Both the position numbers and the translations under genes were made by a program. Positions 1-64,000 of a stretch of 64,000 nucleotides of DNA are shown in pieces. Origin of the DNA: Maribacter spongiicola (GTDB taxonomy: Bacteria > Bacteroidota > Bacteroidia > Flavobacteriales > Flavobacteriaceae); the NCBI RefSeq assembly GCF_004364165.1, contig NZ_SOAY01000010.1:124001-188000 (forward strand), read 5' to 3'. How positions within the stretch are numbered: the first letter of the stretch is position 1; every line of letters begins with the position of its first letter. Under the pieces are notes generated by a model. That model did not search any database and was not told the origin of the DNA. It worked only from the letters and a program-made list of their open reading frames with translations.

Positions 1-626
1 TGCAAAACCAACCTTCGTAGCCTGCGATTATTCAATGTGATACTATGCTTTTTGCCTTTCTTACCGGTAAATTCAAACTTTAGCTTATTCTTACTTGTTT
101 TTAAATGTCTTGTTCTTAAGGTAGACAAGCCATAAGTTTTGTTTCGTTTTGCATATTGCCGGTTTCCGATTCGAATATGGGTTTCTTCCATTAACCTTAC
201 AATTAGGGCGAGAACTTTTTCTTTAGGCCATCCATCTAACTGTAAATCTTCATCGACCTTTTTTCTAATAAGAGGCAAGGCTTCCCCAAATTGATGCATT
301 CTTAAAAACTTGGTTCTGTTTCTGACTAATAACCACAATTCATGGTAACGGTATTGAAGTCTATGCTTCATATCATACCCAACCGCTTGCAAATGTGCAT
401 TGGCAATCGGTGCAATTTTTACTTCTTGCCATGCAGGCGGTATCACCAGTTTTTTAATCCTTGATAATTCAGCTTTTTTGCAGAGCGGTTTGTTTTTTAG
501 CAGATATAAAAATTGATCTTTCTCTTTTATCCGCAGTATTGATAATGCTTCTCTATTCACATATTTTAAGTGCATATGTGCTGCTACATCATGTGGTTCG
601 CTCGCTAAAAGTTCTGAATAGTTCAT
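1..626 (-). CDS. DNA topoisomerase IB (C-terminally truncated by window edge)
   Basis: The reading frame opens at ATG 626-624 on the minus strand and runs off the left edge, giving about 208 residues. The text PPAWQEV, then HLQAVGYD and QYRYHE around residues 65-95, then HIRIGNRQYAK with YGLSTLR near residues 160-175, is the characteristic series of the bacterial (poxvirus-like) type IB topoisomerases. These enzymes relax supercoils through a 3'-phosphotyrosyl intermediate. The catalytic tyrosine region lies outside the window and cannot be checked. It stands alone, divergent from the DUF2652 gene. Family assignment is firm; the physiological role in this organism is not known from sequence. 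Confidence 0.85.
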   Translation of the reverse strand, partial: MNYSELLASEPHDVAAHMHLKYVNREALSILRIKEKDQFLYLLKNKPLCKKAELSRIKKLVIPPAWQEVKIAPIANAHLQAVGYDMKHRLQYRYHELWLLVRNRTKFLRMHQFGEALPLIRKKVDEDLQLDGWPKEKVLALIVRLMEETHIRIGNRQYAKRNKTYGLSTLRTRHLKTSKNKLKFEFTGKKGKKHSITLNNRRLRRLVL

Positions 627-901
627 TTAAAATTCTTTAAAATAGTACTGATATAGATATAGAAAACACTTCTTTTGTTTATTGTTTTAAAGACAACATC
701 AAACAAAAATAATCAAAGAGGCTTTTTATTATGTGTTCTATACCGTTCTATTGTAACTTAAAAGGATCTATTCAAATAAATCTCATGGCTTTAAACCCAA
801 ATCGATTGCGATAGTAATTTTATCGTACGCGATCTTTTTAAAATTAAAAGTTATTTACCTTTCACCCTCACTTACGACTATTGCTTATGAAAGGAGAACC
901 A

Positions 902-1492
902 ATGTTAATATGTATACCAGACATAAGCGGCTTTACAGAGTTTATGAGCGAAACGGATTTCGATTTGAGCTCAAAAATTATCCCTGCCCTACTGAATCAA
1001 ATTATCTACACCAATAAAATTGGACTAAAAGTTTCTGAAATTGAAGGTGACGCGGTTTTGTTTTTTAAGACCGGCGAAATGCCCAGTCTAGAAAATTTAA
1101 TTGATCAGTGCAGACAATTTTATACCGAGTTCTACAAAGAACTAAACTCACTTAGAGTAAAACATAAGAAAAATAAAGATGCCGATTCGATGCCAGACAT
1201 TCTGGGCTTAAAAATCATTTTACATTACGGTAAAGAAATTGCGTTGACTAAAGTTGGCAACAGCATTAAACTATTTGGCGAAGACTTGATTATTGCACAC
1301 AAACTTTTGAAAAACAAAATTAGATTAAGCGAATATTTATTGCTTACCGAAGGCTTAACTAATTACTATAAAGAGAATAATTTAGATAACCAATTCGATT
1401 GGGGATCGCTAAAACAAAACTCAACGGAGTATGACCATGTAGGTGAAATTAACTACTCATATATCAATTTAAAACCCTTGGTAGAAGAATAA
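902..1492 (+). CDS. DUF2652 protein with class III nucleotide-cyclase-like fold
   Basis: This 196-residue protein starts with PDISGFTEF (residues 6-14) and has SEIEGDAVLFF around residues 45-55. The DI-GFT and GD pair recalls the two metal-binding aspartates of class III nucleotide cyclases (here D7 and D50), which is how DUF2652 proteins are usually described. Activity is unproven for the family. I prefer the ATG at 902: it is preceded by AGGAG at 6 nt spacing and puts the conserved motif at the N-terminus. ATG 887 and TTG 881 are in-frame alternatives. It is monocistronic, between topoisomerase IB and dps. The substrate and even catalytic competence are unknown. Confidence 0.75.
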   Translation: MLICIPDISGFTEFMSETDFDLSSKIIPALLNQIIYTNKIGLKVSEIEGDAVLFFKTGEMPSLENLIDQCRQFYTEFYKELNSLRVKHKKNKDADSMPDILGLKIILHYGKEIALTKVGNSIKLFGEDLIIAHKLLKNKIRLSEYLLLTEGLTNYYKENNLDNQFDWGSLKQNSTEYDHVGEINYSYINLKPLVEE

Positions 1493-1566
1493 GTTTTACA
1501 TCACTTCTAAACTGTAAAACGTTCATCATTGCCTCTTATGAGTCAATGATAACCCTCTATATCCTT

Positions 1567-1574
1567 TAATTTTG
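1567..1574 (+). promoter_or_regulatory. -7 promoter element of dps
   Basis: TAATTTTG matches the Bacteroidota -7 consensus TAnnTTTG exactly and lies 23 nt before the dps start codon. No convincing -33 element is asserted. Confidence 0.5.
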
Positions 1575-1597
1575 TAACAGAAAAATTAAATAAAATT

Positions 1598-2065
1598 ATG
1601 AGCTATTTAGATATAAAATCAAAAGATATACAACCAATCGTTGATGAATTGAACATATTGTTGGCAGATTACAATTTGTACTACCAAAATCTCAGAGGTT
1701 ACCACTGGAATGTTTCCGGAAAGAACTTTTTTGACCTTCATATTAAGTTCGAAGAACTCTATACCGATGCAAGAATTAAAATCGATGAAATTGCTGAGCG
1801 TATCTTAACTCTAAGACATAACCCAACTAGCGAGTTTTCAAAATATTTTGAAATGTCATCTATTAAAGAAACATCTTCTCTAATTGCAGATACCGATATG
1901 GTAGACCACATTTTAGATCAACATGAGATTTTGTTGAAGCAAATGAACAAGGTAATTAAGAAAGCTGAAGCTGGCGGTGATGAAGGAACTATTGATATGA
2001 TCGGTGGTTATATTGGCGAGATTGAAAAAGTAAGTTGGATGCTTGATGCCTGGTCAAAAGAATAA
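1598..2065 (+). CDS. dps: Dps-family ferritin-like DNA-protection protein
   Basis: The 155-residue length is typical of Dps. It shows the family pattern RGYHWNV (H36), FFDLHIKFEELY (H48) and KIDEIAERI (D63, E67), the residues that form the inter-subunit ferroxidase site. Dps dodecamers oxidise Fe(II) with peroxide, store iron and protect DNA in stationary phase or oxidative stress. The gene has its own -7 box and is followed at once by a strong terminator, so it is transcribed alone. No lysine-rich DNA-binding tail is obvious, so the protein may act mainly in iron/peroxide detoxification. Confidence 0.95.
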   Translation: MSYLDIKSKDIQPIVDELNILLADYNLYYQNLRGYHWNVSGKNFFDLHIKFEELYTDARIKIDEIAERILTLRHNPTSEFSKYFEMSSIKETSSLIADTDMVDHILDQHEILLKQMNKVIKKAEAGGDEGTIDMIGGYIGEIEKVSWMLDAWSKE

Positions 2066-2090
2066 AATTTAAATACATAGTAAAGTATAA

Positions 2091-2124
2091 AAAAAGCACC
2101 TCATTAAAAGAGGTGCTTTTTGCT
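2091..2124 (+). terminator. Rho-independent terminator of dps
   Basis: A perfect 12-bp stem (AAAAAGCACCTC / GAGGTGCTTTTT) with a 7-nt loop starts 26 nt after the dps stop and ends in a T-run. The A-run on the other side may let it also work for the minus-strand gene at 2159. Confidence 0.85.
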
Positions 2125-2158
2125 TTCAACTAGATTACAAATGCAATCTAATTGTTTA

Positions 2159-2353
2159 TCATTTTACTACTTTTCGCATTAAATATAACATACCAAATTT
2201 TTTGGCTGCAGAAAATGCGGTTGACACCCAGTTATACGGACTCAAATCTTGCTGCACATCTTGCTTTAACCCTTTTAATTCTTCTAAAGCTATTTGTCTC
2301 TCCAACTTCAGGCGTTTTAAATTATACTCTATCTCATTAAAATTTTTGTACAT
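2159..2353 (-). CDS. Small coiled protein, DUF6327-like
   Basis: This 64-residue protein has a charged helical N-terminal half (residues 5-35, rich in E, K and L) and a short C-terminal segment ending in a basic tail. It is the last gene of a three-gene unit (YtxH-like, holin-like, this gene) on the minus strand. The same trio recurs in flavobacteria, where the third member is usually annotated as DUF6327. The two plus-strand frames over the same bases are rejected because they lack this conserved context. The function is unknown; location near the membrane is inferred from its partners. Confidence 0.65.
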   Translation of the reverse strand: MYKNFNEIEYNLKRLKLERQIALEELKGLKQDVQQDLSPYNWVSTAFSAAKKFGMLYLMRKVVK

Positions 2354-2360
2354 ATCTCTA

Positions 2361-2708
2361 TTAGTTAAAAAATTTATCCGACAACTTTCTTACCAACATG
2401 TTATCTATTTTACCTCTAAAAATATAGGCTAAAATCAATAGTATTATAAATAAAGCTCCTGCTATTAAACACGCGCCTACCATACTCTCGAGAACATTCG
2501 CCAAGAAAACAACACCAGCTACCGTTATAAATATAAGTGCCAAAAAAGCAAGACCACCTATAACTGCCATTTTCAGCAGCATACCGGTGGTCATTGTTAA
2601 TTGTTGAAACACTTTTAGCGTATAGTATTCTTGGGTTTTCTTATAGTAAACCTCTCCTACATCAATTGCCTTGTTAGACGTTTCGTTAAGTGATTCAATA
2701 ACTCCCAT
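2361..2708 (-). CDS. Phage-holin-family (Phage_holin_3_6-like) membrane protein
   Basis: 115 residues with an amphipathic N-terminus (residues 1-40) and two long hydrophobic helices at about 45-72 and 75-100. This is the layout of the Actinobacteria/Bacteroidota 'phage holin family' membrane proteins, which are chromosomal and not evidence of a prophage. It is immediately downstream of the YtxH-like gene (stop and start adjacent) and 7 nt upstream of the small coiled protein. It is likely an inner-membrane partner of both in an envelope-stress unit; its biochemical role is unknown. Confidence 0.75.
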   Translation of the reverse strand: MGVIESLNETSNKAIDVGEVYYKKTQEYYTLKVFQQLTMTTGMLLKMAVIGGLAFLALIFITVAGVVFLANVLESMVGACLIAGALFIILLILAYIFRGKIDNMLVRKLSDKFFN

Positions 2709-3041
2709 TTATACTGTTTTCTGCAGTTTCTTATTTTTCATTTTCAACTCAGCTAACTTTTTCTCTAAAGTTGAAATAACATCATCTGTCTTATAACTTA
2801 AATCAGATACTAAAGATTCTACTCGTGCATCTAAAGTTACTTTTTCGTCGACCATTTTAGATGCTACTCTATTTTTAAGATCTACTGCACTTTCAGTAAA
2901 ATTATCTCTTGTTGCAGCTGCTTGGTCAGCAATTAATTTTCTTGTGTTCTCACCTTTATCTGGTGCATAAAGAATTCCTAAAGCTGCACCGATTGCAGAA
3001 CCTGCAATAATTGCTAATAATGTATTTCCGCTATTGTTCAT
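2709..3041 (-). CDS. YtxH domain-containing protein
   Basis: 110 residues. An N-terminal Gly/Ala-rich hydrophobic segment with LLAIIAGSAIGAALGILYAP (residues 8-27) is followed by the charged KGENTRK turn and a long coiled region to the C-terminus. This is the signature of YtxH proteins, small membrane-anchored general-stress proteins. It is first of a tightly spaced three-gene minus-strand operon. The adjacency to dps suggests a general-stress setting but proves nothing about regulation. Confidence 0.85.
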   Translation of the reverse strand: MNNSGNTLLAIIAGSAIGAALGILYAPDKGENTRKLIADQAAATRDNFTESAVDLKNRVASKMVDEKVTLDARVESLVSDLSYKTDDVISTLEKKLAELKMKNKKLQKTV

Positions 3042-3221
3042 ATTAAATATTTTAGATTAAACGTTTTTTATTCGTGATAAACTATTGCTTATCGTGTTGT
3101 ACAAATGTCTAAAATAAAGATACAACTACTTAACTCAAAACCTTTTAAAATTGACGTTAACAATAGCTTAAAAGGGTTAAGAATTATTTGAAACGAATTA
3201 ATGCATCAAACTGTTTACCTC

Positions 3222-3229
3222 TAAATTTG
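3222..3229 (+). promoter_or_regulatory. -7 promoter element of the aldehyde dehydrogenase gene
   Basis: TAAATTTG is a perfect TAnnTTTG box and its G lies only 5 nt before the ATG at 3235. Transcription would therefore begin at or within a few bases of the start codon, giving a leaderless or nearly leaderless mRNA. Confidence 0.5.
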
Positions 3230-3234
3230 TAACT

Positions 3235-4596
3235 ATGAAAGAATATGAAACTAAGAATCCGTACAACAGTGAAGTTGTTAAGACTTATGTACAAGACAGC
3301 ACTGCCGATATAGATAAAAAACTACAAAAAGCCTTAGCTATAGAAGCCTCTTGGGCAGCTGTAGAAATTGAAGATAAGTGCGAACTTCTTTCCAATGTGG
3401 CAGAACTGCTTATAGACCGTAAAGAGGAATATGCAGAGCTGATGACCCAAGAAATGGGAAAACCTTATTCTCAAGGTATTTCTGAAATTGAAAAATGTGC
3501 TTGGGCATGTGATTTTTATGCACATAATGCTGAAAATCTTTTAGCCGATGAGCTCATAGAAACCGATGCCGATGAGAGTTTTATTAGTCATGATCCCTTA
3601 GGTTGCATTCTTGCCGTTATGCCATGGAACTACCCATTTTGGCAAGTAATACGTTTTGCGGCACCTACATTAACCGCAGGTAATACCGCATTGCTTAAAC
3701 ATGCACAGAATGTAACGGGTTGCTCACTTGCTATTGAACAATTGTTTTTAGATGCAGGATATCCTGAAGGATGTTTTCAAAGTTTAAAAGCAGGTCATGA
3801 AGAGATTGAGAAGCTTATTGCCAATGACGGAATCAAAGCGGTAACCTTAACCGGAAGCGAAAAAGCCGGTAAATCAATAGCAGGTACGGCAGGAAAGAAC
3901 TTAAAGAAATCTGTTCTTGAACTTGGCGGAAACAATGCATGTATCGTTTGGGAAGATGCCGATTTAGATGAGCACATCGATACTATGGTAATGGCACGTA
4001 TGCAGAATACAGGTCAAAGTTGTATCGCTGCAAAACGCTTTATTGTTTGTGAAAACATTTATGATTATTTTCTAGAAAAATTTACGGCAAAAGTGAAATC
4101 ACTTAAAAGCGGTGATCCTATGAAAGAAGATACTTTTATAGGTGTTATGGCTCGAGAAGATTTAGCCGAAGAACTTCAAAAACAAGTGAACGACTCTATA
4201 AAACAAGGTGCCAAGGTTGTGTTAGGCAATATGCGCAATGGTGCATATTATTCTCCTACCATACTTACAGATGTTACCGAAGATATGCCGGTTTTTAAAG
4301 AAGAAACTTTCGGCCCTGTGGCGGCAATTATTAAAGCTAAAAACAGAGAAGATGCTATTACCATAGCAGCGAATTCTAGATTAGGACTCGGTAGTATGTT
4401 ATTCACAGAAGATACCGATGCGGCAATGGATATTATTTCCGACATACCAGACGGGGCATTTTTTGTCAACGATATGGTAAAATCTGATCCTAGATTACCC
4501 TTTGGTGGTACAAAAGCATCTGGCTATGGTAGAGAATTATCTAGAGAAGGTATCTTAGAATTTGTCAACAAAAAAACAGTTTATATTAAAAAATAA
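3235..4596 (+). CDS. NAD(P)-dependent aldehyde dehydrogenase, succinate-semialdehyde dehydrogenase type
   Basis: This 453-residue protein covers the whole aldehyde dehydrogenase fold. ELGGN carries the general base E229 and GQSCIAAKR the catalytic nucleophile C263; KEETFGP and the C-terminal PFGGTKASGYGRE are also present. The short length and sequence style fit the GabD-like subgroup that oxidises succinate semialdehyde or related small aldehydes to acids. No GABA transaminase is nearby, so the true substrate is open. It is first in a likely operon with the 56-residue membrane protein (5-nt gap) and perhaps the phosphoesterase lipoprotein. Confidence 0.9.
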   Translation: MKEYETKNPYNSEVVKTYVQDSTADIDKKLQKALAIEASWAAVEIEDKCELLSNVAELLIDRKEEYAELMTQEMGKPYSQGISEIEKCAWACDFYAHNAENLLADELIETDADESFISHDPLGCILAVMPWNYPFWQVIRFAAPTLTAGNTALLKHAQNVTGCSLAIEQLFLDAGYPEGCFQSLKAGHEEIEKLIANDGIKAVTLTGSEKAGKSIAGTAGKNLKKSVLELGGNNACIVWEDADLDEHIDTMVMARMQNTGQSCIAAKRFIVCENIYDYFLEKFTAKVKSLKSGDPMKEDTFIGVMAREDLAEELQKQVNDSIKQGAKVVLGNMRNGAYYSPTILTDVTEDMPVFKEETFGPVAAIIKAKNREDAITIAANSRLGLGSMLFTEDTDAAMDIISDIPDGAFFVNDMVKSDPRLPFGGTKASGYGRELSREGILEFVNKKTVYIKK

Positions 4597-4601
4597 TACG
4601 C

Positions 4602-4772
4602 ATGAATAAAGAAACAGAAGAAACAAAATTCGTTAAAGAACCTGAAGAGAATACACAGCAATATATACTTCAGAAAAATAAAAAAACAAAAGTAGGGATT
4701 ACCATTTTAGTAGCTTTTCTAGTACTACTTGTAATTGGTGTTATTGTATCGAACATATTTTTCACCAACTAA
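4602..4772 (+). CDS. Small single-pass membrane protein, unrecognised
   Basis: 56 residues. A charged N-terminal half (rich in E, K, Q and T) is followed by KTKVG and one hydrophobic helix (about residues 31-52) ending NIFFTN. It begins 5 nt after the aldehyde dehydrogenase stop and ends 24 nt before the next gene, so it is probably co-transcribed. I do not recognise the family. The predicted topology is cytoplasmic N-terminus with a C-terminal membrane anchor. Confidence 0.6.
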   Translation: MNKETEETKFVKEPEENTQQYILQKNKKTKVGITILVAFLVLLVIGVIVSNIFFTN

Positions 4773-4796
4773 AAACTAGTATCTAATAATTGATAA

Positions 4797-7700
4797 ATGA
4801 TCAACCAACCAATTAAATCCACTTGGGTAAAACATCTCACATTTACCATTTTAGTACTGTTAGGTTCTTCCTGTGCTACATTTAAAGAACAAAGCAATAT
4901 AAATAATGAGAAAATCACAGCAAATAAAGAAGTGACCTATTCTTTTTACATTGCTGGGGGATTAGGAAATTCTTCTTCATTACCAAATAAAGCTCTATTG
5001 CAGCGCTTTAAAGAAGAGCTTGATCGTGCTTCTGAAAATAGTACTTTACTATTTACCGGAGATAATATTTCACCAGATATAAACAATTGGGATATTGATA
5101 GTTTACTTATCAAAGCACAGTTAGATATATCATCTAATTTTAAGGGAGAAACCGTTTTTTTACCCGGTAATAATGAATGGAAAAGCTACGAACTTAAGAA
5201 AATTGAAAAGGTTGAAAATTTATTAAAAGATATTGCAAGAGAACATACTGCGGTTGTACCCAATAATGGTTGTCCGATAGAACATAGGGTCATTAACGAT
5301 GACTTAGATCTGATAATAGTTGACTCGAAATGGTTCGTGTCCAATTGGTCTAGAGTTGAAGATATCAATAGTAAATGCACAGACATTATTACCCGTAGAA
5401 GATTTATGGAAGAACTCGAAGGGTATATTGGCGATGGGGCTGGTAAAAATATCGTAATTGCAATGCACCACCCAGTTTTTACAAATGGTATTTATGCGGG
5501 GAATACAACTCTTAAGGACCACCTTACTCCAATTCCTGTTTTAGGTACCATCAAGAATACGGTAATGGGCTTAGGTGCCTTTGATCCTGAACATGTAAAT
5601 TCTAGAAGATATAACTACCTAAGAATAGCGGTAAGTGCCTTAGCACAGGCTAACGATAGAATTACACTAGTTTCTGGTCATGAAGAAAGTCTTCAATTAT
5701 TAGAGGGTGGTGGTATTCATCAAATCATTAGTGGCTCTTTAGGTACAAAAAGTGCAACTAATCTAGGAGATGGTAGAATTACCGCAATAGGTGGGTCTAT
5801 TGAATACAAAGGACAATATGCTTTTGGAGATAGAGGATTTGCTAGACTAGATTACTATAAAGATGGAAGTTCAAAAGTTACTTTTATCTCTGAGCATAAT
5901 CTTGATAAAGATACCGAACTATCTGTTCTGCCTGAATTTGAACCTAAAAAAGAATATACCCAATTTAACATAAGCTCGCAATTAATAGAGAATAGTGCAA
6001 TTTTAGATGATCCTAATGATTTTAACAAAAGTGCAGCTTATACATTTCTTTGGGGTGATCGTTATCGTAAATATTATGGTCAACCTGTAGACGCACCAGT
6101 TGTAAAACTTGACACTCTATATGGTGGTTTATCTGTAGTAAAAGAAGGTGGTGGTCACCAGTCTTTTTCGCTCCGTTTAGAAGATGCCAATGGCAAACAG
6201 TACGCAATGCGTTCTTTACGAAAAAGTGCCTTAAAATTTCTAAAATTTAAACTCCCCGGCATTTCATATAATACGGAGGATTATCAAGATACTTGGGCAG
6301 AAAAAGCTATTTCTGATTTTTTTACTACTGCCCACCCATACATGCAGTTAGTTATTGACCCTTTGGCCAAATCTGTACAAATTAACCATTCTGACACCGA
6401 TTTGTTCTATGTTCCAAAACAAGATAGTTTAAAGCAATTCAACGAAAATTATGGTGATGAACTTTATTATATAGAAAGAAGACCTTCAGAAGAGCAGGCT
6501 AATTATAAAGGTTACAGAAGAAGTATTGATCAAAATTCTGGCAAAGTTGTAGATTATGAAAGTACAACAGATATGCTTGAGAAAATTAAAAGTGATGAAT
6601 CATATTCTGTTGACGAAAGGGCATTTATACGTGCAAGAATTTTTGACATGTTATTAGGCGATTGGGATCGTCACCAAGACCAATGGAGATGGGTTGAATA
6701 TGAAAGTCCGGATGGTGAAAAAGAATTTTTGCCCATTCCTCGAGATCGTGATAATGCCTTTCCAAGATTTGACGGCAAAGTTATACCTTTTGTAAATTGG
6801 TTTGCTCCAAATTCAAGAAATTGGGAAACTTATGATGATGATGTTGATAATGTAAAATGGCTGAACCTTTCTGGCAATAAATTAGACCGAGCCTTGCTAA
6901 CCTCTTTCGGACCCGAGGTTTGGGTCGAAGAGGCTATAGCCATACAAGAAGGTATGACTTCAAATGTAATTGAAAAGGCATTCACCCGATTGCCTAAATC
7001 TGTACAAGACGAAACCTCTGAATTTATTAAAGAAAGTCTAAAGCAACGTCTTTCAACCTTGCCTGAGGTCGCAAAATCATATGCTGAATACCTCAACAAA
7101 ATCGTAGCTGTAACCGGCACCGAAAAAGATGATATTTTCACCCTTACAAAGATGAAAAATGGTGACACAAAGGTTGAAGTAAAACGAATCTTATCAGACG
7201 AAAAAGATGAATTAATTTATTCTAGAATTTTTAACGATAGTCTAACCAAAGAACTTTGGGTTTACGGTTTAGGCGATGATGATGTTTTTAAGGTTGAAGG
7301 AAGTGAAAACCCTAAAACAAAATTAAGAATCATTGGTGGTTATGGTAAAGACACTTATAAAATCGAAAATAAGAAAAGAGTGAAATTATATGATTGGGAA
7401 CATGAGAAAATAAATATTGAAGAACTAGAACCTGCCACATCGTTTTCGAATAACTATGAAACAAATACCTTTCATTTTAGATTCTTTGAGCCTAATAGCA
7501 ATATTTTAATGCCAAATATTGGGTTTAGAACAGATGATGGTTTCTTTTTAGGTGGCTCAAACACCTATACGCAAGATGGTATTGACGGTAATACTTTTAA
7601 ACAACGACATACTGTAAGCGCCAATTACTTTTTTAAATTTAAAGCTGCAGAAATCTCTTATTCTGGTGTATATGGTAGCGTTTTCCCTGGGTGGAATTTT

Positions 7701-8522
7701 GAAATGGATGCTTATTTTGCTAATGATAGATATGTAAGTAACTTCTTTGGTTTTGGTAATGAAACCGTAAACAATGAAGATGCATTGAACAGAGACTATT
7801 ATAGAGGTAGAACTAGAACATTTAAAGCAAGTGCCGGTCTAGCTTTTTATGACCTACGGATAAAAGGTTTATTTGAATCTTTTAAAGTAGATGACAATCC
7901 TAACAGACTATTTAATTCAAATAACTTAGAGGATGCGGTCTTTGATAATCAAAATTATGGAGGGGCGGAACTGACCGGTTTTTATGATCGTGACGATGCC
8001 GGTGATTTCCCTTCTAAAGCTATTTATTTCGGTTTTTCAGCAGGATATAAAATCAACCTGAACAATAATGCCAACAAGTTTGGTTATGCCTCTTTAAAAG
8101 TTGGGATCGATCACAAATTAGAATCTAAGGGGAACCTAGTTCTAAGTACAACTGCAGAATACAAAGGTCTTTTCGATTATAACGATGTCTATTTCTACCA
8201 TACCCCGTCAATTGGTGGTAATAATGGTTTACGTGGATTCAGAGATGAAAGATTTACAGGTAAATCATATTTCTATCAATCATCGGACATTAAATTGAAG
8301 CTTAAAAGCTATGTTACGGCAGTTGCACCAATTACCGTTGGGATGTATGGCGGATTTGATTATGGTAGGGTTTGGATGCCAAATGAAATTTCTAATGTAT
8401 GGCACACCTCTCAAGGTGGTGGTTTCTGGATCAGTAGTTTAAAAGCACTGACCCTTAATATAGGGTATTTTAATTCTAAGGAAAGTAACCTAATTCAAGT
8501 CGGCTTCGGACTTTCTATTTAA
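4797..8522 (+). CDS. Outer-membrane lipoprotein fusing calcineurin-like phosphoesterase, a DRH/DRD middle domain and an Omp85-like beta-barrel
   Basis: 1241 residues. The signal peptide ends in LGSSC (C26), a lipobox. Residues about 45-370 look like a calcineurin-type metallophosphoesterase: FTGDNISP, LPGNNEW, AMHHPVF and SGHEESL give the Asp/Asn/His metal ligands. A middle region holds GDWDRHQDQW (about 621-630) and PIPRDRDNAF (about 645-655), conserved-looking acidic motifs resembling the metal sites of HipA/FAM20-like kinase folds. That resemblance is my inference only. From about residue 900 it is rich in beta-strand repeats, with SIGGNNGLRGFRDERF (about 1143), the BamA/Omp85 barrel signature. 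The protein is probably anchored in the outer membrane. Its substrate is unknown. Confidence 0.8.
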   Translation: MINQPIKSTWVKHLTFTILVLLGSSCATFKEQSNINNEKITANKEVTYSFYIAGGLGNSSSLPNKALLQRFKEELDRASENSTLLFTGDNISPDINNWDIDSLLIKAQLDISSNFKGETVFLPGNNEWKSYELKKIEKVENLLKDIAREHTAVVPNNGCPIEHRVINDDLDLIIVDSKWFVSNWSRVEDINSKCTDIITRRRFMEELEGYIGDGAGKNIVIAMHHPVFTNGIYAGNTTLKDHLTPIPVLGTIKNTVMGLGAFDPEHVNSRRYNYLRIAVSALAQANDRITLVSGHEESLQLLEGGGIHQIISGSLGTKSATNLGDGRITAIGGSIEYKGQYAFGDRGFARLDYYKDGSSKVTFISEHNLDKDTELSVLPEFEPKKEYTQFNISSQLIENSAILDDPNDFNKSAAYTFLWGDRYRKYYGQPVDAPVVKLDTLYGGLSVVKEGGGHQSFSLRLEDANGKQYAMRSLRKSALKFLKFKLPGISYNTEDYQDTWAEKAISDFFTTAHPYMQLVIDPLAKSVQINHSDTDLFYVPKQDSLKQFNENYGDELYYIERRPSEEQANYKGYRRSIDQNSGKVVDYESTTDMLEKIKSDESYSVDERAFIRARIFDMLLGDWDRHQDQWRWVEYESPDGEKEFLPIPRDRDNAFPRFDGKVIPFVNWFAPNSRNWETYDDDVDNVKWLNLSGNKLDRALLTSFGPEVWVEEAIAIQEGMTSNVIEKAFTRLPKSVQDETSEFIKESLKQRLSTLPEVAKSYAEYLNKIVAVTGTEKDDIFTLTKMKNGDTKVEVKRILSDEKDELIYSRIFNDSLTKELWVYGLGDDDVFKVEGSENPKTKLRIIGGYGKDTYKIENKKRVKLYDWEHEKINIEELEPATSFSNNYETNTFHFRFFEPNSNILMPNIGFRTDDGFFLGGSNTYTQDGIDGNTFKQRHTVSANYFFKFKAAEISYSGVYGSVFPGWNFEMDAYFANDRYVSNFFGFGNETVNNEDALNRDYYRGRTRTFKASAGLAFYDLRIKGLFESFKVDDNPNRLFNSNNLEDAVFDNQNYGGAELTGFYDRDDAGDFPSKAIYFGFSAGYKINLNNNANKFGYASLKVGIDHKLESKGNLVLSTTAEYKGLFDYNDVYFYHTPSIGGNNGLRGFRDERFTGKSYFYQSSDIKLKLKSYVTAVAPITVGMYGGFDYGRVWMPNEISNVWHTSQGGGFWISSLKALTLNIGYFNSKESNLIQVGFGLSI

Positions 8523-8574
8523 CTCAACTAATTTATTCGTACTTTTCTAAAGCGTTCGATCATATAAAAAAAAC

Positions 8575-9786
8575 ATGTCTAAAATAGTTTCTAAAGTTGA
8601 AGTGTTTGCCACTGCAAAATTGAGTGACAATATCGATCCAAGATTTCTCTATCATAATCTTAGACATACACAGCGTGTTGTAGATGGTACAAAAGAACTC
8701 ATTGAAGGCGAAAAAATTGGCGATGAAGAAAGCGAGTTACTTTTAGTTGCTGCTTGGTTGCATGACCTTGGCTACACTGTTTCTAACGAAAATCATGAAG
8801 AGCATAGCTGTAAGATAGCTAAAGACTTCTTAGCTCAACACAAAAGCCAAGATACATTTATAGCTCAGGTTTGTAGCCTTATTATGGCTACCAAAAAGAA
8901 TTACGAGCCAAAAAATGAATTAGAGAAAATTATACGCGATGCCGATTCTTCTCATTTTCATGTAAAGAACTTTATAGCTACTACAGAATTATTACGAGAA
9001 GAGCTTTCTCTTTTAGGTAAACAAAGTAAAACTTCTGCAGATTGGCGAGATGAGAATATTATTCTACTACGTACAAAACATCGTTTTTATACAGAATATG
9101 CGATTGCTAATTGGCAAAAAGGAAAAGACAAGAATATTAAAAAACTCATTAAGGCCAAAAAGAAACACAAAGAGCTAGTTAAAAAAGAAAGCCTAAAAGC
9201 GAAATTTAAGGGAGAGTTACCAGATAGGGGAATACAGACCTTGTATAGGGTTACTTTACAAAATCACTTAAAACTTAGCGATATTGCAGATACGAAGGCA
9301 AACATATTACTTTCCGTGAATGCCATAATTATTTCAATGGCATTGGCAAATTTGGTTCCAAAATTAGATAATCCCACTAATGACTATCTCTTTTATCCCA
9401 CATTTGTCTTTATAATTTTTAGCGTTGTTTCTATGGTTATGTCCATTATTGCGACGAAGCCGAACATTACTACCGGTCAATTTACCGAAGAAGAGGTAAC
9501 TACCAAAAAAGTGAACTTATTATTCTTCGGTAATTTTCATAAAATGAAATTAGAGCAGTATAATTGGGCAATGAACGAACTTATTAAAGATAAAGACTAT
9601 ATCTACAGTTCATTGACCAAAGATCTTTATTTTTTGGGTGTTGTTTTGGAAAGGAAATATCGAATTCTACGTTGGACCTATACCGTTTTCATGGTAGGTA
9701 TGATAATTTCAGTAATCGTATTTGGCATCGCGCTTAAATTCTATGGTCCCGAAAGAATCTTGGAACTCCCCGTGATGCAGCCATAA
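8575..9786 (+). CDS. HD-domain phosphohydrolase fused to a Pycsar-effector-type (PycTM) membrane domain
   Basis: 403 residues. The N-terminal HD domain shows H31, the HD pair H63-D64 in WLHDLGY, H74/H77 in NHEEH and a later aspartate in IRDADSSHF, a complete metal-binding set. From about residue 215 the text LSDIADTKANILLSVNA, followed by two close transmembrane helices (about 243-263 and 272-295) and a third near 370-392, matches the PycTM (DUF5706) family. In Pycsar defence, PycTM proteins disrupt the membrane after binding a cyclic pyrimidine nucleotide. No pyrimidine cyclase gene is adjacent. A housekeeping role of HD-PycTM proteins in Bacteroidota is possible. Domain assignment is strong, function is inference. 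Confidence 0.85.
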   Translation: MSKIVSKVEVFATAKLSDNIDPRFLYHNLRHTQRVVDGTKELIEGEKIGDEESELLLVAAWLHDLGYTVSNENHEEHSCKIAKDFLAQHKSQDTFIAQVCSLIMATKKNYEPKNELEKIIRDADSSHFHVKNFIATTELLREELSLLGKQSKTSADWRDENIILLRTKHRFYTEYAIANWQKGKDKNIKKLIKAKKKHKELVKKESLKAKFKGELPDRGIQTLYRVTLQNHLKLSDIADTKANILLSVNAIIISMALANLVPKLDNPTNDYLFYPTFVFIIFSVVSMVMSIIATKPNITTGQFTEEEVTTKKVNLLFFGNFHKMKLEQYNWAMNELIKDKDYIYSSLTKDLYFLGVVLERKYRILRWTYTVFMVGMIISVIVFGIALKFYGPERILELPVMQP

Positions 9787-9837
9787 TTAAAAAGGCTATT
9801 CTATCTGCATTTAGAAAGAATACGTTAAGTGCATTCG

Positions 9838-9963
9838 TTAGACTCCGAAAGTCATTAAAAGTATACACAACAAAATGCCGATTGCAGCAATTACAATAGT
9901 GAACTTTAAAGCTTTTGCCAATGCTGGCTCTTTAGTTTGATTATTTATATTTACCCTGGTCAT
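9838..9963 (-). CDS. Very small membrane protein, unrecognised
   Basis: 41 residues from ATG 9963-9961 to TAA 9840-9838. A short polar N-terminus (MTRVNINNQTKEPALAKALK) is followed by one hydrophobic helix (residues 21-40) rich in I, L and A. It fills the otherwise empty gap between the HD-PycTM gene and the rubredoxin gene. It may be the last gene of the nitrate reductase transcript, 145 nt downstream. There is no homologue I can name; coding status rests on the clean hydrophobic design only. Confidence 0.45.
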   Translation of the reverse strand: MTRVNINNQTKEPALAKALKFTIVIAAIGILLCILLMTFGV

Positions 9964-10108
9964 GAGCGGTGGTCTATTTAAGATTATACCACAAAATTAT
10001 GTCGAAACGGGTTTCGGGATTAACTATATAACTAAATTTCTTGCCTTTATTACGATTTTCTTAACATTTCACGATAAAGCTAGACGATTATAATTCAACA
10101 ACTTACAC

Positions 10109-11545
10109 TTAGCTCATTTGAATCATAGCTTTTTTAAATGTAGCTTTTGGAGCCGAACATATGGGGCACTCATACGCGTCATCAATATCTTCAAATTTGG
10201 TACCTGAGGCAATATTAAACTCTTTATCACCATAGGTCGCATCATAAACCGTTAAGCAGTCTTGGCATTGATATAACGATTGTGTTGCTTCTATAACTTC
10301 AACACTTGTCGTTTCTTCATCATCTTCGGCGCGACCTAATTGATCGAAGTACATTTTACTTAATTCCATCAACAACCCAGGTAATTCTATCTTATCAATA
10401 TCTTGGGCATAGGTAATGTACTTCTGACTATTAGGATCAAAATGCTCAAAATGCAGCACGTTATATGTTGGGCGGACTTCAAATTCTTTAACAATGGTGG
10501 GTAAGCTGTTCTTTTCAATAATCACCGAGGCAAAGTGCGAACGTTTACCCACCTCATTGCTGATACCAAAAGTGAGTCCGTAAGTACTTATATCATTTTG
10601 ATCAAAACTTCGAACCAAATACTTCTTTAACTCCAACGCCTCGCCATCATCAATAGGTACATGCCAATTCATCTCTAATTGAGAGTGCCTTACATTGATT
10701 CCTCTTTTACCTAAAAAGCGCTCTAAGGCAGGTCTGCTAGATTTCTTAATACCTTTTACAACAAAAGATTTCCACGGAGTAATACAGATTTTACCAATAC
10801 TATTATCCAAACAAAAGCCACAGAATTCTTTTAAGAAGGAAAGGTCATATTTATTGTTTCTCCAATAAAGACCAAGCCAATACATATCTGATCCCAAACG
10901 GTTCATGCCTTCATAATACGGAAATGTCTGAAAAGGAACCTTCAATTCCTTTTCCATAGTTTTGTTGTTGGTTTCTAGGTTCTTGTTCATCACAAAGAAC
11001 AACTCATCTATATCGGTAATATCTTCATAAATTTCTTCGATCTGTTTTGAAATAGAATTGATATCCCAACTATAAATAAGCACGGGATAAAAAGCTGATG
11101 ATTTCCAGTGTGGTAGTTTAATATTCAGGTACCAATAATCTTCTTGTTCAGATGCTATAAAGTTGAGGTTACCACTAAAAATAGGAACCAAGCGTTGTTT
11201 TGGATCCGTAATATTGATTTTCAACTTCGGCAAAAAATCAAATCCTTCTAAAATATATAAGTAGGTAGAACCCTTTAACCAATGCGTCATATCAAAAATA
11301 TCTGCAGATACATACGAACTTACAATGTTCTGATAAGTACGATTAGCAATAATATCGGTGTTGAATTTCGAGATACTTTCTAGCTGTTCTTCTTTTGCAT
11401 CCTTTAGTGGAAACAAAATATCTTGTCGAGACCCAAAATTCACACTTGTGAGTCCGGCAGACTCCAGCATGGTAATAATATCTTTCAATTCACCAGGAGA
11501 TGTAACACCACCTTTTATCAGTATTCTATGAAGATCATCGTTCAT
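10109..11545 (-). CDS. Sulfite/nitrite-reductase-like half-domain protein with C-terminal rubredoxin
   Basis: 478 residues. Two stretches resemble the ferredoxin-like half-domains of sulfite/nitrite reductases: SPGELKDIITMLESAG followed by GSRQDILFPL (residues 16-48), and ICITPWKSFVVKGIKK (about 255-275). No siroheme/[4Fe-4S] cysteine quartet is visible, so it is not itself a reductase. The last 55 residues form a rubredoxin: YQCQDC and YECPIC each give a CxxC pair for one iron. It lies 11 nt downstream of the fused nitrate reductase and is surely co-transcribed. The likely role is electron transfer to, or docking with, that enzyme. The name is descriptive, as the family has no proven function that I know. 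Confidence 0.75.
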   Translation of the reverse strand: MNDDLHRILIKGGVTSPGELKDIITMLESAGLTSVNFGSRQDILFPLKDAKEEQLESISKFNTDIIANRTYQNIVSSYVSADIFDMTHWLKGSTYLYILEGFDFLPKLKINITDPKQRLVPIFSGNLNFIASEQEDYWYLNIKLPHWKSSAFYPVLIYSWDINSISKQIEEIYEDITDIDELFFVMNKNLETNNKTMEKELKVPFQTFPYYEGMNRLGSDMYWLGLYWRNNKYDLSFLKEFCGFCLDNSIGKICITPWKSFVVKGIKKSSRPALERFLGKRGINVRHSQLEMNWHVPIDDGEALELKKYLVRSFDQNDISTYGLTFGISNEVGKRSHFASVIIEKNSLPTIVKEFEVRPTYNVLHFEHFDPNSQKYITYAQDIDKIELPGLLMELSKMYFDQLGRAEDDEETTSVEVIEATQSLYQCQDCLTVYDATYGDKEFNIASGTKFEDIDDAYECPICSAPKATFKKAMIQMS

Positions 11546-11556
11546 GTCTCGCTATT

Positions 11557-14500
11557 TTAATTTGCTAATACCAGTTGTTTCTTTAATACATCTTTAATCT
11601 CGGGCTTACAACTTCCGCAGCCCAAACCGGCACCGGTTTCTGAGCATAGTTTGTTGAAATCTGAGCATCCACCGTTTATGGCATCTATTACATTGCCTTC
11701 ACCAACTTGGCTGCAAGAACACACCAATTTACCTTTTAGCGGTACAGAGGTCGATGCTCCACGCAGCAACTCATTTCGTTTTTCAGATAGTTCGATTTCT
11801 TCTTCTATTAGTCTTTTAAATTCTGCAAACTCATTTTTATCACCCAATAAAATGGCACCTTTTAACGTATCATCTTTTACAATACACTTCTTATAAAAGC
11901 GCTTGCTCACATCCATTAAAATAATTTCTTCATAAGAAGAATCTCCTATGGGTGAATTCACCATACCGATACTGCAGAGATCCAGATTTTCGAACTTTAA
12001 AATGTTCATCAATACCGAACCATTGTAGATACTACTAAAGTCCCCAAGTATAAAATTAGCCGCAATATCTGCTTGCTGCTCGGCAGCTGAGGTAATACCG
12101 AAAAGTGAGTTTTTGAACTCCGCAATTTCTCCCAAAGCAAATATCGATGGATCAGAACTTTGCAAGTACGAATTTACGACCACACCTCTTCGGGTTTTGA
12201 TCCCCGTAGGTTTTGCCAATTCTATATTCGGTCTTGTACCAATAGCATAAACTATGGCGTTGCACTTAATAGAACGCCCTGTTTTAAGATTTACAGATAA
12301 GCTATGTTTTTGATCCTTATCTTCAAAAACAGTACTTACTTCATTATCGAAATACAGATTTATACCTCGTTCTACCACATCTTCTGCCAATAAACGACTG
12401 GCAATAGTATCTAATTGACGCTCCATTAAACGCGGTGCACGTTGAATGATATGAATATTAATATCTATTTTCTTTAAAGCGGCGGCAAGCTCTAATCCTA
12501 GTAATCCGCCACCTACAATAACCACATTCTGGTCTTTTGCCTGCAATCCAGTTTCTGACAAATATTTTCTAAGTTTATCTGCATCGCCTCTTTCGCGCAT
12601 GGTAAAACGACCCGGTAATTGTATTTGTACATCACTTGGTATAAATGCCCTACTACCGGTTGCCATGATCAACAAATCATAGCTGTGCTCTTTTCCGTCA
12701 GAATCTAAAACTGTTTTATTTTCTGCATCAATATTGTCGATACCAATACCCTTATGTAAAGAGACCTCTAGCTTTTGTAACTCGCCATCTTTTAACTTCT
12801 CTAAGGCTTCCCACGAAAGCTCATCACTAACATATTCAGGTAGTAATACACGATTATAAAAGGGATCTTTCTCTTTTGAAAAGACGTGTAATTCGTCAAT
12901 ACTATTTTTTTCTCTGTACGATTGTATAAAGCGGTATGCCGCAGCACCTGCACCAATTACAACTACTTTCTGTTTTTCTTTTACAAACTTGGTAACCTCA
13001 ACGGCGCAGTATTTAAAATCTGGCTCTTTTGACACGGGATCGACCAAATCGTTGGTTAGGTTATTTGCCCTTCCAAAATCATTATTCAATACTTTACCCC
13101 AATGCATGGGTAAGAAAACCACCGATTCTCGAATATCATAATTGAGCTGCACTTTTACCTGCACTTGGCCTCTTCGGCTTTTTACAACCGCAATATCGCC
13201 TTCCTTTATTTTTCTCAAATAAGCATCTACTGCATTCATTTCTAGATAAGGCTGCGGTATATGGGTCAATAACCTTTTTACTTTACCTGTTTTGGTTCGG
13301 GTGTGCCATTGATCACGAACGCGCCCAGAATTCAAAATTAGCGGATAGTTATTATCGGTTTCTTCAGACTTATTATACAATGTCGATGGTGCATTAAAAT
13401 GTGCTTTCTTGTCATTGGTAAAGAACTTACGATCCGTAAATAATCTTGGTGTACCCTTATGTGTTTTATGAGGTACCGGCCACTGAAAACTTCCTTCATT
13501 AATCAAACGCTCATATGATAAACCAGAAATGTCTATTTCCGTGCCTTTTGTCAATAAACAGTGCTCGTCATAAACCTCACTACTATTCTTATAATCGAAG
13601 CCTTTATAGCCCATTGCCTGAGCAAAACGCCATATAATTTCTGCATCGGGTAAAGCTTCACCTGGTGCATCTATTACTTTAGGCAAATGACTTATGCGCC
13701 TTTCTGAATTGGTCATGGTACCTTCTTTCTCTAACCACCCTGCTGCAGGCAATAATAAATCGGCAAATTTTGTGGTCTCTGAGTTATGAGAAATATCTTG
13801 AACTACCACAAATTTTGCCTTTTTTAAAGCTCTTTCTACTTTATTAGAATTAGGCATACTTACCGCAGGGTTGGTACAAACGATCCAAACTGCTTTTAAC
13901 TTTCCTTCATTGAGGGCATCGAACATTTCTGTTGCCGTGTACCCTGGCTCTGCTTGTATTTCGCCACCTCCCCAAAAGTCTGACACTTCTTTTCTATGCG
14001 CCGCATTTCCTAAATTTTTATGTGCCGCCAATAAACTTGCCATCCCACCGACTTCTCTACCACCCATGGCATTTGGCTGACCTGTTAATGAAAACGGACC
14101 AGCACCTGGTTTGCCTATTTGCCCCGTTAAAAGTGACAAATTTAGTAATGATACATTTTTAGCTACACCAATAACACTTTGGTTCAACCCCATAGTCCAC
14201 ATACTAATGAACTTTTTGGCATTACCGATATATTCGGCAGCTTTACGAATATCACCTACAGGAATACCACATTTTTTTGCGGCTTCTTTAAGGGTTAGCG
14301 TATAGGCCATTTCTTTAACCGCCTCATAATTTGCGGTGTGCTTTTTTATGAAGGCGGAATCTATTTTTCTTTTCTCAATTAATCGGCGGGCAATGGCATT
14401 GAAAAGAATAACATCGGTACCAGGTAATATCTGTAAATGTAAATCTGCCCCTGCGCACGTCTGTGTTTTACGTGGGTCTACAACAATTATTTTTACCTGC

Positions 14501-15087
14501 GGATTCTCTTCTTTATGCTTTTCCAATCTTCTATATAAAATAGGATGGCACCATGCCGGGTTAGCCCCTGCAATTAGGAAGCAATCTGCCAGCTCAATAT
14601 CTTCATATGAAATTGGAACGGAGTCTTCGCCCAATGTTTTCTTATACCCTACCACGGCAGAACTCATACATAGTCTAGAATTGGTGTCTATGTTGTTCGT
14701 ACCTATAAACCCTTTTGTTAGTTTATTGATGAGGTAGTACTCTTCCGTTAAGCACTGACCAGACACATAAAACCCTACACTGTCCGGACCGTGTTTGGCA
14801 ATAATGCTTTTAAATACTGCGGCAGCACGCTCAAAAGCGGCATCCCAAGAAACACGTTGCAAGGGGTGATTTCTGCTCCACTTCATTTCTGGATATAGAA
14901 TTCTATCGGTAGTGTCTTGAGCTACGTAGTTAAGATTACGTCCTTTGCTACACAGCATGCCTTTATTAGATGGGTAATCGGAATCACCATCTACCGAAAT
15001 AGTTCCTTTTGCGTCAACATCTACAAGTATACCGCAGCCAACACCGCAATAGGAACATATTGTTTTATGAGTTTTATTACTATTCAT
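11557..15087 (-). CDS. nasA: Assimilatory nitrate reductase: molybdopterin catalytic subunit fused to FAD reductase and BFD [2Fe-2S] domain
   Basis: About 1176 residues from the preferred ATG at 15087. An upstream in-frame ATG at 15126 is less likely because a -7-like box at 15124-15132 overlaps it. Order of domains: N-terminal [4Fe-4S] site CSYCGVGCG with LCSKG; molybdo-bis(MGD) oxidoreductase with QPNAMGGREVGG; dinucleotide-binding domain to about residue 710 (NSGRVRDQWHTRT); then a NirB-type FAD/NAD(P) domain (VIGAGAAAYRF, VIVGGGLLGLE); finally a BFD-like cluster (CSCSQVGEG...CGSC). It reduces nitrate to nitrite in the cytoplasm. Elsewhere the flavin part (NasB/NasC) is a separate subunit; here it is fused. 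A TACGTA palindrome lies upstream. Confidence 0.92.
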   Translation of the reverse strand: MNSNKTHKTICSYCGVGCGILVDVDAKGTISVDGDSDYPSNKGMLCSKGRNLNYVAQDTTDRILYPEMKWSRNHPLQRVSWDAAFERAAAVFKSIIAKHGPDSVGFYVSGQCLTEEYYLINKLTKGFIGTNNIDTNSRLCMSSAVVGYKKTLGEDSVPISYEDIELADCFLIAGANPAWCHPILYRRLEKHKEENPQVKIIVVDPRKTQTCAGADLHLQILPGTDVILFNAIARRLIEKRKIDSAFIKKHTANYEAVKEMAYTLTLKEAAKKCGIPVGDIRKAAEYIGNAKKFISMWTMGLNQSVIGVAKNVSLLNLSLLTGQIGKPGAGPFSLTGQPNAMGGREVGGMASLLAAHKNLGNAAHRKEVSDFWGGGEIQAEPGYTATEMFDALNEGKLKAVWIVCTNPAVSMPNSNKVERALKKAKFVVVQDISHNSETTKFADLLLPAAGWLEKEGTMTNSERRISHLPKVIDAPGEALPDAEIIWRFAQAMGYKGFDYKNSSEVYDEHCLLTKGTEIDISGLSYERLINEGSFQWPVPHKTHKGTPRLFTDRKFFTNDKKAHFNAPSTLYNKSEETDNNYPLILNSGRVRDQWHTRTKTGKVKRLLTHIPQPYLEMNAVDAYLRKIKEGDIAVVKSRRGQVQVKVQLNYDIRESVVFLPMHWGKVLNNDFGRANNLTNDLVDPVSKEPDFKYCAVEVTKFVKEKQKVVVIGAGAAAYRFIQSYREKNSIDELHVFSKEKDPFYNRVLLPEYVSDELSWEALEKLKDGELQKLEVSLHKGIGIDNIDAENKTVLDSDGKEHSYDLLIMATGSRAFIPSDVQIQLPGRFTMRERGDADKLRKYLSETGLQAKDQNVVIVGGGLLGLELAAALKKIDINIHIIQRAPRLMERQLDTIASRLLAEDVVERGINLYFDNEVSTVFEDKDQKHSLSVNLKTGRSIKCNAIVYAIGTRPNIELAKPTGIKTRRGVVVNSYLQSSDPSIFALGEIAEFKNSLFGITSAAEQQADIAANFILGDFSSIYNGSVLMNILKFENLDLCSIGMVNSPIGDSSYEEIILMDVSKRFYKKCIVKDDTLKGAILLGDKNEFAEFKRLIEEEIELSEKRNELLRGASTSVPLKGKLVCSCSQVGEGNVIDAINGGCSDFNKLCSETGAGLGCGSCKPEIKDVLKKQLVLAN

Positions 15088-15123
15088 TTTATCAGTGATA
15101 AAGAATGGTTCAGAAGTATACTG

Positions 15124-15132
15124 CAAATTATA
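15124..15132 (-). promoter_or_regulatory. -7-like element upstream of nasA
   Basis: On the minus strand this reads TATAATTTG, a TA-N3-TTTG near-match to the -7 consensus with one extra spacer base. It lies between the TACGTA palindrome and the preferred nasA start at 15087. Confidence 0.3.
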
Positions 15133-15137
15133 AAAAG

Positions 15138-15153
15138 TACGTATAAATACGTA
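15138..15153. promoter_or_regulatory. TACGTA-W4-TACGTA palindrome upstream of nasA
   Basis: TACGTATAAATACGTA is a perfect 16-mer that sits inside a longer 13-bp perfect inverted repeat (15132-15159). Read as halves it is TACGTAT-N2-ATACGTA, the 7-2-7 layout of NarL boxes, or TACGT-N6-ACGTA, the 5-6-5 layout of Crp/Fnr boxes. The same motif precedes most nitrate transcription units in the window. Confidence 0.75.
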
Positions 15154-15159
15154 CTTTTT

Positions 15160-15424
15160 TATCGTAAATGTTCTGCGTATAATCGAGTGATCCGCAATTA
15201 TTCTGCCTTAAGACTGAGAATGGATCAATAAATAGGAAAGTGAGGTGTTGAAATGTTAAAATGGAATGTTGACTGAGTGAACTGTACTGAGAATACTTTC
15301 AAGCGGAATTGACTGTCTTAACTACGGACATTTCTTGAGAAAATTTTGCTAAAAATGCCATCATCACAGCAATAATGCGGTAAAGCATATTATCGCTTGA
15401 ACTAGTAACAACCTCTGTTCTTTA
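15160..15424. other. Intergenic stretch with no recognised gene
   Basis: The bases between the nasA upstream palindrome and the next stop codon hold short interrupted frames only. I see no RNA gene or strong terminator. Confidence 0.5.
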
Positions 15425-16102
15425 TTAACTATCTAAATTATATTTTGGTTGTATTGAAGGTAAAACAGTCTTGAGCTTTTCGTAATAGGGTTTCCAATTA
15501 GCATAGTTTGGTTTTTCTAATTTTAAATCTACTATCGCTTTTTTCGATTCATAATTTTTGTCATTACATAGTTTAGAAATAATTAAACCTCTAAAATTAG
15601 CATCTAGCGTACCTGCTAAAATGCCATTATTTTTTCTATCATGCCAGAGTATACCCTGATTTTCAAGCTCATCCATTCTTTTTAGAATGTTCGGCAAATA
15701 CAAATAGTTATCTAAAAACTTTTTACCATCACCGTTGATGTAATTTTTGATTAGTTCAATACCTTGCTCAATTTCCTCATGAGTAGTTGCATTAAACCCA
15801 AAAGTTCCTTTAGTAGTCCAATCGTAAACGGTAGGTAAATGATGACGTTTTTTCTCTTTAAAAAAATCCTGAAAATAATCCAGATCTAAAATATAATCTT
15901 CAACTTCATAATGAGTTATACCAAAACCAGAAAATGTAATGTCTCCCATATCAAAAAAATTGAAACCGATTTTGATGGCGATACCGTTTTTAAAATAAAT
16001 AAAACAAGGATTGCCACCTGTTTTGAATGATTTATATTCTAAAGGTTGTAATATGGGTAGTAGACTGTCAAATAATATTTTACGTTTTTCTGTGGTAGTC
16101 AT
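15425..16102 (-). CDS. Unrecognised 225-residue soluble protein
   Basis: No signal peptide or membrane helix. It begins MTTTEKRKILFDSLLPILQPL and continues with alternating aromatic and charged segments (for example YFKNGIAIKIGFNFFDMGD and LPTVYDWTTKGTFGFN), as in globular alpha/beta proteins of the DUF4304 style, though I cannot assign it. It is a single minus-strand gene between nasA and the NarL-like regulator, with about 120-nt gaps on the regulator side. It is the only gene in the island with no obvious nitrate role, which suggests either a late insertion or an unknown accessory function. Confidence 0.65.
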   Translation of the reverse strand: MTTTEKRKILFDSLLPILQPLEYKSFKTGGNPCFIYFKNGIAIKIGFNFFDMGDITFSGFGITHYEVEDYILDLDYFQDFFKEKKRHHLPTVYDWTTKGTFGFNATTHEEIEQGIELIKNYINGDGKKFLDNYLYLPNILKRMDELENQGILWHDRKNNGILAGTLDANFRGLIISKLCNDKNYESKKAIVDLKLEKPNYANWKPYYEKLKTVLPSIQPKYNLDS

Positions 16103-16219
16103 AGAATTAATTTCTTGGGGCGTAAGTGAAGTTTTTGTTTTTTGTATCCAAATTAAGTCCTAAAGATATTTATCTCCGAAAATATTTTTTACCATTACAA
16201 CCAACAACCAAACAAGTTC

Positions 16220-16891
16220 TTAAATCAAATTATGCTTCTGTGCCTTTTTAGAAAGGTCAATGAGGTTTTTTACATCCATCTTACGCATTAAATTAAAACG
16301 ATGTGTCTCAATAGTACGTTTACTATTTTGAAGTTTTTCTGATATCTGTTGATTGGTTAAACCAGATAATACCAACTCTAATACTTTCAATTCTTTATTC
16401 GTTAAATCAAAAACATTATTAGCACTTTTACGAGGTGACTCTTCTTTAACGACCTCTTTTTTTGCTCCCAATAAGTTATTGACCAAAACATTACTTATGT
16501 CTCCACTAAAGTATTTACCGCCTTCTCTAACGGTATGTATTGCCTTAATGAATTCTGATTTATCGGTATCTTTCAATAAATACCCATTTGCACCAGAGCT
16601 AATAGATTTTAAAATGTATTCTTCTGAGTCGTGCATAGATAGTATAATGGTCTTCACTTCAGAATTGCTTTTGGTCAATTCAGCTACGGCATCAATACCG
16701 TTCATAACGGGCATTCTAATATCAATGATTAAAAGATCAGGATTTACCTTCGCTACCAATTCAATAGCTTCTTTACCATTCGATGCTTCACCGATCACTT
16801 CCAAATCAGATTCAGATTCTAATAAAGAACGGATTCCGTCCCTAACCAAAGCGTGATCATCTGCCAATACTATCCTCGTTGTTTCACTCAA
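16220..16891 (-). CDS. NarL/FixJ-type response regulator, probable nitrate regulator
   Basis: 223 residues. The receiver domain has D11-D12 and the phospho-acceptor D57 in LLIIDIRMP; a LuxR-type helix-turn-helix occupies about 155-215 (LTNKELKVLELVLSGLTNQQISEKL). The recognition helix SKRTIETHRFNLMRKM differs from E. coli NarL at the base-reading positions. Its natural partner is the P-box sensor kinase at 29697, 13 kb away at the other end of the island. A TACGTA-type palindrome (one mismatch) begins 4 nt upstream of its start codon, which suggests autoregulation. It is separated from the porin gene by a terminator. Confidence 0.88.
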   Translation of the reverse strand: MSETTRIVLADDHALVRDGIRSLLESESDLEVIGEASNGKEAIELVAKVNPDLLIIDIRMPVMNGIDAVAELTKSNSEVKTIILSMHDSEEYILKSISSGANGYLLKDTDKSEFIKAIHTVREGGKYFSGDISNVLVNNLLGAKKEVVKEESPRKSANNVFDLTNKELKVLELVLSGLTNQQISEKLQNSKRTIETHRFNLMRKMDVKNLIDLSKKAQKHNLI

Positions 16892-16895
16892 AATA

Positions 16896-16911
16896 TAGGT
16901 AATTATACGTA
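16896..16911. promoter_or_regulatory. TACGTA-type palindrome abutting the NarL-like regulator start
   Basis: TAGGTAATTATACGTA differs from the consensus TACGTA-W4-TACGTA at one position. Its edge is 4 nt from the ATG, a position where bound protein would more easily block than activate expression. Confidence 0.6.
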
Positions 16912-16942
16912 CCGTGCTAAATTACATATTTTAAAAACAAAA

Positions 16943-16978
16943 ATACGGCCTACACAACCAATGCTGTATAGACCGTAT
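16943..16978 (-). terminator. Terminator after the nrt-porin operon
   Basis: An imperfect stem ATACGG-CTA / TAG-CCGTAT lies 25 nt downstream of the porin stop. On the minus strand it is followed by a T-rich run (complement of 16932-16943). Confidence 0.65.
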
Positions 16979-17002
16979 AACTAACTAAATTCTTGTAAAA
17001 CT

Positions 17003-18283
17003 CTATTCTTTTTTGCTATTCAAAAATTGAGGCTTGATCGTTAATTGTACCCAAGCCCAGTTTTGACTACTTTCCGCTAAATCTTCTGTAACCCCTTTAA
17101 GTTCATACATACCATCTGCAGCGAACATTTGAGAATATCCGATTGCAAGACCGTAGCCATTGAATTTCTTGGCAAATACCAAATCAATTTCGGTACCCAA
17201 AGATTTTTCTCCGCTTGGTAATTCTTGCTCTCCGCTAAAGTTCAACACTTTCACCAATAAACTAGATTGCTTTCCTAAATCGAATTTTGCGCTTGCATGA
17301 ATATCAAAAAGACCCACTGAATTAGCATGGTTACCTACGTAGAAATAATCCATGAATCCGTTGAACTTATGGTTGGTTCCGTATAAAGGAAAAAATGCTT
17401 CTGTTTTATCTGTAGTATCAGCCTTGTTACCGCTGATTACTTCCGTACCTACACCCAACATCACTTTATCACTTGCTTTATAACCCAATTCCAAACCTAA
17501 TAAATACGCACTGGATTTCACTTCGTTTTGTCTTTCTCCTGTTTGTAAAAATAAGTTAGCTTTCGCATTGAATTTCCCTTGTTTAAAATTTAAGTGCGTA
17601 CCAATTGTCTGTAGATTGCTTACACCGTCTGCAGCACCTTCGGTATCGAAATTTTGAAATCCGTTATTCAATGCCAAAATACTACCAGAGAATTTATCCC
17701 ATTGTTGTTTGGCATATAGATATTGCATGGTTTTATAGGTAAAAAAACCAGATGTATTATAAGCTGTACCTACAGATTGAAATCCTGTTGGGTTATCAAA
17801 ATCTTGACTAAAAGCAAGACCTACATCTAACATAAATTTATCTTTCTTATACTTTAAAAGTCCCGCGTCATGGTTTCTACCTTGTTGCGCCCAATCCAAT
17901 CCGCCGAAAATACGCTGGTCGTCATATGAAATTACTTGTCTACCTAACTTAGTAGACCAGCCTTTGCCTAAATTAATGTTTGCCCATGCTTCAAATACAG
18001 CAAAAGAGTCGTTCTGGTCATCTGGTAAAATTTGTCTGTTCTCACCCCAAACCATTACATCTTGTATGCTTAAATAAAATTGATATGCTTCCGATTCATA
18101 CTTTGCATTTAAACGTGCACGTGTAGAAATTGCGAAACCGGCATCTGCAGCATCAGGAATTAGGCTTCCGAAACCATTTCTATATTCTGTTCTTGGTCTA
18201 AACTGCCCGTCTAAGGTAAATTGGGCATAAATTGAATTTGCTGCCAGAAACAATAAGGTGATGAGTAAATATTGCTTTTTCAT
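17003..18283 (-). CDS. Alginate-export-type outer-membrane porin, likely nitrate/nitrite porin
   Basis: 426 residues with a signal peptide cleaved near NSIYAQ (residue 21) and alternating beta-strand composition to the C-terminus. FRPRTEYRNGFG, ISTRARLNAKY and TKLGRQVISYDDQRIFGG resemble the alginate_exp family of 16-18-stranded porins. The gene is the last of the NrtA-NrtB-ATPase-ATPase operon (34-nt gap) and is closed by a terminator. Alginate export is therefore unlikely here; a porin letting nitrate through the outer membrane is the sensible reading from context. That function is inferred, not shown by any residue. Confidence 0.8.
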   Translation of the reverse strand: MKKQYLLITLLFLAANSIYAQFTLDGQFRPRTEYRNGFGSLIPDAADAGFAISTRARLNAKYESEAYQFYLSIQDVMVWGENRQILPDDQNDSFAVFEAWANINLGKGWSTKLGRQVISYDDQRIFGGLDWAQQGRNHDAGLLKYKKDKFMLDVGLAFSQDFDNPTGFQSVGTAYNTSGFFTYKTMQYLYAKQQWDKFSGSILALNNGFQNFDTEGAADGVSNLQTIGTHLNFKQGKFNAKANLFLQTGERQNEVKSSAYLLGLELGYKASDKVMLGVGTEVISGNKADTTDKTEAFFPLYGTNHKFNGFMDYFYVGNHANSVGLFDIHASAKFDLGKQSSLLVKVLNFSGEQELPSGEKSLGTEIDLVFAKKFNGYGLAIGYSQMFAADGMYELKGVTEDLAESSQNWAWVQLTIKPQFLNSKKE

Positions 18284-18317
18284 AATCGTAATTTTTAATG
18301 TTTGATTGAGTTATTTG

Positions 18318-19142
18318 TTAGTGTTCTAAAAAGTCTATTAGGTGTTTTCTGTACGTGTAATAATCATCGTTCTCTAAAACGGATTTACGAGTTCGTGGTC
18401 TTTCAAAATCTATGGATAGGATATCTCCGATTTTAGCACTTGGTCCACTGGTCATCATCACCACACGATCTGCTAAAAAGATGGCTTCATCGACATCATG
18501 TGTAATCATGACCGCAGTAATCTTTTCTTTGTTCCAAATTTCTATGAGAATATCTTGCAGTTCTCCCCTGGTCAAAGAATCTAGCATTCCAAAAGGCTCG
18601 TCTAGCAATAATACTTTTGGCTTTATGGCAAATGCTCTGGCAATACCTACACGTTGTTGCATACCTTGAGATAATTCTGATGCTTTTTTGTGGAAGGCAT
18701 TTTCTAGACCTACTTTATGTAAATAGTATTTGGCAATGTCTTGACGCTGCCCTTTAGTTGCATGCGGAAAAACCTGATTTACCCCAAGTAATACATTCTG
18801 CAAGGCCGTCATCCAAGGCATTAAACTTGGAGATTGAAATATGACCCCTCTATCTGGACCCGGACCTTTTACCGGATTTCCCAGTACTGAAATATTACCG
18901 CCAGAGATAGGGTTCAGCCCTGCAATCATAGAAAGCATGGTTGTTTTACCACAACCCGAATGCCCAATTATGGTTACAAATTCTTCTTTTAGAATCTGCA
19001 GGTTCAAATCTTCAAGTACCACATAATCTCCTTTTGGGGTTGGGTATACCTTTTTTAAATTAGAAAGGTCAAGCATTACATTATCAGGATAGACAATGCC
19101 ATTTTCTGAATATACTTCGTTAGATTGTTGTGTTGTGTTCAT
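18318..19142 (-). CDS. nrtD: Nitrate ABC transporter ATP-binding protein (NrtD-like)
   Basis: 274 residues, one nucleotide-binding domain: Walker [11 protein letters not shown]-loop [11 protein letters not shown], signature LSQGMQQR, Walker [13 protein letters not shown] and H-loop ITHDVDEA. The nitrate/sulfonate/taurine subgroup is indicated by the operon and by close similarity to the ATPase encoded just upstream (11-nt gap). It energises nitrate import with the permease at 20013 and the binding protein at 21147. Which of the two ATPases corresponds to cyanobacterial NrtC or NrtD cannot be decided, because neither carries the extra NrtA-like domain of NrtC. Confidence 0.88.
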
Positions 19143-19153
19143 TTGCTATTTCT

Positions 19154-19993
19154 TTAGGCTACAAAGCTTTTAGGCGTTAGCTCTGGTAATTTATATTCTA
19201 CATCAGAAACTGTTTTTCTTTCATCACCAATATCCATTAAGTATTCAATAATGGCGTTTCTCGTTTTCTTGTATTCAGGATTATCGTTCATTGCCGTTTT
19301 ATCCCTTGGTCTTTCAATGTTAATTTTAAACTCGGGACCTAAAGTTGCATTCGGACCTGGTTTTAAAGGAATTATTCTATCTGCCATATAAATACCTTCG
19401 TCAACATCGTTAGTAATCAACAATGCCGTACGCTTGTCTTGACTCCAGATATTCAAAATTTCATCTTGTAGGTTTCCTCGGGTCAAAGCATCTAAGGCTC
19501 CTAAAGGTTCATCCATAATGATCATTTCAGGATTCATGGCCAAGGCACGGGCTACCGCAACCCTTTGTCGCATACCACCAGATAATTCTTTTGGTCTTTT
19601 ATTGATTGCAGGACTAAGGTTTACCATACCTACATACTCTTTTACCCTTTCCATCAGCACTTTTTTACTCTCTTTAGGAAAAGCCTCTTTAACGGCCATG
19701 TAAATATTTTGACCTACCGTTAGCCATGGTAAAAGCGAATAGTTTTGAAAAATCACGCCACGTTCATGACTGGTATCTGTAACCGGAACTCCTTTAAACA
19801 GCACCTCACCGCTAGTTGGTTGTAACAAACCGTTTATAAGATTTACCAAAGTGGTTTTTCCACTTCCGGTAAAGCCTACAATAGCAACAAACTCTCCTTC
19901 TTCCATAGTAAGGTTGATATTAGAAAGTACCTCTGTACTGTTCTCTCCCTCACCATAGGTTTTGTATATATTATTTAGTTCTAAGTATGCCAT
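19154..19993 (-). CDS. Nitrate ABC transporter ATP-binding protein (second ATPase)
   Basis: 279 residues. Walker A is GFTGSGKTT, the signature LSGGMRQR and Walker [13 protein letters not shown]. The H-loop histidine seems replaced: the segment reads [10 protein letters not shown] where its neighbour has MITHDVDEA. This suggests one functional and one weakened catalytic site in the heterodimer. It lies between permease and NrtD-like ATPase in a five-gene operon. The role is ATP hydrolysis for nitrate/nitrite uptake. Confidence 0.88.
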
Positions 19994-20012
19994 GTTCTAT
20001 CTTTTGAAGGCG

Positions 20013-21113
20013 TTATGCCATTTCATTTTTATTGAAAGAAACCATATTCTGTACAGCCAGCATCAGTCTGTCTAACAAGAAACCAATGATACCAATGACG
20101 AACATTGCCACAATGATTTTTGAGTTAGAATCGTTAGCCCCGTTTTGAAACTCTTCCCAAACGAAAAGCCCTAATCCCTGACTTTGTGCTAAAAGTTCAA
20201 TCGCGATCAATACCATCCAAGCCACAGAAAGTGTAATACGTAGTCCCGTAAAAATCAGTGGTAACGAAGAAGGTAAAATTACCTTGAACACTTTTTGAAA
20301 AGTGCCCAGCTTTAATACCTTGGCAACATTGATATAATCTTTATCTACAGATGCAACACCCATAGCCGTATTGACCAACGTTGCCCACATGGCACAAAGA
20401 CCAACACTAATAAATGAGATAACAAATGCATTATCAGAACTATCACCGATATACAATGTCTTTACGATCATAAAAACCAACAGGTACCATACCACTGGCG
20501 ATACTGGTTTAAATATTTGAATGAACCAATTGAAGGCGCTTCGTAATGACGGACTAAGACCTATAATTATCCCTATAGGTACTGCGATAAACATTGCTAA
20601 AAGAAAACCGGCAAATACTGTTTTTATACTTGTTAAGACTATATCTACAAATGAGGCTCTACCTGTATATACAATTGGATCTTTACCTTCAGCAATCATT
20701 TTTTCATTAGTAGCCGCCATTTTCTTAGCAAATGCATTTTTCTTTGCACCAATTAAATTATGATCCGCTATTAACGATTGTAGTGAAGCCCATACTTGAG
20801 AAGGCGATGGCAATGTATTTGGCTGACAACTACTGTCACCAGATTCAATACATGCACGTTCTGCAGCAGCAGCCTCTTCGCCTCTTTCCGTTAGCGCTTT
20901 TTCAATTCTGTAATCTGCTTCTTTATTGTAAAGTGCCTTAGAACCCATTTGCCATAAACCAATAAACATTAAGATGGATAGAAGTGTTATACCAGTATTT
21001 TTTAAGGATTTTATAATGCCATCTTTTTTAATACTTGGCGTAAGTTTCAAAAGCATTTGCTTCAAACTAGAAGACAAACTATTTTCGTTTTTTAAAACCA
21101 TTTCTTGTTCCAT
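20013..21113 (-). CDS. nrtB: Nitrate ABC transporter permease
   Basis: 366 residues. An N-terminal hydrophobic helix (about 38-58) is followed by a periplasm-like insert of about 90 residues with two cysteines (ACIESGDSSC), then five to six helices typical of BPD_transp_1 permeases. The EAA-type loop is visible in DKDYINVAKVLKLGTFQKVFKVILPSS (around residue 265). The protein is longer than cyanobacterial NrtB (about 280) because of the insert, which is the odd point here. It lies 33 nt downstream of nrtA. Confidence 0.88.
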   Translation of the reverse strand: MEQEMVLKNENSLSSSLKQMLLKLTPSIKKDGIIKSLKNTGITLLSILMFIGLWQMGSKALYNKEADYRIEKALTERGEEAAAAERACIESGDSSCQPNTLPSPSQVWASLQSLIADHNLIGAKKNAFAKKMAATNEKMIAEGKDPIVYTGRASFVDIVLTSIKTVFAGFLLAMFIAVPIGIIIGLSPSLRSAFNWFIQIFKPVSPVVWYLLVFMIVKTLYIGDSSDNAFVISFISVGLCAMWATLVNTAMGVASVDKDYINVAKVLKLGTFQKVFKVILPSSLPLIFTGLRITLSVAWMVLIAIELLAQSQGLGLFVWEEFQNGANDSNSKIIVAMFVIGIIGFLLDRLMLAVQNMVSFNKNEMA

Positions 21114-21146
21114 ACTATTTAATTTTAGGTCAATGAATTACTTTAA

Positions 21147-22535
21147 TTATTTCTTGTCTTTGTTTCCGATCGAAAAACTATTGATATACCCAATTGGATC
21201 TTTGGCATCATAGCTTGTGCCATCTATAAAGTCTGCAGTTGCTGCTTTGTAACCGTCTGTATCTGGAACATCTGCTGCTGGTATCTGCCCTTCTGCAACC
21301 AAAAGATCTGCGGCTTTTTTCCATATATCTGGTCTGTAGATATCTTTTATTGTACTTGCGTACCAATCAGAAGATTTTGATTCAGGAATTTGACCCCATC
21401 TACGCATTTGTGTTAAGAACCAAATACCGTCAGAATAGAATGGATATGTTGCGTTATACTTGTAGAAAACATTGAAATCTGGCATTTCGCGCTTGTCTCC
21501 TTTTTCAAATTCAAATGTACCTGTCATAGAATTTGCCAACACTTCTTTTGGTGCACCTACGTATTGTGACATTGATAATATTTCTACCGCTTCAGCTCTA
21601 TTAGTTGGTTCATCTAACCACTTACCAGCTCTGATCAATGCTTTGGTTACCGCTATGGCTGTATTCGGATTTTGCTCTACGAATTCCTTCGTCATTACAA
21701 ATACTTTCTCAGGATTATTTTTCCAGATGTCATAGTTTGTTGTAACCGGTACACCAATACCTTTAAAAACCGCTTGTTGGTTCCAAGGTTCACCTACACA
21801 GTATCCGTAAATAGTACCTGACTCTAATGTAGCTGGCATTTGTGGCGGAGGCGTAACAGAAAGTAAAACCTCGGCATCTATCTGCCCTTGAACATTATCT
21901 GCAGTATACATACCTGGGTGAATACCTGCTGCAGCTAACCAATAACGCAATTCGTAATTGTGAGTAGAAACCGGAAAGACCATTCCCATTTTAAAAGGTT
22001 TCCCTTCATTTTTATACGATGTAATTACCGGTTTTAAAGCATCTGCCTTTATTGGGTGAATTGGCTTGCCATCAGAATCTGCAGGTACATTTGGCTTCAT
22101 TTTAGACCAAACATCGTTAGATACCGTAATTCCGTTACCATTTAAATCCATTGAAAATGGAGTAACCAATTCTGCTTGTCTACCAAAACCTGCTCCTGCA
22201 GCAATTGGCTGACCTGCCAACATATGTGATCCGTCTAATTGACCATCGATTACACGGTCTAAAACATTTTTCCAGTTAGATTGTGCTTCTACCGAAACGA
22301 AAAGTCCTTCTTCTTCAAAAAAGCCTTTTTCTTTTGCAATGGCCAAAGGCGCCATATCTGTAAGTTTTATAAAACCAAATGTTAATTGAGGCTTTTCAAT
22401 ATCCAACATTTTAGTTTTTGAGGCTACCGCTTCTTCAGCAACCGATTCGGCTTTCTTACTCTTTGTATCTCCACAAGCCGTAAATACCAAGGCGAGGGAA
22501 AGCGTTAAAATAGATGAGGTAAAAATGTTTTTCAT
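21147..22535 (-). CDS. nrtA: Nitrate-binding lipoprotein of the ABC importer
   Basis: 462 residues. The signal sequence ends LVFTACGD, a lipobox, so it is a lipoprotein facing the periplasm. The CmpA/NrtA pattern is clear: [50 protein letters not shown] and MRRWGQIP near the C-terminus. It captures nitrate and possibly nitrite and delivers it to the NrtB permease. First gene of the operon nrtA-nrtB-ATPase-ATPase-porin. Two TACGTA-type boxes spaced 20 bp apart lie just upstream. Confidence 0.93.
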
Positions 22536-22555
22536 AATCTTATAATTTAGTGTTC

Positions 22556-22571
22556 TACGTATTAATACTTA
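22556..22571. promoter_or_regulatory. TACGTA-type box 1 upstream of nrtA
   Basis: TACGTATTAATACTTA keeps the left half exactly and has one mismatch in the right half. It lies 20 nt upstream of the nrtA start and exactly 20 bp (two helical turns) from box 2. Confidence 0.55.
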
Positions 22572-22575
22572 TTTC

Positions 22576-22591
22576 TACAAATATATACGTA
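22576..22591. promoter_or_regulatory. TACGTA-type box 2 upstream of nrtA, overlapping a -7 element
   Basis: TACAAATATATACGTA keeps the right half exactly and two of the left-half bases differ. On the minus strand it contains TATATTTG (22585-22578), a perfect -7 promoter element, so a protein bound here would cover the promoter. Confidence 0.5.
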
Positions 22592-22670
22592 ACAGCATTT
22601 TTCATAAATGATATTAGCGAGGTTTAAACCTCTTTTTAAAACACATTACAACCTCTTAAAAAACCATATT

Positions 22671-22694
22671 AAAAACTGCCAAAAAACAGTTTTT
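22671..22694 (-). terminator. Possible terminator after narK-crp
   Basis: AAAAACTG / CAGTTTTT form an 8-bp stem with an 8-nt loop about 90 nt downstream of the Crp/Fnr stop codon. The stem is A/T-heavy, so it is only moderately convincing. Confidence 0.35.
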
Positions 22695-22785
22695 AAATAA
22701 TAAAACATTGTTTTACAGAAACTTACATGTACAAAAATGAGTGGTGTTAACTACGTAAATAGAAGAATAAAAGGAGTACGTACTA

Positions 22786-23544
22786 TTAGCTGTCTAAGTA
22801 GAAATTATGTTCTGAAATTTCTTTTTTAAGTAATTCAATATTAGAAATACCTACTCTTTTGCCTTTGGTAATCAATAGGCCTTCTTTTTTAAGAATAGAG
22901 AACATTCTTATGACTTGTTCTTCTGTAGTACCGGCATAATCCGCGTACTCTCGTCTACTTAATAAAAGGGAAGAAAATCCGTTGGTTTGCCCAAACTTAC
23001 GATTGATATATAATAAAGTATCAATGACCCGTTCTCTAACCGTCATTTGAGATAGCGATTTTACTCGGATTTCACTGCGATTAAGTTCGTTCGCATAAAA
23101 CAACATGAAATCATATGTTAGGGTAGGTGTTTCTCTTAATGTTTGCTGTAATACTTCTTTTGAAAAATAGCAGAGTGTACAATCTACCAAAGCAATAGCA
23201 CTTATGGGGTAGGTTTCTTCTGTGCCAAAACCTCTATGCCCAATAATTTCACCCGGAGTTGCAAAGCGAACAATTTGTTCTTTACCATGAAGACCAGTTC
23301 TTAATACTTTGACCTTGCCACTTAGCAGAAAAAATAGTCCGGTAACAGAAGCACCTTCCATGATAAACTGCTGCCCTTTTTTACATTTTATTTCTTTTCT
23401 TGCTTGTACTAATTCGTCAATATTAGAAGAATGAATATTCTTTTGAATTAGGCATTTCTTATTGGTACAAATACCACAGGCACTATCAAGTAGTTCCGAA
23501 TTATTGGAAGAGAACTTTGATATGTTTGTTGTGCCTGTACGCAT
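22786..23544 (-). CDS. Crp/Fnr-family regulator with FNR-like cysteine set
   Basis: 252 residues. N-terminal cysteines C23, C26 and C31 (CGICTNKKC) and C125 (TLCYF) line up with the cluster ligands C20, C23, C29 and C122 of E. coli FNR when read by eye. A cyclic-nucleotide-binding-like barrel (about 50-135) is followed by a long helix and a helix-turn-helix with recognition segment TTEEQVIRM (residues about 204-212). The protein may hold an oxygen- or NO-sensitive iron-sulfur cluster; this is inference. It begins 12 nt after the narK stop, so it is co-transcribed with the importer and probably controls nitrate genes. Confidence 0.85.
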   Translation of the reverse strand: MRTGTTNISKFSSNNSELLDSACGICTNKKCLIQKNIHSSNIDELVQARKEIKCKKGQQFIMEGASVTGLFFLLSGKVKVLRTGLHGKEQIVRFATPGEIIGHRGFGTEETYPISAIALVDCTLCYFSKEVLQQTLRETPTLTYDFMLFYANELNRSEIRVKSLSQMTVRERVIDTLLYINRKFGQTNGFSSLLLSRREYADYAGTTEEQVIRMFSILKKEGLLITKGKRVGISNIELLKKEISEHNFYLDS

Positions 23545-23556
23545 AGTTAATCTTAT

Positions 23557-24984
23557 TTATATAGTACTTGGAGATAAATCAATTACAGGCTTGTTAACTG
23601 TACTCAATTCTTCTTTCACCTGTTTTTCATCTTCTGCCGAGAATTTGATTGCCAAGGTTGTCAATGCGGTAACAATTACAAAGCCACCAATAATAAAGTA
23701 ACCGCTAGAAACTGCTCCTGATGCAGCTGCAGATTGTGCCGCCTTCATAGCCTCTTCTCCTAAATTAGCATTCGCCGCTAATGCTTTGGTTTCTGCCAAT
23801 GCTGATTTAGACTTCAATAAAAGTGCCGCTAAAAAGGCACCTACATTACCACCTGCACCTACAATACCAGATATGGAACCAATTGCTTTTTTGTTTATAA
23901 ATGGTACTACCGAGAAAGTTGCACCTTCTGCCATTTGTACCGTAACACTAAAAGCAATTAAGAATATAATACCCATTGTAAAACTTGTAGCTAAAGAAAA
24001 TGTTGAAAGCATAATACCTTCAAGTGCTAGTATTATGGTCAAGAAAAGAACCCTGCCACGTAATCCTTTTAATCTACCAAAACGATCACCGAAAAAGCCG
24101 CCTAAGGTTCGGGCAAAAATATTCATGAGTGCAAATGAAAGAACCAAATTACCTGCTGTAGACCTTGTTAGTCCGAATGTGTTTTGCAAGTAATCATCCA
24201 TAGTACCATAAACGGTAAGTTCCATACCGAAAGATGCTGCGTATACAATGAAAAGAATCCACACTCTATAATCTTTTAATACACTTATAAATGATTCTTC
24301 ATCTTTTTTAAGCTTCGGCATTTTGCCAGCTTCTTTCAATTCTTTAAAATTGCCTTCGGGAGTATCTTGCGTAAAAAAGTAATACACAACACCCATTAAC
24401 ATCGCAATTACACCAGCAATGATCATTGAATATCGCCAAGCAATTTCATCTGCAACTCCAAAACTTACTACTGCAGCAGCAATTAATGGCATACCAAGAC
24501 GATTGGCACCACCACCTAAATTTCCCCATCCTGCTGAAGTAGCATTGGCAGTACCAACAATATTAGGGGCGAACATAATTGAAGTGTGAAACTGAGTAAT
24601 TACAAACGATGCACCAATAAACCCTATGAACAATCTACATATTAAGAATTGCGTAGGTGTTTGAACAAATCCTATCAATATTACAGGTATGGCCCCTAAA
24701 ATCAACAAATAGGTATAACACAATCTAGGGCCATATTTATCACAAAGCTTACCAATCAATAGTCTAGCGAAAACAGTTCCCGTAACCGCTAATATTATAG
24801 AATTCCATTTTTGATCGGGAGTCAAACCTAAATCCTTAACTACATCTGGCATAAATGGTACAATACCAAACCAAGCAAAGAAGCATATAAAGAATGCTAT
24901 TGATGTAATCCAAAAAGTACGTATTGGCATACTTTTCAAATCAGTTAACTTTAAGGTTGTGGATTTTTTAGATTGATTTTCCAT
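23557..24984 (-). CDS. narK: NarK/NrtP-type nitrate-nitrite MFS transporter
   Basis: 475 residues with about 12 hydrophobic helices. Both nitrate-signature glycine motifs appear: SAGWGNLGGGANRLGMP (about residues 151-167) and GIVGAGGNVGAFLAALL (about 387-403). A conserved arginine follows in RLLIGKLCDKYGPR. It imports nitrate or exchanges nitrate for nitrite across the inner membrane. It provides a second uptake route beside the ABC importer and heads an operon with the Crp/Fnr gene. Two TACGTA-type boxes and a -7 element lie upstream. Confidence 0.93.
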   Translation of the reverse strand: MENQSKKSTTLKLTDLKSMPIRTFWITSIAFFICFFAWFGIVPFMPDVVKDLGLTPDQKWNSIILAVTGTVFARLLIGKLCDKYGPRLCYTYLLILGAIPVILIGFVQTPTQFLICRLFIGFIGASFVITQFHTSIMFAPNIVGTANATSAGWGNLGGGANRLGMPLIAAAVVSFGVADEIAWRYSMIIAGVIAMLMGVVYYFFTQDTPEGNFKELKEAGKMPKLKKDEESFISVLKDYRVWILFIVYAASFGMELTVYGTMDDYLQNTFGLTRSTAGNLVLSFALMNIFARTLGGFFGDRFGRLKGLRGRVLFLTIILALEGIMLSTFSLATSFTMGIIFLIAFSVTVQMAEGATFSVVPFINKKAIGSISGIVGAGGNVGAFLAALLLKSKSALAETKALAANANLGEEAMKAAQSAAASGAVSSGYFIIGGFVIVTALTTLAIKFSAEDEKQVKEELSTVNKPVIDLSPSTI

Positions 24985-25014
24985 AATAGTAAAGGTTTCG
25001 TTTATAACTCAGTA

Positions 25015-25022
25015 CAAACCTA
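25015..25022 (-). promoter_or_regulatory. -7 promoter element of narK
   Basis: On the minus strand TAGGTTTG matches TAnnTTTG exactly, 30 nt before the narK ATG. The nearest TACGTA box is centred about 22 bp further upstream, where the -33 element would be. Confidence 0.5.
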
Positions 25023-25032
25023 AACTATTTAA

Positions 25033-25048
25033 TACGTAATTATACGTA
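25033..25048. promoter_or_regulatory. TACGTA-W4-TACGTA palindrome upstream of narK
   Basis: TACGTAATTATACGTA is a perfect match to the shared motif, centred 56 nt upstream of the narK ATG. Confidence 0.75.
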
Positions 25049-25072
25049 GTTTTAAATAATTTGACCATTTAC

Positions 25073-25088
25073 TACGTATAATTACACA
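25073..25088. promoter_or_regulatory. Second, degenerate TACGTA-type box upstream of narK
   Basis: TACGTATAATTACACA has an intact left half and two mismatches on the right. Its centre is 40 bp from the first box, so both face the same side of the helix. Confidence 0.4.
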
Positions 25089-25119
25089 ATTTTAATTATT
25101 GCGACCGGTCCATTATCAC

Positions 25120-25163
25120 ATTCGGAATTTCAATAAGACGAAAATCAGTTATTCGGAATTTCA
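25120..25163. repeat. 13-bp direct repeat in the narK-cobA gap
   Basis: ATTCGGAATTTCA occurs at 25120-25132 and again at 25151-25163, 31 bp apart start to start. Neither copy fits the TACGTA motif; meaning unknown. Confidence 0.5.
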
Positions 25164-25232
25164 GATTTAAAACAAGAAGTTGTTTTGTAAAATTGCTACG
25201 TAGAAAGTAGTATTTAAAGGAAGAGATATGCT

Positions 25233-26012
25233 TTAAATAGCATCATGCAATATACGCTGTACTTCTTCTTCAAAGAAAGATGGATGATCGGCTACTACAT
25301 CACCTATTACTATAATTCCATGCATATTTGTATCTATGGATGATTGGTGTTGATGAATACTATCTAAGGTAGCCACAACGCAGCTTTCATTTTCTGTGGT
25401 TCCGTTTTGAATTACGGCAACGGGCGTCATTCTACCCCTGTATTTACTAACCTCATCTACTATGTTACTTAGCTTTTTTATCCCCATTAATATGACCATT
25501 GTGGTAGATGATTTTGCTGCATATTGCAAATCTTGTGAAATTGTACCATCTTTTTTAGTAGCGGTCATTACCCAAAAACTACTGCTTACCCCTCTTTTGG
25601 TCATAGGTATTCCTTGACTAGATGGTACGGCAATTGAACTTGAAATACCGGGTATAATACTTACAGGTATACCAAATGCTTCTACATATTCTATCTCTTC
25701 ATTTGCCCTGCCAAAAACAAATGGATCTCCGCCTTTTAAACGGACTACATGTCCAAACTCAAATGCGTATTTTACTATAAGTTCATTGATTTCATCTTGA
25801 GTATGGGAGTGTTTTCCACATCTTTTTCCTGTATATATTTTAGGTATATCGGTACGTAGTTCAGATAATAGTTCATCACTAATTAATGCATCGTATAATA
25901 TAACATCAGCTTCGTTCAATACCTTTAAACCCCTTACTGTTATTAGGTCTTTAGCTCCAGGACCTGCTCCTACTAAACTTACTTTTGCCGTTTTCTCTAA
26001 TTCCATCTTCAT
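25233..26012 (-). CDS. cobA: Uroporphyrinogen-III C-methyltransferase (siroheme pathway)
   Basis: 259 residues, full-length single-domain SUMT. VSLVGAGPGAKDLITVRG at the N-terminus, RLKGGDPFVFGR (about residues 94-105) and IPMTKRGVSSSFWVMTATK are the family signatures for S-adenosylmethionine and substrate binding. It methylates uroporphyrinogen III at C2 and C7 to give precorrin-2, the first step to siroheme. The Met8-like protein at 31534 finishes siroheme, which NirB needs. It is divergent from nirB with a shared 118-bp control region holding a perfect TACGTA palindrome. The start may instead be Met3 (26006). Confidence 0.93.
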   Translation of the reverse strand: MKMELEKTAKVSLVGAGPGAKDLITVRGLKVLNEADVILYDALISDELLSELRTDIPKIYTGKRCGKHSHTQDEINELIVKYAFEFGHVVRLKGGDPFVFGRANEEIEYVEAFGIPVSIIPGISSSIAVPSSQGIPMTKRGVSSSFWVMTATKKDGTISQDLQYAAKSSTTMVILMGIKKLSNIVDEVSKYRGRMTPVAVIQNGTTENESCVVATLDSIHQHQSSIDTNMHGIIVIGDVVADHPSFFEEEVQRILHDAI

Positions 26013-26085
26013 AGTATTTAGCTTTATTAATTATCGATTCAACAACAAGAATACGTATTTTTTCTGATATAAATATAGAATATAT

Positions 26086-26101
26086 ACGTATTTATACGTA
26101 A
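26086..26101. promoter_or_regulatory. TACGTA-W4-TACGTA palindrome between cobA and nirB
   Basis: TACGTATTTATACGTA is a perfect copy, centred 37 nt before the nirB ATG and 81 nt before the cobA ATG. TAATATTG, a one-mismatch -7 box for nirB, overlaps its right edge at 26100-26107. A lone TACGTA half-site also lies at 26053-26058. Confidence 0.75.
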
Positions 26102-26130
26102 TATTGCTCTGTAGCTAAATAAGTAAGCGT

Positions 26131-28650
26131 ATGAAAACTATACTAGTTGTCGGTAATGGAATGGTAGGATACAAATTTTGTGAGAAGTTTGTAGCTAAAG
26201 AAGAAAGCAAACAATTTAAACTTATTGTTTTTGGAGAAGAGCCCAGACCTGCATATGATAGAGTTCACCTAAGTGAATTTTTTGAAAACCAAGATGCTAA
26301 AGCTCTAGAAATGGCTCCGGCAGAATGGTACGCAGAAAATGGGATAGAATTAATTGTAGATGAACGCGTTGCCGACATCAATAGAACTAATAAAACCATA
26401 ACCACAGCCAAAGACAGAGCGTTTTCTTATGACTATCTGGTTTTAGCAACAGGATCATCTGCTTTTGTACCTCCTATTAAAGGTGTTGAAAAAGAAGGTG
26501 TTTTTGTATATAGAACTATTGAAGATTTAGAAGGCATGTTGGCGTACGCCGCTAAAATAAAGGCAAAGAACCCAAATGCAAAAGCTGCTGTTTTAGGTGG
26601 CGGACTTCTAGGATTAGAGGCTGGTAAAGCGGTCATGGATATGGGCTTAGAACCACACATAGTAGAGTTCGCACCAAAATTAATGCCGAGACAGTTAGAC
26701 TCTAGAAGTAGTCAAGTACTACAATTGAAACTAGAATCTATTGGTTTAAACATACACCTAAGTAAAGCTACCAATCAAATTCTTGGAGATGATGGATACA
26801 TTACAGGAATGGAGTTTGGAGAAGATGATGTTTTAGATGTTGAAATATTAGTAGTCTCTGCAGGTATTCGCCCAAGAGATGAGCTAGGCAGAAGTTCTGG
26901 ATTAGAAGTTGGTGTTCGTGGCGGTATTGTTGTCGATAACAAAATGCAAACATCTGACAGTAATATATATGCTATAGGCGAAATTGCTCTTTACAATCAA
27001 ATGATATATGGATTAGTTGCCCCTGGATACGATATGGCAGGTGTGGCAGTAGACCAAATTATTGGTAAAACAGAAACACTAATGCCCGAAGAGATAGACA
27101 TGTCGACCAAACTAAAGTTAATTGGGGTTGATGTTGCTAGTTTTGGCGAGCCTTTTATGCCTGCAGCAAAAGGACACTCTATAATTTTTGAAAATAAAAC
27201 ACAGCACCTTTATAAAAGAATAAATGTAAGCCTTGATGGCAAAACCTTATTAGGTGGTATTCTAGTTGGTGATGCATCAGATTATAGCATGCTGCACCAA
27301 ATATTTTTAAACGGAATGGCTATTCCTGAAGATGCTTCTCAATTAATTCTACCTGCAAGCGAAGGTGGTGGTTCTTTTGGTGATGTTATGGATTTACCAG
27401 ATGAAGCACAAATATGTTCTTGTGAAAATGTTACAAAAGGACAAATTTGCGGTACTATTGAGAGTGGTGAATCTAAAGACCTTGCCGATGTGGTTAGTTG
27501 TACTAAAGCAGGTACTGGTTGTGGTGGCTGTAAACCCATGGTAAAAGACCTTACAGAGGCTACTCTAAAATCATTAGGTATAGAAGTTAAAGATTCAATT
27601 TGCGAGCACTTTGATTTAAACAGACAAGACCTATATAAAATCATTCAAGTAAAAGGCTATAAAACTTTTAATGATGTTCTTGATAATCACGGAAACGGTG
27701 GTCATGGCTGCGAATTATGTAAACCGGTTGTTGCTTCTTTGATGGCTAGTATTAATGCAGATACTGCTAATAAAGAGTATGCCATACAAGATTCTAATGA
27801 TAGATTCTTAGCAAACATTCAGCGTAATGGAACGTATTCTGTTGTTCCTCGTGTACCAGGTGGAGAAATTACACCAGATAAGTTAATTGCACTAGGAGAA
27901 ATTGCTAAGAAATATGATTTATATACCAAAGTAACTGGTGGTGTTCGTATTGATTTATTTGGTGCTACCTTAAACCAATTGCCATTAATTTGGAAAGATT
28001 TAATAGACCAGGGTTTTGAAAGCGGGCATGCCTACGGAAAATCTTTACGTACAGTAAAAACTTGTGTGGGTTCTACTTGGTGTCGTTACGGTATGGCTGA
28101 AAGTGTAAGTTTTGGTATTGAATTGGAGAATAGATATAGAGGAATACGTGCTCCACATAAAATTAAAGGTGGTGTTTCTGGCTGTATTCGTGAATGTGCC
28201 GAAGCTCGTGGAAAAGATTTTGGTTTAATTGCCGTAGAAGGTGGTTGGAACCTATACCTTGGCGGTAATGGTGGCGCTACACCAAGACATGCCGAATTAT
28301 TTGCAGAACAAATAGATAATGAAACCGTAATTAAATACATTGACCGTTACCTAATGTTATACATGCGTACTGCAAAACCTTTACAAAGAACGGCAGCATG
28401 GCAAGAACGTTTAGAAGGTGGACTTAATTACTTAAAAGAAGTAATTATAGATGATAAATTAGGTATTGCAGAAGACTTAGAAAATGAAATGCAAACACTA
28501 GTTAATAAGTTTGAGTGTGAATGGACACAAGCTATTAACGATCCAGAAATGATGAAGCGTTTTAATCATTTTGTAAATAGTGAAGAAGAAGATGACAACT
28601 TAGTTTTTGTTCCATTAAGAGAACAAAAAATGCCAGAAAAATGGGTCTAA
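26131..28650 (+). CDS. nirB: Assimilatory NAD(P)H nitrite reductase, large subunit
   Basis: 839 residues. Order: FAD/NAD(P) oxidoreductase (about 1-400; VLGGGLLGLEAG), two BFD-type [2Fe-2S] motifs (ICSCENV...CGGCKP near 430-470; CELCKP near 530), sulfite/nitrite reductase half-domains, then the siroheme/[4Fe-4S] ligands in CVGSTWC (about 645) and SGCIREC (about 685). It reduces nitrite to ammonium with six electrons from NAD(P)H in the cytoplasm. Length equals E. coli NirB. First gene of the operon nirB-nirD-DUF4202-sensor kinase-met8. Confidence 0.96.
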   Translation: MKTILVVGNGMVGYKFCEKFVAKEESKQFKLIVFGEEPRPAYDRVHLSEFFENQDAKALEMAPAEWYAENGIELIVDERVADINRTNKTITTAKDRAFSYDYLVLATGSSAFVPPIKGVEKEGVFVYRTIEDLEGMLAYAAKIKAKNPNAKAAVLGGGLLGLEAGKAVMDMGLEPHIVEFAPKLMPRQLDSRSSQVLQLKLESIGLNIHLSKATNQILGDDGYITGMEFGEDDVLDVEILVVSAGIRPRDELGRSSGLEVGVRGGIVVDNKMQTSDSNIYAIGEIALYNQMIYGLVAPGYDMAGVAVDQIIGKTETLMPEEIDMSTKLKLIGVDVASFGEPFMPAAKGHSIIFENKTQHLYKRINVSLDGKTLLGGILVGDASDYSMLHQIFLNGMAIPEDASQLILPASEGGGSFGDVMDLPDEAQICSCENVTKGQICGTIESGESKDLADVVSCTKAGTGCGGCKPMVKDLTEATLKSLGIEVKDSICEHFDLNRQDLYKIIQVKGYKTFNDVLDNHGNGGHGCELCKPVVASLMASINADTANKEYAIQDSNDRFLANIQRNGTYSVVPRVPGGEITPDKLIALGEIAKKYDLYTKVTGGVRIDLFGATLNQLPLIWKDLIDQGFESGHAYGKSLRTVKTCVGSTWCRYGMAESVSFGIELENRYRGIRAPHKIKGGVSGCIRECAEARGKDFGLIAVEGGWNLYLGGNGGATPRHAELFAEQIDNETVIKYIDRYLMLYMRTAKPLQRTAAWQERLEGGLNYLKEVIIDDKLGIAEDLENEMQTLVNKFECEWTQAINDPEMMKRFNHFVNSEEEDDNLVFVPLREQKMPEKWV

Positions 28651-28686
28651 CTACGTTTTAAACAACGAATTTCTAAAATTTAAAAA

Positions 28687-29064
28687 ATGACTATAATTTC
28701 AGATAAATATAAGACCGTAAAACCAGAGGAAGTAACCGTTTGGTTTAAAGCAGCACCAGTTACTGCGTTTCCAAAAGATGGAGGCGCTTGTGTAAAATAT
28801 AAAGACCTACAAATTGCTGTATTTAATTTTGAACGACTAAATACTTGGTACGCTTGCCAAAACCTTTCTCCTGAAAAACAAGAAATGGTTTTAAGCAGAG
28901 GTATGATTGGTGACCATAAGGGTATACCAATGGTAGCCTGTCCATTACACAAAAAGACATTTTCATTGGAAAATGGTGAAAATTTAAATAGTGATTTGGA
29001 CCCTATCGCCATTTACCCGGTAAAAATAGAGTCGGACTTTGTGTATGTTGGCTTTTCTGAATAG
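28687..29064 (+). CDS. nirD: Nitrite reductase small subunit
   Basis: 125 residues with the Rieske-like fold of NirD: WYACQNLSP (residues about 56-64), GDHKGIPMVACPLHKKTFSLENGE near 77-100. The second Rieske pair is present as CPLH, but the first motif CxH is replaced by CQN, so no complete [2Fe-2S] ligand set exists. This is normal for NirD. It lies 36 nt after nirB and assembles with it. Confidence 0.92.
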   Translation: MTIISDKYKTVKPEEVTVWFKAAPVTAFPKDGGACVKYKDLQIAVFNFERLNTWYACQNLSPEKQEMVLSRGMIGDHKGIPMVACPLHKKTFSLENGENLNSDLDPIAIYPVKIESDFVYVGFSE

Positions 29065-29085
29065 CTTTGAGTAAATAATTGACTT

Positions 29086-29676
29086 ATGGCGACGACAGAT
29101 AAATTACTGGTAGCATTTCAACATTTTGACGAAGCCAACAAGCAAGATCCAAATACCGAAGTTTTTGAAGGTACTACCTACCCCAAAGAAGTGCTTTATG
29201 GTATTAGAATGACAGAACGCCTAAACGAATTTGACCCAACTGCTTCTGAAGCTTTACGCCTTACCGCAAGATGCCAACATATCTGTAGATGGGAAATACC
29301 TCGAGAGTCTTATGAAATGAACCGCGAGGGATATCTAAGATGGCGACAGGAATTAAAGAAATTTCATGCCAAGAAAGCTGCGTCTATATTAGAAAATGTT
29401 GGTTATGATGATGAAACCATTGACAATGTCAAATTTCTTTTAGAGAAAAAACAGCTAAAGAAAAACGAAGAAACACAATCTTTAGAAGATGTTATCTGTT
29501 TAGTATTCTTAGAGTTCTATTTTGAACCTTTTGCACATAAGCATCCTGAAGATAAGACAATAGACATCCTTCAAAAAACATGGAAAAAAATGTCAAAAAA
29601 AGGTCAAGATGCCGCTTTAAAACTACCACTCTCTAAATTCTCTTTAGCTTTGATTACCAAGGCACTACAGGGGTAA
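29086..29676 (+). CDS. DUF4202 protein of the nitrite reductase operon
   Basis: 196 residues, alpha-helical and soluble. Recognisable pieces of the DUF4202 family are YGIRMTERLNEFDP, LRLTARCQHICRWEIPRESY and REGYLRWRQELKKFHA. The conserved C/H residues in ARCQHICRW could bind a metal, which is my inference. The gene sits 21 nt after nirD and 20 nt before the sensor kinase. This placement suggests a role in nitrite reduction, regulation or siroheme handling, but no function is known. Confidence 0.8.
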   Translation: MATTDKLLVAFQHFDEANKQDPNTEVFEGTTYPKEVLYGIRMTERLNEFDPTASEALRLTARCQHICRWEIPRESYEMNREGYLRWRQELKKFHAKKAASILENVGYDDETIDNVKFLLEKKQLKKNEETQSLEDVICLVFLEFYFEPFAHKHPEDKTIDILQKTWKKMSKKGQDAALKLPLSKFSLALITKALQG

Positions 29677-29696
29677 CCGTAAATTACAATTTCTTT

Positions 29697-31547
29697 ATGG
29701 CCAATAACGAGCACAATATACCATTGGACACGGCTACGTTTATACGTATACGTAAGTGGTATTTGTTGGCATTGGCTGCCATTGCGCTTACAGTTATTAT
29801 TGCCCAAGTGCTGATTCAATTGCACCTAAAAGCACAATCTGGCGATTCTGAACTTATTAATGTAGCGGGTAGACAACGTGCCTTTAGCCAAAAACTGGTG
29901 AAAGAAACCTTGCTACTAAAAAATAGTAACGACCCTACAGATAAAAAATTAATATTATCTGAAATTGAGAAAACACTAAGCGTTTGGAAAGTTTCGCACG
30001 ACGGACTTCATTTAGGCGATGCATCATTTAACCTTCCTTACGAAGATGACCCCAAAGTACAGTCGCTTTTTAAAGAATTAGAGCCGCACCATTCTGCCAT
30101 GGTCACAGCTGTTGAAAATATTCTTGCAACTCACGAGCAAAATATCAACGCCAATGTTCAGGAAAATGACCTTAATGCATTGTTGAATAATGAGCGTCCG
30201 TTTTTAAGTATTATGGATCAAATTGTTAATGAGTATGATGCCCGTAGTAATGAACAACTTCAGAAACTAAAACGAAAAGAATATTGGTTGTTGGCATTCT
30301 CTTTATTGATTTTGCTGTTAGAAATCTTCGTAATTTTTAGACCGTTATCCATCCAAATTAAAAATACCATTGGTCATTTAATGGGTAAAGATGAGGAGTC
30401 AAAGGGTCAGCTAGATAAAATTCAGAGCTTATATAATGAAAAGGAACGCTCTCTTAAAGAACTGCAAGAACTGAATTTCGTAATTGATAACGCAGCCCTT
30501 TTTGCAAGTATTCGAAAAGATGGCACCATCGTATTTATTAGTAAGAAATTCTTAGACTTATTAGGGCACGATACGGCACCTGTAAACAAACCTATTTCAG
30601 AAATACTCACTATTGAAGAAGGGCAGCAATCGTACCTTAAAGAGGTGCTGAAAATCAATAGAAAAAATGTAATGCGAAATGAAGAGCTGCAAGTGGTAAC
30701 CACAAAAGGCGCTACTATTTGGTTAGATATGTCTATCGTACCCATGCATCAATCTACTTTAGAGCAAGACATTCTTATTCTATGCTCAGACATTACAGAG
30801 CGAAAAGAAAATCAGCTTAAAGTTCAACAATTGACCAAGCAGAATTTTGAAGAACGCATGCAACAAAAGAAGGTGCAGGCAAGCCAAATTGTAGAGAGCC
30901 AAGAAGAAGAACGCAAACGTATTGCCAAAGATATTCATGATGGTATTGGACAAATGCTTACCGCTCTTAAATTTAATATTGAATCTATTGATATTGAAAA
31001 TACTGCTAAAACAGGAGAGAAAATCGCCTATCTAAAAGCATTAACCTCAGACCTAATTAAGGGTGTTAGAACAGCGACTTTTAATCTTACTCCGCCAGAA
31101 TTAAGCGATCATGGTATATTTCCTGCAATTCATAAAATGACCACTGAGCTTTCTAAATTGACCGGCACAAATATCTTGTTTAAAAACAAAACAGATGATA
31201 ATATTAGATTCGACTCTTTGGCAGAAACCAATATTTATCGCGTTACCCAAGAAGCGGTAAACAATGCCATTAAATATGCAGAGGCTAATTACATTTTGGT
31301 TACTTTAAATTACTCCTATCCTATTTTGAGCGTGGTGATCGATGATGATGGCAAAGGTTTTGACGATAGTATTCTTGGTCAATTACCAAAAAATAATAGT
31401 GAAGGCGGTATGGGTCTGTTTTTTATGAAAGAACGTATCGACTATATTAACGGCAGACTTTTTATAAACTCTGAAATTGGGAAGGGAACGCGAGTGACTA
31501 TCAATTACAAAACAGAAGAAAACAAAACATTACATGGAACGGAATGA
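29697..31547 (+). CDS. NarX-like nitrate sensor histidine kinase
   Basis: 616 residues. Transmembrane helix 1 (about 21-42) is followed by ELINVAGRQRAFSQKL (53-67), which matches the P-box that binds nitrate in NarX/NarQ/PilJ-type sensors. A periplasmic helical domain leads to helix 2 (about 196-217), then a PAS domain (about 258-375), a HisKA_3 dimerisation segment with the phospho-histidine H414 in AKDIHDGIG, and a HATPase_c domain (GKGFDD, GGMGLFFMKERI). It should phosphorylate the NarL-type regulator at 16220. It overlaps the next gene by 14 nt. Confidence 0.9.
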   Translation: MANNEHNIPLDTATFIRIRKWYLLALAAIALTVIIAQVLIQLHLKAQSGDSELINVAGRQRAFSQKLVKETLLLKNSNDPTDKKLILSEIEKTLSVWKVSHDGLHLGDASFNLPYEDDPKVQSLFKELEPHHSAMVTAVENILATHEQNINANVQENDLNALLNNERPFLSIMDQIVNEYDARSNEQLQKLKRKEYWLLAFSLLILLLEIFVIFRPLSIQIKNTIGHLMGKDEESKGQLDKIQSLYNEKERSLKELQELNFVIDNAALFASIRKDGTIVFISKKFLDLLGHDTAPVNKPISEILTIEEGQQSYLKEVLKINRKNVMRNEELQVVTTKGATIWLDMSIVPMHQSTLEQDILILCSDITERKENQLKVQQLTKQNFEERMQQKKVQASQIVESQEEERKRIAKDIHDGIGQMLTALKFNIESIDIENTAKTGEKIAYLKALTSDLIKGVRTATFNLTPPELSDHGIFPAIHKMTTELSKLTGTNILFKNKTDDNIRFDSLAETNIYRVTQEAVNNAIKYAEANYILVTLNYSYPILSVVIDDDGKGFDDSILGQLPKNNSEGGMGLFFMKERIDYINGRLFINSEIGKGTRVTINYKTEENKTLHGTE

Positions 31548-32118
31548 GCTTTACCCCGTATTTTTAAAAGTATCTAACCTACATATTTTAATTGTTGGCG
31601 GTGGCAATGTTGCGCTAGAAAAATTGACTTTCTTGTTAAAGTCAAGTCCTAATGCGCAGGTAGAAATGGTTGCACCTATGTTCCGTGATGAAACCATTGC
31701 ACTTGCCAATAAATTCAATATAAAAATGAATATGGCAAATTACGATGTTTCTTATTTGAAAGGGAAACACATCGCTATTGCTACCACAGATAATGTACCT
31801 GTAAATGAGCAGGTATATCATGACTGTAGAGAACGGCAAATATTAGTAAACGTAGCCGATAACCCACCTTATTGCGATTTCTACATGGGCGGTATTGTTA
31901 CAAAAGGAAATGTAAAAGTAGCGATTTCTACTAATGGAAAATCACCCACCACTGCCAAAAGATTACGTCAGTTTTTTGAAGACGTAATACCTGAAAATAT
32001 AGATGACCTCGTCAAAAACCTCAACGAATTTAGAAAGACCATAAAAGGTGATTTCGAAGAAAAAGTCGAGACTTTAAATGAGTTTACCAAAGGGTTGGTG
32101 AATAAGAAAGAGGAGTAA
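31534..32118 (+). CDS. Precorrin-2 dehydrogenase / sirohydrochlorin ferrochelatase (Met8/CysG-B type)
   Basis: 194 residues. LYPVFLKVSNLHILIVGGGNVALEK is the NAD-binding start of this family; IAIATTDNVPVNEQV, NVADNPPYCDFYMGG and KVAISTNGKSPTTAKRLR follow in order. It oxidises precorrin-2 and inserts iron to make siroheme, completing the pathway begun by CobA. The ATG at 31534 lies inside the kinase gene, so translation is probably coupled. Last gene of the nirB operon. Confidence 0.9.
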   Translation: MERNELYPVFLKVSNLHILIVGGGNVALEKLTFLLKSSPNAQVEMVAPMFRDETIALANKFNIKMNMANYDVSYLKGKHIAIATTDNVPVNEQVYHDCRERQILVNVADNPPYCDFYMGGIVTKGNVKVAISTNGKSPTTAKRLRQFFEDVIPENIDDLVKNLNEFRKTIKGDFEEKVETLNEFTKGLVNKKEE

Positions 32119-32146
32119 AATTATGCGCTGTTTTTTGCGCTATCCT

Positions 32147-32181
32147 CTTTAGATTCTCTTTAGAAAAGGACTTTAAATTTA
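32147..32181 (+). promoter_or_regulatory. Direct-repeat box CTTTA-N6-CTTTAGA plus -7 box, response-regulator gene
   Basis: CTTTA at 32147 and 32158 (11-bp period), then TAAATTTA at 32174-32181, exactly 16 bp after the second repeat. The start codon follows at 32210. The same layout precedes three other units up to 42217. Confidence 0.65.
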
Positions 32182-32209
32182 TAGGTATGAAAGTCCTAAC
32201 TTTAATCAG

Positions 32210-32884
32210 ATGAAAATTTTAATCGTAGAAGATGAGATTGCCCTTTTACAAGCCATCGCCAATTATTTGGAAAAAGATGGTAATGTATGTGAAACAGCAT
32301 CTACCTATGAAGATGCCCTTTATAAAACTGACCTCTATGAATATGACCTTTTAGTGCTTGATATTAATTTAATTACCGGTAGCGGCTTAGACATTCTTCA
32401 GTTCTTAAAAAAAGAAAAAAAAGAGACGGCGACTATTATTATTTCTGCAAACAACTCATTAGATGATAAACTTAAAGGACTTGATTTGGGTGCAGACGAT
32501 TACTTGACCAAACCTTTTCATTTAGCCGAACTCAATTCTAGAATTAAAGCTGTTCTTCGAAGAGGTAAATTTGGAGGTTCTGAACGATTGAAGTTTAATG
32601 AAATATCAATAGATACCAGAGCGAAAGTTGCCTATATCAATAATCAGACTATGGCACTTACACGAAAAGAATATGACTTACTTTTATTCTTCATTACAAA
32701 TAAAGGTCGCGTACTTTCTAAAGAAATAATCGCAGAACATTTATGGGGCGACCATAGCGATATGCTCGATAATTACGATTTTATATATGTGCATATTAAT
32801 AACCTACGCAAAAAATTGACCGATGCAGGTGCTAAATATATTAAAACGGCATATGGCAGTGGTTATAAATTTATAGAAGATTAA
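32210..32884 (+). CDS. OmpR-family response regulator of the envelope regulon
   Basis: 224 residues. Receiver domain with phospho-acceptor D51 in LLVLDINL, DADDYLTKPF-type switch lysine (GADDYLTKPF near 98-107), and a winged-helix domain from about 128 (YDLLLFFITNKGRVLSKEIIAEHLWG; AYGSGYKF). It forms an operon with the kinase at 32888 (3-nt gap). Regulators of this class bind direct repeats with 10-11 bp phase; four such repeats lie in front of this gene and its neighbours. It is therefore the probable activator of the region, including itself. Confidence 0.92.
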   Translation: MKILIVEDEIALLQAIANYLEKDGNVCETASTYEDALYKTDLYEYDLLVLDINLITGSGLDILQFLKKEKKETATIIISANNSLDDKLKGLDLGADDYLTKPFHLAELNSRIKAVLRRGKFGGSERLKFNEISIDTRAKVAYINNQTMALTRKEYDLLLFFITNKGRVLSKEIIAEHLWGDHSDMLDNYDFIYVHINNLRKKLTDAGAKYIKTAYGSGYKFIED

Positions 32885-32887
32885 TGA

Positions 32888-34147
32888 ATGGGCGAGCAAT
32901 CAAAAAAAATAGGGTTATTACATAAAACTTCGAAAACATTTCTATCGGTAAGCCTGGTATTAATGGTTATTAGTACAATAGTACTTTTTTTTTACGTTCG
33001 TAATCTTTTACAAAATGAAATAGAAGAAGAGCTGCGTTCTACCGAAGCGAGAATAGAAAGTTCCATTTCTAACTATAGCCAAATGTATCAGCTGCCACCC
33101 ATGGTTGAAGTTACAGAGGTTTCTACCTTAGGTGTTGAGCATTTAAAAGACACTCTAATATTCGATCCATCTCAGAACGAAATGGAAGATTTTCGAGAGC
33201 TAATTACCTATTCAAAAATCAATGATCATAATTATCAGATTACTGTGCGTACACTTATTGTTGAGTCTGAAGATATTTTGATCGCCGTAATCGTTTCTTA
33301 CTTAATTGTCATCTTTTCTGTATTTGTCTTTCTCTTTTACTTAAACAAATCTAGAACACAAAAACTATGGAGTCCCTTTTTTAAGAACTTAGAACAAATG
33401 AAAAAATTTTCATTGACTTCAGAGATTCCTATTTCTTTAGAAGACAGTACAATTTTAGAATTTTCAGAGCTTAATACAGAAATTACCACCTTAACCGATA
33501 AAGTACGCTCAGACTATAAAAACCTGAAGCAGTTTACAGAAAACGTATCTCACGAATTACAAACCCCGTTGGCAATAATTCAGGCTAAAATAGATACCAT
33601 TATAAATGGTGAAGAACTTAATGAGTTTCAGTTTGAGCAGTTATCGTCTATTCAAAATGACATTCAGCGGCTTAAACAACTAAACAAAAGACTTGGGCTA
33701 CTTTCAAAAATAGAGAATTACCAGTTTCAAAACCTTACTGCGTGTTACTTAAACGCTATTCTAAAACATAGAATTGAAAACTTAGCAGATCTCTATTCCG
33801 TAACTATCATATTTAAAAACAATGAAGATGTTATTCTTATGATGGATGCCTATTTAGCGGAAGTTCTATGCGATAATTTGCTGTCTAACGCAATTAAACA
33901 TGCAACCCCTAAAACCCCAATTACCGTAGTATTGGATAAAAATTCATTGACATTAGAAAATAATGGTACCAAGGCTATTTTGAAACCAGAGCTATTATTT
34001 CAGCGCTTTTACAAAGAATCTGAACATATAAAATCAACTGGGTTGGGCTTGGCAATCGTTAAAAAAATATGTGATCTTTATAATTTTACACCATCCTACA
34101 GCTACAAAAACGAAACACACTTTTTCACCATTTCATTTGTAAATTAA
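32888..34147 (+). CDS. Sensor histidine kinase of the envelope regulon
   Basis: 419 residues. Helix 1 (about 17-38), a periplasmic stretch of about 100 residues, helix 2 (about 139-160), then HisKA with H222 in FTENVSHELQTPLA, and a HATPase domain (LCDNLLSNAIKHA; STGLGLAIVKKI). No HAMP is obvious. The signal is unknown; the genes it probably controls handle membrane lipids and divalent ions, so cation, antimicrobial peptide or lipid damage are reasonable guesses. Confidence 0.9.
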   Translation: MGEQSKKIGLLHKTSKTFLSVSLVLMVISTIVLFFYVRNLLQNEIEEELRSTEARIESSISNYSQMYQLPPMVEVTEVSTLGVEHLKDTLIFDPSQNEMEDFRELITYSKINDHNYQITVRTLIVESEDILIAVIVSYLIVIFSVFVFLFYLNKSRTQKLWSPFFKNLEQMKKFSLTSEIPISLEDSTILEFSELNTEITTLTDKVRSDYKNLKQFTENVSHELQTPLAIIQAKIDTIINGEELNEFQFEQLSSIQNDIQRLKQLNKRLGLLSKIENYQFQNLTACYLNAILKHRIENLADLYSVTIIFKNNEDVILMMDAYLAEVLCDNLLSNAIKHATPKTPITVVLDKNSLTLENNGTKAILKPELLFQRFYKESEHIKSTGLGLAIVKKICDLYNFTPSYSYKNETHFFTISFVN

Positions 34148-34154
34148 TAATCAT

Positions 34155-34189
34155 CTTAAAGGTATCTTTAGATTCTACACGTATCATTG
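34155..34189 (+). promoter_or_regulatory. Direct-repeat box plus -7 box, outer-membrane protein operon
   Basis: CTTAA at 34155 and CTTTA at 34166 (11-bp period), then TATCATTG at 34182-34189, 16 bp after the second repeat. Because this box covers TTG 34187, the true start codon must be the ATG at 34208. Confidence 0.6.
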
Positions 34190-34207
34190 CACACAAAAGT
34201 TGATCTC

Positions 34208-36625
34208 ATGAAAAAGATTTTATCCGTAGTACTACTCCTTTGCTTCTTTATACCTGGCTTTTCTCAAAATTCGGTAACTGTAACAGGGCAATTAAGTGAT
34301 GGTGTTACACAAGAAACGTTACCCTTTGCCAATGTAACCGTACAGAGTGCTGTAGATAATTCGATGATTACAGGTGCTATTACAGATGAAAATGGGCTAT
34401 TCGAAATTTTAGGATTGCCAACAGGTAAATACAGTTTAGTCTTCTCTTTTATAGGCTATGAATCTGTAACCAAACCTTTGATCGCTGGCGGTCTAAATAG
34501 CATTTTTAATCTTGGGCAAATTTTACTGCAACCAAGCGCCGAGCAACTTGCCGAAGTACAGGTTATAGGTCAAGAGGCCTCTACCAATAGCGACCTCAAC
34601 AAAAAATCTTTTAATCTTGATAATAACATCGCGCAAGCAGGCGGCTCGGTTTTAGATGCCATGAAAACAATGCCAGGGGTTACATTTGATCAAGATGGGA
34701 AAGTAGTTTTAAGGGGTAGCGATAAGGTAGTTGTTCTTATAGATGGTAAACAAAGTAGCTTAACCGGCTTTGGTAACCAAAAAGGCTTGTCGAACATACC
34801 GGCTTCAAATATTGAAAAAATTGAAATCATCAATAACCCATCGGCAAAATATGACGCCAATGGTTTTGCCGGTATCGTCAATATTATCTACAAAAAGGAA
34901 ACTCAAAACGGACTTAACGGTGATGTTGGTTTGTCTTTTGGGTTGGGTGCCTTAGGCAAGCGAATACCCGATACGCCTACAGATTTAGGAAGTTTTTCGG
35001 TAAACCCGAAACTTATACCAAGTATAAACCTTAATTATAGAAAGGGTAAACTAAACTACTTTTTACAGTCAGAATTTATTGTTCAAGAAGCCCTGCCAAA
35101 TAACGAGTTTACTACAAGAAACTATGATGATGGGCGCAACGTTATTTCGCAGGTACCAGAAAATAGAAAGCAATTTCGCTCTATCATAAATGGTGGTATC
35201 GACTATAATTTAGATGATAAGAATAGCTTTACATTTTCAGGGCTATACGACAGAGAGCGACATATAGACACTTCGCAAGTAGCATTTATAGATTTAAATA
35301 CCAATAGTAGAAACCGATTTTACACTTGGGAAGAAGAAGAAGTTACTAGATATATAAATGCCGCTATCAACTACAAACATTCATTTGAGCAACCTGGGCA
35401 TAACCTAAGTGCCAATGCACAATACACCCAAGGTTTAGAAGATGAAACATATTCTTTGAACGACAGCTCTGCAGTTCGTATCGGTAGAGATAAAACCAAT
35501 ATTAGAGCAATTGAAAACACTACTAGCTTAGCCACCGATTATGTAAAACCATTGAGTAACGGTAGACTAGAACTTGGCGCAAAACTTCGTATTCGGAGGC
35601 TACCTGTAGATTATACCATAACCCCTGGCAATGAATCTATAATTTACCCAGGTTTAGGTACTTTCTCTGACTGGGGAGAAAACCTTTATGCCGGTTATGT
35701 AAATTACCTTCTAGAGAAAGAATTCTACGATATTGAAGCAGGATTACGTGCCGAACAGACCGATGTTTTTTATGATCTAGACCCCGCGAACACCTATTAC
35801 CCAAATAATGATGCCTATGATTATTTTGAGCTTTTCCCCAGTGCGCGTTTTACCTTTAAGCTAAACGAAAACAATAAAATATCTGCTTTTTATAATCGCC
35901 GTATCGATAGACCGGGCGAGCCAGAATTACGGGTGTTTCCAAAATATGACGATCCAGAACTTCTAAAAGTGGGCAACCCCTATTTACGCCCTCAATTTAC
36001 CGATGCTTTTGAAGTTGCCCATAAATACTCTTGGTCTAATGGATCTTTATTTTCTGCCGTGTACCATCGAATTATTCAAGATCAGTACATGCGTATTTTT
36101 AGTATCGATGATTCTGACCCCAATTACGATATCGTAAATCGAATTTATCAAAATACGGGTAGGGCGACGAATACAGGTTTAGAGCTATTATTGAGTCAAG
36201 ATCTTACTGAAAACTGGAGTCTTTCTAGTACGGTAAACTGGTACTCGAATGCCATAGACCAATACGAAGGTACTGTGCTTTTCCCTTTCGTTAGACCGTT
36301 TGTGATTGAAGAATCTACCGCCAATGCTTGGAACGCTAAACTGTCTTCTGAGCTTAACTTACCGAGCGACTATACTTTTCAAGTAACAGGCGTTTACTAT
36401 TCTGATAAAAACATTCCGCAAGGTAAAGAGCTTTCTCGCTACTCTGTAGACTTAGGGGTTAAGAAAAGTCTTTGGAACAAAAAGGCAGAACTTACCTTCT
36501 CTGCTACCGACATTTTCAACCGATTTGGTATTCGACAAGAAGTTACCAATGCCGGTTTTACTGCTATCTACCAAAATTATTTCGAGACCCAACTTTTTAG
36601 ATTGGGCCTGAAATATAAAATTTAA
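34208..36625 (+). CDS. Outer-membrane beta-barrel (TonB-dependent-receptor-like) protein
   Basis: About 805 residues from ATG 34208, which opens a clear signal peptide (MKKILSVVLLLCFF, cleavage near GFSQN). Residues about 22-110 form a carboxypeptidase-regulatory-like beta sandwich. A plug-like region follows (SNIPASNIEKIEIINNPSAKYDANGFAGIVNI), then a long barrel of the OMP_b-brl_3 type to the end (RLGLKYKI). No SusD partner is present, so glycan uptake is unlikely. It heads a five-gene run with DUF347, MgtC-, DedA- and DUF1003-type proteins. Confidence 0.88.
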   Translation: MKKILSVVLLLCFFIPGFSQNSVTVTGQLSDGVTQETLPFANVTVQSAVDNSMITGAITDENGLFEILGLPTGKYSLVFSFIGYESVTKPLIAGGLNSIFNLGQILLQPSAEQLAEVQVIGQEASTNSDLNKKSFNLDNNIAQAGGSVLDAMKTMPGVTFDQDGKVVLRGSDKVVVLIDGKQSSLTGFGNQKGLSNIPASNIEKIEIINNPSAKYDANGFAGIVNIIYKKETQNGLNGDVGLSFGLGALGKRIPDTPTDLGSFSVNPKLIPSINLNYRKGKLNYFLQSEFIVQEALPNNEFTTRNYDDGRNVISQVPENRKQFRSIINGGIDYNLDDKNSFTFSGLYDRERHIDTSQVAFIDLNTNSRNRFYTWEEEEVTRYINAAINYKHSFEQPGHNLSANAQYTQGLEDETYSLNDSSAVRIGRDKTNIRAIENTTSLATDYVKPLSNGRLELGAKLRIRRLPVDYTITPGNESIIYPGLGTFSDWGENLYAGYVNYLLEKEFYDIEAGLRAEQTDVFYDLDPANTYYPNNDAYDYFELFPSARFTFKLNENNKISAFYNRRIDRPGEPELRVFPKYDDPELLKVGNPYLRPQFTDAFEVAHKYSWSNGSLFSAVYHRIIQDQYMRIFSIDDSDPNYDIVNRIYQNTGRATNTGLELLLSQDLTENWSLSSTVNWYSNAIDQYEGTVLFPFVRPFVIEESTANAWNAKLSSELNLPSDYTFQVTGVYYSDKNIPQGKELSRYSVDLGVKKSLWNKKAELTFSATDIFNRFGIRQEVTNAGFTAIYQNYFETQLFRLGLKYKI

Positions 36626-36636
36626 TATCTAGCCTT

Positions 36637-37389
36637 ATGAACTCCCTAAATAAGGTCGCCCAGGTTACCCTGTTATTTTGGTTAATGAAAATTGTCGCTA
36701 CCACTCTCGGCGAAACTTTAGGTGATTTTATTGCACAAACGTTGGGCTTAGGTTATACGGTCGGTATTTTAATAACCCTAACTTTTTTCGGTATCGCCCT
36801 TATCATTCAGTTGACCCGAAAAAAATACATACCGGTGTGGTTTTGGTTGGTAATTATTGCCACCACAACATTAGGTACCGAAATATCAGATTTTATTGAT
36901 CGCAGCCTTAACCTAGGTTATACATGGGGGAGTCTTTTATTGTTTCTAGGTCTGTTGACCACGTTATTCTTATGGAATAAAAAATATCATCATCTGGTGG
37001 TATTTCCAATTCTAGATCGCAATACCGAAATTTATTACTGGATCGCTATTTTATTCTCAAATAGTCTCGGTACCGCATTCGGCGATTATTTGAGTGATGT
37101 AATAGGGTTAAGTTATTTGAGCGGAGCCTTCGTCACTGCAAGTATCATAGTACTCGTCGTATTACTACATTACTTTACAAAGATTAACGAAATCATCCTT
37201 TTTTGGATCGCCTTTATTTTTACTAGACCTTTCGGCGCTACATTTGGCGATTTTTTGACCAAACCGATAGTAAAAGGAGGGCTCGATTTAGGGACATTGA
37301 ATGCATCGATCGTGTCTATAATTTTAATGGTGATCTTAATTGGTATTTCTCATCGATTAGAAAATGCAAAATTGAATGGAAAACAATAA
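36637..37389 (+). CDS. DUF347 (COG4705-type) membrane protein with four repeats
   Basis: 250 residues, about eight helices. The motif T-LG-x3-GDF-x7-LGY occurs four times: TTLGETLGDF (22-31), TTLGTEISDF (about 78-87), NSLGTAFGDY (about 140-149) and RPFGATFGDF (about 197-206). Such repeats define DUF347 proteins, of unknown function. The acidic residue in each repeat lies next to a helix and could bind ions; this is inference. It begins 11 nt after the outer-membrane protein gene. Confidence 0.85.
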   Translation: MNSLNKVAQVTLLFWLMKIVATTLGETLGDFIAQTLGLGYTVGILITLTFFGIALIIQLTRKKYIPVWFWLVIIATTTLGTEISDFIDRSLNLGYTWGSLLLFLGLLTTLFLWNKKYHHLVVFPILDRNTEIYYWIAILFSNSLGTAFGDYLSDVIGLSYLSGAFVTASIIVLVVLLHYFTKINEIILFWIAFIFTRPFGATFGDFLTKPIVKGGLDLGTLNASIVSIILMVILIGISHRLENAKLNGKQ

Positions 37390-37436
37390 ATACCAAAGAC
37401 CACTATTCATTCAATGTATTTAATATCTTTAAGAAA

Positions 37437-37859
37437 ATGATTATTTCAGAATTTATCTTCAGATTGGGAGCGGCACTTTTAGCCGGTCTCGCCATTGGCT
37501 TCGAACGACAGTGGCACCATAAAACTGCTGGTCTGCGCACTAATTTATTAGTCGCAACAGGTGCTGCAGTATTTGTTTTGATTTCTTTCGAGTTGAAAGA
37601 GAGCGAATCTAGTATTGACACCTCTCGTATTATTGCCCAAGTTGTAACAGGTGTGGGTTTTTTAGGTGCAGGCATTATTTTTCGGGAAGGTAATAATGTT
37701 CATGGCCTAACCTCAGCAGCAACTATTTGGTGTAGTGCTGCAATTGGCTGTCTGGCGGCTTCGGGTTTTTTTATAGAAACCCTTGTATGTACCATAACCG
37801 TAATAGTAGTCAATTCGTTTTTAACTCCGCTAGACAAATGGTTGAAAAACAGAAAATAA
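37437..37859 (+). CDS. MgtC/SapB-family membrane protein
   Basis: 140 residues with four helices. RLGAALLAGLAIGFERQW, KTAGLRTNLLVATGAAVF, QVVTGVGFLGAGIIFREG and GLTSAATIWCSAAIG are the MgtC family marks. It lacks the C-terminal ACT-like domain of virulence MgtC, which makes it the short SapB-like form. In other bacteria members support growth at low Mg2+ or modulate ATP synthase. Its place here suggests response to divalent-ion or envelope stress. Confidence 0.9.
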   Translation: MIISEFIFRLGAALLAGLAIGFERQWHHKTAGLRTNLLVATGAAVFVLISFELKESESSIDTSRIIAQVVTGVGFLGAGIIFREGNNVHGLTSAATIWCSAAIGCLAASGFFIETLVCTITVIVVNSFLTPLDKWLKNRK

Positions 37860-37877
37860 AAAGACAAAAAAACACCT

Positions 37878-38411
37878 ATGTTTCATTCCGTACTACTATA
37901 TGCTGCACTTTTTTTGGGAGTATTCTTAGAGGGTGAATTTGTGTTACTTTCAGCAGTTATTGCAGCACACCACGGCTATTTAAATATTTGGTTGGTCATT
38001 ATAACCGCAATAATAGCCACAATTGGTTCTGATCTTTTTTATTTTAATATCGGTAAACATAAAGTTTCTCGCTTCGTTAATAATGGTAAGTGGTCAACTA
38101 AAATGAGCGGGGTTAAAAAGAGATTTGAAAACCATAGAATACAAACTCTTCTCGGTTATCGCTTTCTATATGGGTTTCGCGTTATTACACCTATTTTCTT
38201 AGGTACTCAAAATATAACCGCTAAAGAGTTTCTGAAATTTTCACTTTTAGGCACACTAATTTGGGCAACAATAATTACCGGATTGGGTATATTCTTTGGC
38301 GAATTAATAATTAGATACCTGAATGACCTTGAAAAAGTTGAATTCTATATTATTGGTGCTCTTCTAATAATCGCTTTGCTATCTATACTCTTTCGATTTA
38401 AAAAAAAGTAA
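37878..38411 (+). CDS. DedA/VTT-family membrane protein
   Basis: 177 residues. EGEFVLLSAVIAAHHGYLN at residues 17-35 and GYRFLYGFRVITPIFLGTQNITAKEFLKF near 95-125 are the VTT-domain motifs, including the F-R-x4-P segment. Recent work on the family points to transport of undecaprenyl phosphate or phospholipids across the membrane. It fits the lipid theme of the region. It ends 1 nt before the DUF1003 gene. Confidence 0.88.
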   Translation: MFHSVLLYAALFLGVFLEGEFVLLSAVIAAHHGYLNIWLVIITAIIATIGSDLFYFNIGKHKVSRFVNNGKWSTKMSGVKKRFENHRIQTLLGYRFLYGFRVITPIFLGTQNITAKEFLKFSLLGTLIWATIITGLGIFFGELIIRYLNDLEKVEFYIIGALLIIALLSILFRFKKK

Positions 38412-38412
38412 T

Positions 38413-39111
38413 ATGAATACATTTACTAGCAGTATTTCTAAACAAGAATTTCCAAAGAGCGAACAAGTTTTTGGTAACACGATACGAAAATCAATTTTTG
38501 ATGTAATTCTAAGTGACTACCCTAGCTTCAATAAAAAAAATTCAATATCTATTACTGAACTTAACCTGTATCGCCAAAAATATCTTTCTGGTTATTTAGT
38601 AAAAGAGGTTGGTGAGCTTTCCCATTTAGAAGAAGATGTTCTAAAGACATTGAACGACCATGAAATTATCTCAGAAAAGGAGGGTGAGGGAACTACCAAA
38701 TCGAGCTTCGGTCAACAACTTGCTGATAAGGTTGCCGCATTTGGCGGCAGCTGGAAATTCATCATAATTTTTGCACTTATTATTTTCTTTTGGATTTCTG
38801 CGAATATCATTTTATTGGCAAACAAAGGTTTTGACCCGTACCCCTTTATTTTACTTAACCTTATTTTATCATGTTTAGCGGCACTTCAAGCACCTGTAAT
38901 TATGATGAGCCAAAATAGGCAAGAAGAAAAAGACCGCGAAAGGGCAAAGCAAGATTATATGGTCAATCTAAAGGCTGAACTTGAAATTCGTACACTTCAT
39001 GAAAAAATAGATCATTTAATAATACATCAGCAGCAAGAGTTATTGAATATTCAACAAATACAGGTTGAAATGCTTGAAGATATTATGAAGCAAATCAATC
39101 CGAATACATAA
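38413..39111 (+). CDS. DUF1003 membrane protein
   Basis: 232 residues. A soluble N-terminal half is followed by GQQLADKVAAFGGSWKFI, two helices (about 115-135 and 142-162), and MMSQNRQEEKDRERAKQDY with a coiled tail (EIRTLHEKID). This is the DUF1003 pattern; function unknown. It is the last gene of the operon started at 34208. Confidence 0.88.
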   Translation: MNTFTSSISKQEFPKSEQVFGNTIRKSIFDVILSDYPSFNKKNSISITELNLYRQKYLSGYLVKEVGELSHLEEDVLKTLNDHEIISEKEGEGTTKSSFGQQLADKVAAFGGSWKFIIIFALIIFFWISANIILLANKGFDPYPFILLNLILSCLAALQAPVIMMSQNRQEEKDRERAKQDYMVNLKAELEIRTLHEKIDHLIIHQQQELLNIQQIQVEMLEDIMKQINPNT

Positions 39112-39209
39112 AATTTTACATTCTAATCCGAAAACTAATTTTCAATACATATAACGCTATATATCAATTGGTTATTTGCATCTAATAAATATTATTTCAT
39201 CTACTAAAA

Positions 39210-39244
39210 CTTTAACTCCTCTTTAGAATCGGCATGTACATTTA
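39210..39244 (+). promoter_or_regulatory. Direct-repeat box plus -7 box, LTA-synthase-like operon
   Basis: CTTTA at 39210 and 39221 (11-bp period), then TACATTTA at 39237-39244, 16 bp after the second repeat; the start codon is at 39273. Confidence 0.65.
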
Positions 39245-39272
39245 GGCTCAAATTAGTCTAATTACAGTATAT

Positions 39273-41258
39273 ATGTTGACCTATCTTTTTCCTAAGCGCT
39301 TTTCTCTACTTAAAGCATTTGTGTTACTATTTATTTCTTTATCATTCTTGGTTCGGCTCACATTTTTTATATGGGGGTTTTCTGAGGTAGATGCCCATTT
39401 GGGTGCTATTATAAAAACCTTCATTACAGGGCTATTCTACGATGTTGGTACGCTCTCTATATTTATGATGCCCTTTTTGTTATACCTATTCATTTTTCCG
39501 AAAAAATGGTACGGTTCTTTGGTAGATAGAGCCATTACCTGGTTCGGATTCTTTATTGCTATTTTGATCATCTATTTTTCATTCTTCGGCGAGTTTACTT
39601 TTTGGGACGAATTTCAACGTCGATTCAACTTTATAGCGGTAGACTATTTAATCTACACCTATGAAGTTGTTAAGAATATTAATGAATCATATCCGCTTCC
39701 ATTGCTATTAGGCACGCTTATTTCATTGGTAGCACTTACCCTATTTATCAGCTTTAAAAGAAAGGTTTTTCACGCTACTTTCAAAAATGAAACAACCTTT
39801 AAACAACGAGCTTTTGCAACTTTGCCTTGGGTTGCCATTTGTGTCTTCTTTTCTTTCTTCATTACAAATGCTCAAGCAGAATGGTCAAAGAATAGGTATA
39901 ACAACGAAATATCTAAGGCAGGTATCTATTCGTTTTTTGCAGCTTTTAGAAATAATGAACTCGCCTTTTCTGAATTTTATAGCACCATGCCAGAAACAGA
40001 GGCATTTGCTAATGTAAAGAACCAGTATCTGCCTTTTAAAGTTGAATTTACACATCCAAATAAAAATGAAATCTACAGAACGGTTCATACCTTAGACACT
40101 ACTATTGTCGCACTAAAACCCAATGTCATATTTATCTGTATAGAAAGCCTGAGCGGCAAGTACTTAAATAGCTTGGGTAATGATGAAAATATCACTCCCG
40201 TTTTAGACTCCCTTGCAAATCACAGTCTATTCTTCAATAATCTATACGCGACAGGCACACGTACGGTTCGCGGTATGGAAGCTATCACACTTTCTATACC
40301 ACCAACACCCGGTAGAAGTATTGTAAAACGAAGTAATAATACCGGACTTTTTACCATCGGTGAAGTTTTTAAAAATCAAGGGTACGACCGTAATTTCTTT
40401 TATGGTGGTGATGGCTATTTTGATAATATGAATACCTTTTTTGGAGGAAACGGATTCAATATTATTGATAGAGGGCGTGGCTTTCTTTTAGATGAGGCAA
40501 TTACCGTAAAACGCACTAATATTGAAGACGATGAGGTTACCTTCGAAAATGCATGGGGTGTTTGCGATGAAGATATTTATAACAAGGTGCTTAAAGAAGC
40601 CGATATTGCCCATGAATCTGGCAAACCGTTTTTCGATTTTGTCATGACAACTTCGAACCATAAGCCTTTTACATATCCTGAAGGGAAAATAGATATACCT
40701 TCTGGTACAGGTAGAAATGGAGCCGTAAAATACACCGATTTTGCTATTGGTGCCTTTTTAAAAGAAGCCCAAAAGAAACCTTGGTTCGCAAATACCGTAT
40801 TTGTAATTATGAGTGATCACTGTGCAAGTAGTGCGGGCAAGTGGGAACTTGATGTAGCAAACTATCATATACCTGCCTTTATATATAATCTACAGAACAA
40901 ACCACCCGCTAAAATTAATACGCTTTGTTCTCAGATAGACGTTTTCCCTACCTTATTTTCTACCTTGGGGTGGAATTATGAAAGCAACCTTTTTGGTATG
41001 GATATTTTAAAAATGAGACCACAAGATGAGCGTGCTTTCATTGGAAACTACCGAAAATTAGGATACCTGAAAGACAATAAAGTAATGGTGCTGGGCGATG
41101 GTGAAACTGTTAATTTTTATGATTGGAATGCACTTGACAATAGTTTAAAAAATACCACAATGGACGAGTCTTTTAAAAAATTGGCGATTTCGAACTACCA
41201 AGTAGCAGATGAGCTGTACCACAATGGCGGACTCCAATTAAAATCTCTAAAAGAATGA
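39273..41258 (+). CDS. LTA-synthase-family sulfatase-fold enzyme (phosphoglycerol/phosphoethanolamine transferase type)
   Basis: 661 residues. Five N-terminal helices (to about residue 205) precede a sulfatase/alkaline-phosphatase-fold domain: IFICIESLSGKYLN with the metal-binding Glu, TGTRTVRGMEA with the probable catalytic Thr, FFYGGDGYFDNMN, and VIMSDHCAS. The Gram-negative members are thought to transfer phosphoglycerol or phosphoethanolamine from phospholipids to glycans or lipids. Transfer from phosphatidylglycerol releases diacylglycerol, and the next gene (4-nt overlap) is a diacylglycerol kinase-like enzyme, which supports that reaction. The acceptor is unknown. Confidence 0.88.
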   Translation: MLTYLFPKRFSLLKAFVLLFISLSFLVRLTFFIWGFSEVDAHLGAIIKTFITGLFYDVGTLSIFMMPFLLYLFIFPKKWYGSLVDRAITWFGFFIAILIIYFSFFGEFTFWDEFQRRFNFIAVDYLIYTYEVVKNINESYPLPLLLGTLISLVALTLFISFKRKVFHATFKNETTFKQRAFATLPWVAICVFFSFFITNAQAEWSKNRYNNEISKAGIYSFFAAFRNNELAFSEFYSTMPETEAFANVKNQYLPFKVEFTHPNKNEIYRTVHTLDTTIVALKPNVIFICIESLSGKYLNSLGNDENITPVLDSLANHSLFFNNLYATGTRTVRGMEAITLSIPPTPGRSIVKRSNNTGLFTIGEVFKNQGYDRNFFYGGDGYFDNMNTFFGGNGFNIIDRGRGFLLDEAITVKRTNIEDDEVTFENAWGVCDEDIYNKVLKEADIAHESGKPFFDFVMTTSNHKPFTYPEGKIDIPSGTGRNGAVKYTDFAIGAFLKEAQKKPWFANTVFVIMSDHCASSAGKWELDVANYHIPAFIYNLQNKPPAKINTLCSQIDVFPTLFSTLGWNYESNLFGMDILKMRPQDERAFIGNYRKLGYLKDNKVMVLGDGETVNFYDWNALDNSLKNTTMDESFKKLAISNYQVADELYHNGGLQLKSLKE

Positions 41259-42142
41259 TTCGCATACACTTTATTGTAAACCCTATAGCAGGCCACGGCC
41301 ATGCTTCATTTACTAAAGAAGACCTACAGCCTTATTTTATAAGAGGTATACATGAATTGACCGTTAAAATTTCTGAATATAAAAAACATGCTACCGAATT
41401 AACCAAATCGTCTATTTTAGAAAATGCGAACATAATTGTTGCTTGTGGGGGCGATGGTACCATTAACGAAGTAGCATCATGCTTAATAGGTACCAATATC
41501 GCTTTGGGCATTTTACCCATGGGTTCTGGCAACGGGCTGGCATCTAATCTTAAAATACCTAAAAAAAGACGAAAGGCGTTAGAGATTATTAGGAATAAAC
41601 ACATCGAACATATGGATGTAGGTAAGATAAATGGTCGTTATTTCTTTAGTAATACCGGTGTTGGCTTCGATGCTAGTTTAATTAAACACTATGAGTCTTC
41701 TGAAAAAAGAACATTATTAGGCTACATACGGGCTTGTGCAACTACATTTAGAGATATCAATAAAAATACTCCTCTTTCTATTGTTGTAGATGAAGAGGTG
41801 CCTATGGCGAACCCATTTATTATTCTAATTTCCAACTCAAACGAAATGGGATATAAATTAAGCCTAACTCCAAAAGCATCGCTACAAGACGGATTATTAG
41901 ATGTTTTGGTAATTAAAAATATTAGCCGCATAAAAATGCTGTGGTTAGGGTTTTTGATTCTCATTAGAAAAGTGCATTGGCTAAAAGAATCTAGAAGTTT
42001 TCAGACCAAAAATGTACATATAAAATGTAATCAATCAGATTTCTTTGATACTCAAGTAGACGGTGAGCATAAGAGAATAGATACTAATGAGCTCACTATT
42101 TCATTAGTTGAAAAATCGTTATTTGTGCTAACACCTCAATAA
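41255..42142 (+). CDS. Diacylglycerol/lipid kinase (DagK/YegS family)
   Basis: 295 residues. HFIVNPIAGHGHA at the start, VACGGDGTINEVAS (about 64-77, ATP/Mg site), LPMGSGNGLASNL, and VGFDASLIKHYE mark the family. It phosphorylates a lipid hydroxyl, most likely diacylglycerol freed by the coupled LTA-synthase-like enzyme. Translational coupling by ATGA overlap strengthens this pairing. Confidence 0.92.
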   Translation: MIRIHFIVNPIAGHGHASFTKEDLQPYFIRGIHELTVKISEYKKHATELTKSSILENANIIVACGGDGTINEVASCLIGTNIALGILPMGSGNGLASNLKIPKKRRKALEIIRNKHIEHMDVGKINGRYFFSNTGVGFDASLIKHYESSEKRTLLGYIRACATTFRDINKNTPLSIVVDEEVPMANPFIILISNSNEMGYKLSLTPKASLQDGLLDVLVIKNISRIKMLWLGFLILIRKVHWLKESRSFQTKNVHIKCNQSDFFDTQVDGEHKRIDTNELTISLVEKSLFVLTPQ

Positions 42143-42157
42143 TGAAATAGCTTTCAA

Positions 42158-42192
42158 CTTTAAATTCTCTTTAGAATTGTAATTTAATTTTC
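42158..42192 (+). promoter_or_regulatory. Direct-repeat box plus -7-like box, PAP2 gene
   Basis: CTTTA at 42158 and 42169 (11-bp period), then TAATTTTC at 42185-42192, 16 bp after the second repeat; start codon at 42217. Confidence 0.6.
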
Positions 42193-42216
42193 CTCAAAAA
42201 TTAAATACAGTATTAT

Positions 42217-42777
42217 ATGCTTACTCTTTTAAAGCCAAATTTATTTTGTACCAAACTGGCTATTCTTTTTCTTATTACCACCTCAATGCATACTTATGGT
42301 CAAGGCGATGCTATACAAACTTCAGGTGATGTACTGCTTTTTGCCATGCCGGCATCTGCACTTGCAGGTAGTTTAATAGAAGGTGATTACGAAGGTACTT
42401 TGCAATTCGCAAAAGGTTTTGCCGTTAACCAAGCTGTAACAATCGGACTTAAATATGCTCTTAATAAAGACAGGCCCTATGGTGGTGGTGAAAGAGCTTT
42501 TCCGTCTGGGCATACCTCAACAACTTTTCAAAGTGCCGCATTTATTCAAAAAAGATATGGTTGGGGTTATGGTTTACCCGCATATCTTCTTGCCGGTTAC
42601 ACTGGTTTTAGTAGAATAAATGCCAAAAAACATGATGGCTGGGATGTTCTTGCCGGTGCCGTAGTAGGTGTTGGTAGTGCCTATATTTTTACTACACCAT
42701 ACCAAAAAGAACATATGCAACTAAGCTTTTCGAACGATGCCGACAGCTTTTTACTTGGTTTCGTCTATAAATTTTAA
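42217..42777 (+). CDS. PAP2-family phosphatase
   Basis: 186 residues with a signal peptide-like N-terminus (cleavage near MHTYGQ). The three phosphatase motifs are present: KYALNKDRPYG, AFPSGHTSTTF and SRINAKKHDGWDV. The protein removes phosphate from lipid or polyprenyl substrates on the periplasmic side. It is monocistronic, with its own direct-repeat promoter box, and so joins the envelope regulon. Confidence 0.92.
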   Translation: MLTLLKPNLFCTKLAILFLITTSMHTYGQGDAIQTSGDVLLFAMPASALAGSLIEGDYEGTLQFAKGFAVNQAVTIGLKYALNKDRPYGGGERAFPSGHTSTTFQSAAFIQKRYGWGYGLPAYLLAGYTGFSRINAKKHDGWDVLAGAVVGVGSAYIFTTPYQKEHMQLSFSNDADSFLLGFVYKF

Positions 42778-43332
42778 TTACCTATCAAAACTAAGATGGG
42801 CAACGTCATGACTACAACTGTAATGCGCGTTGTCTGCCGCGTACACTGCTGAATCTGCTGAACTTTGGGCTTCTTTCATTAAACGCTGTGCTTTACGCAT
42901 ATAGTATTGTAAGTTACCTAGGTTGTTCGCCTTGGCAGCATTCTTTACATTTTCAAAAGCTTCGGTTGAAAAATCGCGAGAATCTATAGTATGTCTTTCA
43001 GCATCGATAGTATAGCTCATGGCATCTTCTAAACCACATGTTTGAGAATCGTATTGCGCTTCTGAAGCTAAAATTACTGCTTCATCGGCAGCATTAACTG
43101 CCTGTCCTATTAATAGCATTGCTGTTTTAGTATTTTTTCGTGCCGTACTTATAGAGGCGTCAAAAGAAGCAATCTCAACAGCGGTACTCAATGAATCTGA
43201 GAGCTGACTAAATTGCGTCATGTACTGCTGTACATCGCTGATTTCACTCTTAAAAACTTCGCATTGGGCTTGAATATAAGTTGATGTAAAAAACAGTACG
43301 GCAACTTTTAAATAGGTTTTAATCGTAATCAT
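42778..43332 (-). CDS. Secreted helical protein, unrecognised
   Basis: 184 residues. A signal peptide (MITIKTYLKVAVLFFTSTYIQA) is followed by a purely helical mature part rich in A, S, D and E with three cysteines (about residues 24, 98 and 173). It converges directly on the PAP2 gene with no gap. No family recognised; a periplasmic helical-bundle protein is likely. Confidence 0.65.
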   Translation of the reverse strand: MITIKTYLKVAVLFFTSTYIQAQCEVFKSEISDVQQYMTQFSQLSDSLSTAVEIASFDASISTARKNTKTAMLLIGQAVNAADEAVILASEAQYDSQTCGLEDAMSYTIDAERHTIDSRDFSTEAFENVKNAAKANNLGNLQYYMRKAQRLMKEAQSSADSAVYAADNAHYSCSHDVAHLSFDR

Positions 43333-43517
43333 ATTTGGGGGAAAATTTGATTGTTAAAGATACTAACTGCTTTATTTTACAAATCGTATTATTATTAGGC
43401 CAACTGCACAAAATAAAGAAAATTCCTGTTAATTATTGAATTAAGGTTATCAAAACCAGTGCTCAAAACAATGCCTAAGTTTCAATATCTTTAAAAATTG
43501 AATCGTAGTGCTAAAAC

Positions 43518-44570
43518 ATGACTAAAGAATCCATCCGAAAAATACTTTCTGAATTTAACCTCAACGGAAATTCATTAAAATGGACACCCCTCACTAGCGG
43601 ACTCATTAATGACACGTATTTGGTTACGGAAGATGATGACCAACAATATATACTTCAAAAGATAAATACCCAGGTGTTTAAAAATGCTAGTATTCTGATG
43701 GATAATATTCAATTTGCTTTACCTGTGCTTAAAGCAGACGATTACAGCCAAATTACTTTTCTGAATACAACTGCAGGAACCAATCATCTCATGCAGGATA
43801 ATGATTTCTGGCGGATGATGACCTACATACCCAATAGTACCACCTATAATACAACAACCGAAACCTCAACTGCCTTTGAAGCGGGATGCATTATTGGCAA
43901 GTTTCATCAGCTCTTGCTACATACAGATACTGGGCTGTTTAAAGAAACGCTACCAAAATTTCATGATCTAGTCTTTAGAAATAAAGAGTTTCAAGAAGCA
44001 CTGCAGAATGCTGATGCACAAAAAACAGAAATTGCCGACGTCGCCATTAAAAAGGCAAAGTCATTTCTCAAAGAACTTCAACATTTAGACACTACTGATT
44101 TGCCAGTTAGAATTTGCCATAACGATACAAAGCTTAATAATATCTTATTCTCTAAATCGACAAAAAAAGCATTGTGTCTTATTGACTTAGACACCATTAT
44201 GAAGGGCTATTTCTTCTATGATTTTGGTGATGCTATTAGAACTGTAGTTAACAATGCACCTGAAGATGAGCAAAACCACGAATTGATAAATTTTGATGAA
44301 TCATTGTTTAAAGCTTTTGTTGATGGTTTAGCTGATAACAGCTCATTTTTAACTGCCGCAGATAAAGATAGTTTACCATTAGGTGCCGTTTTTATGCCAT
44401 TTATTCATGGGTTACGTGCATTAACTGATTACCTAAACAATAACAGGTATTACAAAGTCACTTATGAGAATCAGAATTTAGATCGTTGTTATAGTCTCTT
44501 TAATTTTGCTGATAAGGCACTCAGCAAAAAAGATTTTATGGCAGCTTATATCGCAAAAGTCCTTGTTTAA
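43518..44570 (+). CDS. Aminoglycoside-phosphotransferase-fold sugar kinase, N-acetylhexosamine 1-kinase-like
   Basis: 350 residues. N-terminal SGLINDTYLV and YILQKIN supply the ATP-binding lobe; RICHNDTKLNNILF (H201, D203) is the catalytic loop and CLIDLDTIMKGYFFYDFGD (about 221-239) the metal site. The DLDTIM-G-DFGD text is that of NahK-type kinases, which make N-acetylhexosamine 1-phosphate. It is not an antibiotic resistance enzyme by context. It overlaps the convergent TlpA-like gene by 4 nt. Confidence 0.82.
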   Translation: MTKESIRKILSEFNLNGNSLKWTPLTSGLINDTYLVTEDDDQQYILQKINTQVFKNASILMDNIQFALPVLKADDYSQITFLNTTAGTNHLMQDNDFWRMMTYIPNSTTYNTTTETSTAFEAGCIIGKFHQLLLHTDTGLFKETLPKFHDLVFRNKEFQEALQNADAQKTEIADVAIKKAKSFLKELQHLDTTDLPVRICHNDTKLNNILFSKSTKKALCLIDLDTIMKGYFFYDFGDAIRTVVNNAPEDEQNHELINFDESLFKAFVDGLADNSSFLTAADKDSLPLGAVFMPFIHGLRALTDYLNNNRYYKVTYENQNLDRCYSLFNFADKALSKKDFMAAYIAKVLV

Positions 44571-45136
44571 TTATTTACTATTAATCCATCTATCAACTTG
44601 CGCACTTTAGCGCTATTCCAATCTGCGGCACCGGTTTCTTTTATGACGATTTTTCCTGTAGTACCAATTACATAATTAGTGGGGATGCTATTTTCTTGTA
44701 ATATTTCGGGAGCTTGCATTTGTGGAAAATAAATAGGTAGTTCATAACCTCTCTTTTCAATAAACCGCTGCACTCTTTCTGGTTCTTCTTGAGTCAGTAA
44801 TATAAAATTGACATTGTCTCCGTAGTCTTTATACAATTCTTGAATTCCTGGTAATTCTGCAATACATGGGGGACACCAAGTTGCCCAATAACTAATAAAA
44901 GTAACCTTGCCTTTACCTATCAATATGCTTTGAGTTTCACCCTGTAAATCAACAACAGCATATTGAAACGGAGTAACCATATTCTGGTCTTCTTCATCTT
45001 CAATACTGGGTGACCAAATTACTACTTTCAGTTTATTGACGGCAACCTGAATTGGTGTTCTTGTTTGCGGAATTATCAACAACAAAATGAACACCACAAA
45101 TAGGATATCACTGATTTTAAATTTTCGCTTTTTCAT
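44567..45136 (-). CDS. TlpA-family membrane-anchored thioredoxin
   Basis: 189 residues. An N-terminal anchor (about residues 9-23) is followed by a thioredoxin fold with ATWCPPC (C88, C91), and the cis-proline segment SIPTNYVIG. It reduces or oxidises disulfides in the periplasm. It stands alone. Confidence 0.9.
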   Translation of the reverse strand: MKKRKFKISDILFVVFILLLIIPQTRTPIQVAVNKLKVVIWSPSIEDEEDQNMVTPFQYAVVDLQGETQSILIGKGKVTFISYWATWCPPCIAELPGIQELYKDYGDNVNFILLTQEEPERVQRFIEKRGYELPIYFPQMQAPEILQENSIPTNYVIGTTGKIVIKETGAADWNSAKVRKLIDGLIVNN

Positions 45137-45267
45137 GTGATATGTGGGTCGAAATACTTGGTGATTGTTTACGGAAATTTTAATTTCACAAACAAAATAA
45201 CACTATTTTACCTCTTTAATATATAATACAGCCTATAAAAAATAATATTGTTCAAATTATAGCGTGG

Positions 45268-45456
45268 TTATGAATTCTTTCGTTCTTTTAAATATCCATT
45301 CAAAACAACACCAAACAAGGCAAGCCAAAGTAAACGGAAAACCCAAATATTCATATCAATTCCAAAAAATTGACCTGTATCGCTGTCTCCAACAAAACTA
45401 TATGCTATTTCAATTATCGCTATGACCATTCCAACAATTGATAATATTTTTTTCAT
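45268..45456 (-). CDS. Small two-helix membrane protein
   Basis: 62 residues with two hydrophobic helices (about 2-20 and 38-55) and a charged end KERKNS. It follows the 80-residue membrane protein by 36 nt on the same strand. Unrecognised; size and topology are the only evidence. Confidence 0.55.
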   Translation of the reverse strand: MKKILSIVGMVIAIIEIAYSFVGDSDTGQFFGIDMNIWVFRLLWLALFGVVLNGYLKERKNS

Positions 45457-45492
45457 AATTCTGATTTTGTATTCTTATTAAATAGCTAAATC

Positions 45493-45735
45493 TTATTTTC
45501 TGGAATCTAACTCCTTTTTTAGCGCATTCATATTCTTTACATTTAAAGGTATAATTACTGATAACGCTAACGGAACTGCCAATAAAGGAGTAAGCCCATC
45601 TTGTATAGAAACGTATATAAAAAAGAATAAAACTCCAGTTAATACAATTGCCAAAAGCCACACCATAGTTTTTGCAGCAGTATGTTTTTTGAGCAGTTCT
45701 TCTGTACTCAATTTAGAGAGCGATTCTTGATTCAT
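45493..45735 (-). CDS. Small two-helix membrane protein with charged N-terminus
   Basis: 80 residues beginning MNQESLSKLSTEELLKKHT, then helices at about 24-44 and 50-65 and a basic/acidic end. Short proteins opening with 'L-x-K-L-S-x-EEL-x-KK' are common in Bacteroidota, but their role is unknown. It probably forms a unit with the 62-residue protein. The overlapping frame at 45410-45661 is a shadow. Confidence 0.65.
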   Translation of the reverse strand: MNQESLSKLSTEELLKKHTAAKTMVWLLAIVLTGVLFFFIYVSIQDGLTPLLAVPLALSVIIPLNVKNMNALKKELDSRK

Positions 45736-45815
45736 ATTTGATAACTTAAATTTATATCACCAGGTTCCTTTCTCCTATAAATCTAAGAAAGCTGCTGCTG
45801 AAACGTCAAGAAAAT

Positions 45816-46085
45816 CTAAACTGATTCCTCTTCTTTAGACTTGTTGTATTTAGTGAACTCAACCTTTTTATCTTCTAAGATTTTATAGAACCTACGGTGA
45901 CTAATTTTAAGGTCTTTCGTAATTTGAGCTACCTTTTTCTTTTTCTTCTTGTAAAGTTTGATCTCTGCAGTTACGGCTTTGTTGAAGTAATATTTATGAA
46001 GCGCCTCAACAACCTCTAGTTCTGTTTTTCCGTTAGTGCTAACCAACCGGTCTATTTCAGATTTTATTTCTTGTAAGCCTTTCAT
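45816..46085 (-). CDS. Small helix-turn-helix-like protein
   Basis: 89 residues, all helical and highly basic in the middle (KLYKKKKKKVAQITKDLKISHRRFYKILEDKK, about residues 41-72). The stretch VAQITKDLKISHRRFYKILE reads like a helix-turn-helix, as in small transcription regulators. It lies 8 nt downstream of a 58-residue protein and is co-transcribed with it. Family not recognised. Confidence 0.6.
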   Translation of the reverse strand: MKGLQEIKSEIDRLVSTNGKTELEVVEALHKYYFNKAVTAEIKLYKKKKKKVAQITKDLKISHRRFYKILEDKKVEFTKYNKSKEEESV

Positions 46086-46093
46086 ATAGATAC

Positions 46094-46270
46094 TTATTTT
46101 TCAGGCACAGCAGCTGAGAACTTATTAATAAGGTCAGCATACTTATCTAAATCTTCTAGAGAATGATTGCCATAATCATTAACAATGTCGAACTTTATAT
46201 TGTTGTTCGCCAAAAAAGTGGCTACTCTTTCAAGCTCTTCGGGGGAACCTTTAATCTCAATTTTTGCCAT
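46094..46270 (-). CDS. Small acidic protein, partner of the HTH-like protein
   Basis: 58 residues from the preferred ATG at 46270 (an upstream ATG at 46279 adds MLI). AKIEIKGSPEELERVATFLANNN suggests a beta-alpha fold with a helical second half. No family recognised. Together with the basic HTH-like protein it resembles a two-gene regulatory pair. Confidence 0.55.
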   Translation of the reverse strand: MAKIEIKGSPEELERVATFLANNNIKFDIVNDYGNHSLEDLDKYADLINKFSAAVPEK

Positions 46271-46339
46271 TATTAACAAATGCGTTTTACGTAGTGTTGC
46301 CTAAATTTAATACTATTCTTTGAATTTGGTACGGTAAAA

Positions 46340-46356
46340 TATGCCGCCAAGGCATA
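46340..46356. promoter_or_regulatory. Inverted repeat upstream of the small two-gene unit
   Basis: TATGCC-N5-GGCATA is a perfect 6-bp inverted repeat, flanked by GGTA and TACC that extend the symmetry with a 3-base asymmetry. It lies 70 nt before the start at 46270 and could be an operator for the HTH-like protein. Confidence 0.35.
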
Positions 46357-46814
46357 TACCTATTAAAGTTAATTGATTTTTTAGAATTTTCGCTGATACA
46401 CTGCTAAATCAACAGATTTTCTTAAAACTAAGCTTTAGTGTTTTGCTTGAATGGGGTAATTGAAGTATAAGAAGTCTTGTCTCGGACGGACATCAATAAA
46501 AAAGCCCAATAATAAATAGCAACACTAATGAATTCTGGGGGAACTTTAGTTTACCAATATTAAGGGCTATTTCAATTTAATATTTAATTAGGAAATACAA
46601 AAATCAGTTTTTTGAATTTAATTGAAGTTTACAAGATATAAACTACTTAAAAACCAAGAAAGCAGCCTTTTAGGCCGCTTTCTATTATCTAAAAAAATAT
46701 TTTAAAAAGAAAAATTCGTTTTTACATTTGCAAGGTATTTCTACTAAATAATTATCGAAGCTTACATCAAATATTTCTACTGCGCCTGAATATTATTAGT
46801 TTTTTAGTATTTAA
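46357..46814. other. Gene-free stretch with one hairpin
   Basis: No frame of useful length on either strand. A loose inverted repeat AGCCC...GGGCT spans 46503-46568, and the terminator described separately lies at 46657. No tRNA or known RNA family recognised. Confidence 0.45.
46657..46683 (-). terminator. Hairpin terminator after the M14 peptidase gene
   Basis: AGAAAGCAGCC / GGCCGCTTTCT pair over 11 positions with one mismatch and a 5-nt loop, about 130 nt downstream of the peptidase stop. Confidence 0.45.
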
Positions 46815-49430
46815 CTATTCTGCAGCTCCTTCAAAAATGGAGTTGAAAATAAGCTTATACGTTCCTCTTGGTTGTGCCCTAAACTGTGGTCTGAATGCAA
46901 ATAACACCACAGCGCCTTTTCCATATTTCGCTTTTACCATAGCCGGTTTTTTAGCTATATACTTTTTCTCGCCCATTGCCCAGCCACTCATCAACAAATC
47001 TTTCTCTGCATAATTGGCTATTACCTCAACTTCTGGTAACGGTGCATCTTTAATGTCTTCTGTACCACCTTCCCCTTTTTTACTTTGCTTATCAATAACA
47101 AAAGCTCGACTCTTATTGAACGAAACCGCAACCGTGTCTTGCATACCAAATGCTAATGGATGTGTAGTATCTATGCCTGTTTTAATCAATGAACCCGGGA
47201 TAAAGAACTCTGTACTCTCTGTGCCTTCAGTCGCATCTTTTAATGGTAAACCAAATTGCTCTATGACATAGTTACTTGCTTCATCAAAAGCCAATAACGT
47301 ACCTCCGTTTTTTACATAATTGCTCAATGCCAATGATCCTTCTAAACCAATGCCACCAGTAAATTTCACTGGCATGGACAAAGCTGAATTGCCATGTAAA
47401 ATTGATTTTGGTCGTTGCGACGGTAATATTAAAACATCATACTGAGATAAATCTTTTGTTTGAATGTCTTTATCGTGAAGGGTATCGGTTTCGAACGAAT
47501 ATTCATCCATTATAAAACGAGTCCATCCTTCATCCATATTAGAAACCCACGACTTGTACAATCCTACTTTAGGCGCATGTACTTTCGTTAGTTCTACTTT
47601 AGGTTCTGCGGATAATCCTATTACTTCTAAACCATATTCAGCTGCCAAATCTTCAACAGAAGCGCTACCGCCAGAGACGATATAAGCACCTGCCGGATAT
47701 GTTGTTTTCCCCGATTTGAAGGATGCCTTTGTTTTATACGCCGTACCACCTGCTTTTAATACTTTATTGGTGACAATGACAGATGCGTTAGTGTTGGCAC
47801 TTAGTAAATATCCGAAGGAAGCATTCCCCTTTACATCACCTTCATAATATGATGCTTCGTCTAATACCTTTTCAGTTGCTACCTCAAAAGGCTCTGCAAT
47901 TTTATCAACCGCAATTCCCATTTGCATAGGCAATGTCCAACCTGCTAAGTCATATGGAGTATCTGGTGGTCCACCTGGGTATTGAAAACGTGTTGGGTAA
48001 TTTTGCTTCTCTAACAAATCCATCAAATAAGGTCTAAACGCTTGTGCCGTATAAATTACATAAGCACCTTTTTCATATTTCTTTCCGTTGACTTCAAAAC
48101 TTTTGGTTGTTTTTTCAATTTCGATTCCGCCTTTAAGCAAAACGTTTACCAAGTTTACAGACTCAAAAGCATCCCATTGATCTTTCCCGATTATGTAAGC
48201 AAACGGACCTCCTTCTTTCGACTTTTCAATTGCCGAAGCTCCCATTTTGTAAATGTTGTACAGGTAATTGCTCTTACGGTCTGCTGCTAAGTCTAGCGTT
48301 GCCCAAGTTGCAGTCAACATATAATCTACAGCATCGCGAAAATGAGATTCGCCACCTTTCCATGGGTCCGGGTACATAATATCTGTACCATCGGTTGGTG
48401 TGCCACCAGCAACGGTTTTAGGTAATTTCTCTGGATCATAGAATCTTGGTGTTGGTGATGTATGTCCGGTCTCCGTTAAAATTCCGATCATATTATGGTA
48501 GTATGGCACTGTACGCCCACCGCCGTTCCAGAACATGGTATAGAAATTATCGGCAATTGCACCTGGCATATTCTCTAATGAAAATCTTTTGGTCATTGCA
48601 GAACCTAGCTCACTTACACCTGCAGTAATCGCTGGGTGAATTCTTGGGTTTACTGGATCTGCATATGGTGGTAATGATATTTTTGTCCAAGATGGTGAAG
48701 ATTGGTGGTGGTTATACACGATCTGCGGATACCACTCATTGTACAATATCTTAGTAACATTATACGTCTCTGGCATGGTATTCATGAACCAGTCTCGGTT
48801 GTTATCATGACCCATGTAGTAGTGATATAAAATTGGAGGTCGCGATGTTTCATAAGCGGTGCCTAAGTTCTTTTTGTACCAATCAACAACAATATCTAAC
48901 CCATCAGGATTCATTACAGGCATCAATATCGTAATGACATTCTCCCTGATTTTTTTCATTTCTGTAGTTTCTGATGTGGTCAAAGTATACGCCAGTTCAG
49001 ATGTCATTTGCCCATGCGCCAATTCGGTAGAGTGCATACCGCCATCGATCCAAACCACAGCTTTACCTTCTTCAGATAGTTTCATAGCCTCGTCATTTGA
49101 AACCTGAACACGAGCTAGTTTAGTACTAATGTCTTTCCATTTGTCTAAATCTTTAAGGTTCTCTTCGCTAGAAATAAATAAGATGTACATTTTTCTACCC
49201 AATACGGTAGTTCCGATTTCTACTTTTTTAACGCGTTCAGAAGAAGCGTCTAGTTTAGAAAGGTAGTCTTCAATTTGGCTGTAGTCTGCCAGTTTATAAT
49301 CGGCACCAACCTTAAAACCATATACATCTTCGGGAGTAGGTACGGTTTGTGCCATCGTCAGAGATATGCACGAACTAGATAGTAGGAGCGCCATTAAGAC
49401 GAACTTGTAGCATTTAAATTTTAAAATCAT
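46815..49430 (-). CDS. Secreted M14-family zinc carboxypeptidase
   Basis: 871 residues with a signal peptide (cleavage near LTMAQ). The M14 zinc ligands are visible as HSTE (H133, E136) in GGMHSTELAHG and a later histidine in VYNHHQSS; the family asparagine/arginine region NNRDWFMN follows. The C-terminal half (about 420-871) holds a GATase-like/ThuA-style fold (QYDVLILPSQRP, GGTLLAFDEAS). Peptidase target unknown; it is likely periplasmic or secreted. Confidence 0.88.
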   Translation of the reverse strand: MILKFKCYKFVLMALLLSSSCISLTMAQTVPTPEDVYGFKVGADYKLADYSQIEDYLSKLDASSERVKKVEIGTTVLGRKMYILFISSEENLKDLDKWKDISTKLARVQVSNDEAMKLSEEGKAVVWIDGGMHSTELAHGQMTSELAYTLTTSETTEMKKIRENVITILMPVMNPDGLDIVVDWYKKNLGTAYETSRPPILYHYYMGHDNNRDWFMNTMPETYNVTKILYNEWYPQIVYNHHQSSPSWTKISLPPYADPVNPRIHPAITAGVSELGSAMTKRFSLENMPGAIADNFYTMFWNGGGRTVPYYHNMIGILTETGHTSPTPRFYDPEKLPKTVAGGTPTDGTDIMYPDPWKGGESHFRDAVDYMLTATWATLDLAADRKSNYLYNIYKMGASAIEKSKEGGPFAYIIGKDQWDAFESVNLVNVLLKGGIEIEKTTKSFEVNGKKYEKGAYVIYTAQAFRPYLMDLLEKQNYPTRFQYPGGPPDTPYDLAGWTLPMQMGIAVDKIAEPFEVATEKVLDEASYYEGDVKGNASFGYLLSANTNASVIVTNKVLKAGGTAYKTKASFKSGKTTYPAGAYIVSGGSASVEDLAAEYGLEVIGLSAEPKVELTKVHAPKVGLYKSWVSNMDEGWTRFIMDEYSFETDTLHDKDIQTKDLSQYDVLILPSQRPKSILHGNSALSMPVKFTGGIGLEGSLALSNYVKNGGTLLAFDEASNYVIEQFGLPLKDATEGTESTEFFIPGSLIKTGIDTTHPLAFGMQDTVAVSFNKSRAFVIDKQSKKGEGGTEDIKDAPLPEVEVIANYAEKDLLMSGWAMGEKKYIAKKPAMVKAKYGKGAVVLFAFRPQFRAQPRGTYKLIFNSIFEGAAE

Positions 49431-49736
49431 CTTGAGTTAGTTTGAATTGAACAGTAATTTAAACAAATGGAAATAGAAAAATAAATTCTTAAAAGAGTAA
49501 AATAGGAAAACTTGCTAATTTTTTATTGTTGGTAATTTAAACCTACTTCTCTTGCCAAATAATTAAACTATTCTGCACATAGATTTTATTTTTGTTAGAA
49601 TTACATCACACTCAAAATAAATAGTACTCATATAGAGCACCATTCTTATTAATACGACAAACTTAATTATTGGTGTTTTCCTATTTTTATTGAAAATTAT
49701 CCTTGATTTATTCAGGACTACAACTAATATGGTGCT
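49431..49736. other. Gene-free stretch
   Basis: A/T-rich bases between two divergent genes; only weak, unconvincing frames. Nothing recognised. Confidence 0.45.
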
Positions 49737-50048
49737 ATGAGTAATGAAAGCTACAGAATTTGTCAAAATTGCGGGACCGTAAACTTAAATCGCGATTATT
49801 GTGAGAACTGCGGAAATATTATAAACATCAACCTTAAAAGAAGGTTAGAACGTGAGAAAAAGAACAAGGAAAAGTTGGCTTCTATAAAGGTGAAAGAAAA
49901 AAACGATATCACTTTATTTTTTGAAAATGCGAAGGTTCATGAAAACATTTTTATTCGCTATATCTCTCGCTTTTTTTATTCTATTTGGATCGTAGTACTC
50001 GCCATAGGTTCTTTTTTAGCTTTAGTCTTCGGCTATATTGCCGCTTAG
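49737..50048 (+). CDS. Zinc-ribbon protein with C-terminal membrane helix
   Basis: 103 residues. CQNCGTVN...CENCG (C9, C12, C22, C25) forms a zinc ribbon, followed by a lysine-rich coiled stretch and one helix near the C-terminus (about 79-102). Similar zinc-ribbon tail-anchored proteins are widespread with no clear role. The next gene follows after 8 nt. Confidence 0.75.
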   Translation: MSNESYRICQNCGTVNLNRDYCENCGNIININLKRRLEREKKNKEKLASIKVKEKNDITLFFENAKVHENIFIRYISRFFYSIWIVVLAIGSFLALVFGYIAA

Positions 50049-50056
50049 CTTATCAA

Positions 50057-50464
50057 ATGTTTTTGTTAGATTTCCTTCTTAAAATGTTCAAAACCATCGT
50101 AAAGAAATATTATTTTCCCGTATTTATAATTACTGGACTCTTAGTATACCTGCTCCAACGCTATAATGCTGATATTCCAACACTTATAAACAATTATCTG
50201 AACGATTTTTTGTGTATGCCCATTGTTCTCAAAATAGGTCTCTTCAGTATCCGATATATAAAATCTGACGAACACATAGTACTCCCTTTGCCGCTACAAA
50301 TTATAACGACCTTCCTATTCATAATTTATTTTGAGGTGGTACTTCCTAGTTATAATGAGCGGTACACGGCAGATATTTTAGATGTTGCTGCCTATTCCCT
50401 AGGGCTCATTTTATTTATAGGCATTGAAGGATTTCAGAAAGACAATTTTAGTGCAGATAATTAA
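50057..50464 (+). CDS. Small polytopic membrane protein
   Basis: 135 residues from ATG 50057 (an alternative is 50084). About four helices; the motif YTADILDVAAYSLG (about 105-118) recalls VanZ-like or the small 'magnesium citrate secondary transporter' annotations of flavobacteria. No active-site residues are evident. Co-transcribed with the zinc-ribbon protein. Confidence 0.65.
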   Translation: MFLLDFLLKMFKTIVKKYYFPVFIITGLLVYLLQRYNADIPTLINNYLNDFLCMPIVLKIGLFSIRYIKSDEHIVLPLPLQIITTFLFIIYFEVVLPSYNERYTADILDVAAYSLGLILFIGIEGFQKDNFSADN

Positions 50465-50553
50465 GATTAATAGCTAAATTACCTATTGATGAATACTAAT
50501 TTATTCTGAACCCATGCTATAAACTATTACAAGAAGTTCGTTCTACAATATAA

Positions 50554-50589
50554 AAAACTACATTAAATCAAATGATCTAATGGAGTTTT
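50554..50589 (-). repeat. Distal copy of the tRNA-end hairpin
   Basis: AAAACTACATTAAATCA and TGATCTAATGGAGTTTT form a degenerate copy of the terminator at 51368, placed next to the third tRNA-derived end. Confidence 0.65.
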
Positions 50590-50593
50590 AAAA

Positions 50594-50657
50594 GTGGTCC
50601 CACCTATCCAAAAGTTGACCACCTGTCACAATAGTTATCGGGAGAGGTCAGGTGTTC
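50594..50657 (-). repeat. Distal tRNA-derived remnant
   Basis: Keeps the acceptor end GTGGTCCCACCT (50594-50605), the anticodon/variable block GACCACCTG (50617-50625) and GGTCAGGTG (50646-50654) of the intact tRNA. The anticodon loop is replaced by a decayed palindrome (50626-50643) and the T-arm is lost. Confidence 0.7.
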
Positions 50658-50946
50658 TTCATCTCACAAAATATCTTATCTCGTAGCTCGGCATATTTAG
50701 CCAAGTTCCGAATGTAAACACTGCTCTTCATTGATTTTATTTTCGTTCTAGTCGAATTGCATGGGCATAATCATCGCAATCAATCTTTAAAAACAAAACC
50801 CAATCTTGTGTGATAGAAGTAAACCTTTTTGTACCATAAGTACCTGCATTGTGATTTTCAATACGTTGTTCTAAATCTTCATGGCATGCACCGTTATAGA
50901 ATTTATTGAGTGCTTTACTGTGGAGAATGTAAGTATGTGAAGACAT
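50648..50946 (-). pseudogene. Frameshifted GIY-YIG nuclease copy
   Basis: Near-identical to the intact copy at 51055-51354 but 299 rather than 300 nt. One T is missing from a T-run (TATTTTCG against TATTTTTCG near 50739-50745), which stops translation after RLERK at 50737. Reading past the loss restores the rest of the protein and ends at the same place, an ACCTGA that belongs to a tRNA remnant. The YIG motif has also changed to YNG. Confidence 0.8.
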
Positions 50947-50957
50947 GATTGGAAATA

Positions 50958-50997
50958 AAAAAACCCCTTTAAATCTAGTGATTTTAAAGGAGTTTTA
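50958..50997 (-). repeat. Middle copy of the tRNA-end hairpin
   Basis: AACCCCTTTAAATC...TGATTTTAAAGGAGTT, an imperfect version of the 51368 terminator, adjacent to the second tRNA-derived end. Confidence 0.6.
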
Positions 50998-51000
50998 TAT

Positions 51001-51064
51001 GTGGTCCCACCTTACTTAAAGGAAGACCACCTGTCCCGATAGCTATCGGGAGAGTCAGGTGCTC
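51001..51064 (-). repeat. tRNA-derived remnant with palindrome in place of the anticodon
   Basis: GTGGTCCCACCT (51001-51012), GACCACCTG (51025-51033) and GAGTCAGGTGCTC (51052-51064) are identical to parts of the intact tRNA at 51409. Between the last two blocks the anticodon bases are replaced by TCCCGATAGCTATCGGGA (51034-51051), an 18-bp perfect palindrome. Confidence 0.8.
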
Positions 51065-51354
51065 CTGGTTTCATTATATATTTTATCTCGTAGCTCGGCA
51101 TATTTAGTCAAGTTCCAAATGTAAACACTGCTTTTCATGGATTTTATTTTTCGTTCTAGTCGAATTGCATGGGCATAATCATCGCAATCAATCTTTAAAA
51201 ACAAAATCCAATCTTGTGTGATAGAAGTAAAACTTTTTGTACCATAAGTACCTGCATTGTGATTTTCAATACGTTGTTCTAAATCTTCATGGCATGCACC
51301 GATATAGAATTTATTGAGTGCTTTACTATGTAGAATGTAAGTGAATGAGGACAT
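51055..51354 (-). CDS. Small GIY-YIG nuclease-family protein
   Basis: 99 residues, the usual length of stand-alone GIY-YIG domains. TYILHS (residues 5-10) and KFYIG (15-19) are the two namesake strands; EDLEQRIENHN carries the catalytic Arg and RLERKIK the metal-binding Glu. Such domains cut DNA through a single Mg2+. The stop codon TGA and the last residues RST come from the tRNA remnant, so gene and tRNA fragment are fused at the sequence level. It lies 54 nt downstream of an intact tRNA gene. Confidence 0.85.
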   Translation of the reverse strand: MSSFTYILHSKALNKFYIGACHEDLEQRIENHNAGTYGTKSFTSITQDWILFLKIDCDDYAHAIRLERKIKSMKSSVYIWNLTKYAELRDKIYNETRST

Positions 51355-51367
51355 GCCTAAAAATAAA

Positions 51368-51403
51368 AAAACTCCATTAAATCAAATGATTTAATGGAGT
51401 TTT
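51368..51403 (-). terminator. Terminator of the tRNA gene
   Basis: A perfect 14-bp stem ACTCCATTAAATCA / TGATTTAATGGAGT with AA loop, extended by A/T pairs, starts 6 nt after the tRNA. Copies recur at 50958 and 50554. Confidence 0.75.
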
Positions 51404-51408
51404 AAATG

Positions 51409-51482
51409 TGGTCCCACCTGGACTCGAACCAGGGACCACCTGATTATGAGTCAGGTGCTCTAACCAGCTGAGCTATAGGACC
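51409..51482 (-). tRNA. tRNA with CAU anticodon (elongator Met or Ile2)
   Basis: 74 nt, full cloverleaf: acceptor GGTCCTA/TGGGACC, D-arm GCTC...GAGC, anticodon stem CCTGA/TCAGG with loop CTCATAA, T-arm CCTGG-TTCGAGT-CCAGG. The CCA end is not encoded. The loop is shared by elongator tRNA-Met and the lysidine-modified tRNA-Ile2; the sequence resembles E. coli tRNA-Ile2 somewhat more, but I cannot decide. Confidence 0.95.
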
Positions 51483-51616
51483 GGTAACAATTCTATGTGT
51501 TGTTCTGTAAAATCATATTTAGATTTAAACCGGTGCTCAAACCAGTTATTACAAAACCCGCGAATTGCGGATGCAATATTACTACTTATTTTTAACTGTC
51601 ACAAACAAAATAAAGC

Positions 51617-52021
51617 TTACTCTTTAATTTCTTGACACAACTCTACCAACACCCCATTTGCTGTCTTTGGGTGAACGAAGGCTACTAGCTTATTATCAGC
51701 ACCTTTTTTAGGTTTTTCATTCAACAATGTGAAGCCTTCTTTTTTTAACCGTTTCATTTCTTCGACGATATCTTCTACCTCAAAAGCTACATGATGTATG
51801 CCTTCTCCCTTTTTTTCTAAGAATTTGGCTATAGGTCCGTCTGGTTCTGTGGCTGCTAGAAGCTCTATTTTATTAGGTCCGTTTTTAAAGAAAGAAGTCA
51901 TTACGCCTTCCGATGCTACTTCTTCTTGTTTATAGGGAGCTACGCCTAATAATTTCTCGAAAAGCGCATTAGAATCCTCCATGTTCCTTACCGCTATACC
52001 TAAATGTTCAATCTTTTTCAT
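51617..52021 (-). CDS. mce: Methylmalonyl-CoA epimerase
   Basis: 134 residues, a paired VOC (glyoxalase-like) fold. KKIEHLGIAV (H6), KIELLAATEPDGPIAKFLEKKGEGIHHVAFEV and VFVELCQ-like end (GVLVELCQ) are the marks of the enzyme that interconverts (R)- and (S)-methylmalonyl-CoA. It supports propionate or odd-chain/branched amino acid breakdown through the mutase, which is not in the window. Confidence 0.9.
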   Translation of the reverse strand: MKKIEHLGIAVRNMEDSNALFEKLLGVAPYKQEEVASEGVMTSFFKNGPNKIELLAATEPDGPIAKFLEKKGEGIHHVAFEVEDIVEEMKRLKKEGFTLLNEKPKKGADNKLVAFVHPKTANGVLVELCQEIKE

Positions 52022-52073
52022 GCCTTATTTGCTTCAGTGTACATCATATAGGGGTTAAGATACAATTTCTATG

Positions 52074-52081
52074 TATTTTTG
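52074..52081 (+). promoter_or_regulatory. -7 promoter element of rbfA
   Basis: TATTTTTG matches TAnnTTTG and ends 4 nt before the rbfA ATG at 52086, again predicting a leaderless or near-leaderless transcript. Confidence 0.5.
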
Positions 52082-52085
52082 CAGT

Positions 52086-52478
52086 ATGGAAACGCAAAGA
52101 CAACGTAAAATAGCTGGAGTCATTCAGAAAGATATTGTAGACATTCTACAAAAGGCTGCCATTGATGGCGGACTACGAAATACGCTTATCTCCGTTTCTA
52201 AGGTTGCGGTGACTACCGATTTATCTATCGCGAAAGTATATTTAAGCATTTTCCCAAATGATAAGGCTGGCGAATTAATGGAAGGGATTAAGTCTAACCA
52301 GCCACTTATTAAACATGAACTTTCTCAGCGTACACGCAACCAATTGCGTAGAGTACCCGAGTTGTTGTTTTACCTTGATGATTCTTTAGATTACATTGAG
52401 AATATTGAAAAGTCATTAAAACGCGAAGAAAACCCAATAGAAAACAGAGATTTGTTGCCTAAACGTAAAAAAAGCTGA
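52086..52478 (+). CDS. rbfA: Ribosome-binding factor A
   Basis: 130 residues from ATG 52086, chosen over 52071 because the family starts METQRQRK-like and the -7 box would overlap the longer start. RQRKIAGVIQKDIVDIL, VTTDLSIAKVYLSIFP and LRRVPELLFYLDDSLDY are the KH-fold landmarks. It assists 30S maturation at the 16S 5' helix. The next gene follows after 4 nt. Confidence 0.93.
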   Translation: METQRQRKIAGVIQKDIVDILQKAAIDGGLRNTLISVSKVAVTTDLSIAKVYLSIFPNDKAGELMEGIKSNQPLIKHELSQRTRNQLRRVPELLFYLDDSLDYIENIEKSLKREENPIENRDLLPKRKKS

Positions 52479-52482
52479 TCGG

Positions 52483-53688
52483 TTGAATTTTCCTCTCTAT
52501 ATCGCTAAAAGGTATGTGCGTTCTAAAAGTACCCAGAACGCGGTCAACATTATTAATTTTATTACCTTTTTAGTTATAGTTATTGGCTCTGCAGCACTGT
52601 TTATTGTGCTTTCGGCTTTCGCCGGATTAAAAACATTTAGTCTTTCGTTTACAGAATCTTTTGATCCAGATTTAAAAGCTTCGCCCGTAGCCGGAAAGAT
52701 TTTTACCATTACTCCTGAACAAGAACAACGTTTACATTCTGTAGACGGGCTCGCATTTTACTCCAAAGAGCTCGAAGAAAAAGTATCTCTTGAGCATCGT
52801 GGCAAAAACCATATTGCCTACATAAAAGGTGTTGATAGTAATTATACTAAAGTAACCGGTGTCGATAGTACGCTATACATTGGCGACTGGACTATTAATG
52901 ACACTCAAGTGGTATCAGGTTTGGGCATTGCTAATATTTTAGGGGTAACCATCAACCAATTTCGAAGCCCCATGCAGATCTATGCTTTTAAACCTGGTAA
53001 AGGCTCTATTTCGCAACAAAGTATTTCATCGCTCTACAATCAACTGCCCATGGTTATTGGCGGTGTGTATGCTGTTGAGGCTGATTTAGATAATAAATAT
53101 GTATTTGCCGATTTACGATTGACGCAAGCGTTACTTGAAAAAGATTCCCTTTCTATTTCTGGTATTAATTTTAAGATGGATGAAGGTGTAGAACCAAGTG
53201 CTGTACGTTCAGAAATTCAATCTATTTTAGGGTCTAATGTGCAATTGAAAAACAGACAACAACTGAATAGTACGCTCTATAAAATGTTGAATACCGAGAA
53301 TGTGGCTACATACCTCATCTTTACCTTGGTACTTATCATCGCGCTTTTTAATGTTGTAGGTGCTATAATCATGATGATTTTAGACAAGCAGCAGAATTCT
53401 AAAACCCTTTATAGCCTAGGTACAACAATTAAAGAACTACGTAGAATTTACTTTGTACAGGGAATTTTAGTAACCGGTTTCGGCGGATTTATTGGAGTCT
53501 TAATAGGTGTGCTAATCGTATGGTCACAACTTGCTTTTAGCTGGTTGAAAATTACGCCGTCGTTGGCTTATCCTGTGAAATTTGAATTCATCAATATTGT
53601 CATTGTTCTTGCTACCATTATTGTACTAGGTATCATTGCATCTAAAATTGCAAGTAGCCGAATCAATAAAAAATTGGTTGATCTTTAA
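52483..53688 (+). CDS. LolC/LolE-type ABC permease
   Basis: 401 residues beginning at a TTG codon (NFPLYIAKRYVRSKS); no ATG exists nearby and the family starts exactly here. Four helices (about 22-45, 270-300, 320-345, 370-392) surround a large periplasmic domain, the MacB/LolE layout. Members extract lipoproteins toward the outer membrane or act in other envelope transport. Coupled to rbfA; overlaps the convergent dusB gene by 4 nt. The ATPase is elsewhere. Confidence 0.88.
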   Translation: MNFPLYIAKRYVRSKSTQNAVNIINFITFLVIVIGSAALFIVLSAFAGLKTFSLSFTESFDPDLKASPVAGKIFTITPEQEQRLHSVDGLAFYSKELEEKVSLEHRGKNHIAYIKGVDSNYTKVTGVDSTLYIGDWTINDTQVVSGLGIANILGVTINQFRSPMQIYAFKPGKGSISQQSISSLYNQLPMVIGGVYAVEADLDNKYVFADLRLTQALLEKDSLSISGINFKMDEGVEPSAVRSEIQSILGSNVQLKNRQQLNSTLYKMLNTENVATYLIFTLVLIIALFNVVGAIIMMILDKQQNSKTLYSLGTTIKELRRIYFVQGILVTGFGGFIGVLIGVLIVWSQLAFSWLKITPSLAYPVKFEFINIVIVLATIIVLGIIASKIASSRINKKLVDL

Positions 53689-54683
53689 ACGGTAGTAAAC
53701 TTGTGGTCTCCAAACTTCTCTAATACCTCATCAAAGGCAGCAAATACTGATGCAGAATCATCGCTAGTCACCATTTTCATGCGATACTCCTTAAAGTTAG
53801 GAATGCCTTTGAAATAGTTGGTATAATGCCTACGGGTTTCGAAAACACCTAATATTTCACCCTTCCAATCTATAGACATTTGCAAATGACGACGTGCGGC
53901 ATCTACTCGTTCTTCCATCGTTGGTGGAGCTAAATGAGTACCCGTTTCAAAGAAATGTTTTATTTCTCTAAAAATCCAAGGGTAACCTATGCTTGCACGA
54001 CCGATCATGGCACCATCTAATCCGTATTCATCACGCATTTTCATGGCCGTTTCCGGAGAATTGACATCACCATTACCAAATACAGGTATATGCATTCTAG
54101 GGTTGTTCTTAACGTCTCTAATGGGGTTCCAATCAGCATTACCCTTATACATTTGAGCACGGGTTCTACCATGAATTGAAATTGCCGCACAACCTACATC
54201 TTGTAACCGTTCTGCAACCTCAACAATTCTAATAGAATCATCATCCCAACCTAGTCTTGTTTTTACCGTAATGGGCAAATTACTGTGCTCTACCATGGCC
54301 TTGGTCAAAGATACCATTAGATCGATATCTTTTAAAATTCCGGCTCCTGCTCCTCTTGATACTACTTTCTTTACAGGGCAACCAAAATTAATATCTATAA
54401 TATCTGGTTTCGACTTTTCTACAATCTCTACAGACTGCAGCATACTCTCTAAATTAGCGCCGAATATTTGAATACCTACTGGGCGTTCCTTTTCATAAAT
54501 ATCTAATTTCATGACACTCTTTTCGGCATCACGAATTAATCCTTCCGAAGAAATAAATTCTGTATAAACCACATCTGCTCCTTGCTCTTTACAAAGGGCA
54601 CGAAATGGTGGGTCGCTAACATCTTCCATCGGTGCTAAAAGCAACGGGAAATCAGGCAGTTGTATGTCTCCTATTTTGGGCAC
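53685..54683 (-). CDS. dusB: tRNA-dihydrouridine synthase B
   Basis: 332 residues. LLAPMEDVSDPPFRALCKEQGADVVYTEFIS at the start, INFGCPVKKVVSRGAGAG with the catalytic Cys (about residue 100), KTRLGWDD and IHGRTRAQMYKG are Dus signatures. It reduces uridines in tRNA with FMN and NADPH. It has its own promoter (next entry). Confidence 0.94.
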   Translation of the reverse strand: MPKIGDIQLPDFPLLLAPMEDVSDPPFRALCKEQGADVVYTEFISSEGLIRDAEKSVMKLDIYEKERPVGIQIFGANLESMLQSVEIVEKSKPDIIDINFGCPVKKVVSRGAGAGILKDIDLMVSLTKAMVEHSNLPITVKTRLGWDDDSIRIVEVAERLQDVGCAAISIHGRTRAQMYKGNADWNPIRDVKNNPRMHIPVFGNGDVNSPETAMKMRDEYGLDGAMIGRASIGYPWIFREIKHFFETGTHLAPPTMEERVDAARRHLQMSIDWKGEILGVFETRRHYTNYFKGIPNFKEYRMKMVTSDDSASVFAAFDEVLEKFGDHKFTTV

Positions 54684-54706
54684 GGGCGTATTTTAATTTT
54701 GGGTTG

Positions 54707-54714
54707 CAAAGTTA
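54707..54714 (-). promoter_or_regulatory. -7 promoter element of dusB
   Basis: TAACTTTG on the minus strand, an exact TAnnTTTG match, 23 nt before the dusB start codon. Confidence 0.5.
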
Positions 54715-54867
54715 TATAAAAATACGACAAGGGCATTACGTAGACTTTTCTATAAATTGTATGGTCTTGAAGGCTGTAATCACGGACTCGAATACTTGTT
54801 ATAGAAAGAGCGTAAATTAGTGACGAAATTGGTCTTTTAAACTCCTAAATCTACCACCAATAAATTC

Positions 54868-55650
54868 ATGATTAATTCGCTCCTTATTTTCTCAATACCT
54901 TATGAGCCTGTTGTATTTGGTGTAAAATTAAACATGCATCTTATTCTTGAATACTTGGCGTTCTTTCTCGCATTCAGATATTATGTTTTTCTACGTAAAA
55001 GAAGTACTGATGTCATTTCATCTAACAACCGACTATCTATAATTATAGGTGCCATTTTTGGAGCTTTATTTCTTTCTAGACTAGTCGCATTTTTTGAAAA
55101 CCCCGTGGCACATATTCAAGAAGATTGGCTATACAATCTGAACAATAAAACCATAATGGGCGGACTCTTTGGTGGTCTACTGGGCGTGGAACTCGCCAAG
55201 AAGATTATTGATGAAAAACAATCTTCTGGCGACCTATTTACCGCACCTATTATCCTAGGCATTATCATTGGAAGAATCGGCTGCTTTTTATCGGGTATTA
55301 AAGAGTTTACCTATGGCAAAGAAACCTCCTTTTTTACAGGTATGGACTTAGGTGATGGTATTCAAAGGCATCCTATTGCGTTATATGAAGTGGTGTTTTT
55401 AACGGTGCTTTTTATTATCATCCGTAGACTTCAAAAAGCGAATATTACTTTTAAGAACGGAGATCTTTTTAAGCTCTTTATGGTCAGTTATTTTTCCCTT
55501 CGTTTCTTTATCGAGTTTCTAAAACCTAACAGTTTTTACACCCTTGGTCTAAGCAGCATTCAAATATTATGTTTAATTTGTTTGGTTTACTACTATAAAT
55601 TCATCCTTCAGGGAATTACATATGTCCGAAAAAAACTATACATATTATGA
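54868..55650 (+). CDS. Lgt-like (prolipoprotein diacylglyceryl transferase family) membrane protein, divergent
   Basis: 260 residues with about seven helices. GIIIGRIGCFLSG (R136, C139) stands where true Lgt has GR-x-GN-F-N, and RHPIALYE (H168, E173) matches the downstream motif. The Asn-to-Cys and Asn-to-Ser changes suggest a different lipid-transfer or lipid-binding role rather than lipoprotein maturation. The gene overlaps the radical-SAM gene by 29 nt, implying coupled translation and a shared pathway. Confidence 0.82.
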   Translation: MINSLLIFSIPYEPVVFGVKLNMHLILEYLAFFLAFRYYVFLRKRSTDVISSNNRLSIIIGAIFGALFLSRLVAFFENPVAHIQEDWLYNLNNKTIMGGLFGGLLGVELAKKIIDEKQSSGDLFTAPIILGIIIGRIGCFLSGIKEFTYGKETSFFTGMDLGDGIQRHPIALYEVVFLTVLFIIIRRLQKANITFKNGDLFKLFMVSYFSLRFFIEFLKPNSFYTLGLSSIQILCLICLVYYYKFILQGITYVRKKLYIL

Positions 55651-57016
55651 TTTTACATTAAGCCTTTGCCCAGAATGTTTACGACGGGTAGATGCTAAAA
55701 TCGTTTTTGAAAACAGCAATGTATACATGCTTAAAAATTGTAAAGAGCATGGTAGATCTAAAGTGCTTATAGCTGATGATATTGAGTATTACAAGAACAT
55801 TAGAAATTATAATAAGGCTTCTGAATACCCGAAAACATTTAATACCGAAACGCATTTCGGTTGCCCTTATGATTGCGGACTTTGCCCTGACCATGAGCAA
55901 CATTCTTGCCTTACGGTCATAGAACTAACTGATCGTTGTAACCTTACCTGCCCTACCTGTTACGCAGGATCATCGCCAACTTATGGTAGGCATAGAACGC
56001 TTGAAGAAATAAAGAAAATGCTCGATGTTATTGTAAAGAACGAGGGTGAACCAGATGTGGTGCAGCTTAGTGGTGGTGAGCCCACTATACACCCCGATTT
56101 TTTTGAAATACTAGATTACGCCAAGTCCCTACCAATTCGGCATTTAATGTTGAATACCAACGGAATTAAAATTGCGAAAGATTTTGAGTTTGCTAAGCGA
56201 TTAGCCAGCTATGCACCAGATTTTGAAGTGTATTTACAGTTTGATTCATTAGACAACCAGGTACTGCAAACCTTACGCGGAGCAGACCTATCCGATGTTC
56301 GTTTACAGGCATTAGAACATCTAAATAAATTGAACCTTTCTACCACACTAGTAGTTGTGCTACAAAAAGGATTGAACGACCACGAAATGGGAAGCACCAT
56401 AGATTTTGCCTTAAAGCAAAAGTGTGTACGCGGAGTCACTTTTCAGCCTACCCAAATAGCAGGTAGGTTAGAGAATTTTGAAGTAGATGAAAACCGTATC
56501 ACCTTAACAGAAGTACGCAGAAAAATTTTGGAACAGTCCCCTATTTTTGAGTCGGACGATTTAATACCTGTTCCCTGTAACCCAGATGCATTGGTGATGG
56601 CTTATGCTTTAAAACTGGGTGATGAGGTGAATCCGTTAACTAGATTCATAAATCCTGATGACTTATTAAACGAAGGCAAAAATACCATTATTTACGAGCA
56701 AGATGAACAGCTACACGGTAAAATGATTGAGCTGTTTAGTACCGGAAATTCCGTTGAAAAAGCATCTGAAAATCTAAAGAGTATTATGTGCTGCCTACCA
56801 GAAATTGATGCGCCCGAACTTGGATATGACAATTTGTTTCGTATCATTATCATGCAGTTTATAGATGCCCACAATTTTGACGTTCGTGCCATAAAAAAGT
56901 CATGTGTGCATATTGTAAATAAGGACTATAAGATTATCCCTTTTGAAACCATGAACCTCTTTTATAGAGATGATAAGATCGAACGATTAAAGGAACTACA
57001 AAACGAAATGATATGA
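55622..57016 (+). CDS. Radical-SAM enzyme of the Tes-like (COG1964-type) group
   Basis: 464 residues. An N-terminal rubredoxin-like site (C16, C19, C40, H43-G44), a second cysteine group (C81, C85, C88, C96), the radical-SAM triad C106-x3-C110-x2-C113 in TDRCNLTCPTC, SAM-binding LSGGEPTIH, and C-terminal cysteines (CNPDA, MCCLPE, KSCVHI). This multi-cluster pattern matches what is known of archaeal tetraether synthase Tes (three [4Fe-4S] plus a rubredoxin-like iron), which joins lipid tails by C-C bonds. The bacterial substrate is unknown. It is flanked by an Lgt-like protein and a small membrane protein, which supports a lipid substrate. Confidence 0.82.
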   Translation: MSEKNYTYYDFTLSLCPECLRRVDAKIVFENSNVYMLKNCKEHGRSKVLIADDIEYYKNIRNYNKASEYPKTFNTETHFGCPYDCGLCPDHEQHSCLTVIELTDRCNLTCPTCYAGSSPTYGRHRTLEEIKKMLDVIVKNEGEPDVVQLSGGEPTIHPDFFEILDYAKSLPIRHLMLNTNGIKIAKDFEFAKRLASYAPDFEVYLQFDSLDNQVLQTLRGADLSDVRLQALEHLNKLNLSTTLVVVLQKGLNDHEMGSTIDFALKQKCVRGVTFQPTQIAGRLENFEVDENRITLTEVRRKILEQSPIFESDDLIPVPCNPDALVMAYALKLGDEVNPLTRFINPDDLLNEGKNTIIYEQDEQLHGKMIELFSTGNSVEKASENLKSIMCCLPEIDAPELGYDNLFRIIIMQFIDAHNFDVRAIKKSCVHIVNKDYKIIPFETMNLFYRDDKIERLKELQNEMI

Positions 57017-57210
57017 TTTTAGAAGTTGGTAATCTAGATGGATTAGTTGTTTTAATCTTTCTAATAATGTTCGGTCCCGCACTATTGTTCATTATTATTG
57101 GGGCAATTTTATTTTATAATAAGAAGAAAAAGGCAGGTAAAGTCTTTATGATTTTAGCTGGGGTATATTGCCTAATAAGCCTAGGCATATGCGGTTCTAT
57201 GATGGTATAA
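57013..57210 (+). CDS. Small two-helix membrane protein coupled to the radical-SAM gene
   Basis: 65 residues; helices at about 10-34 and 42-62 separated by NKKKKAGK. Start overlaps the previous stop as ATGA, so it is translated with it. No family recognised. It may anchor or assist the radical-SAM enzyme at the membrane. Confidence 0.65.
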   Translation: MILEVGNLDGLVVLIFLIMFGPALLFIIIGAILFYNKKKKAGKVFMILAGVYCLISLGICGSMMV

Positions 57211-57213
57211 CAA

Positions 57214-59613
57214 CTATAATCGTTTGCCCTCATCGGTATTCTTCTTCTTAGAATTATCGCGAATTTTAGTGTTGCCAAACTTATATCTAAAGCCTAGAAC
57301 AAATAATCTATTCTCGACCCTACTGCTAACTGTGTTTTGTTGGTCCAGATAATTTCTAGTTGAAAATGTATTTCCATTATTAAAAATATCTTCAATACCT
57401 AAAGAAATACTTGCGTCTTTGTTCCAAAAGGTTTTTCTAAACGACAGACCTAATTTGCTAAAAGACTCCGATGTTGCATTACCACTAATGTATGGTGAAA
57501 AATACGTATAGGTAACATCGGCAAAAAGTGATTCATCTTTAAGAAGCGTAAAGTAATTGTTGGCGCGAATAAAGGTGGTCCAAATAGAATTCTCTACTAT
57601 GGTATTTGTATTCAGGTCTTTAAAGGTCTTTTTGTCATGATAATGACTAACAAGAGCATATAGATACCAATACGATGTAAGTTCTTTAGACACACTTACA
57701 TCGATCCCGTAAAAATAATTGGATTCTAAATTTATATATTGAGTTCTTAATATATTGGTTTGGTTGTCTTGGATAATCTGTTGCGCTTGTTCATTAGATT
57801 TTCTATTGACAAATAATACCACTTTATAATCGCGGTCATAGACATAATCGAACTGCAAATAATCACTATAAGCCGGTTTTAAATTAGGATTACCTTCGTA
57901 AAGAGAATTTGCCGTCAAATAGAATTGAAATGGATTAATGCTGCTATATCTCGGTCTTGTAATTCTTCTATAGTATTTTAAATAAAAGGCATTTTTTTCT
58001 TTTTTATATGAAAGCGCCATATTAGGAAAAAGTTTAAAATAAGAAGTTGTATTTAGAGAAGCCGACATATCTAAATTACCTTCGGTATCTGTATACTCTG
58101 CTCTTAAACCTACATTTAATTTCCAACTTTCCCAATTGTTATTCAAACTGACATAGCCTGCATAAATTTGTTCGTCATAATCAAACAAACCAGATTCTGT
58201 AGGGCTTATTCCGTCTACCGAATCATCAAACCCAGATTGCATAATACTTGCTTCAGAATTGATAGTTGCCACTCTCAAGCCTGTTTCCATTACAGATTGC
58301 TCTGTTAGCGGTAGTGTAAGGTCTGTTTGTGCACTAAAAAGGTTTATAATTTGATCAGACCCTATATTCAATGTGTTTTCTGATGTATTCTCTGTAAAGC
58401 CTTGTGTAATATTATTGTTCAATACTTGGCTCTGTTTAGAATCATAGTAAGTAAAATGAGCGTTAGTGGTTAGTTCTGCCCCTTTATCATTTAATTTATA
58501 CACCCAATCTAGATAATTTGATGTGTTGTACGAATCATCATTTTGTACGTTTAAACCATCTAACCTAGCGGTTAAATCGCCATCGATAGTATTAATATCT
58601 GTAATTGAGAAATAATCTGTATTTCCGTTTGGCGATAAATTAGAGGTAGAAGTTATGCTTAAGGTATTCTTTTCATTTAATTGTACATCTAAAAAGAGAT
58701 TAATATTGTGACTTTTCTTCTTATCGATTATTTTTTGTTCCGCTGTCCAAATTTCGTTTTCTTGTCCGTTTTCCAAGTAGGTTGTAATGTCGGTATATCT
58801 TGTCCAATTTCTATTATGGCTAAAGCTATAGTTGGTGGAGAAATCTATCTTTTTTCCTTTAAAAAAATGGTCTGTTCCTAACGTGTGTTTTGGTAACACC
58901 CCTTGTGTATATCTATTGAATACGGCACCATTATACCCAGCAACCAGATTTTTCTTCATTTTAATATTAATCAGTAATCCGCCTTCGGCACTGTATTTAG
59001 CTGGCGGACTCGTAATTACTTCAATAGCTTCTACATTGCTGGCTGAGCTACCGGTAAGAAGGTTTACAATATCGCTTTCTGGTAAGTTCACTAGCTTACC
59101 ATTAATCATCACATTAACATTAGGACTACCGTTAATATATAAACGATTATTCATTACCATAACACCAGGGGTACGTTTTAGTACATCCCAAATATCACCA
59201 TCAGATAGTGCGGTGTTTTCAACACTAAAAATGTGACGGTCTGCTAATTGTTCTAATACCGGCTTTTTTTGAGTAACTACAACCTCATCTAACTCTTGAG
59301 AACTTTTAAGAATTAAGGGCTTTACTTCAGTATTTTCTGTAATTGAAATATTAGAACTCTCAATAGTATTTGCTATGTAGCTAGCAACAATATTATAAGT
59401 GCCAGGGGTAACCGCTTTAAACTCGTATAAACCTTGATCATTTGTTACCGTGCCTTTAATGAATTCACCTTCACCGGTCAATAAGATTACATTCGCTAAA
59501 ACAACTGGGTTTTGATTGTCATCTATTACTGCACCATTAATTAAAAAATCTTGGGCAAACGCTAAAGAAAACGTAAGACAAAACAGTAGTGTTAAGTGTA
59601 AATTCCTAGTCAT
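57214..59613 (-). CDS. Outer-membrane beta-barrel protein (OMP_b-brl_3 type), paralogue A
   Basis: 799 residues. Signal peptide (cleavage near LAFAQD), carboxypeptidase-regulatory-like domain (residues about 22-105), plug-like segment (VEAIEVITSPPAKYSAEGG), then a barrel ending FRYKFGN, followed by an unusual charged tail of about 20 residues (KKKNTDEGKRL). It is a tandem paralogue of the next gene. Ligand unknown; there is no SusD-like partner. Confidence 0.88.
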   Translation of the reverse strand: MTRNLHLTLLFCLTFSLAFAQDFLINGAVIDDNQNPVVLANVILLTGEGEFIKGTVTNDQGLYEFKAVTPGTYNIVASYIANTIESSNISITENTEVKPLILKSSQELDEVVVTQKKPVLEQLADRHIFSVENTALSDGDIWDVLKRTPGVMVMNNRLYINGSPNVNVMINGKLVNLPESDIVNLLTGSSASNVEAIEVITSPPAKYSAEGGLLINIKMKKNLVAGYNGAVFNRYTQGVLPKHTLGTDHFFKGKKIDFSTNYSFSHNRNWTRYTDITTYLENGQENEIWTAEQKIIDKKKSHNINLFLDVQLNEKNTLSITSTSNLSPNGNTDYFSITDINTIDGDLTARLDGLNVQNDDSYNTSNYLDWVYKLNDKGAELTTNAHFTYYDSKQSQVLNNNITQGFTENTSENTLNIGSDQIINLFSAQTDLTLPLTEQSVMETGLRVATINSEASIMQSGFDDSVDGISPTESGLFDYDEQIYAGYVSLNNNWESWKLNVGLRAEYTDTEGNLDMSASLNTTSYFKLFPNMALSYKKEKNAFYLKYYRRITRPRYSSINPFQFYLTANSLYEGNPNLKPAYSDYLQFDYVYDRDYKVVLFVNRKSNEQAQQIIQDNQTNILRTQYINLESNYFYGIDVSVSKELTSYWYLYALVSHYHDKKTFKDLNTNTIVENSIWTTFIRANNYFTLLKDESLFADVTYTYFSPYISGNATSESFSKLGLSFRKTFWNKDASISLGIEDIFNNGNTFSTRNYLDQQNTVSSRVENRLFVLGFRYKFGNTKIRDNSKKKNTDEGKRL

Positions 59614-59722
59614 TAGTGTGCATATAACAACTAAATGTAGGAAAGTAATATTGAATTATCTTACAGAATTCTTAAATTTTTCTTAATAAAAAACAAAGGT
59701 TCTGATAGTTAAATAGTTAGCT

Positions 59723-62125
59723 TTATTCAAGACGTTCGCGTTCTATTTTATCTATATCTCGCTGGTTATCTTCTAAGCGAAAATTACCAAAGTTGTAGGT
59801 GAAGCCAAATTTTACATATTGGGTTTCTTCGACTGCCAAGTAGCGATTATTTTGATTTAAGTATTGAGAAGAACTATAGGCATTATATTTTCCAAGAAGG
59901 TCATTTGCACTAACGCTTAATACAGCTCTATTATCTAAAAATGATTTTCTTAATCCTATGGTTAAATTTGCAGTCTCATCTTGGATAAAAGATCCTTCTA
60001 ACCAACCCGTAAGGTACACAATACCTAACTCGCCCTTAAAACTACCATCATTAGAAAGGGTTATATAGTTGGTAATATCAATATATGCACCATTAAGTTC
60101 ATTGGTGTATGAAAATGCATCGCTTTGGGAAGCTATAAAAGTTTCTTCTTCATGAAAGAAAGACATATAGCTGTACAAATACCAATTATTTGTAATTGAC
60201 TTACCATAGGTAAAATCGAAACCGTAAGAAGTACTTCCTAGTACATTTTGGAAATTATCGGTTAATACAAAATCAGTGTTGTTTTGAAAAGTAAGATCCG
60301 AAATATACCTGCCATTATCACGGTAGTAAAAATCAAAAAAATACTCTTGATTTAGCGTATAGTTTAAATTAAAGTTATGAATAAAACTTGGTATCAAATT
60401 AGGATTGCCCTCTACAAAAATACGCTCATTACTATATGTTCTAAACGGATTTAAATTCTCATACCTGGGGCGTTGTACCTTTCTGGCATAATCAAAAGAT
60501 AGACTATGGTGGTCATTGATATTGTGCAGAATATACAATGAAGGGAAAAGTTCAAAATAACTAAGCTCATTAATGTTTGATACATTTACAGACACTCCCG
60601 TGCTTTCTGTTTGTTCTGCACGTAACCCTGTTTTTATACTCCATTTATCCCAGTCTTTCGAAAGGCTAAAATAACCCGCATACACACTTTCGTCATAGGT
60701 ATAGTCATCAGAAAGATTGGGTATAAACTGCGTACCATTATTCTGTAGAAAATAATCTAATCTACTTTCAGAATCAATAAAAGAACCTTTTGCCCCTGTT
60801 TCAAAAAATACGCTGCCAAAATAATCACTATAATCTATTTGAGCGGTCTTTATTTCTATCTGTTGATCGGCAATAGTCGAGAAATTAAAATCGCGCAGAA
60901 ATGAGCCACTAGGCTGAAAATAATCTGAGTTTACATCTTGATTTCGGTCTAAACCAAAATTTGTATAGTGTGCATTTACAGTTAAATTTCCTTGGTCTTT
61001 AAATTTATGTTTAAAAGTAAGGTCGCCCGAAATATTATGCTTTTGTTCACTTAAAAAACTGTTTGATGTAAAAATTGAATCTAAAACCCCTACGCTGTTT
61101 TTAATGGTAGTTTCCTGAAAAAAATCAGCATCCTTTTTTGGTTGATACTGTGCGTTGCTTGTTAAGCTTAGGGAGTTCTTTTCGTTAAATTGATAATCTA
61201 CCGATACCCCTGCGCTATGGGTATTAGTACGTATTACTTGATCAAAATCTGTATCCCAAATAGAAGTAATACCGGTATTATCCATAAAATTGGTATTGCT
61301 CAAAGTATTCTTGAACTCCTTCTTTGGGGTGTAATTGTAACTTGCGTTTACATTTAACTTTTTTGTCTTATAAAAATGTGATGTTCCAAAATTGTACTTC
61401 GGAAACACCCCTTGCGTATACCCTGCATTTACATTGCCTTTATAGCCTACAGAAAGGTTTTTACTGGTGACAATATTCAAAATAGAACCACCTTCGGCGT
61501 CATAACTTGCTGGCGGATTATGAATAACCTCAATAGATTTTATATTCTCGCCTTGGTAGTTTTCTAACAGACTTCTAACCTCTTCTGAAGACAATTGCAC
61601 TTTACGGTTATTGATATAAACCGTTGTTACTTGATTTCTTACTTTCAACTCATCATTCATCATAATGACTCCTGGTGTTTGACGAAGAATATCCCAAGAG
61701 CTGTTCTGAGAGATAACCGTGTTTTCGACATTGAAAACAATTCGGTCAACTTCTCTTTTTACAACTGGTTTATTACTAATAACTGTAACTTCATTTAATT
61801 GTTCTGCCTGCTCCTCTATAATCAAAGCGCCTATTTTAGTGTCTTTAACTATCTCAATAGCTAAATTTTCTGAAGTTTGACCTACATAAGATGCTTTTAA
61901 AAAATAGAGACCCTCTGCTATATCAGAGAATAAAAAAGCACCATTTTCGTCTGCAGATGTGCCTTTTACCAATACAGAATCTGATACGTTCGATATAAAA
62001 ACAGAAGCAAACGCTACGGGTGATTGATATTGATTCTTGACTTCTCCTTTTAATTCAAAGGTTTGACCAAAAATAACATGGGTCATTGCTAAAAATAAGA
62101 ATATAATGGTGGTTAGTAGTTTCAA
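59723..62125 (-). CDS. Outer-membrane beta-barrel protein (OMP_b-brl_3 type), paralogue B
   Basis: 800 residues with the same order as paralogue A: signal peptide (near VIFGQT), regulatory-like sandwich, plug-like segment (IKSIEVIHNPPASYDAEGG), barrel ending FTYNFGN and a charged tail (DNQRDIDKIERERLE). Shared text such as GVFPKYNFGTSHFYKTKK against GVLPKHTLGTDHFFKGKK shows recent duplication followed by divergence. The gap between the two genes is 109 nt. Confidence 0.88.
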   Translation of the reverse strand: MKLLTTIIFLFLAMTHVIFGQTFELKGEVKNQYQSPVAFASVFISNVSDSVLVKGTSADENGAFLFSDIAEGLYFLKASYVGQTSENLAIEIVKDTKIGALIIEEQAEQLNEVTVISNKPVVKREVDRIVFNVENTVISQNSSWDILRQTPGVIMMNDELKVRNQVTTVYINNRKVQLSSEEVRSLLENYQGENIKSIEVIHNPPASYDAEGGSILNIVTSKNLSVGYKGNVNAGYTQGVFPKYNFGTSHFYKTKKLNVNASYNYTPKKEFKNTLSNTNFMDNTGITSIWDTDFDQVIRTNTHSAGVSVDYQFNEKNSLSLTSNAQYQPKKDADFFQETTIKNSVGVLDSIFTSNSFLSEQKHNISGDLTFKHKFKDQGNLTVNAHYTNFGLDRNQDVNSDYFQPSGSFLRDFNFSTIADQQIEIKTAQIDYSDYFGSVFFETGAKGSFIDSESRLDYFLQNNGTQFIPNLSDDYTYDESVYAGYFSLSKDWDKWSIKTGLRAEQTESTGVSVNVSNINELSYFELFPSLYILHNINDHHSLSFDYARKVQRPRYENLNPFRTYSNERIFVEGNPNLIPSFIHNFNLNYTLNQEYFFDFYYRDNGRYISDLTFQNNTDFVLTDNFQNVLGSTSYGFDFTYGKSITNNWYLYSYMSFFHEEETFIASQSDAFSYTNELNGAYIDITNYITLSNDGSFKGELGIVYLTGWLEGSFIQDETANLTIGLRKSFLDNRAVLSVSANDLLGKYNAYSSSQYLNQNNRYLAVEETQYVKFGFTYNFGNFRLEDNQRDIDKIERERLE

Positions 62126-62255
62126 TGGTTATTCGGGGTTGGTGGTCAAATCTAATTAAAAAAACGTTGTAATCCTTTACAATATATGTAATCCAAAGTA
62201 ATCTTTACAATAATAAATACGTAACTGCACTCAAGCTTAGCGCTATAAATTAGAT

Positions 62256-62263
62256 TATATTTG
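62256..62263 (+). promoter_or_regulatory. -7 promoter element of lepA
   Basis: TATATTTG, exact TAnnTTTG match, 65 nt before the lepA ATG. Confidence 0.45.
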
Positions 62264-62328
62264 CAATTGCTCTTTGGTGCCGGGCATTGATCCTGGTTTA
62301 AATTAGCATTATTATTACTGTTACCGCT

Positions 62329-64000
62329 ATGAAAAACATTAGAAATTTCTGCATTATTGCACATATTGACCATGGTAAAAGTACCCTGGCAGACAGACTG
62401 TTAGAGTTTACCGGTTCTGTTACCGATCGAGAAAAGAAAGAACAGTTACTAGACAGTATGGATCTTGAAAGAGAGCGTGGTATCACTATAAAAAGTCATG
62501 CCATACAAATGGAATATACCTATAAGGGCGAGCAATATATTTTAAATCTTATTGATACTCCTGGTCACGTAGATTTTTCATATGAAGTTTCTAGATCAAT
62601 TGCTGCCTGTGAAGGTGCATTGTTAGTGGTAGATGCTGCACAGAGTATTCAAGCTCAAACGATTTCTAACCTATATTTAGCACTAGAAAATGACCTCGAA
62701 ATTATACCCGTTTTAAATAAGGTAGATTTACCAAGTGCCAACCCAGAAGAGGTAACCGATGATATTGTAGATCTTTTAGGTTGTAAAGCCGAAGATGTTA
62801 TACCAGCATCTGCAAAAACAGGTATTGGTATTGAAGAAATATTGAGTGCTATTATTGAGCGTATTCCTGCACCAAAAGGCAACCCAGACGAAGCATTACA
62901 GGCTTTGGTTTTTGATTCTGTTTACAACCCTTTTAGAGGTGTTGAAACTTATTTTCGAGTTATAAACGGTGAAATTAAAAAAGGACAAAAAATAAAATTT
63001 GTAGCAACAGACAAAGACTATTATGCCGATGAGGTAGGCACTTTAAAATTAACTCAAGAAATTAAAAAAAGTGTAAAAGCTGGTGACGTTGGTTATTTAA
63101 TTACTGGAATTAAAGATGCTCGTGAGGTTAAAGTAGGTGATACGATTACTGATGCCGCAAACCCTACTAAAAACCCTATTGGCGGCTTTGAAGATGTAAA
63201 ACCAATGGTATTTGCGGGTATTTATCCGGTTGATACCGATGAGTTTGAAGAGCTACGTGCTTCTATGGAAAAACTACAATTGAACGATGCTTCTCTTGTA
63301 TTTGCACCAGAAAGTAGTGCTGCACTTGGCTTCGGATTTAGATGTGGTTTCTTAGGAATGCTACACATGGAGATTATTCAAGAGCGTTTAGAGCGTGAGT
63401 TCAATATGACGGTAATTACTACGGTACCCAATGTTAGTTACCATGCATTTACGCGTAAAAATCCCGATACTCCAATTGTTGTAAACAACCCAACTGATTT
63501 ACCCGATCCGTCAAGTATTGATCATGTTGAAGAACCTTATATAAAAGCTACCATTATTACGAAAGCTGATTTCGTAGGTAACGTTATGTCTTTGTGTATT
63601 GAAAAGCGTGGTATAATTACCAATCAAACCTATTTGACTACCGAGCGTGTTGAACTTAATTTCGACATGCCTTTGGCAGAAATAGTTTTTGATTTTTATG
63701 ACCGTTTAAAAACAGTTTCTAAAGGGTATGCCTCTTTCGATTACACACCTATAGGCATGCGCCCTTCTAAACTAGTTCGTGTAGATATTTTGTTAAATGC
63801 ACAGCCTGTAGATGCACTTTCTGCTTTATTACATGCTGATAATGCCGTAAATATTGGTAAGAAGATTTGTTCGAAACTAAAAGAACTGATACCAAGACAA
63901 CAGTTTGATATTCCTATTCAAGCTGCTATTGGTGCAAAAATCATCTCTAGAGAGACAACTAAGGCTTTGCGTAAAGATGTAACGGCTAAGTGTTATGGTG
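62329..64000 (+). CDS. lepA: Elongation factor 4 (LepA), 3' end beyond the window
   Basis: 557 codons are present; the family is about 600 residues, so roughly 40 are missing at the right edge. G1 AHIDHGKST (residues 9-17), G2/G3 region [13 protein letters not shown] and [13 protein letters not shown]4 NKVDLP, then the LepA-specific [11 protein letters not shown] and [17 protein letters not shown]. It is a translational GTPase that acts on stalled or mistranslocated ribosomes. Confidence 0.96.

Follow-up and report, generated by a model that had tools for sequence, protein, structure and literature searches.

PmrA/PmrB (BasR/BasS) of the Enterobacteriaceae is built around an OmpR-family regulator and two head-to-tail half-sites in an 11-bp phase, and the Salmonella PmrA boxes are given as CTTAAG and XTTAAT, five bases apart (excerpts of PMC3973317). 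In Capnocytophaga canimorsus, an lpxE-eptA operon is described as removing the lipid A 1-phosphate, adding phosphoethanolamine and raising polymyxin B resistance, and the excerpts describing it name no two-component regulator (PMC4730577). Among open-licence papers, we found no description of a regulator for outer-membrane remodelling in Bacteroidota. Two further systems resemble parts of the locus studied here, namely PorXY of Porphyromonas gingivalis, in which PorX is a regulator of another type than OmpR, and the Gram-positive LtaS/DgkB pathway, in which headgroup transfer leaves diacylglycerol. We analysed a stretch of 64,000 nucleotides from Maribacter spongiicola (the window), and our reading as a whole is that it quite probably encodes an autoregulating OmpR-family two-component system that would switch on outer-membrane remodelling. 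The features concerned, in window coordinates, are the following:

32147..32181, + strand, tandem site (CTTTAGATTCT CTTTAGA) and -7 box TAAATTTA (32174-32181) of the regulator gene, predicted autoregulatory promoter
32210..32884, + strand, OmpR/PhoB-family response regulator, 224 aa (receiver PF00072 and Trans_reg_C PF00486)
32888..34147, + strand, sensor histidine kinase, 419 aa, partner of the regulator (HisKA and HATPase_c)
34155..34189, + strand, tandem site (CTTAAAGGTAT CTTTAGA, first half CTTAA) and -7 box TATCATTG (34182-34189), PWM 13.9, the weakest of the four
34208..36625, + strand, beta-barrel outer membrane protein with carboxypeptidase-regulatory-like and plug domains (domain scan from 34211)
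36637..37389, + strand, DUF347 membrane protein, in the gene run after the beta-barrel gene (domain scan)
37437..37859, + strand, MgtC-family membrane protein (domain scan)
37878..38411, + strand, DedA-like VTT-domain membrane protein (domain and NCBIfam scans)
38413..39111, + strand, DUF1003 membrane protein (domain scan)
39210..39244, + strand, tandem site (CTTTAACTCCT CTTTAGA) and -7 box TACATTTA (39237-39244), PWM 34.0
39273..41258, + strand, LtaS-like membrane headgroup transferase candidate, 661 aa, sulfatase/alkaline-phosphatase superfamily (PF00884)
41255..42142, + strand, YegS/DgkB-type lipid kinase, whose 5' end overlaps the transferase gene (DAGK_cat and YegS_C)
42158..42192, + strand, tandem site (CTTTAAATTCT CTTTAGA) and -7 box TAATTTTC (42185-42192), PWM 35.1
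42217..42777, + strand, PAP2 phosphatase with a signal-like N-terminus (sole NCBIfam match LpxE, 39.5 bits, cut-off 177)

The initial annotation had placed the repeat CTTTA-N6-CTTTAGA before four genes, and all four sites are present, at 32147, 34155 (with CTTAA as the first half), 39210 and 42158; the observation of a shared repeat at four promoters is confirmed. The -7 box begins 16 bases from the second CTTTA, start to start, in 4/4 cases (TAAATTTA, TATCATTG, TACATTTA and TAATTTTC), exactly as claimed. The start codons at 32210, 34208, 39273 and 42217 lie 52, 42, 52 and 48 nt from the start of the second CTTTA, and therefore the 42-52 nt given earlier as the distance from the -7 box had been counted from that point; relative to the first base of the -7 box the distances are 36, 26, 36 and 32 nt. 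Allowing up to two mismatches, the window has four full-motif matches where 0.26 are expected, a number that 0/100 shuffles reached; this enrichment is partly circular because the pattern was built from these very sites. A scan of the whole genome (4.46 Mb), as the initial annotation had proposed, returned three exact matches, every one in this cluster. One mismatch adds 34155 and C1:190846; the latter, 24 kb past the cluster on the opposite strand, lies antisense within a long ORF, scores 10.1 by PWM, and was set aside as a fifth site, probably arising by chance. With up to two mismatches allowed, the genome-wide count is close to background (25 matches versus 18 for the reversed control), so these sites were not counted as targets, and a few of them score 13-18 by PWM (L036, L042, L048, L050 and L052). 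The short repeat CTTTA-N6-CTTTA alone stays at background level both in the window (18 versus 15.2) and in the genome (52 versus 58 for the reversed control), and we rejected it as evidence.

The site accompanies the regulator across relatives. Requiring an exact match to a degenerate motif in 397 family genomes, we obtained 72 matches, versus 14 for the reversed pattern; the motif occurs in 23/31 genomes with a regulator relative versus 19/366 without (Fisher p 2e-19, uncorrected for phylogeny). Orthologs may be missed, because seven regulator candidates were scored per genome in the genomes shown, whereas in the 19 motif-bearing genomes lacking an ortholog at threshold, which carry 22 matches, all candidates were scored; one of these 19 (G299) does hold an ortholog, truncated where its contig ends. 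Where the ortholog has 68-100% identity, 38/41 exact sites lie within 16 kb of the regulator gene. The regulator gene itself is preceded by a site in 19/22 close orthologs, the window included, and the box is absent from that promoter in the other 3/22 (G225, G297 and G117), as well as in eight neighbourhoods at 54-61% identity, most of which have sites nearby. A PWM trained on 36 sites of relatives, with none from the window, found 98 sites of at least 12 bits in 30 neighbourhoods (559 kb), versus 3 by the reversed PWM, and 96/98 fall outside ORFs, though ORFs cover 82% of this DNA. TANNWTT stands at +16 in 62/96 sites selected by the repeat only, and in 8 or fewer at any other offset tried. 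Conversely, among 49 sites selected by the second half plus the -7 box, CTTWA lies 11 bases upstream in 42/49, which is the tandem direct repeat at about one helical turn of an OmpR-type operator, and 22 upstream in 9/49; the site logo contains no conserved -33 element.

The regulator, with its receiver and winged-helix domains and its histidine kinase partner, belongs to an OmpR/PhoB-family two-component system. Its best PDB matches by phmmer are BasR/PmrA and DrrD, and by phmmer bits it is no closer to the one than to the other. Among the best 25 of 94 NCBIfam matches, no equivalog model, that of PmrA included, is reached at its cut-off (156.5 versus 330 for PmrA, NF007928), and we do not assign the regulator to PmrA. 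The PmrA base contacts N188, N196 and R210 are partly retained: N196 is kept, N188 aligns with an Asn in a gapped stretch, and R210, the closest contact, is not conserved and aligns with Tyr. PmrA His193 is kept as well, and box type tracks the residue at this position: a CTTWA box with a -7 box (up to two mismatches) lies upstream of 20/34 regulators with His and 0/21 with Gln, whereas a TTCC-type box precedes 0/34 His-type and 13/21 Gln-type regulators. This loose test also finds a CTTWA box in 13/55 reversed upstreams, versus 1/55 by a stricter test, and the Fisher test of box against recognition helix uses a count of 18/34. The kinase passes the NCBIfam PorY family cut-off (411.7 versus 350), and its acidic periplasmic stretches EIEEEL and PSQNEMEDFRE are similar in close orthologs. 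Unlike in PorXY, its partner is the adjacent OmpR-type regulator; no T9SS gene is found among the labelled targets in the neighbourhood maps (a 103-aa protein near the G224 sites matches PorD at just 18.7 bits, cut-off 170), and we rejected PorXY membership on these two grounds.

The candidate target set is recurrent. Sites precede relatives of the beta-barrel gene in 10/30 neighbourhoods, LtaS-like relatives in 9, and PAP2 genes, the second most frequent target family, in 12/30, the window included each time. Downstream of the LtaS-like gene a lipid kinase relative follows in 10/10 maps showing such a gene, as would be expected if transfer leaves diacylglycerol. This pairing recalls Gram-positive LtaS and DgkB, but the host here is Gram-negative and the transferase is closer to VP1736 (3lxq, 309.7 bits) than to LtaS (about 41 bits). 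The initial annotation also missed a wider set of candidate targets in relatives, which comprises PepSY-like proteins, an RND efflux operon and, less commonly (a few genomes), genes for EptA or for ArnC/LAB_N/ArnT-like enzymes. A site stands before EptA in one genome (G010, where eptA, with the site CTTAAT-N5-CTTAAG, is divergent from the regulator gene, and where the DUF347 relative has sites of its own) and before an ArnC-like GT2 gene in two; elsewhere EptA follows a site-bearing PAP2 gene on the same strand (G097), and in G138 an ArnC-like GT2 gene follows such a PAP2 gene. There is no EptA gene in the window; the usual transferase is LtaS-like, with EptA in 4/22 genomes. The complementarity of the two enzymes is only a tendency (p 0.12), and we rejected a clean replacement.

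These observations bear out part of the regulon that had been proposed, namely a neighbouring OmpR-family regulator with sites at its own gene and at the headgroup-transferase/lipid-kinase and PAP2 units, which is supported by the co-occurrence, the 19/22 orthologs and the helix covariation. Its magnesium link, however, is weaker or unsupported: none of the MgtC, DedA-like and DUF1003 genes has a site to itself, all three lie downstream of the beta-barrel gene, and the 30 neighbourhood maps show DedA and DUF1003 in no genome but that of the window, and MgtC in that genome and G013 alone.

It is highly likely, judging from these patterns, that the OmpR-family protein encoded at 32210 uses the repeat as its operator, and the tandem sites are very probably bound by this adjacent protein. 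We propose that a stimulated PorY-family sensor kinase would phosphorylate the regulator, which would then bind two CTTWARAWT half-sites head to tail, at about -39 and -28 from the transcription start, in place of a weak -33 element, and recruit RNA polymerase to the Bacteroidota -7 box, raising its own operon and dispersed envelope operons. The regulator probably activates rather than represses, and the promoter geometry suggests that it is self-activating, as the initial annotation had put it. A repressor that blocks the promoter until a signal releases it is unlikely; a box overlapping the -33 region would allow either action, but the fixed +16 phasing to the -7 box and the lack of a conserved -33 element resemble class II activation, which is established for PhoB and PmrA.

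PhoB likewise binds 11-bp direct repeats, and the regulator might thus read the sites in a phosphate-limitation (Pho-like) response, with PAP2, PhoX, the lipid kinase and headgroup transfer serving phosphate scavenging or lipid remodelling. A PhoX alkaline phosphatase gene of G138 that has a site, the rank of PAP2 among the target families and Bacteroides PhoB as the second best NCBIfam match of the regulator all speak for such a role. We nevertheless consider it quite improbable, since the regulator reaches just 165 versus a cut-off of 270 on the Bacteroides PhoB model, the kinase matches the PorY family and scores just 46.9 versus 500 for Bacteroides PhoR, and RND efflux, PepSY-like, EptA, LAB_N and ArnT-like targets are ill-suited to phosphate uptake. 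The regulator also falls below the PhoB equivalog model TIGR02154 (153.8, cut-off 296.2), and PhoB membership was rejected on these cut-offs.

We give equally little credence to a different factor, either another OmpR paralog or an ECF sigma factor, that would bind the repeat and count the regulator gene merely among its targets. A strong site (36.5 bits) 5' of a PAP2-like gene in G370, which has no ortholog at E 1e-50, would fit such a factor, but the site co-occurs and clusters with this regulator and covaries with its recognition helix. Moreover, a tandem repeat of 11-bp period, in some cases extended by a third unit at 22, that stands upstream of a -7 box of the normal TAnnTTT form (excerpts of PMC6847099) is what a dimeric activator of the OmpR type would need, and not the two boxes of a sigma factor. 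Chance, or generic AT-rich promoter sequence, has a negligible share despite the background level of the short repeat, as shuffles and reversed controls yield far fewer matches than the full motif does, in the window and in relatives alike, which refutes it as far as sequence can.

Under our preferred reading, in which the adjacent regulator is an activator, PAP2 and the LtaS-like transferase may act on lipid A, or on another lipid of the outer membrane, by removing phosphate and adding decorations; EptA or ArnC/LAB_N/ArnT-like enzymes would act in decoration in some relatives, the lipid kinase would recycle the diacylglycerol left by transfer, and the regulon would add beta-barrel, PepSY-like and RND-efflux functions. 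The pairing of a PAP2-type phosphatase with a sulfatase-superfamily headgroup transferase recalls lpxE-eptA of Capnocytophaga canimorsus, except that the window has an LtaS-like enzyme in place of EptA. By analogy, the best reading is that the regulon works like PmrAB, without being claimed as a member: the phase is the same, the half-sites (CTTWARAWT repeats) are similar, usually CTTTAG here and CTTAAG in PmrA, and EptA and ArnC/ArnT-like genes stand among the predicted targets of relatives, whereas the kinase is of the PorY family, the box overlaps a Bacteroidota promoter and the usual transferase is LtaS-like. The locus has the look of an equivalent, in Bacteroidota, of the system by which gut bacteria remodel the outer membrane against antimicrobial peptides. 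The signal may be cationic peptides, metal or envelope damage, and resistance may be the outcome; that defence against cationic peptides or polymyxin is the main role is plausible, yet we would sooner doubt than assert it.

Outer-membrane remodelling is already known in Bacteroidota, and what is added here is a named candidate regulator, a promoter geometry and a target list; the operator is precise enough for scanning genomes, and the LtaS-like transferase can now be placed in an operon and under a candidate regulator. More tentatively still, we suggest a Bacteroidota-wide family of regulators with a His- or Gln-type helix and 11-bp-phased operators 16 bases upstream of the -7 box, whose His branch would be a PmrAB-like lipid A/envelope-defence regulon of separate origin from the enterobacterial PmrAB, with an LtaS-like enzyme usually replacing EptA. 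If so, the helix residue aligned to PmrA His193 would constitute a readable protein-DNA code (His-CTTWAG, Gln-TTCC). The natural contrast between His and Gln types opens the binding code of OmpR-type regulators in Bacteroidota to a direct test.

According to the initial annotation, the tandem repeat CTTTA-N6-CTTTAGA precedes four transcription units (at 32147, 34155, 39210 and 42158) with a -7-like box at constant distance, and all of these positions and spacings were verified. Allowing up to two mismatches, the full motif occurs four times in the window versus 0.26 times expected from shuffling; its three exact matches in the Maribacter spongiicola genome (4,455,565 bases, 18 contigs) all lie inside the window cluster, while the one-mismatch matches are the copy at 34155 and an antisense site 24 kb past the cluster. 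The short repeat CTTTA-N6-CTTTA by itself was not enriched in the window or in the genome. Since our search pattern was derived from the window sites, the weight of evidence falls on relatives. The cluster reads, in order:

32210..32884 (+), response regulator of the OmpR/PhoB family, with receiver and winged-helix domains
32888..34147 (+), histidine kinase
next, beta-barrel outer membrane protein
next, DUF347 protein
next, MgtC protein
next, DedA-like protein
next, DUF1003 protein
next, LtaS-like membrane protein of the sulfatase superfamily, its gene overlapping that of a YegS-type lipid kinase
last, PAP2 phosphatase

Relatives of the regulator (E 1e-75 or better) were found in 31 of the 397 Flavobacteriaceae genomes searched, 22 at 68-100% identity (close orthologs, M. 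spongiicola counted) and nine at 54-61%. The degenerate motif CTTTANNNNNNMTTWAGAWNNNNNNNNTANNWTT, searched exactly in the 397 genomes, gave 72 matches across 42 genomes versus 14 for the reversed control, and was present in 23 of the 31 regulator-bearing genomes versus 19 of the 366 others (p 2e-19, uncorrected for relatedness). Rescoring all candidates in these 19 yielded just two matches (49-50% identity); one of the 19, G299, carries an ortholog truncated by a contig end. Genome G370, in which no match to the regulator reached E 1e-50, has a 36.5-bit site (locus L229) located 5' of a gene resembling PAP2. Exact sites cluster within 16 kb of the regulator (41 of 50 in all regulator-bearing genomes, 38 of 41 in the close-ortholog genomes). 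A weight matrix trained on 36 sites of relatives and none from the window detected 98 sites of at least 12 bits in 30 neighbourhoods (559 kb) versus 3 when reversed, and 96 of the 98 fall outside ORFs (ATG-started, at least 130 aa); such ORFs cover 82% of this DNA.

The geometry was recovered from either side. When the repeat was searched alone in the 22 close-ortholog neighbourhoods, TANNWTT began 16 bp after the second half in 62 of 96 sites, with at most 8 at every other offset tried; when the second half and -7 box were searched alone, CTTWA stood 11 bp upstream in 42 of 49 sites and also 22 bp upstream, as a third unit, in nine. The resulting logo is CTTWARAWT-NN-CTTWAGAWTY-N6-TAMWTTTR. 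The -7 element spans -12 to -5 (PMC6847099). Hence, the half-sites would begin near -39 and -28 and cover the -33 region. An operator over this region is the arrangement of class II OmpR-type activators.

Upstream sequence was available for 55 regulator relatives; at the position matching PmrA His193, 34 of these have His and 21 Gln. When no more than one mismatch was allowed, a CTTWA box precedes 18/34 His-type and 1/21 Gln-type genes (reversed controls 1 and 0), and the box together with the -7 box, at up to two mismatches, 20/34 and 0/21; a TTCC-type box precedes 0/34 and 13/21 (reversed controls 1 and 1). The two-mismatch CTTWA test is uninformative by itself, as 13 of the 55 reversed upstreams also pass. 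In these sequences, box type and recognition helix covary. The promoters of the Gln-type paralogs themselves (about 50% identity, helix YxQIKNLRKK; loci L148-L161, L058, L059, L061 and L286) bear, in 13 of 21 cases, another 11-bp-phased box, TTCC-N7-TTYY.

Among 19 loci outside the family (55-59% identity), just two have a site of at least 12 bits at the regulator; in several others the halves have, by eye, drifted (e.g., CTCCAGAAT) with unchanged phase. A Bacteroidales record (L060:2928-2993) holds divergent window-type sites before the regulator and a small lipoprotein-like ORF. In the 54-61% group (L169, L170, L261-L264), strong sites follow the kinase gene instead of preceding the regulator, and in two of its genomes, G314 and G224, sites precede small secreted-looking proteins (103-109 aa) near a gyrB-looking gene. 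In G117 (L168), an in-frame stop after 63 codons breaks the ortholog, no box is present at its promoter and the neighbourhood retains a single weak site, possibly a natural loss of the regulon.

Targets were called by taking, for every site, the ORF that comes first on its downstream side and comparing it with labelled proteins; the counts are minima because several stretches end at contig ends. The regulator gene itself was called in 19 genomes, followed by PAP2 (12), beta-barrel (10; the 187-aa G125 protein may be a fragment), PepSY-like (10), LtaS-like (9), outer-membrane efflux (8), ArnC-like GT2 (2), and DUF347, epimerase and EptA (1 each). The efflux gene is the first of an operon that also includes HlyD- and AcrB-family genes, as scanned in G097. 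After the GT2 target of G337 come a LAB_N protein and one resembling ArnT (86.6 bits vs cut-off 567), and a comparable run follows the site-bearing PAP2 gene of G138, its 544-aa member matching ArnT at 90.4 bits. A site also precedes a PhoX alkaline phosphatase in G138 (L253:4962-6347), hinting at a phosphate link. The EptA of G010 exceeds its NCBIfam cut-off (681.8 vs 561), and its gene and that of the regulator are oriented divergently, the site being CTTAATAATTACTTAAG. EptA occurs in 4 of the 22 close-ortholog genomes, three of which have it no more than 9 kb from the regulator on a shared contig; LtaS-like proteins occur in 14, with one genome shared (p 0.12).

The window kinase scores above the NCBIfam PorY-family cut-off, yet its neighbour is OmpR-type, and the name may mislead annotation: the label is a family name, and the partner is not PorX-like. 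No T9SS gene was found among the labelled targets of the sites. The kinase has acidic stretches, which suggest a cation or peptide signal and nothing beyond. Of the proteins with solved structures, BasR and DrrD are equally close to the regulator and closer than any other; it was not assigned to PmrA itself (model score 156.5 vs cut-off 330; Arg210 not kept). By analogy, the regulon would work like PmrAB: the half-sites resemble the PmrA boxes (PMC3973317), the phase is identical and the targets overlap. In Capnocytophaga canimorsus, LpxE and then EptA modify lipid A, raising polymyxin B resistance (PMC4730577); this is a proven parallel for the pairing of PAP2 phosphatase and headgroup transferase. 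Among the matches listed in the open-licence literature we found no paper on this regulon, an absence that is weakly supported.

The lipid kinase, whose gene adjoins the LtaS-like gene in all 10 neighbourhood maps that show the latter, is consistent with a pathway that recycles diacylglycerol. In the self-activating OmpR-type regulon proposed initially, the link between sites and regulator gains support from their co-occurrence and clustering across relatives. As the mechanism we infer that the regulator would control its own gene and activate envelope-remodelling operons.
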